Shown here in pieces: positions 1 through 30,014 of a DNA stretch of 30,014 bases. Made by a program: the position numbers and the translations under genes. This stretch comes from Syncephalis plumigaleata (taxonomy: Eukaryota > Zoopagomycota > Zoopagomycetes > Zoopagales > Piptocephalidaceae). The stretch lies in NCBI GenBank assembly GCA_025201365.1, contig JAIXMF010000154.1, positions 1 to 30,014 of the forward strand. Reading direction: 5' to 3'. The notes under the pieces are model-generated. The model searched no databases. It saw only the letters and a program-made list of their open reading frames with translations, and was not told the DNA's origin. Within the stretch, counting starts at the first letter, position 1. Each line of letters starts with the position of its first letter.

Positions 1-511
1 TATACTCATATACATGATGCTCAATACAATCATTTCAATAGAATATAGCCAACCATGATGGTTGTAACAGGTGTACGCGTCGTTATTGATGGAGTATTCT
101 GAAATGATGATGATGTGTAGATTCAAACAATGGACAGAGCACACAGTTACACGACATGGTAGACATTAACAATGGCAAGTCAGCGTATATCTCATTGTTT
201 AATTAGTATCAAGTAAATGTAGTATCTGTAATCAATCAATGAATAGTGCTGTCATACTGATAGATACTAGTAGTAGTCATTGTAGATTAGGTAAAAGTGT
301 CTAGATGTAAGCAATTCGATTGCGTATCTACTGTTCGATATCCATATGATTGACATGGCACAATTGCAACCTGTTTGATGTTCATTAGGACAAAGGCGAC
401 ATTCATGCATGGTAGCATCATTCAGAAGCAATTATTGGATATGCGATGATATCGATTTGTCTATTCTGTATGGCATTGTTGTATTACGCCTATTCCACCT
501 ATAAATAAACA
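1..511. other. Upstream intergenic stretch, no gene seen
   Basis: No convincing coding exon is visible. The stretch lacks the regular GTAAGT/CTAAT/TAG units that begin after position 730, so the microexon array does not extend here. It presumably carries the promoter of the gene starting at 512 or 648. Isolated GT- and AG-containing words occur but do not form a consistent model. Confidence 0.5.
500..508 (+). promoter_or_regulatory. Possible TATA box of the microexon gene
   Basis: The sequence TATAAATAA lies about 150 bases upstream of the ATG at 648 and just upstream of a TCATCATCA-rich stretch that could hold the transcription start. If this is the TATA box, the in-frame ATG at 512 would lie too close to the start site, which favours the ATG at 648. 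This is inferred from sequence and spacing only. Confidence 0.3.
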
Positions 512-547
512 ATGCTAATCGATTCATCTTATCATCATCATCATCAG

Positions 548-635
548 GTGTGTCTACTCTTTTTATTCTATTCTATACTCATTACTCCATTTCGTTTGTT
601 TGTTTGTTTGTTTGTTTCTATTACTCTTCCATTAG
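548..635 (+). other. Probable leader intron with TTTG repeat
   Basis: A GTGTGT donor follows CATCATCAG at 547, and a pyrimidine-rich stretch ends in ATTAG at 635. In between is a short tandem run of TTTG (about 592-617). Splicing joins 547 to 636. The 36 bases from an ATG at 512 to 547 would be in frame with the exon at 636, so this is either a 5' UTR intron (start at 648) or the first coding intron (start at 512, adding 16 residues including a His run). Confidence 0.5.
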
Positions 636-647
636 GACAATATCAAC

Positions 648-3600
648 ATGGAATTATCTGCTGATAACAATAACAATAATAGCCAGCCTATAGTCAATGC
701 TACAACATCCGTATCATCAAATTCCACTGGTATTTCTATTATCATCATCATCATCGATACTAGTCAACATGCTAATCGTAATACTATCATCTAATGGTCT
801 TTCTAATGACAATCAATAGATGGTAAGTCTATATCGTATGACGTTGATTGCGATACTGATGATGATGCCACCTATGATGCTGTCAATCATAGCTGGTGAG
901 TTAAACAACGAGTGAGCATGACATACGTTGTGTTGACTGGAATGTAAATCAAAATCATATGTTACTATTATAAAAGCAGACGTAAGTTGATATTCTGTCT
1001 AAATAAACATACAATGTACTAATTGCAATACTCGTATGATAGGAGGTGAGTTGTGAATCACGATGATACTTTGCCATACGCTCATTGGAATGTGGCAATC
1101 GATTCCCGTATGATTATCATGCATAGGAACACGTAAGCTACTAGTATCATTGCAATGAGCCATTTGATTCACGTATGATTGTGTGTATTAGTGGGTAAGC
1201 GAGCACTCGTTGGAATGTGGCATTCGATTCACCGATGATGACGTGTAATAGATTGTAAGTGGGCGGTATTCTGATTGCAGTATACGTCATACTAATTGCA
1301 ATGGCACAATTGATTCACTTGTCATTCCACACACACACACATATGACAGCATGTATGTGATCATTTCGATCATAGCCTATGATGTGCTCATTACAAGTTG
1401 ACATGTCATGATGCGCGTACGATGACCTGTAACAGGATGTAAGTTGCTAGTCTAGCATCATCGTATAATGTACTAATAACAACAACAACAATCATCATCA
1501 TTCTCTTCGCATATGATTGCACTAGTATGTAAGTGGACATTTCCACACTAATGCATGATATGTTAATAGCAATGCATCACACACACACATATATATATAA
1601 TAGATTGTAAGAAGTTAGCATTCCAGTCTTACTAGTCGATGTACTCATTACCCTATGACATACAATTCACATATGATTATGAGTAATAGTATGTAAGTGA
1701 TGATCATTGCAATGTGCGAGCGGTTAATTACAAACTGATTGATGATTCACATATGCATCCATGTAACAGAGGGTAACTAGACATTCCTATCGTGATATGT
1801 GATGTGTTAATTGAAATGAGGGACATGGTTCATGATGGATGATTACACGGCATAGACTGTAGGTCGGCATTCTAGTATCAGTATACGGCATGCTAATCAT
1901 AGTATTTATTTATTTATTATTACGAATAATAGAAGGCAAGTCATTATGATGACTATAGGATACAGTATGCTAATTGTAGCATGATACATGATTGACTTGT
2001 AATAACATATGCAGAAGAAAGTAAGCTAGCATTCCAATAATAATCACAATAATCATAATGCAACATACAATTCATATACATGTGTGTGATGATGATCACA
2101 CGACTTAGGATGTAAGTTGACACGTGGACTACAATCTCAAATGTAGCTCACCTATGACTATGGAATACAATAGGCCGTAAGTTATCATTTCGATTGAAGC
2201 ATACGAGACATTAATTGGAGTGTGGAATACAATCCACGTACTATCACGTATAACAGAAGGTAAACTAGCATGTTAATGACAATAGACAATGTATGCTAAT
2301 AAGAGTGTGGCACATGATTTGTATATGAATACGTACAGCGAAGAGTAAGCTAGTATTATGATGACAATGAATGAAGTATTAATTGTAGTGCGGCATACAA
2401 TTTCCGTACGATTACGAACGATAGCCTGTAAGCAAGCATTCTAATGACAATCGGACCATGTACTAATTGGAATACGGCATGCGATCTACATACAATTATG
2501 TACAGAAAAAGGTAAACTAGTATTATAATAACAATGGGTGAAGTATTAATTGTAGTATGACGTATAATTTCTGTATGATTATGAATGGCAGACGGTAAAT
2601 GAGCATAATGCCTACAGCATGAGATGGGGCTGATCATAATGCACCATACAATCCTCGTATGATTACCCGTTACAGACAGTAAGTTGGCATCTTGGTTTCA
2701 CTATGCAATGATCTAATTGTAAATTGGGGTATGACTCGCTTGTGATTGTGGATGGCAGAAAGTAGGTTAGCATATCAATGTCAGCATACAATCGTCCAAC
2801 TGTAATTAACATATAACTGCTTATGATTACGTATGATAGACGGTAAGCTTACATATGGATCATGGCATGCAATGAGCTAATCATATTGTGTTACTCGATT
2901 TCTATACAAGACCATAGCAAATGGAGTAAGTTAATATACGATTACAGCCTACGGTGAATTAATATGACACCTAATACGCATATGTTTACGCATGACAGAT
3001 GGTAAGTTTGTATCATGATTACACTATGTGATGTATTAATTTTAATGAATATGATCCATACGTTATTACAAATAATAGGTGGTAAGTTAACATAATGACT
3101 GCAGCATATGGCAGGCTGATTATAACATTCGATTTCTGCATGATCATGACTGGCAGACAGTAAGTGATCATAGCAACTACAGCATACAATGGGCTGATCA
3201 TAATGCACCATACAATCCTCGTATGATTACCCGTTACAGACAGTAAGTTGGTACACTAATTTCACCATTCAGTGAGCTTACTATAAATTGAAACATAATT
3301 CACGTACAATGGTACGTGGTAGATTGTAAGTTAGCATGGTGATCACAGAATACAACGAGTTAACGTAACACGTAATAAACGTATGCCTATACCTGACAGA
3401 CCGTAAGTTAATAGATCAATTGCGGCATATGATAGTCCAACTGTAATTAACATATGGCTGCATATAATTACGCATGATAGACGGTAAGCTAGTATATTGA
3501 TTATATGTTTAATGAGCAAATCGTATCGCGAACTCAATTTCTATACAATTATATGTGACAGATCGTAAGTCAACGGACGACTGCAGTATACGGTGAATTA

Positions 3601-6600
3601 ATATGGCACCTAATACACGTATGATTATGAATGGCAGACAGTAAGTGGGCGTAATGATAGCAGCATACGATGGGCTGATCATAATGCACCATACAATTCT
3701 CGTATGATTGCCCGTTACAGGAAGTAAGTTGGCAAACTGATTTCATCATTCAGTGAGCTTACTGTAAATTGAAACATAATTCTAATATGATTATACGCGG
3801 TAGCCGGTAAGTTAGCATGTCAACTGTAGCACGTGAGTTCGTTAAAGTTTAACATATGCTTTACTTTTGATTATGGATGGCAGGGTGTAAGTCATCGTTA
3901 TTGATTACGGTATACAGCAAATTAATACTAATGCGGTATACCATTGGCGTATGCTTGTAATGACAGATGGTAAGCCAGCACCATAATCGCAGCATACGAT
4001 TGACTGATTGCGATGTAACGCTTTACCGATTTGTGATTATGCATGACAGCCGGTAAGCTATTAGATTGATTGCAGCCTATAACAAGTTGATTAAATACAA
4101 TGAATTAATATAACACTTCTTAATACACGTATGATTATGCATGGTAGACGGTAAGTTATCAAGATTGATTATAGCACACGATGGATTAATATAGCATGGA
4201 ATCCATGTACGATTATGCATGGTAGAGGGTCAGTTAACATGTCAGCTGTAACGCATGAGCTCATTAGTATTTAACATATGCCTTACTTCTGATTATGGAT
4301 GGCAGATCGTAAGTTATCGCACTGATTAAAACTTACGATAGTCCAATTGTTATTGACATATGGTTACTTATGATTACGTATGATAGACGGTAAGCTTACC
4401 TAGTGGTTATGGCATGCAATGAACTAATCATATTGGGTACTCGATTTTTATATAATTGTATGAGATAGACGGTAAGCTAACACGATGATTACAGCATGTG
4501 ATAAAAACTAATAACGGATTAACATACAACTCTACATATACTTGTACCTGGTAGACTGTAAGTTAGCATATCAATGTCAGCATACAATCGTCCAACTGTA
4601 ATTAACATATGGCTGCATATACTTACGTATGATAGACGGTAAGCTTACATATGGATCATGGCATACAATAAACTAATCATATTGTGATACTCGATTTTTG
4701 TATAATTGTATGAGATAGACGGTAAGTCAACATACGGGCTGAAGCATACGGTGAATTAATATGACACCTAATATACGTATGCTTATAATTATTAGAAAGT
4801 AAGTTTATATACAGGTTTCATCAAATAGTAAACTCATTAAAATGCCCATTACAATTTCATAGCTTTCTGAACGGGGGAAAGTAAGTCAATATACAAAATC
4901 TAGTATGCAGTGAGCTGATTGTAGTGGTATACCATTGACATATGCTTATGAATGATAGAATGTAAGCTAGCATTACCATTACTGCATGCAACGAATTAAT
5001 CGTAATGGGGCATATGATTCACATGTGATTACAAACGATAGAAGGTAAGGTATTATTCAATGTTAATGTTGAATGAACTAATTGCAAAATGCTCTATGAT
5101 TCACGTATAATTACATGTGATAGTTTGTAAGCTGACATGCTGGTTACAAGATGTGACATGCTAATGGTAATGTCATTAAATGATTCACATAAAACTACAA
5201 CTGTTAGGGGGTAAGTCATCATTCTGATTACAATCTACGGCATACTGATTGGAATATCACAAATGATTAATGTATGGTTGCATGATAGTTTGTAAGTTTT
5301 TTTATTTTTGCCAATCAGCTTGAGCTGAACCACCATTGTCCTCCATCGGGACGGATAGTTTGTAAGTTAATACCCGAATGATAATGTATCATGCACTCAT
5401 TACAATGGGATGTTCAATCTACGTAGAATCCTGTACAGAAAGACGTAAGTTTTATCGTTTGATGTGGTCAAGCATCTTGTGAGACTAATCCACTGCTGTA
5501 TCTCCTAGTTGGAGGCTGAGAAGCAACGTGTAAGTCATCATTCTGATTACAATCTACATCATGCTAATTATAATACGATATGTGATTGTATCGCTATTAT
5601 AGCAAGTAAGTTTATATCCAAATGATGATGCATCATACACTCATTACAATGGGATGTACAATTCACGTATAATCATGTATAGGAAGCGGTAAGCTTTATC
5701 GTTTGATGTGGTCAGATATCTTATGAAGCTAATCCACTATTGCGTGTCCTAGTTGGAGGCTGAGAAGCAGCGTGTAAGTTGATGTCACCATTACAATCTA
5801 CGGTATACTAATCGGAGTATGACAAATGATGAACGTACGGCATAGTTGAAAGAAGCGAATCAACATGTAAGTTGATGTCACGATTACAATCTACGGTATA
5901 CTAATCGGAATACGATATGTGCTTGTATCATTATCATAGGAAGTAAGTTAATATTTGAATGATAATGCATCATGCACTTATTACAATTGGATTACAATTC
6001 ACATAGTATTATGCACAGGAGAAAGTAAGCTTTATCGTTTGATTTGATCAAGCATCTTATGAAGCTAATCCACTATTGCGTGCCCTAGTTGGAGGCTGCG
6101 AATCAACATGTAGGTTGATGTAACAATTACGATCTACGGTATACTAATCGAGTATGACAAATGATTGATGCATGGCATAGTTGGAGGAAGCGAATCAACA
6201 TGTAAGTTGATGCTACGATTACAATATACGGTATACTAATCGGAATATCACAAATGATTAACGTATGGCTGTATGATAGCTTGTGAGTTGCAAGTGTCAG
6301 CTTATAGACATGAAGCATTAATCATAGTGTGACATACAACTCCCGTATGATCATGGATACTAGGATGTAAGCTAGCATTGTTAACATTGATACGTCGATC
6401 TAATTGCACTGTGGTAAACAACTTGCGTGTGATTACATATGACAGCTTGTAAGTGGGCATTGTAATTACAGCATGCGGTGTACTAATTGCATTATGACAC
6501 ATGATTCACGTATGGTTGTGTGTGGTAGTTTGTAAGTTTATTATCCTTGTTACGACATACGAGACATTAATTGGAATGGGACATACAATCCACGTATGAT

Positions 6601-8463
6601 TATGCACATCAGGGAGTAAGTCAGCATTCATGTTGTAATACGATATTGATAGCTGATAGTGATTTGGCATATCATTCATATATATGCATGTGTGAATAAT
6701 AGGCCGTAAGCTAGCATTCTAATGGCAATTTGACGATGGACTAATAATCGTAATGATGTGGTGTACACCCACAAATGATCATAAATAATAGATGGTAAGA
6801 AAGTCAACCTATTCATTGGAATAGTATAGTCGCTAACCGTAGTATGATATTTCATTCGTATATGCTTACGTGTCATAGGCAGTAAGTGGACATTCTAATG
6901 CTATCGTATGGTAGATTGATTGCAGTATGATGATATACGTTTCATGTATGGCCACATTCTATAGTTTGTAAGTGGGCATTTTGATTGAAATGCGACATAC
7001 AACTCACCTATGATTATGCGTGATAGGAGGTAAGCAGGCACTCTTATACCGGTATATGACATGCTAATGGCAATGTATGACATATGATCCATGCATGATC
7101 ATGTATGATAGAAGAAGGTAGGCTAGCATTCTAGTTGCACGTATTCCCCACTAATTGCAATATGGGATACGATCCATGTCTATGTGATTGCGTATGATAG
7201 CAAGTAAGTTGATGTATTGTTGCCGTGTATGTCGTGCTAACAACAACATCATCATGCCATATGATTGACATATAACTATTGAACAGAAGGTAAACTAGTA
7301 TGCCGATCAGAATAGACGATGTGCTCATTGCAATGCAAACACGATTCCTATACACTTCTATACGATAGGATGTAAGTCGATAGTACTGTTACATTCTATG
7401 GTGCACTAATCACAAGACAACATACGAATCACATTTGATTACGTAGAATAAAGGGCAAGTCGACATTTCAATGGCAATTTGCAATACGCTAATTACATTG
7501 CGGCATTCAATTCCCATATGATTGTGAATGACAGGAGGCAAGTTGGCATTTCTAATGACAATCTATGACGTGCTAATTGCAATGTACGCCATATGGATCG
7601 TGTATACTCATGTATAATAGCATGTGAGTGAGCACTTTTACTTGCAATAGGTGACATGCTAATGACGATATGTGGCATATGATTCACGCATTACCGGATT
7701 AACAGAAGGCAAGCCAGTGATTTGATCGTGATATGTCATGTGCTAATGGCAATACGACATGCAATCCATGCATAATCACATACAATAGGAGGCAAGTCAA
7801 TGGATTGATGACAAGCTATGCTATGCTAAATGCAATACGACTTACTATTATACAATAATGGGCAATAGAAAGTAAGCAATCATCTCGACTAGGATGGATG
7901 ATTCATTGATTGCAACATGTAACATGGCTCATTCACAATGGTACAACACAGGATGTAAGTCAAAAGATGGCATAGTCACGATGCATGATGTACGACTAAT
8001 CGATGTGCGATATGCAATCCGATACAATCATATCGAATAGCAAGTAAGCTGATATTCCCGATGATCGTGTATGATCACTCAACCATAATGTGATACTCGA
8101 TCCATGTGGATTGTAAATAATAATAATAATAGGAAGTAAGTGGGCATGTCAATCAATGTATACGCATTACTCATTGTAATGTGACATGTTCTCCACGTAT
8201 GCTGACATACATCAGATTGTAAGCTATCTTTCCGATTGCCATAGACTATACACTGATTACGATCAATGTACGATACGATATGCGTATGATTGTATGATAG
8301 CTTGTAAGTTGGCAGTATGACGATAACAAATGCCGCATTAATTGTAATGGAATACGCGTTAATTGTTAAGGCATCTTGAGGAATGGTAAGTAATAATCCA
8401 CAATAATTATACTCATACTAATCCATTATGATTACAGAACAAGACAAGGACATTATCAAGTAG
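648..8463 (+). CDS. Gene built from about 93 microexons, coiled-coil protein of ~177 residues
   Basis: Not a family I recognise. Exon 1 (coding 648-729) encodes a start rich in Asn, Ser and Thr and ends one base into a codon. Then follow 93 exons of 2-21 nt, 75 of them exactly 3 nt, each flanked by AG and GTAAGT-like sites. The last exon (8438-8463) encodes EQDKDIIK (its first codon is split) and stops at TAG; AATAAA lies at 8546. Exon lengths total 534 nt with no in-frame stop. The product, in order: acidic/aromatic stretch (DADEEHWIHDYIY), Lys/Arg-rich stretch, Thr-rich stretch, LSERGK (one 18-nt exon), a coiled coil of Leu-headed heptads, a short hydrophobic patch (LDLFGAMAF), and a basic tail (SIRRKIKKF). 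No signal peptide or membrane helix is seen. The frame's coherence is direct evidence; actual splicing is inferred. Alternatively most of 730-8437 is one long intron, which would also stay in frame. Confidence 0.72.
730..8437 (+). repeat. Tandem array of ~94 related short introns with codon-sized exons
   Basis: Units average about 82 bases. Typical unit: GTAAGTTAGCAT, then CTAATTG(C/T)AATG, then CA(C/T)GTATGATTA, then GATAG or ACAG, then the exon. Microexon starts (3 nt unless length given): 820, 893, 980(2), 1043, 1127(6), 1192, 1252, 1350, 1436, 1526, 1604, 1690, 1770, 1856, 1933, 2015(6), 2109, 2174, 2257, 2339(6), 2425, 2506(6), 2592, 2676, 2759, 2840, 2911(15), 2999, 3079, 3157, 3240, 3323, 3400, 3481, 3562, 3638, 3721, 3804, 3884, 3967, 4050, 4148, 4226, 4306, 4387, 4469, 4555, 4636, 4719, 4796, 4863(18), 4959, 5042, 5124, 5208, 5289, 5359, 5439(6), 5509(21), 5603, 5683(6), 5753(21), 5846(21), 5940, 6019(6), 6089(21), 6181(21), 6280, 6364, 6446, 6529, 6613, 6703, 6792, 6879, 6965, 7027, 7112(6), 7201, 7287, 7369, 7447(8), 7535, 7621, 7706, 7789, 7869, 7952, 8041, 8133, 8216, 8301, 8381(5). 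Confidence 0.8.
5439..6282 (+). repeat. Coiled-coil module: 21-nt heptad exons between 3- and 6-nt exons
   Basis: Five exons of 21 nt (5509, 5753, 5846, 6089, 6181) encode LEAEKQR, LEAEKQR, LKEANQH, LEAANQH and LEEANQH. Between them lie KD, Q plus EA, and E plus EK from 6- and 3-nt exons, and L follows at 6280. Reading across the joins puts leucines 10, 7, 10, 7 and 7 residues apart, as in a coiled coil with two three-residue stutters. The block [6][21][21][3] is duplicated with a 336-bp offset (5683 to 6019). The introns before three of the heptad exons share a distinct sequence with a TGAAGCTAATCCACTATTG-like branch region. Confidence 0.8.
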
Positions 8464-9193
8464 ATATTATAGGTATTCAAGTCAAGAATGTATTGGTGCA
8501 AGTCCCTTTAGTGTCCATGCCATTCAAGTCATTATTCCTTGATCTAATAAATATATCTACAAAATCATTCAATCATTTATTGAATAAATATGTCGTATTC
8601 TGACCATTAAGAAAGAAATGGAACCAATTTGTTTGTATATATTGTTTATTTATTATTAGTTCTTGACATTATTGACAATTCATCAGTTGGATACAGACCA
8701 GGTAAGTTACTAACTAGAGATGGCAAAAACATATGAATGAATATGTTCAAGTGTTATTACTATATTATCATTGCTGTCATCGTTACTTATTGAAGATGCA
8801 GCATACAATCAATGTGGTCCAGGCGAGAATGAGAGATGATGATCATCCAGTCATACGTCGACACACCACACACACTCGCATCTATTTATACGCATATCAT
8901 TGATCTTCTTTACTTGGCTCTCGTTTATCTTTCCTTGACACACTTACACGACTTGTCTTTTCTCTTTCTTTGTTCAACTATACAATCTTATATACATTGC
9001 ACTTGTAGTTATTCAACAGAATTACACTCGTGATTACAAATAGCAGTGTGCGTGTGTGTTATTTCTTTATTCTCTATTGGTATAAGAGCATTACATCGTC
9101 GTTGCTGTCTTCGTCTACTTCTCCTTGTTTGCCACTTGGTATTTGTGCGCATATAAACTTGTTTGACGTGTTGCACGTCGTCGTACAGTTGTC
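8464..9193. other. 3' region of the microexon gene and promoter of the next gene
   Basis: AATAAA at 8546-8551 follows the TAG at 8461 and is the likely polyadenylation signal. No supported coding exon is visible. An isolated GTAAGT with CTAAC-like branch (8701-8712) and a later AG hint at an untranslated exon or intron in 8640-8800, but no frame supports it. A CACACA and TGTGTG-rich part near 8866-8880 and 9045-9060 is simple sequence. Confidence 0.4.
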
Positions 9194-12186
9194 ATGACAA
9201 GTGCTCAACCTGACAAGGCAGCTCCACTGCCACTAGAGAAAAAGGAAAGCAAGGTAGATATGAACGTGAATTTGAGTGTGATATTTGATAAAGTCTAACT
9301 ATCGATAGACAACTGTAGTATCCACCACTGTATATACCAGGAATGATTATATAGCACTAGCTATTGTCACTTTATTGGCGTTTATAACGCGTCTCTACAA
9401 GTTGGCTATACCAGCGGAAGTCGTGTATGTATCAGCGATAGTAGTAGTCGATGCATCTATGTATTGTGATGATAGCTAACGCGTATATATAACACATATA
9501 TATTCTTCTATCTAGTTTCGATGAAGTACATTTCGGTAAATTCGCCTCGTATTACCTGCGTGGTACATACTTCTTCGATGTACATCCACCATTAGGTAAA
9601 ATGCTATTGGCCGGTGTTGGCTGGTTGGCCGGCTATGATGGCGCATTCCTATTCGATACTATTGGCGATAACTATATCACGCATAAGGTGCCGTATATGG
9701 CTTATCGTTCGTTTACGGCCATTTGTGGCGCACTAGTTATCCCGATAGCCTATGGCATTATGCGAGAGAGTGGCTACAGTCTATTGTCGACTACAATGGT
9801 CGCTATAATGTTGGCATTTGGTAAGATACTCGTCGTAGATGATTTGTAGTATTCCACATAGGCTTATAGTAATGAACATTTAGACAACGCATTGATCACT
9901 CAGTCTCGACTAATCTTGCTAGATTCAATGTTGATGCTCTTTATGATCATGGCTATCTATAGTTATATTCGTTTCTATAAGCTACGATACCAGTAAGTGT
10001 AGCATGCGTGTAAATACACTAAGCATTAAATAATAACGAATGATTGTATAGACCATTTACTAGAGTATGGTGGTTCTGGATGGTATCTACTGGCATCAGC
10101 TTGGGTTTAACAACTAGGTAAGATGATGATATAGCTATTATTAACTTTCTTAATAATAATATATATATATGAATAGTGTGAAAATGGTAGGATTATTTGT
10201 AGTAGCACTAGTAGGCATTTGTGTAGTATGGGATCTATGGAATAAACTAGATTATCGACAAGGATTAACCATGGTAAGTAGATGATGATGATAGTAGGAT
10301 ATTATTTCTAATTTAATTAACATACGCTCATTAGCGACAATGGACACGTCACTTCTTTGCTCGAGTGATTGGTTTAATCTATGTGCCACTGTTCGTTTAC
10401 CTCATCTCATTTTACATTCACTTTATGGTATTGAACAAGAGTGGACCAGGTGATGAATTCATGAGTAAAGGATTCCAGCGTACACTTATTGGTAGTAAAA
10501 TACTAAGACACTCGTATTGTAAGATTCATTCTTGATAGTAACAATTATATCCAAGTATCTTACTAATGTGATACTTTATTAGCCATTCGAGATGGTGATG
10601 TCATTCGACTACAAAACAACGAGAATCCCGGTTTCTTACACTCGCATTTCCATAACTATCCATTACGCTATGATGATGGTCGAATTAGTACACAAGGTAA
10701 TTTAGCAATACACAGCATGCAGTACTCGCATTATATTAATATATATATATGTATCTATATAGGTCAACAGGTCAACACTTATCAGTTCCCTGATAGTAAT
10801 AATGAATGGCGTGTACAATTGGCGTGTCATACACCGGCTGAAGTGGACATGCTACGTGCACCGTCCAACAAGTCATTGGCACCAGGACGCTACTTGTCAC
10901 GCCCCATTCGTCATGGTGATGTTATTCAGTTGCACCATATTGCCACGAATAAGACAATGGTTACACACGATGTGGCATCGCCATTAACCACGACTAATAC
11001 CGAGATAACCGCCGTTGATCTCGGTGACCCCGCGTTATCCGGTCGTTTCATCGACTCGCTCTTCACTTTAGAAATTGATGACGGTGAGGATGCAACCACT
11101 AGTAAAACGGGACATGCTACCATTTGGAAGACACAAGATCAGTTGGTACGTATTGTTCAAGTACGACTGGGTGTCACCCTACATTCAGGCTCTGCTAAAC
11201 TGCCAGACTGGGGATTCCAACAATACGAGGTCAATGGTGCCAAAGTGAAAACAGGTTCGGGCAGTGCATGGACAGCTAAGGATATTATCGGTCAGATTAG
11301 TAAGTTATTAATCTTGCTAATAATAATAATAATGGTATTAACGCTTATTGTATGTATTTAGTAATTGGTCAAAAGAAAGAACGTCAACCGGTATATCGAC
11401 CATTTATGAGTAAATTTGTTGAATTACAATCTGCCATGATTATTCATAATGCCGGTCTAACTGAGAAACATCCATATCAGTCAGCACCGTACACCTGGCC
11501 ATTAGTGTTGGGTGGCATTAGTTTCTGGACAAATAATGACACTAGACAACAAATCTACTTGTTGGCCAATCCATTTGGATGGTGGTTAAGTGATCTTGCC
11601 TTACTCGTGTATCCCACCTTGATTCTAGCCGATCTACTTACACGTCAACGTGGATTTGTGGCCATTGATGAACGTAAGTCGTGATTATAATTAGTGTTAT
11701 ACACACGTATACATGTGGATGTACTTTTGTAGGCTCACCATTTATTATGTAGCGGTACGTGGTCGATTCTATCGTTCTGGCGGTTTCCTCATTCTCGGTT
11801 GGACCCTCCACTACTTGCCGTTCTTCTTTATGGGTCGATCACTATTCTTGCACCACTACTTGCCCGCGTGTATTATCGGGTATCTAGCAATTGGTATTAT
11901 ACATCAATTTGCTTGTATACCTGGTATTGATCAATTGTCAAAGAGGATTAGTACTACTACTAGTACTAGCACTGCTACTGATAATAAGGATGTCATAAAG
12001 GCACCTACATTCTATCGAGCTATTGCACCGCCATTGGCGTGGATCACCGCTATTCTTATTGTAGCGATGCAGATCGGATGCTTTTGGTATTTCAAAGCAC
12101 CAACTTATGGTCATGACTCGTTAACTCAAGAAGAATGGACTGCTCGTAGATGGTCTCCTGGATGGAATTTCCACTTTTCATCTTGA
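9194..12186 (+). CDS. PMT4: Protein O-mannosyltransferase, Pmt4/POMT1 type
   Basis: Integral ER membrane enzyme that transfers mannose from dolichol-phosphate-mannose to Ser/Thr of secretory and membrane proteins. I read 11 exons: 9194-9253, 9309-9424, 9516-9820, 9884-9992, 10052-10117, 10177-10273, 10335-10491, 10583-10696, 10763-11299, 11362-11673 and 11753-12186, giving 768 residues, normal for the family. Loop 1 has the catalytic Asp-Glu in FDEVHFGKF, followed by DVHPPLGKML. A central MIR region begins near LHSHFHNYPLRYDDGR and STQGQQV and continues to THDVASPLTTTNTEIT; these words are typical of the Pmt4 subfamily rather than Pmt1 or Pmt2. The C-terminal helices include LGWTLHYLPFFFMGR and LHHYLPA. 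The last acceptor was set at 11752 because the earlier AG at 11732 breaks the frame. AATAAA at 12190 lies just past the stop. Confidence 0.93.
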
Positions 12187-12595
12187 GCAAATAAAACATG
12201 AATGAAATGGCTTTGTTAGTATTTACATTTCTAATTCTAATGTTGTTAATTAACTCATATATGTGTAATACAATACTTGATATTAGTTGTGAATATCATC
12301 ATGCCTACAAAAAAGTAAAAATAGACATCATCGTGGTATTACTGTTTTTGGTAGTAGATGATGATCCCAAATTACTCTAAATAGTATACGGTTTCTATAA
12401 AAGAACATATAAATAAGCAATACCACATGGCATACTTGCTGTATATACTCCCTTCCATATTCAGCTGTATTCTACGGAATAAAAAACCAACTAGTTTTTT
12501 ACTCTCTTTATTACTATTACTTTCTTCTTATTATTCTTCTAAATTTACTGCATTAGAAACGCCATTTTTCCATCGTCTAACGAATCGATATCATT
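12187..12595. other. Intergenic region with polyadenylation signal and TATA-like site
   Basis: AATAAA (12190-12195) ends the PMT4 gene. ATATAAATAAG at about 12407-12417 is a TATA-like site 180-190 bases ahead of the next ATG (12596). Two short open frames (12198-12380 and 12427-12609) code for hydrophobic low-complexity sequence; the second overlaps the next start codon and could act as an upstream ORF, but neither looks like a gene. Confidence 0.45.
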
Positions 12596-13761
12596 ATGAT
12601 CCCATTTAAATCCAATAGTATCAGCAAGCTACTAACCTATACTCTAGTAGTGAGTTCAATTATAAATAGTGCCGTCGGTAGTGGTAAGATAATTAATTGC
12701 GCTTATATCGATGGCTTTTGCTTATTTACGCATCACTTTGTTTAGGCGGATTATTTAAGGGATGGTACCAGCGTTTCTTTCCATTTGAAGGTCGTGGATT
12801 CAACGTGGTGGATCATTTACCAACTGCAGGATATAGTCCAATCTATGCAGAAGGATACTACACACCTCGATGGGTTGGTCTTATATATTCTGCCACGATA
12901 TCCTGTGGAGCTAACGACTATATACCAACTCAAATTCTAGAGGTAAAGAAAGCATGACAATAGACACGTATCTACATGTGCTGATGAATGATTCTAACTA
13001 TAATATGGCTATATCTATCATTAGCATATCAAATCTATTCCTGCCAACTCCGATGTTGCCGAAATAAAGAAGCACTTTCCAACCATTTGGAAAGAGTTCA
13101 CGCACGAGGGTAAGCAATGCTACATCCTAGAGGATAAATGTAAGAAAAACATATTTCTCGACTCGGAAAAGCTTGCCAAACTTCCAGAACAAGAGAAAAA
13201 GAACTTGTTTTCACAAATCATAAATAGTACGTAATTGACAATGCATTAATGGAATCATTACTAACATGATCTGTGTTATTAGCCATGCGTTACATGAACA
13301 ATAAGGGATGGTATTTGCATCGAAACTTTGAGCATAGTAAGTCATATCATGCTGTTTACATGACAATACACTAATAGTATACTATAGTATGCTACAACTC
13401 GGGAACTATAGTCTTTTCAAGGCTTAATCGTGCAATATCAAGGAGTCTTGCTGGATTTGGAGGAGATCGAGATGACCACATTAGTCCTGAACAAGTTGAA
13501 GAGTACAGTACTAAGTTCTTGACAATGCTCGTTAATACGTACGCCGGACTTTTCAATAAGAATCCGGAGAGTATAACTGCAGGATTAAGCTGGAAATATG
13601 CAGATTTATTGCTTGATCCTTCTGGACAAGGGATGTCACAAAGTCCACCAAGTTTCCAGGAACGAAATCGTCATCAACTAGTGAATGATCCGTCCACTTA
13701 TCAAGTAGCACGCCAAAATCGACAACAATTACGACAAGCTCTTGAGCAACCGCATGAATGA
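12596..13761 (+). CDS. Secreted protein, possible degenerate kinase-like fold
   Basis: Five exons (12596-12683, 12746-12942, 13025-13226, 13283-13336, 13388-13761) give 304 residues. The first 30 residues form a signal peptide with a hydrophobic core (LLTYTLVVSSII) ending in NSAVGSG, so the product is probably secreted. I do not recognise a family with certainty. The order of features recalls a protein kinase C-lobe: a charged helix (EKKNLFSQIINT), then YMNNKGWYLHRNFEH at 166-180, then a SGTIVFSRLNRA strand at 185-196. HRN would replace HRD and FSRLN would replace the DFG-bearing strand, so if the resemblance is real it is a pseudokinase. Cysteines suggest an extracellular or ER-lumen environment. 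An AG at 13410 is an alternative last acceptor but breaks the frame. AATAAA lies at 13815. Confidence 0.72.
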
Positions 13762-14036
13762 ACTACTGGCCTACAACATTCGTGGAACTGATATTATTCC
13801 GGTATCAGTTTACAAATAAACTATTGACCATCACTTTCGAGTGTTATGGAACAATTAAGCGTAGCTGGTTATGTGTTCACAATTATAGATGGAAATAAAC
13901 AAGTTTAACAACTGTAATTGAATACTGTTGCTCTATACACGTATATTTTATGATAATAATGGTACAAGTATCATATGGATACAATCTGAAATGAATGGGA
14001 TGTCATAGCTATTATGATTATGATTATCAGCATCAT

Positions 14037-15931
14037 CTAGTTCATTGCTCGACGTAATGGTAGAAATCCAACGGTGAAACCTGGAAATCCTACTTGACGT
14101 GTTGGTGGCCATGCTTGTGAACTAGCCTCTAGGGATGATATCAACGTATCACACCATTTCGAATGAAGTACAAGCTGTTCAATTTGTTTATTGTCCTGCC
14201 AACTTGATAATAATCTATAATGCAAAATGAAATCATTAACAATAGATTTCGTATAGTGAACAAATGACTTACGCTTGTCTCGAGGTATTAGAATCATTTG
14301 TATTCACCGGTATTACGCAATAGAGCAATTTTATCACTATTACAATATCAAGTCAGATGATTGCTCGTTTGCTTCGTGTAAATCTATACATGAATGATCT
14401 TTTACCTTCCCAATATTCTACAATGTCGTTTGTATCTCCCGCCTGTTTATTCATTACAGGTTGTGCCGTATTGGTTAGCAAGCGTGTTGACCAATTCAAT
14501 ACCCAAATCTATAATGTCAAATAGTCATCGTTATTCATTGTAGCTCAGCGTGTTAGCAGTTATCATTACCATAATACGAGTTTGCTTTGTTGTTTGCTCT
14601 TGAATTAGTACACGATAACCAGCGTGAGCCTTGCCAAGTTCCACCAAATCAATGGCAAAGTGTTGAATAAATGAACATGGTTGCACGTAGTCCTGATTAT
14701 CGCACGATACATTATTCCTAATGGTTACTGCCCATTTATCGAGTTTCACCTCATTAATCACATCTACTAAGGGTTAATGATGTCACATTTAATCATTGCT
14801 ATTTCTCATTATTATGTAGAAACCTACCATTATCTAATCGTGCAATCCCTAATGGTGCTTTACAAGCACGACAACTAATCGGCAACCACCAGGATGTTGC
14901 ATTGCCATCTTGGATCTATTATCAAATATTAGTATAACTATTAGATATACAAACAGTATTCATTATTGATTCTTTGATATTAATGTCGACAAACCAAGTA
15001 GCCAATGCAGATATCTTCATCTACACTGGGTGTTCTGTTATTGCCTGTCTATGAGTTCTTTTCCACAATGAATAACAATGATAGTCAATGGTACGTCTCT
15101 GCTCATCGAGCAAAAGATTAACCAATTGACATTGTCATCATTAAACATTACACGAAAAAGAGAGCTCATTTATTATTGGACTTGAGTATCGACCATAGCA
15201 ATAAATGATGTGATCATTCCTCGCTACTTTCACGCCAACTGCAATGACAAGGGCCTTCTTTAAGTCCATCTTACACTCCTCCTCTTCCTTATCCTCCTTT
15301 ATTCCTTTACCATAACTTGCCTTATCCACTTGCAACTGGTCCATACGTAATTGATCAGGATGAACAAACAAATGAGAAGTCGATACAAGCAATTGACGAA
15401 TGCGTGGCTTTAATAGGGCCTCAGCCTCGGGCACTATCTTGTATTCCTCCCGATGACATATCCAAAGATCGGCCAGTTCACGCCAATAGGTCGATGGCAT
15501 ATCTAGTACACGAGCGAATCCTTCATCGTTGGTAGTAACAATACATTCGTTACACTCATGGCATAAGAGTTCGATGGCATTCAAGTAAGCGCTTGCAGGT
15601 ATTAATGATAACTCCGTTGCACTAGATGTCGTCGTTACTTCGGCTTGCCAGGGTATTTTAATATGAATATGATCGGACATTGATTGCTGTGACATACATG
15701 CCAAATCTATAGAACCTTTCGGCAGTGGAAACGCGAGTGTTTGTGGATGCAGTGAGGTTTCGTTATCTGGCGACACTGCTACAGTAGCGGAAGCATTCGT
15801 CGCGTTTAACGTAACGCTGCCATTGAAATGCGTTATCGTCGAGTCTTGTCTATTGAAGATTGTCAAGTCTAACAATTGAATGTTCGGAAGTAGCTCAACA
15901 GTGTAACGAACAAGCGTTGATTCTGCTTTCA
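14037..15931 (-). CDS. UBE3D-type HECT-like E3 ubiquitin ligase (E2-binding protein)
   Basis: Belongs to the UBE3D/HECT_2 family that binds an E2 and acts as a ubiquitin ligase. The first exon (from 15931, MKAEST) carries the N-terminal YTVELLPNIQLLDL and the zinc-binding/PSxxW signature: CHECNECI followed by MPSTYWRELADLWICH. Later exons 14995-15048, 14828-14915 (SWWLPISCRACKAPLG), 14570-14763, 14406-14508 (starts IWVLNWS), 14273-14336 and 14037-14214 are in phase with each other. The last ones match the family C-terminus: VIKLLYC, then a Trp-Gln-Asp segment, then WCDTLISSLEAS, PPTRQV and FTVGFLPL. The join between the first exon and 15048 is unresolved: I found no splice pair in 15049-15240 that keeps the frame and uses strong sites, so an exon, a weak donor (GTTTAA near 15143) or a sequence error is possible. 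A start at 15947 adds five residues. Confidence 0.82.
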
Positions 15932-15947
15932 TACTAAAAAAATACAA

Positions 15948-16507
15948 TAATAAACTGACTGATTATTAGGGGTTCGTTAAGTAGCGAAGAAAGAGAATAA
16001 AAGAAGAAAAGTAGTTGCAGCTATAATCACGAAATAGATTAGGTAGTTATGCGTAAATCGTACAGTTTTACTGATGATTGTTTATTTGATCATATCAATC
16101 TTCACTTGTGGATGGCGAGTGAACATAGCAGCATATGCCAGTGTTAGAGACATAACAATAGCAGAATGCTCTTTAGGGGAGAGTAGGGAGAGATGTTATC
16201 GCCAGCTTGCTCTACGTTTACGCTGACTTACGTAAAACTGCGATGCCAGGACAATATTTGATATCACATGAACAATATTCATTATGCTCATGATGCACAC
16301 CCTGACAAGAATAAACAAGGAGGCATTTGTAATGCATACCTAAATACTCTCCCCTTTGAGCGATAGTTTGACGACAAGCTACCGCTGTCGTAACTGACTG
16401 TATTCGCCATTTTATGAACGTATATAAACTGCTTCATTTTTACTACACATCCTATCCTGTATCGAACCATTTAGTCGTTATCCATACCAATAGCAGTCTA
16501 GTTCATC
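15948..16507. other. Divergent promoter region
   Basis: This 560-base region separates the minus-strand UBE3D-like gene from the plus-strand ubiquitin-like gene and must hold both promoters. GTATATAAAC at 16420-16429 is a good TATA-box candidate about 80 bases ahead of the ATG at 16508. A minus-strand open frame at 16288-16470 has no recognisable content. No other element was identified. Confidence 0.5.
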
Positions 16508-18841
16508 ATGCGGCTCATTATCGAATTGAATCCTCGCACCCTTGCTTTATTACTTCGAGAGAAGCCGGAAGAAGTCGCCGCGGCATTAGATGAAACATTA
16601 GATGAAAAAATTCAAATGAGCCGAATGTTAGTATTGCTTGCTGCAATAGAAGAATCGCAAGAAAATCGCAGCACATCAAGTCAACAGTCTTCACGAGGTG
16701 ATAATAATAATGAAGATGCAGAAGATATTGACGAGGATAATACTGATGATGATAAGCTAAATGGAACAGATATACCTGATTGTAATTTTTCCTTAAAGAC
16801 GGACAGTCTACTTAATAAGGATCTTACAAGAATAGCCGCTAAACTACAAGCATTGGGAATAAATTGTGATGATAATTCAAATGAGCAAACTACAGCGTCC
16901 ACTAGTTCTACACCAAGTGTGAATAATGATGACAATCCAAATGAACAAGCCACGGCATCTACTAGTTCTACATCAAGCGCGAATAATGATGACAATTCAA
17001 ATGAACAAGCCACGACGTCCACTAGTTCTACATCAAGCGCGAATAATGATGGCAATCCAAATGAACAAGCCACGACGTCTACTAGTTCTACATCAAGCGC
17101 GAATAATGATGGCAATCCAAATGAACAAGTCACGACGTCTACTAGTTCTACATCAAGTGCGAATAATGATGACAATCCAAATGAACAAGCCATGACGTCT
17201 ACTAGTTCTACATCAAGCGCGAATAATGATGACAATCCAAATGAACAAGTCACGGCGTCCACTAGTTCTACATCAAGTGTGAATAATGATGACAATCCAA
17301 ATGAACAAGTCACGGCGTCCACTAGTTCTACATCAAGTGCGAATAATGGTGATAATTCAAGCGAGCAAACTACAGCTTCCACTAGTTCTACATCAAGCGC
17401 GAATAATGATGGCAATCCAAATGAACAAGTCACGACGTCTACTAGTTCTACATCAAGCGCAAATAATGATGGCAATCCAAATGAACAAGCCACGACGTCC
17501 ACTAGTTCTACATCAAGTGCGAATAATGGTGATAATTCAAGCGAGCAAACTACAGCGTCTACTAGTTCTACATCAAGCGCGAATAATGATGGCAATCCAA
17601 ATGAACAAGCCACGACGTCTACTAGTTCTACATCAAGCGCGAATAATGATGGCAATCCAAATGAACAAGTCACGGCGTCCACTAGTTCTACATCAAGTGT
17701 GAATAATGATGACAATCCAAATGAACAAGTCACGGCGTCCACTAGTTCTACATCAAGTGCGAATAATGGTGATAATTCAAGCGAGCAAACTACAGCTTCC
17801 ACTAGTTCTACATCAAGCGCGAATAATGATGGCAATCCAAATGAACAAGTCACGACGTCTACTAGTTCTACATCAAGCGCAAATAATGATGGCAATCCAA
17901 ATGAACAAGCCACGACGTCCACTAGTTCTACATCAAGTGCGAATAATGGTGATAATTCAAGCGAGCAAACTACAGCGTCTACTAGTTCTACATCAAGCGC
18001 GAATAATGATGGCAATCCAAATGAACAAGCCACGACGTCTACTAGTTCTACATCAAGCGCGAATAATGATGGCAATCCAAATGAACAAGTCACGACGTCT
18101 ACTAGTTCTACATCAAGTGCGAATAATGATGACAATCCAAATGAACAAGCCATGACGTCTACTAGTTCTACATCAAGCGCGAATAATGATGACAATCCAA
18201 ATGAACAAGTCACGGCGTCCACTAGTTCTACATCAAGTGCGAATAATGGTGATAATTCAAGCGAGCAAACTACAGCGTCTACTAGTTCTACATCAAGCGC
18301 GAATAATGATGGCAATCCAAATGAACAAGCCACGACGTCCACTAGTTCTACATCAAGTGCGAATAATGGTGATAATTCAAGCGAGCAAACTACAGCGTCT
18401 ACTAGTTCTACATCAAGCGCGAATAATGATGGCAATCCAAATGAACAAGCCACGACGTCCACTAGTTCTACATCAAGCGCGAATAATGATGGCAATCCAA
18501 ATGAACAAGCCATGACGTCTACTAGCTCTAGACCGACTACTAGAGGTGTTTCCAGCGAGAATGAGCCACCCTCATACCAGGCAACGCCACGCTCGAATGT
18601 GGATCGTACACCTTGTATGCAAATATTTATTGTAACACCTAGGGGCAGGACTCTTACATTATTTGTAGATCCATCTGATACAATTCATGATATAAAGCTG
18701 GATATTGAAGACAAGGAGGGCATTCCACCAGATCAGCAACGTTTACTATTTGTCAACAAGCAACTAGATGATCGCCTTACTCTATCGGATTACAACATCC
18801 AAAAGGGGTCTATAGTTCATTTGATTCTCGCCCTTCGTTAA
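16508..18841 (+). CDS. Ubiquitin-like domain protein with ~28 tandem 20-residue repeats
   Basis: Single-exon 777-residue protein. Residues 1-50 are helical and Leu/Glu-rich; 51-118 are acidic ([18 protein letters not shown]). From about residue 120 to 676 run about 28 repeats of 20 residues, consensus [20 protein letters not shown]. The C-terminal 74 residues (704-777) are a ubiquitin fold starting [10 protein letters not shown], with [14 protein letters not shown] and [10 protein letters not shown]; my hand alignment gives 49 of 74 identities to ubiquitin. It ends ...ILALR and stops, without the Gly-Gly needed for conjugation, so it should act as a fixed UBL, for example docking to the proteasome or UIM/UBA proteins. 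Lysines at ubiquitin positions 27, 33, 48 and 63 remain; 6, 11 and 29 are lost. The Ser/Thr-rich repeats form a disordered linker. No signal peptide. AATAAA overlaps the stop at 18841. Confidence 0.88.
16867..18526 (+). repeat. 60-bp coding minisatellite, ~28 copies, with 420-bp higher-order unit
   Basis: The 60-bp unit repeats without indels, so the frame is kept. Most copies differ at only a few positions. A variant copy (GGTGATAATTCAAGCGAGCA) recurs at 17347, 17527, 17767, 17947, 18247 and 18367. The seven-copy block 17221-17640 is repeated at 17641-18060 with one mismatch by my comparison, which shows recent block duplication. Because the unit is a multiple of three, long open frames also occur on the other strand and in other frames; these are by-products. 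Confidence 0.95.
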
Positions 18842-18910
18842 ATAAAGTATACAGCTAGAAGATCGTAATTAATCCGAGAGAATAAATGGTGGATAGAAAT
18901 AAATCGTTTA

Positions 18911-19187
18911 TTATATTGTTACTAGTTCATATTTGTGCAATCGTTGCATGGACGCGTGTCTTGACACATCAGTAGCTTTGTCGAGAAGCAGCATCACATT
19001 GGTGCCAAAGCATAAGCAGGAATTGCATGCAACACAAAAGCTATTCGCTCGTGTCCGTTTATATCCTTTGTGAATCCATGGTGCATATACGCCTGGGTCA
19101 TCGGTCAAGCCAGCATGCGGTCTAGGTACAAAGAGGAATTACCAGCAAGTACATATATCTTTGTTGCTTGTTTGCGCGATTGTTCAT
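18911..19187 (-). CDS. Possible small gene, 80-odd residues, unknown
   Basis: The exon 18911-19121 (minus) encodes a Cys-containing peptide with DDPGVYAPWIHKGYKRTR, SFCVACNSCLCFG and DKATDVSRHASMQRLHKYE; its composition looks coding and differs from the low-complexity flanks. The only in-phase start I find is an ATG at 19187 (MNNRANKQQRY), joined by an intron of just 31 nt (19122-19152, GTACTT...CTAG), shorter than any other intron here. A TATA-like sequence lies about 60 bases upstream on the minus strand (19247-19255). No family recognised. It could instead be part of a longer gene with an unseen 5' exon, or spurious. Confidence 0.38.
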
Positions 19188-19391
19188 TTTATCTTTCTCT
19201 TTTTCCTTATCATTATTATTCTTCGTCCATTTGTTTATTACATAATAATTTATAGTAGTTCGCTAATCGTCTAATAGTTCAATTCTTATACAACATAAAA
19301 AGCCCTATTGTTTAGTACGGATATGTGTAGTTGTAATAATATATAATATAATCCGTCCAAATCCTAGTTGAACCATCGAATTGATAAGATT

Positions 19392-20385
19392 ATGAGCAAT
19401 AACGGCGGTAGCGAGCTGTTATGGGGATACATCTCCTTGAATCCATCGGGGGAGCAGTCAATCTGGGCCTTCCTAATGGAACACGGGAATTTAGAGGATG
19501 CGCGAACACGAGCGCGCAGCCATTACATTCAAGCGTTGATGTCTGTCTTCATACTCGTTACATTCGTGCAAAACATCTACTACGCGACGATTCTAGTCTA
19601 CTATAAGCCAGATAGCGTTGCCAGTTGGTGCTGTTTCCTACAAGCATTGACGGGAGTAATCTCGAATGCTTTCAATGTAGCCACCGGTCTGCCTGGAGGT
19701 CCATCTTGTCGCGTCTGCAACTGGATATACGCGGTCGGTATCACAATATCTAGCATATGCATCAGCGTGTGCCTACTACTTAGGGCCTATGTCATTACGA
19801 GTAAAAGTAAACTGCTACTGGTTGTAGGCATACTACTCATGCTTCCACTACCGGCGACAGTATGGATTCTTTGGGTCAAGGGCGAATCGATGATTACAGC
19901 CGATGCGGGCTGTATCACCGTTTTCCCCTCTTACCTGCCATGGTTCCGCTTGATACTTGACGTCTCCATTAACACGTTATTCTCGGTCATATTCCTACAA
20001 GTCGTGATCCAACAGTATAGAAACATCGGAAGTCGATGCTGGAAACGATTGCAATCCGATGGTATACTGTATCTGCTCTGCGTGGCGGGATCCAACATTT
20101 CCTGCGCGATCATTGTTGCATTCGAATTGCTTGGTGGATTTAGCGAGATGATGTTTCTGGTCGATTGTAAGTCGATTGATGTAAAGCGGTATAAGCACGG
20201 GAAAAGTACTAACGCGTATCCGTTTAGGGGCGGTGACTTCCATGCTGCTTATTCATCAGCATACGGGTATGCGAAAAGCATTCCTCGAGTACGAGGATTC
20301 CTCGCAGTATCAGAATATTCGAAATGCTGTTAAACCATTCCCAATGACAAAAAATAGTAGGAATCAGGTAGTTTCCTTTGATTAG
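19392..20385 (+). CDS. Seven-helix receptor-like membrane protein, copy 1
   Basis: Two exons (19392-20166 and 20228-20385) give 310 residues. Seven hydrophobic helices are visible: ALMSVFILVTFVQNIYY, WCCFLQALTGVISNAF, WIYAVGITISSICISVCLLL, LLVVGILLMLPLPATVWIL, FRLILDVSINTLFSVIFL, DGILYLLCVAGSNISCAII, and the last one formed across the intron (FLVDWAVTSMLLIHQ), so the intron cuts helix 7. The short outside N-terminus, a Cys pair (GGPSCRVC and DAGCITVF) and the arrangement suggest a G-protein-coupled receptor-like protein, but I see no diagnostic family motif. It is paralogous to the gene at 21396: shared GPSC, YLP..R, the same intron position after DW. The first ATG at 19392 was chosen. Confidence 0.78.
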
Positions 20386-21395
20386 TTTTCTTTGTATCCA
20401 TCAGAGACTAGACAATCCACATAGTATAATGTAAAGAAAGAAAGAATAAATAATAATAAATAATAGAATAATCATTCGAGTCAAATAGATGACTATCGTT
20501 ATAGTGTTTATATAGAAAGTTACCACATACTGCTGTGTTGTTCATTGATCGGTTATACGCAAAGAAAAGTAATCATCGAATATATACGTGTTTTGTTAAA
20601 TCTTGTATACCGTGTTGAATTTAAGCATGTGCACTTCACCGCCATCAACCTGTTATCGTTCTTTGCGTCAACTGACAAAAATACGCAATGCCGAAATGCC
20701 CCGTCATCTTACGAGTTTCCTTTTTCTATGTGTCACACATGATTGCATGCAATTGCTATGATGAGACGTATTGGTCGCGTTGAGCAAAGGAGGCAGCCGG
20801 TTTTTGCATTACCTGTTTGATCGCTGAACCGAGTATTATTTTCAAAAAAGCAATATCTTTGCGAGAACATGCGTAAATAGTAAGTAGTTCATGACATGAA
20901 CACTATCCGATAAATCAACCACAATCTAATGATACACTAGTAGGCTAAGCATAAAACAGTTGATTTCGTATATTTATTCGTGCATATGCATATATCTGCA
21001 CGTAGCTGATGGCCGAATTCTAGGCAATGATACCAAAATAAATTCACCTATCTAATCATGCATGTGTTAATTTAATAGCTGGGTAAATGGTCTCATCGAT
21101 ACATATGCCATGCCGGTAGCAGTAGTACCGGCAGTAGCAACACTTGTGCTTGAACCTGTTTGAACCTCGGACCGTGCAATATAAACTAGTTCCATTTAAG
21201 TGCCAACCTCAATTGCTATCGGCAATATTAGACCTCTTTATAAATCCGTAATTTTATTTTATATCCTATTTACTTATTCCTGATCATACTCTGTTCTATT
21301 CTTATTTCGTGATATATAACTATAAATATATATAGAAGGAGAGTAAAGGAAAAGACAAAGCTCGTTCCACTTGTATAATAGTATTCGTGGAAAGC
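20386..21395. other. 1-kb intergenic region, no gene seen
   Basis: Lies between the two receptor-like paralogues. It holds the 3' end of the first (AATAAA near 20445) and the promoter of the second; a TATAACTATAAATATATATAG stretch around 21313-21334 is a TATA-like region about 65-80 bases ahead of the ATG at 21396. A 65-codon open frame at 20545-20742 has no recognisable product. No remnant of a third paralogue was seen. Confidence 0.45.
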
Positions 21396-22450
21396 ATGAA
21401 TGAGATAGAGGTGTCAAACAGTCTCAATGGATTCGAGTTTCTATGGGAGGTACGTAATGAGATTGTTCCCCTTCGAACACGCTACAGAACAGCAAGATTT
21501 CAACTTGCCTGTGCCACACTTGTATCGATTATCTTCCTGTACAATACGTGGCATTCGATCCTTGTCGCGTATCGATATCCGCGTAAGCTAGCACCATGGT
21601 GCTGCCTAATCATAGGTATACTCGGACTAGTAGTGATATGCACTATTGCCGTTCCATCAATAGGATTTGACGGTCCATCCTGCAACACGACCGGATGGTC
21701 CATCGTGGCAGGAGTGGTGCTGTCGACCATGGCCGCGAATGTCGTGCTATTCGAACGAGCCTATATTGCGTGTCGTCGTGCCAAATGGCTACTTGTTAGC
21801 GGTTTGTTTCTCACGTTCATACCCGGTCCTGTCTACATGCTTATCGTCGTTAACACTGGAAGTATCAAGTACACCAACCTACATGGATGTTACCTCAATT
21901 ATCCTGCGTATCTTCCATATGTGCGAGCCTTCACCGATCTACCGCAAAATATCATATTCGGCGTAATATTCTGTAGGGTCATCTATCACAATTACGTGCG
22001 ACACAGAGAGGAACTATGGAAGGAACTCGTGAAAGACGGCGTAATAACAATGCTCCTTGTTGCACTATCCAACATCACCTGTTTCATTATCGGCGAGAGC
22101 AATGTCTTGGGCGCGTATAGTAGCCTGGCCTACATTACCGATTGGTAAGTAGCTAGTTAGTTAGTTGGTTAATCGATAAAGAGGTGTATCTCCACTATGA
22201 TAAGCTAATTTAGCGTAGGGTCATAGCATCCACCTTACTTTCCGAGAACATCTACCGAATACATCTTGGACCGCAAACCACCAGTAAGAAGGGTAGTAGG
22301 AAGACTCAGCAATCCATTCATACTGATATGCCACTCGGAGGTATATCAACGACGTGTAGAGCCTATGAAATATCGGGATTATCCACTTTTCATGGCATGC
22401 AGTACACGTTTACAAATTCCGAACATCATCGGCTACAGAATATCGCGTAA
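21396..22450 (+). CDS. Seven-helix receptor-like membrane protein, copy 2
   Basis: Two exons (21396-22144 and 22219-22450) give 326 residues. Seven hydrophobic segments match copy 1 in order and spacing: QLACATLVSIIFLYNTW, WCCLIIGILGLVVICTI, WSIVAGVVLSTMAANVVLF, WLLVSGLFLTFIPGPVYML, a segment with DLPQNIIFGVIFCRVIY, DGVITMLLVALSNITCFII, and a last helix split by the intron (TDW then VIASTLLSEN). Shared with copy 1 are the APWCC/ASWCC word, GPSC, YPAYLPYVR and the intron position. The cytoplasmic tail is longer, Ser/Thr-rich and unlike that of copy 1, so the tails have diverged most. The acceptor at 22218 is used because the AG at 22213 breaks the frame. Function as a receptor is inference. 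Confidence 0.78.
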
Positions 22451-22716
22451 TCTACTTCCATTTAATACTAATACTAATACAAATAATTTATTGTCGACTA
22501 AGTTAATAAAATGAATAATTGCTCCTATATTGTAGTAGTAATCATTTCAGCTATAGTATCAATAAATTAGCACCTTATCAATTAGCAGAATTTGATCTAT
22601 TTCTAATTATTACTATGAAAGCTTATCATGTGCACTAAGGAAATATCGAAAGAAAGTCGTGTCTCTTTTGTTTTTGTTTTCTTCTTTTTCTACTACGACT
22701 ACGACTACATACGACC

Positions 22717-23860
22717 ATGAATATGTTAATGCGTCGACTCACTCTGGCACGAAATGTCTTGTACGCTTGTGATTCCACGCTACGCGTCCAAGTAAGCCAA
22801 TACTTGCAAGTGATCGTAGTAGTGCGGTAATACTGACGTAATACTTTCTTAGTGGCGAGTTGGCCCTAATCTTCTTATGAGAAGCCATGCCCTATCCACG
22901 GTAGGTATATTTTGTTCTGTTACTATTGTTACTATTGTTATTAATAATGCGTCAACTCTTCTACAGTCTTCCGCGGTTGCTCGCTGGGCCGATTCCTCGT
23001 CTCCGTTGGGCACAGCCATGCCGTTGAATCAGAGCAAGGAAACGCTTTCCTGGAAGGAACGAGCAGCACTGACTATGGCGCATCTTCTCGGCTACAATCG
23101 CCCTTCCTCCTTGTCCATTCGCGCTAGTCGTGATTTGTATGCAGCATGCGTAGAGGCTGCCAATGATAAGGCATTCTACGTTCATGGTATGTCCCATTAT
23201 GAGCAATTATATCGTCATCTAATATGCTTATTATCATTGTCATTATTATATATTGGTGTAGCATGCGGATTGCCTGATAATTTCAATACCTGGTTTGCCA
23301 TTACACAGATTCACGTCTGGATGCTTATGGTACGATTACGCCCCGAGAAACATGGCAAGGCATACGCGCAGGAATTGGTCAATCGATTCTTTGAAGATAT
23401 TGAGGATCGTATACGTGCACACGGAGTAAGTGGCTAACATAAGAATATCATTATCTTCACGACATGCTCCCTTACACTAGAAATGATCGTAGATTGAACA
23501 GAGTAGCATCATTAATAAAATGGTTCGAGAACGTCTTGATGCCTTTCGCGGTGGTGTTCTCGCCTACGACGAAGGAATGTGTAAATCGGATGCTGTATTG
23601 GCAGCGGCCATTTGGCGGTAAGTAATAGCATTTGATGTGTAATCAAATAGTACAATGAGCCTACCCTATCCATATTATTAGAATGCTAATCAACATGTAA
23701 ATCTACTAGAAATATACCAAATCTATCGCCACTTAACAAGGAATTGGCATTTATCGTACGTCATATGAGACGTCAACTAGCTGCCTTTGATCAATGGTCG
23801 TCTGATCGTCTACTCTACGGCCAGGTGAAGTTTCTGAAGCCCGCTGCCACTCTGGAATAA
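22717..23860 (+). CDS. CBP3: Ubiquinol-cytochrome c chaperone, Cbp3/UQCC1 type
   Basis: Mitochondrial assembly factor that helps cytochrome b translation and complex III assembly. Six exons (22717-22791, 22853-22900, 22967-23186, 23262-23425, 23493-23617, 23710-23860) give 260 residues. The N-terminus (MNMLMRRLTLARNVLYAC) is Arg-rich with little acid, as in a mitochondrial presequence. The family core spans about residues 80-240: LSWKERAALTMAHLLGYN, then AACVEAANDKAFYVHACGLPDN, FNTWFAITQIHVWMLMVRLR, and AQELVNRFFEDIEDRIRAHG. All six joins are in phase. Human UQCC1 and yeast Cbp3 have the same core; copy here is of usual size and looks intact. Confidence 0.92.
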
Positions 23861-24703
23861 TCATGCCTAGCCACGTGATTTGTGTATCCATCACACGCCA
23901 ATCGTGATGAAGAGAGAGAGGGGATAAAGTAGGGAGGATGTTACGATGTGGAATACGGGACATGTAAAGAAGAGGCATAACGAGCAGGAACAGCATATAA
24001 TAGATTCACTAATTATTCAAGCTACATGATGCAAGAAGAGTGAGAGAATACTCGTGTCGTCTATGTATACATGTCTATGTACGTATGTCTATGTACATGT
24101 ATACGTATATGTATGTCTGTGTCCATGTCTGTGTGTCTTCTGCCTGTCTATATTCTTCCTCCTATGTGTGTAATGTGGGCTTGTATGCAATGCGTCATGA
24201 ACAAGTAGAAATGTTGCAGAAACACTTATCACACTAAAACACACCCTGCTTCTTCCTTTTTCTTTATTAATAATATACCGATAACCATTGCCACTTGTGA
24301 CCTTACAAATACTGCTTATTAACTAACTATCGACACCAATCATTGCTCTCTTGAACTGCTTAATAATACAACGCTTCTTCCAGCTATTCTATGAAGTTAC
24401 CATAGTTCTTTCTCTTCTTGAATTCATATTGTAATTAGTGTGCACCTGCTCATACTTTAAGAAGCAGTGAGTATACACAATTACCTTTCTACTTTTACCT
24501 CTACTACCTCTACTACTACTACTATACAGTACAGCTATCTGATAGTCATACGGATAATAGTGGTACGACTACGATTGACACTGTATTGTGGTTGGTATTC
24601 TTGAACAATTCTCTCCACTTGCATTTCTGTTGTCCGAGCTTTACATCATACTAGTGACCACTACACACACACACAAAAGCATACAAGCATACCATCTTCT
24701 AAC
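23861..24703. other. Intergenic region with alternating TG/TA-rich tract
   Basis: Follows the Cbp3-like stop and precedes the PH-FYVE gene. Positions about 24061-24140 are a degenerate tract of TATGTA, CATGT and TCTGTG words, largely alternating purine-pyrimidine. Positions 24500-24530 carry a CTACTA run, and 24661-24674 a CA run, probably in the leader of the next gene. No coding exon is supported. Confidence 0.5.
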
Positions 24704-27042
24704 ATGACAACACTTGGCGGCAATGAGACACCGTTGCCTTCGTCTCGTACACCGGCTACATCGTCGCGGCTTCCTTCCTACTTGAACTCGCTGGATAAAC
24801 TTGTTACCGCGGGACTGCCACGATTTGGTGGTGGTGTACTGTTTGGCACGGCGGCAACACCTTCTGCCATAACAGGTCCAACTCCTAATAAATCAAGCAG
24901 CAGCAACAACAACAATAATCATAGCAGTAGTGCCTCCACTACAGAACGCAATGAACCGGCCAATATGGAACAAACGACATTACCGCCGGTAGTGGCATCA
25001 ATGTCATCATCGGCTGAACTAGTCTCTCCTAATTTATCGGAGAATGGTAGTAATCCATCTAATAATTTGGTTCGTAAACGTTCAGGAGCCACTGCTGCAG
25101 CTAGAGCTCGAGCCAGAGCACGTTTACGCTGGCCCACTTCATTCGAGGATTTGCATCAACTATTCTCGGTCGAGTATCAATTTGTACGCGGTCGTTCACT
25201 CACTTCAACGGGACGTGTGCTCCTCAAGGAAGGCTATCTACTTAAAGAGGCACCGGGCAAGGCACCAAGCATGCGAAAGGTAAGTTAACATAGCCTATTC
25301 CATGCATATACAAATCATTACCATTACTAATGCTATATGCTTCTCCTTAGTTCTTTTTATTTTCAGATATACTCATTTGTGGTGCACCTATCAAGTCAAA
25401 TCAACGTAAAATACGGTCGTCAGTACTTTCAATAACACCCACTGGTAGTGATACCGTGTTAGCAACGAGCACTCCCACTTCAACTGCTGAACTAGCAAAG
25501 GTCGCCGTTAAAGGATCAATATCAACGGAACATCTACTAGCTACCTCAGTACCATTAACATCGTCATCATCATCATCATCATCATTACCGCAGCATATTC
25601 AGTTTGTAGAAGCGGATACCCTTAAGAGTAGTAAATCGTTGGATAAAGGCACCACACATCATTTGATGCCACCAACATTGGACACTACAGGATCATGTTC
25701 ACTTAGTCGTTCATCATCCATTGGTCAGACGAGTAGTCATGGTGGTAGTCAGACAATGTCAAATACATGTACACCATTATTCGAACGACAAATTGTCATT
25801 TCTCTAGGGAGTATCAATGTTAATCTAGTGGAGGATAATGGTAAGTTAATATATATATATATATATATAGATTACTCATTACTCATTATTACTATTACTA
25901 TTTAGATCTTGCCATTTCCATAACTAAAGGCAAGGAGAGCTTCACCATACGTACTCGTGATATCGCAGAGAAAGAAGAATGGTATAAATCATTCTGTGAT
26001 GCACTGACTGGTTATCGCGAGTTACAAGCACGTCGTACTCGTGAACAAACACCCGATCCTGTTGTCGGTATACGTCGTACTGGTCTGGCAGGTGCCACTC
26101 GACATCCCACTCATCGTAGTCGTACCATGGATGAGGGTTTCCGTCGATCATGGGCAGGCTCTACTGTCTCTAGTGCATTATCATCAATGAACACTACGAA
26201 ATCACCATTATCTATGGAAGCAATCAATGGTATCAATCATAATAGTAATAGTCACGCCATTAGTCATAGTCATACTCATTCGAGTGACCTAAAGATGCAC
26301 TCAAATGAACGATCCTCTGGCATTTATGACTCGCTACGCTTCTGGCAAGTACCACGCGCACTACAACGTAAGGACAGTATGAGCAGTGATATTAGTCGAC
26401 AAAGTGATCTGGATGGTGTATCATGGGTTCCAGATGATATGGTAAGTCATCTTGTATACTATCATTCTAATAACGATGCTTACTACTACTACTACTACCC
26501 ATCATCTATTCAGGTGGATACATGTATGGTTTGTAAGAAGATCAAATTTGGTATGATGGTTCGTAAACATCATTGTAGGTATGTATCATTTGTTAATAGA
26601 TTAATGAATATGCCATTAATGTCATTGTTTATTTAGACGATGTGGATTTGTTATTTGTTGGAATTGTTCAGAAATGCGTAAATCAACTTCACAACCTGAA
26701 CGTAAAGTACGCACTTGTATCGATTGTATTGCCACTTGTGATGGTACAGGTTGGATGACAGTCGAGTATCAAGAGGATCGTCAACCATCACAATCTACAC
26801 CGCAAACACAATCACCTGAAGAGGAACGTGATCTACCACCGATGTTAGTTGATACTACCAAATTATCATCAGTATCAGTAGATTCACAAAAGTCAGATAC
26901 TATTGTAACAACTATTACCGCAACTAATAATAATGATAATGATGATGAATTACCATCACCTAATTCATCTCATGACATGTTGCTTAATTCCAATGATGAT
27001 ATAGCAACGATAGCATCGATTAAATCTGCTATAACACCATAA
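24704..27042 (+). CDS. PH and FYVE domain protein
   Basis: Five exons (24704-25279, 25351-25840, 25906-26441, 26514-26578, 26637-27042) give 690 residues. Residues 1-145 are Ser/Asn-rich and disordered. A PH domain starts near 169 (GRVLLKEGYLLKEA, FFLFSDILICGAP), is interrupted by a Ser/Thr-rich insertion of about 100 residues, and ends with SFTIRTRDIAEKEEWYKSFC near 389. A FYVE zinc finger follows at about 530-585, with the WVPDD motif, CMVC, RKHHCRRCG, VICWNC and CIDC, all eight zinc ligands present, so it should bind phosphatidylinositol 3-phosphate on endosomes. The pairing is like that of phafins and FGD proteins, but no RhoGEF (DH) domain is visible. The C-terminus is acidic and Ser-rich. 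AATAAA at 27197. Confidence 0.9.
25848..25869 (+). repeat. (TA)n run inside an intron
   Basis: A TA dinucleotide run of about 11 copies lies just after the donor of the intron 25841-25905 in the PH-FYVE gene. It is simple sequence and probably varies in length between individuals. Confidence 0.9.
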
Positions 27043-27785
27043 TAATGACAATAATGACAATGACTACTATTCACTGGTGTATTCATCTATTTGTGTATAT
27101 TTGTTATTTGTATTGAATGGATCAGTTAATTAGTCAGTCAGTCAGTCAGTCATTGGATTATACAACTTGTGTATTTTTGAGATATCATCTAACGAGAATA
27201 AATTGTATTGCTTTTGCTCTTTTCCTTACATGAATACTAAATATCATACTCTTAGATACTATTTTACGGTTTATTAATAATAACAAAGCAACAATTGTTC
27301 ATGTCATTACATCACATGTATTTCATAACATGTTATAACAGTAATAGCAACAATTATGACGCGAGTAAAGTATATGGAAATAAATAAACAGATTATGCTA
27401 AAATACATCATCTTTATAATCAAGGCATGTTATTACAACAACAACGATAATGAGTAATGATGATCCATATCATGTATACATCAATACAATATTGACATCC
27501 TCATTATACTATATGTGTATAGATAACGATTGTTGTAATAGTAAGAGTATAGGTATTGCCTATATATAATACGAAGAAAAAGAAAGAAAACTGCAATCCA
27601 CTAATAATAAATGATGATGATGAGGTGACGTCATACATTCCCACTTTCTATATAGTCAGAAAGTAGTAAGGGTGTAGAAATGAGTTACATCTCATCACAA
27701 GCATAGAAAAGTATGAATAAAATAAGAGATGACAGTAACAACATGATTGTTCCAATTGCTTATGTTGTTGTCGTCATCATTGTTT
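27043..27785. other. Convergent 3' regions, no gene seen
   Basis: Lies between the stops of two converging genes. It has a GTCA run (27135-27150), AATAAA at 27197-27202 for the upstream gene, and AT-rich sequence in which TTTATTAATAAT (near 27270) could serve polyadenylation on the minus strand. No open frame of note. Confidence 0.5.
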
Positions 27786-29430
27786 CTATGCATGAGCCAT
27801 TACTAATGGATTACCGTTGACTGCTGCTGCAGGCATACCCGTATTCGGATTGTAGGTCTCCGTGTGTAATGGATTACTATTAACACTATCGTGTAGATGT
27901 TGATAGCCACCAGTAGTGGACATGACATGATCACCGAATAGTGGCCATAGTAATGCACCAATCCAACGAGAGATTGGCATCCAGAATGTTACAATGACGC
28001 AGGCCAATAGGAATATGAGTATCTGCGGTAGTAGATCAACAAGACCTTTATCAACTGGATGACTACCAGTCATTCGACATGCTCGTTTTCCTCCTGTAGC
28101 CATATTATTACTATTGCTGTTATTGCTGTTATTGCTATTCATGGAGTAGTGTTGTCCCATTCGATCACGCTAGATAATAATAAAGATGAATCAATTAATA
28201 TAGACTGTATACATGTATATGAGTGTGTATTATTAATTACCTTTTCCTCGTTGTCTAGACCCACTTCAACATCACTACCATAACATGATGATACTCGATT
28301 GCCCACTACTAGAGGTCTATGTACCGGTGAAGCTGATCGGTGTGTACCGATATTATTCGATGAAGTATAGCTGCTATTAGGACTAATGGTGCCATGATGT
28401 TGTTGCTGATACTGTTGTTGTTGTTGTTGATGATATGGTTGATGCTGTTGATGCTGTTGTTGTTGATGATGAGGATTATTATTGCCAGTATTACCATGAG
28501 TAGTAGCAGTAGTAGCAGTATAACTATGAGCGACATTCGTACGACGTGACATGGGCAATTCTAACGATGGCATACGAGAGTGCGATAAATGACTACGCAT
28601 TCGTGGTGAGGCCGAGGTTGAACGTGAGGTATTCGCGGTAGTGGTGGTGGCTGCGACAATTGTACTAGGTGCAAGATTGACTGTATGAAATGATGATGAA
28701 CTACTATTGTTACTATGCAGGAGTGGCATTCGACAGTGAATAAAATTCTCTACGATGCGACGTCGATCAAAACCTCTCCATTGCTATAGGATATGATATG
28801 ACATGATATGATAATCAAATAGAAATGTATATATCGGTTATTACTAATTATAACAATGTAAATGATTCTATTCTAAATGAATAGCATACCTTTTTAGAGT
28901 CCAAATGTTGTGCCTCCTCTTCTGTAAGGGTGATACTCTCAATCATGAAACGATCGTCTGATTGAACCGTTCCTTCGCAACGGGCTAATTAATGAAAGTG
29001 TTCATATTAGTACATGATGAATGAATAGGAAAGGGATTGATCATATATATACTAACCGAATATCTCGACACTCTCGCCTGAAGGCCATAACACACCAAGT
29101 ACTGGACGAACGCTGTAACGATCAGGAGCGTTTGTTTTAAACTTGAATCCAATAGGGGCATCGGCTGCCACAATTCGTAATGAAACACGACCTACGAGTA
29201 CCTGACTATTGGTTTTAGATGCTATAATAATGATAATAGTGATAATAATGGAAATAATACAGGTTAATAGACTGTCACGCGAAAAGAGAGTACCCTCTAA
29301 CGCTTAATGACTTGCTTTGAAATGTAAATTCTGACGGTGACACTCGAATGGTAGCCGAGGTAGGTGGCGTAACAGGACGCGATAATGACGCTACTGGACT
29401 TGAAGAACGACGTGTAGCCGGGTCAGACAT
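27786..29430 (-). CDS. VAP/Scs2-like MSP-domain ER membrane protein
   Basis: ER protein that recruits FFAT-motif partners at membrane contact sites. Exons on the minus strand: 29312-29430, 29057-29205, 28890-28984, 28241-28783 and 27786-28169; 429 residues. The MSP domain spans about residues 30-135, with RVSPSEFTFQS, GFKFKTNAPDRYSVRP (the FFAT-binding face) and DDRFMIESITL. The next 200 residues are low complexity, rich in Ser, His, Gln and Asn. A hydrophobic helix (LPQILIFLLACVIVTFWMP) lies near 349-367, followed by about 60 more residues, so it is not a strict tail anchor. The join between exons 1 and 2 is the weak point: I use a GTCATT donor (29311) and the acceptor before 29205; a GTACTC donor eight codons later is also in phase. 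Confidence 0.86.
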
Positions 29431-29818
29431 AGTATTGCTAGTCGAGGTATAATGCAGATAGTAGCAGGTAAACGTGGAATGAACACGAGCAAGTGAGTGA
29501 GCGAGTAAGCTAATTGACGTGGAATGAGGAGAAAAAAGATAAAGTGAAGAAATAAGAGAGAGCGAGAGAGACAATAAAAAGAAGAGACGATTCTAAACCT
29601 TGGAAAACTTTTGTTAGCCCTCAAAGATAACCCGGTAGTTGATTGGACCGCATTCTCCCCATCATTTCATAAACATGTGAAAATCTTCCATAAAGATTCT
29701 TCATACTTTATCATCTATTCATAATAGAAAGATGACCTATTTCGTTATCTCTAATAGATCGATAACTGATGCTAGTCATGGCGATGTCAATATATGCTAG
29801 GTTTGTGTGACCAATAAT
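29431..29818. other. Divergent promoter region
   Basis: About 390 bases between the start of the VAP-like gene and that of the next gene. Positions 29525-29580 are purine-rich on the plus strand (GAGA and AAGA words), that is a CT-rich leader for the minus-strand gene. No open frame is convincing. Confidence 0.45.
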
Positions 29819-30014
29819 ATGGCACGTCTGCGCTACTTTGATGCCATTCAATTGAACGAGCGCAAAGGCCAGCCAGTTAGTCAGATGGACAAGGTATGAA
29901 TGCTACAGGCGATAATGATAGCCATTCATTTGACTAGCATATACTGCTGCAGCTACCCTACCACTGCTCTACCCAATTGATGATATACTATATTGTGATA
30001 TACTTACTTGCTAA
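29819..30014 (+). CDS. Start of a further gene, cut by the window edge
   Basis: An ATG at 29819 opens a 25-codon exon (MARLRYFDAIQLNERKG, then QPVSQMDK) that ends at AAG before a GTATGA donor at 29894. A TTGACTAG acceptor-like site lies at 29930-29937, but the following exon cannot be judged before the window ends. No family recognised from so short a piece. The fragment's composition and the clean donor support a real first exon. Confidence 0.5.

Follow-up and report, generated by a model that had tools for sequence, protein, structure and literature searches.

In the micro-exon genes (MEGs) of schistosomes, most exons are multiples of three nt in length. These exons measure 3-81 bp, given elsewhere in the same paper as 6-81 bp, mostly 15, and the introns between them reach about 5 kb (PMC10526429). 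The bicycle genes of aphids have about 17 exons on average, with internal exons almost all in phase 2, and the aphid megacycle contains more than 100 microexons (PMC9168663). Isolated 1-nt exons, as in Arabidopsis APC11 and Fusarium CYP621A, demonstrate that exons of a few nt can be spliced (PMC4674806, PMC12940212), and a functional microexon in a filamentous fungus is that of Xlr2 in Trichoderma virens (PMC11121469). No paper describing a fungal family with codon-sized exons was among the literature matches listed.

The window analysed here (the whole stretch of DNA, 30,014 nt) is from Syncephalis plumigaleata. Judged by its sequence, the region from position 648 to about 8610 very probably is a spliced protein-coding gene of a large family, the coding sequence of which, after exon 1, would be distributed over 93 microexons (Table 1). 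The 93 internal exons are located between 94 introns, each of 52-95 nt: 75 exons measure 3 nt, eight 6 nt and eight 15-21 nt, while the remaining two are of 5 and 8 nt. A sequence-only reading had recognised a microexon gene in this array; it is supported, including the 75 single-codon exons among the 93 internal ones, with corrections. Its three odd exon lengths (2, 8 and 5 nt) were retained in the case of the 8-nt exon, whereas the 2-nt exon is now 5 nt (CAGAC) and the 5-nt exon is now the 15-nt penultimate exon (8371-8385), a length read from differences between copies. Its C-terminal frame and its end at position 8463, with 534 coding bases in all, found no support: in the present model the penultimate exon closes the protein, with a stop codon split over the last junction, and the coding length is 522 nt including the stop (173 residues).

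Table 1. Features of the predicted microexon gene and its upstream region in the window.
Feature	Position	Strand	Remarks
5′ region (promoter side, leader, exon 1)	300..740	+	92-96% identity with paralogues
TATAAATA, TATA-box-like	500..507	+	putative function
Exon 1, 82 nt, MELSADNNNNNSQPIVNATTSVSSNST	648..729	+	phase 1 at end; donor GTATTT
N-terminal microexon series, common to paralogues	820..2344	+	phase 0 after CAGAC exon
Exons of this series, first half: ATG CTG CAGAC GAG GAACAC TGG ATT CAT GAT TAT			
Exons of this series, second half: ATT TAT AGG ACT AAG AAGAAA GAT GCC AAG CGAAGA			
First phase-changing exon, CAGAC	977..981	+	5 nt in the window gene; most copies have 8 nt
Middle array, mainly 3-nt exons	2425..5361	+	
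Five 21-nt exons (7-residue units) among 3- and 6-nt exons	5439..6201	+	
C-terminal microexons CTT GAT CTT TTT GGA GCC ATG GCA TTT GAG AAGAAG CAA AAG GAT	6280..7371	+	
Second phase-changing exon, AATAAAGG, 8 nt	7447..7454	+	
Ten 3-nt exons GAG CAT AAG GAG AAA GAT CAA GAA ATT CTT	7535..8303	+	phase 2
Penultimate exon, 15 nt	8371..8385	+	ends LHLEE; stop TG|A spans last junction
Last exon, read as 3′ UTR	8438..8610	+	start as parsed; end approximate, where the sequence common to other copies stops

The product would have no visible signal peptide in exon 1 and a coiled-coil-like C-terminal part; the five 21-nt exons specify the units LEAEKQR (twice), LKEANQH, LEAANQH and LEEANQH. Within the middle array, window positions 2400-5200 are 98% identical to C318:156113-158912; one exon at around 2911-2925 is ambiguous: an earlier AG would make it 15 nt long, and the alternative is a 7+8 nt split with the preceding exon. 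The last exon contains an open frame of 54 codons (frame 1), which the present model does not join in frame, and its length differs mainly by multiples of three among 19 copies. That this exon codes in frame 1 was considered and dropped: it is read as 3′ UTR because the differences in the penultimate exon set the phase and place the stop upstream.

Between positions 701 and 8400, 59 of the 70 GTAAGY donors follow an AG at a distance of three nt (AG-N3-GTAAGY), against a mean of 0.54 and a maximum of 5 in 200 second-order Markov sequences. In the remainder of the window (8701-30014), sites of the AG-N3/N6-GTAAGY type are absent from the plus strand and number two on the minus strand. The sequence-only reading had placed a branch site before every acceptor; a strong motif (CTRAY/TTAAY, 8-60 nt from the acceptor) occurs in 73 of the 94 introns. 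Among 17 copies (all but L010 and L019), the branch motif is present in 782 of 1021 introns, most commonly 40-44 nt before the acceptor, which is a long distance. Downstream of the motif, as far as the acceptor, AG is scarcer (0.0124 per nt, vs 0.0455 before the motif), and donors diverge less among 12 copies than intron interiors (1.5% vs 6.6%). A hairpin between branch site and acceptor (CATAC...GTATG), which would have shortened the 40-44 nt, was rejected for want of convincing covariation in 145 aligned segments (best z 3.1 over some 900 column pairs); compared with shuffled sequences, the segments had a slight folding advantage (lower in 65 of 86).

A genome search with the 5′ region yielded 27 matches including the window gene, 17 of them full-length and 10 partial, and the last-exon motif has 165 copies in the genome and none in the control. 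Eighteen other copies were read, 19 with the window gene. A second family, in which exon 1 is signal-peptide-like, is represented by 111 exon motifs (none in the control). The predicted family is thus composed of a branch without visible signal peptide, to which the window gene belongs, and a more numerous signal-peptide-like branch in which the putative microexons code for short, often Cys-containing proteins. The sequence-only reading, made from one stretch, was unaware of this large family and its putatively secreted branch. By arithmetic rather than by count (27 copies with about 62 exons, 111 copies with 23 to 33), the genome would contain roughly 4,000-5,000 microexons. An estimate of 20,000-40,000 was discarded as too high: per exon, the pattern that was counted has a roughly tenfold higher frequency in three signal-peptide loci.

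A frame-blind parse of the 19 copies gave 1175 internal exons, 952 of them of 3 nt. The splice-site weights, seeded from AG-N3-GT sites, tilt this parse towards exons of 3 nt; counts of the nearest AG, including the 59 vs 0.54 comparison, are free of this seeding. A strong rule favouring the first AG as acceptor was tried: with it, the share of exon lengths that are multiples of three went from 1094 of 1197 to at most 1099 of 1152, and L024 and L015 acquired questionable long exons, and a mild penalty was adopted instead. Loss of the array's reading frame in relatives, which the sequence-only reading had named as evidence against itself, is not what the 18 paralogues present: layout and codon order recur in them.

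None of the 952 3-nt exons is a stop codon (42 expected). Likewise, stops take up 2 of 854 TGATAG-NNN-GTAAGT sites genome-wide and 0 of 202 exons in the signal-peptide branch (5.8 expected). At nine control offsets within introns, stops number 4 and 6 of 952 at two and 19-289 at the other seven, so that the splice consensus can explain part of the scarcity. The splice-only optimum is open in the expected frame without adjustment in 9 of the 19 copies, and in this frame test the cheaper of the two wrong frames has a cost of only 0.9-10.4. Of 14 loci examined in the signal-peptide branch, 10 gave a parse; the cost of the expected frame is 0 for five of them, up to 2.4 for three, and 7.0 and 9.9 for the other two. 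For 9 of these 10 there is also a wrong frame with a cost of 0, and the test thus lacks discrimination there.

Several differences between copies are synonymous in the predicted phases (TTG/TTA, CTT/CTC, GAG/GAA, AAT/AAC, AAA/AAG). The second phase-changing exon reads AACAAGGG in L024, with both differences synonymous, and nine of the ten phase-2 exons at 7535..8303 are invariant in 10 aligned copies, CTT being changed to CCT in one. The microexon codons of the 5′ block show no greater conservation than introns do: 7 of the 18 are without difference, vs 41% of intron windows, and overall they vary more (0.117 vs 0.066). Three of the 18 have a pairwise difference of at least 0.4, vs 0.5% of 1178 3-nt intron windows. 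Taken together, the synonymous differences, the depletion of AG and the three hypervariable codons point to both splicing and translation.

Public gene models on the same contigs include many of the same codons and skip others. The H, R, I and E codons are omitted where the L027 donors are GTAGGT, GTAACT, GTAGGT and GCAAGT; as the skipped exons have the weaker donors, this could reflect genuine skipping. Most of the microexons might then usually be passed over, the array being one compound intron or a series of sites whose use is optional; the main product would join exon 1 to the 21-nt and last exons, and the near-universal symmetry of the exons would let the frame survive. We consider this unlikely, since exons that are never translated should face no selection against stops, and since synonymous differences occur in 8- and 15-nt exons lying between runs of 3-nt exons. 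That intron-like units form a non-coding satellite here, or are a product of introner-like insertion, with AG-N3-GT merely part of the repeat, has the regular spacing of about 80 nt and local unit duplication in its favour. It is nonetheless very improbable given the lack of stops, the variation at codon level, the codon order repeated in paralogues and the signal-peptide-like exon that precedes the same kind of array; randomly chosen units are 0.593 alike, vs 0.558 after shuffling, unlike a young satellite. Introner-generated introns are near-identical copies across unrelated genes; the units within these arrays are diverged.

Some irregularities suggest that certain members of the family may be defunct, wrongly assembled or wrongly parsed: exon 1 is in an unusual phase in 4 of the 19 copies (L010, L012, L018, L021), there are long insertions in L010 and L019, and several odd exons are needed to model L027. 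The unusual phases and the insertions would also fit former microexon genes that are now mainly pseudogenes, with the pattern a fossil of coding selection; this is very improbable, given that nine of the 19 copies need no adjustment to be open in the expected frame and that stops are rare genome-wide.

In the translated microexon gene that we favour, each intron of about 80 nt would come with a donor of its own, in most cases with a branch motif, and with an acceptor just 3 nt before the next donor. This proximity would require splicing by intron definition, probably in order, whereby every removed intron would supply the next donor with an upstream exon. With nearly all exons symmetric and most in phase 0, almost any subset could be skipped while frame and neighbouring codons are kept. 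We tentatively suggest that exon equals codon here, the protein being built from units of one codon and an intron, which undergo duplication, loss and re-lettering residue by residue, with skipping variants. If so, a single locus could yield very many protein variants against fungal hosts, and selection or a local mutational process would alter certain codons several times faster than the adjacent introns. The putatively secreted branch likely provides effectors in the parasitism of other fungi, although this is less certain than the gene structure. For genes of this kind, standard gene finding yields partial proteins, so that public databases would misrepresent many candidate effectors of a parasitic fungus. 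The window gene would also illustrate how far exon size can fall with short, unit-recognised introns, and offers a test of splicing fidelity, as about 94 introns have to be removed correctly from one 8-kb transcript.

The profile search (E<=0.1; the 8000 candidates with the most words in common scored) returned nine proteins, all from S. plumigaleata, and four models had no Pfam match above the cut-off; no sequence relation to schistosome MEGs was found by these searches. APC11 and CYP621A have a single tiny exon in an otherwise ordinary gene, unlike the fungal arrays, and Xlr2 one regulated microexon, vs dozens in the window gene. The MEGs code for proteins that a parasite secretes and contain numerous very short exons. 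Consecutive very short exons divisible by three, the broad description of a micro-exon gene, account for 1087 of the 1175 predicted internal exons in the family and 91 of the 93 in the window gene. The MEGs belong to an animal parasite and have long introns, vs 52-95 nt here, and the sections of the source used describe no runs of dozens of single-codon exons (PMC10526429). The aphid bicycle genes are likewise a large, fast-evolving family of putative effectors with microexons (PMC9168663). They differ in kingdom and in phase: the fungal exons are single codons, and 605 of 713 3-nt exons are in phase 0 rather than phase 2 (frame-aware models of 15 copies). The best reading of these sequences is a fungal microexon-gene family that evolved independently. 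If true, it would be a fungal instance of the association of parasitism, fast-evolving proteins and microexons found in schistosomes and aphids, with the microexon architecture of those animals taken to an extreme.

Exon borders of the microexon gene were picked from the splice signals within positions 1-9500 of the window (see table). Between the two terminal exons, the parse places 93 internal exons, 75 of 3 nt, eight of 6 nt, eight of 15-21 nt and one each of 5 and 8 nt, which amount to 439 bases, with 7269 bases in the 94 introns of 52-95 nt. The arrangement AG-N3-GTAAGY occurs at 59 of the 70 GTAAGY sequences (chance level in 200 second-order Markov sequences: mean 0.54, maximum 5), and a GTAAG donor follows 73 of the 93 internal exons. 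The sequence-only reading had claimed a branch site at every intron; strong branch motifs are present in 73 of the 94, fewer than claimed. Between branch motif and acceptor (last 20 nt omitted), AG occurs at 0.0124 per nt as compared to 0.0455 before the motif, as measured in 510 introns from a parse that did not penalise AG; the commonest branch-to-acceptor distance is 40-44 nt.

Terminal exons of the microexon gene, in window positions
Feature	Position	Strand	Basis
Exon 1	648-729	+	splice-signal parse
Last exon	from 8438	+	splice-signal parse

The 5' region of the gene, searched against the genome it comes from (383 contigs, 32.6 Mb), has 27 matches, the window included, 17 of them full length and 10 partial. 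We read 18 of the 26 others, and all 18 have both ends and an intervening microexon array. The 22-nt motif of the last exon (at most one mismatch) occurs 165 times genome-wide and not once in the control. Two paralogues are broken by long insertions, L010 after exon 9 and L019 after the last microexon; by eye, the insertion in L010 has the look of a mobile element. Window positions 2400-5200 are 98% identical over 2.8 kb to another contig of the genome (G000:C318:156113-158912), and since further matches to this stretch reach 63-90%, a recent exchange or duplication between the two copies is suggested.

The 19 copies (the window gene and 18 paralogues) were parsed without knowledge of the reading frame, with weights seeded from AG-N3-GT sites. 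This frame-blind parse gave 1175 internal exons, 952 of 3 nt and 79 of 6 nt, 1087 being divisible by three. The 952 3-nt exons, which represent 557 distinct contexts, include no stop codon, where their position-specific base composition predicts 42; control triplets at nine intron offsets gave 4 to 289 stops per 952, two offsets being also low (4 and 6). Genome-wide, TGATAG-NNN-GTAAGT is found at 854 sites, compared with 15 in the control, and the 854 triplets include two stops and 21 TGG. Near the start, the copies share their codon order, with variants (ATG CTG AAGCAGAC GAG GAACAC TGG ATT CAT GAT TAT ATT TAT AGG), and near the end the ten copies that possess the 8-nt exon do so too.

The frame itself was assessed as the cost, i.e., the score lost when an open reading frame is imposed on the splice-only optimum, with the last 140 nt exempt from the stop rule. 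Nine of the 19 copies incur no cost, and the window gene loses 3.2. Where exon 1 has the usual phase (15 copies), one wrong frame costs 19.9-24.1 and the other only 0.9-10.4. The frame runs in phase 1 after exon 1, the 5- or 8-nt exon brings it to phase 0, and the 8-nt exon at 7447 to phase 2. In these predicted phases, differences between copies are synonymous in the exon at 7447 (AAT/AAC, AAA/AAG) and in the 15-nt exon at 8371 (TTG/TTA, CTT/CTC, GAG/GAA). Non-synonymous are CCT for CTT in one copy, ahead of the 15-nt exon, and, within it, TAA for GAA in three copies, which end one codon sooner; the insertion-bearing L019 fails to align at this penultimate exon. As the differences between copies support the phases, the stop falls where the penultimate exon ends, predicted in the window gene as TG|A spanning the last junction; in copies lacking the 8-nt exon, TAA or TGA lies inside the penultimate exon. 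The last residues and the stop at 8463 proposed earlier are thus not borne out.

In the 5' block of 12 aligned copies, microexon columns differ most (0.117), followed by intron interiors (0.066), acceptors (0.046) and donors (0.015). The codons TGG, ATT, GAT, TAT, ATT and AGG are invariant in 18 or 19 copies, yet they are no argument for selection, because 41% of the 3-nt windows in introns are equally free of differences. One variable codon (GAT/ACG/AGT/AGC) has a pairwise difference of 0.54 in surroundings (8-40 nt) of 0.06-0.11, and differences of at least 0.4, which 0.5% of 1178 intron windows show, are seen in three of 18 codons. Of the 14 exons between 7112 and 8216 in the 3' block, 13 are invariant in 10 aligned copies, the 40-nt flanks differing by 0.5-10%. 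Judged by the sequence tests, the array in the window's branch is real and coding.

Introns were compared in pairs within eight genes, by sampling except in the window gene, where all pairs were taken. Pairs at least 0.72 identical make up 3-11% at one to five units apart, but 0.5% at 12 or more, and 15 of 92 such pairs share the same codon; the pattern is that of local duplication followed by codon change. Random unit pairs are 0.593 identical, barely above the shuffled value of 0.558, which points to units that are mostly old or differ in origin. At G000:C1:1742751-1743502, in the same genome, AAG and GCC microexons alternate at steps of about 82 nt, a layout that repeated duplication of a two-unit block would give.

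At loci L029-L031, which match at the 3' end only, an array of this type follows another first exon (MKFSAIIAIAVAVVALTSLVAVEAS or similar) that resembles a signal peptide. A 37-nt piece of this exon occurs 111 times (at most three mismatches) and never in the control. Ten of the 14 loci tried gave a parse; L030 (first donor not found) and L035, L040 and L041 (last exon without the exact motif used) did not. The 202 frame-blind 3-nt exons of the ten parsed loci include no stop (5.8 expected), and 22 would encode Cys. The expected frame costs nothing in five loci; three lose no more than 2.4, and the other two 7.0 and 9.9. A wrong frame is likewise free in nine of the ten, and the frame test therefore does not discriminate in these short arrays. 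This putatively secreted branch is very probably coding. Short predicted proteins with adjacent Cys are found at L029, L033 and L036. A JGI protein of 39 residues (MKFSTIIAIAVIAVVVSLAMIDATPVLDRRG...; P0029, from a contig of 5217 bases) is similar to the signal-peptide exon and possibly represents a relative in another species.

A profile of 11 spliced models retrieved nine proteins among 8000 candidates scored, all labelled Syncephalis plumigaleata. We take these public models to be gene predictions. They hold many microexon codons (e.g., DAEADEEHWI-DYIY---KKSAIPL for the L027 gene), omit those with donors GTAGGT, GTAACT or GCAAGT, and in some cases seemingly run into intron 1. Because weak-donor microexons are skipped or intron 1 is seemingly read, the proteins with the prefix BDF22DRAFT_ are probably incomplete for microexon genes. 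In the models for the signal-peptide branch, of which 11 of 13 matches were examined by eye, most microexons are apparently missing.

Elsewhere in the window, a Cbp3-like gene at 22853-23434 shares 70% identity with a protein of Syncephalis fuscata; in that search it did not turn up under the name Syncephalis plumigaleata. One long ORF (16502-18841), in which 27.7 copies of a 60-bp repeat (16867-18530) encode a Ser/Thr/Asn-rich stretch, ends in what we take to be ubiquitin-like sequence, and two ORFs next to each other, at 19368-20333 and 21336-22148, look by eye like related multi-pass membrane proteins.

The genus Syncephalis is placed in Zoopagales; Syncephalis and Piptocephalis are described as mycoparasitic in a review (PMC10386755). 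Literature titles on Syncephalis or Zoopagales introns include no description of a family with codon-sized exons, nor do those listed for fungal microexons and Zoopagomycota effectors or mycoparasites, a scope mostly outside subscription papers. Extracts of the respective sources report single ultra-short exons in plants (PMC4674806) and fungi (PMC12940212, PMC11121469). The present family is unusual in degree and in lineage, and its microexon style is one it has in common with the schistosome MEGs and the aphid bicycle genes, as these are portrayed in parts of PMC10526429 and PMC9168663, respectively.
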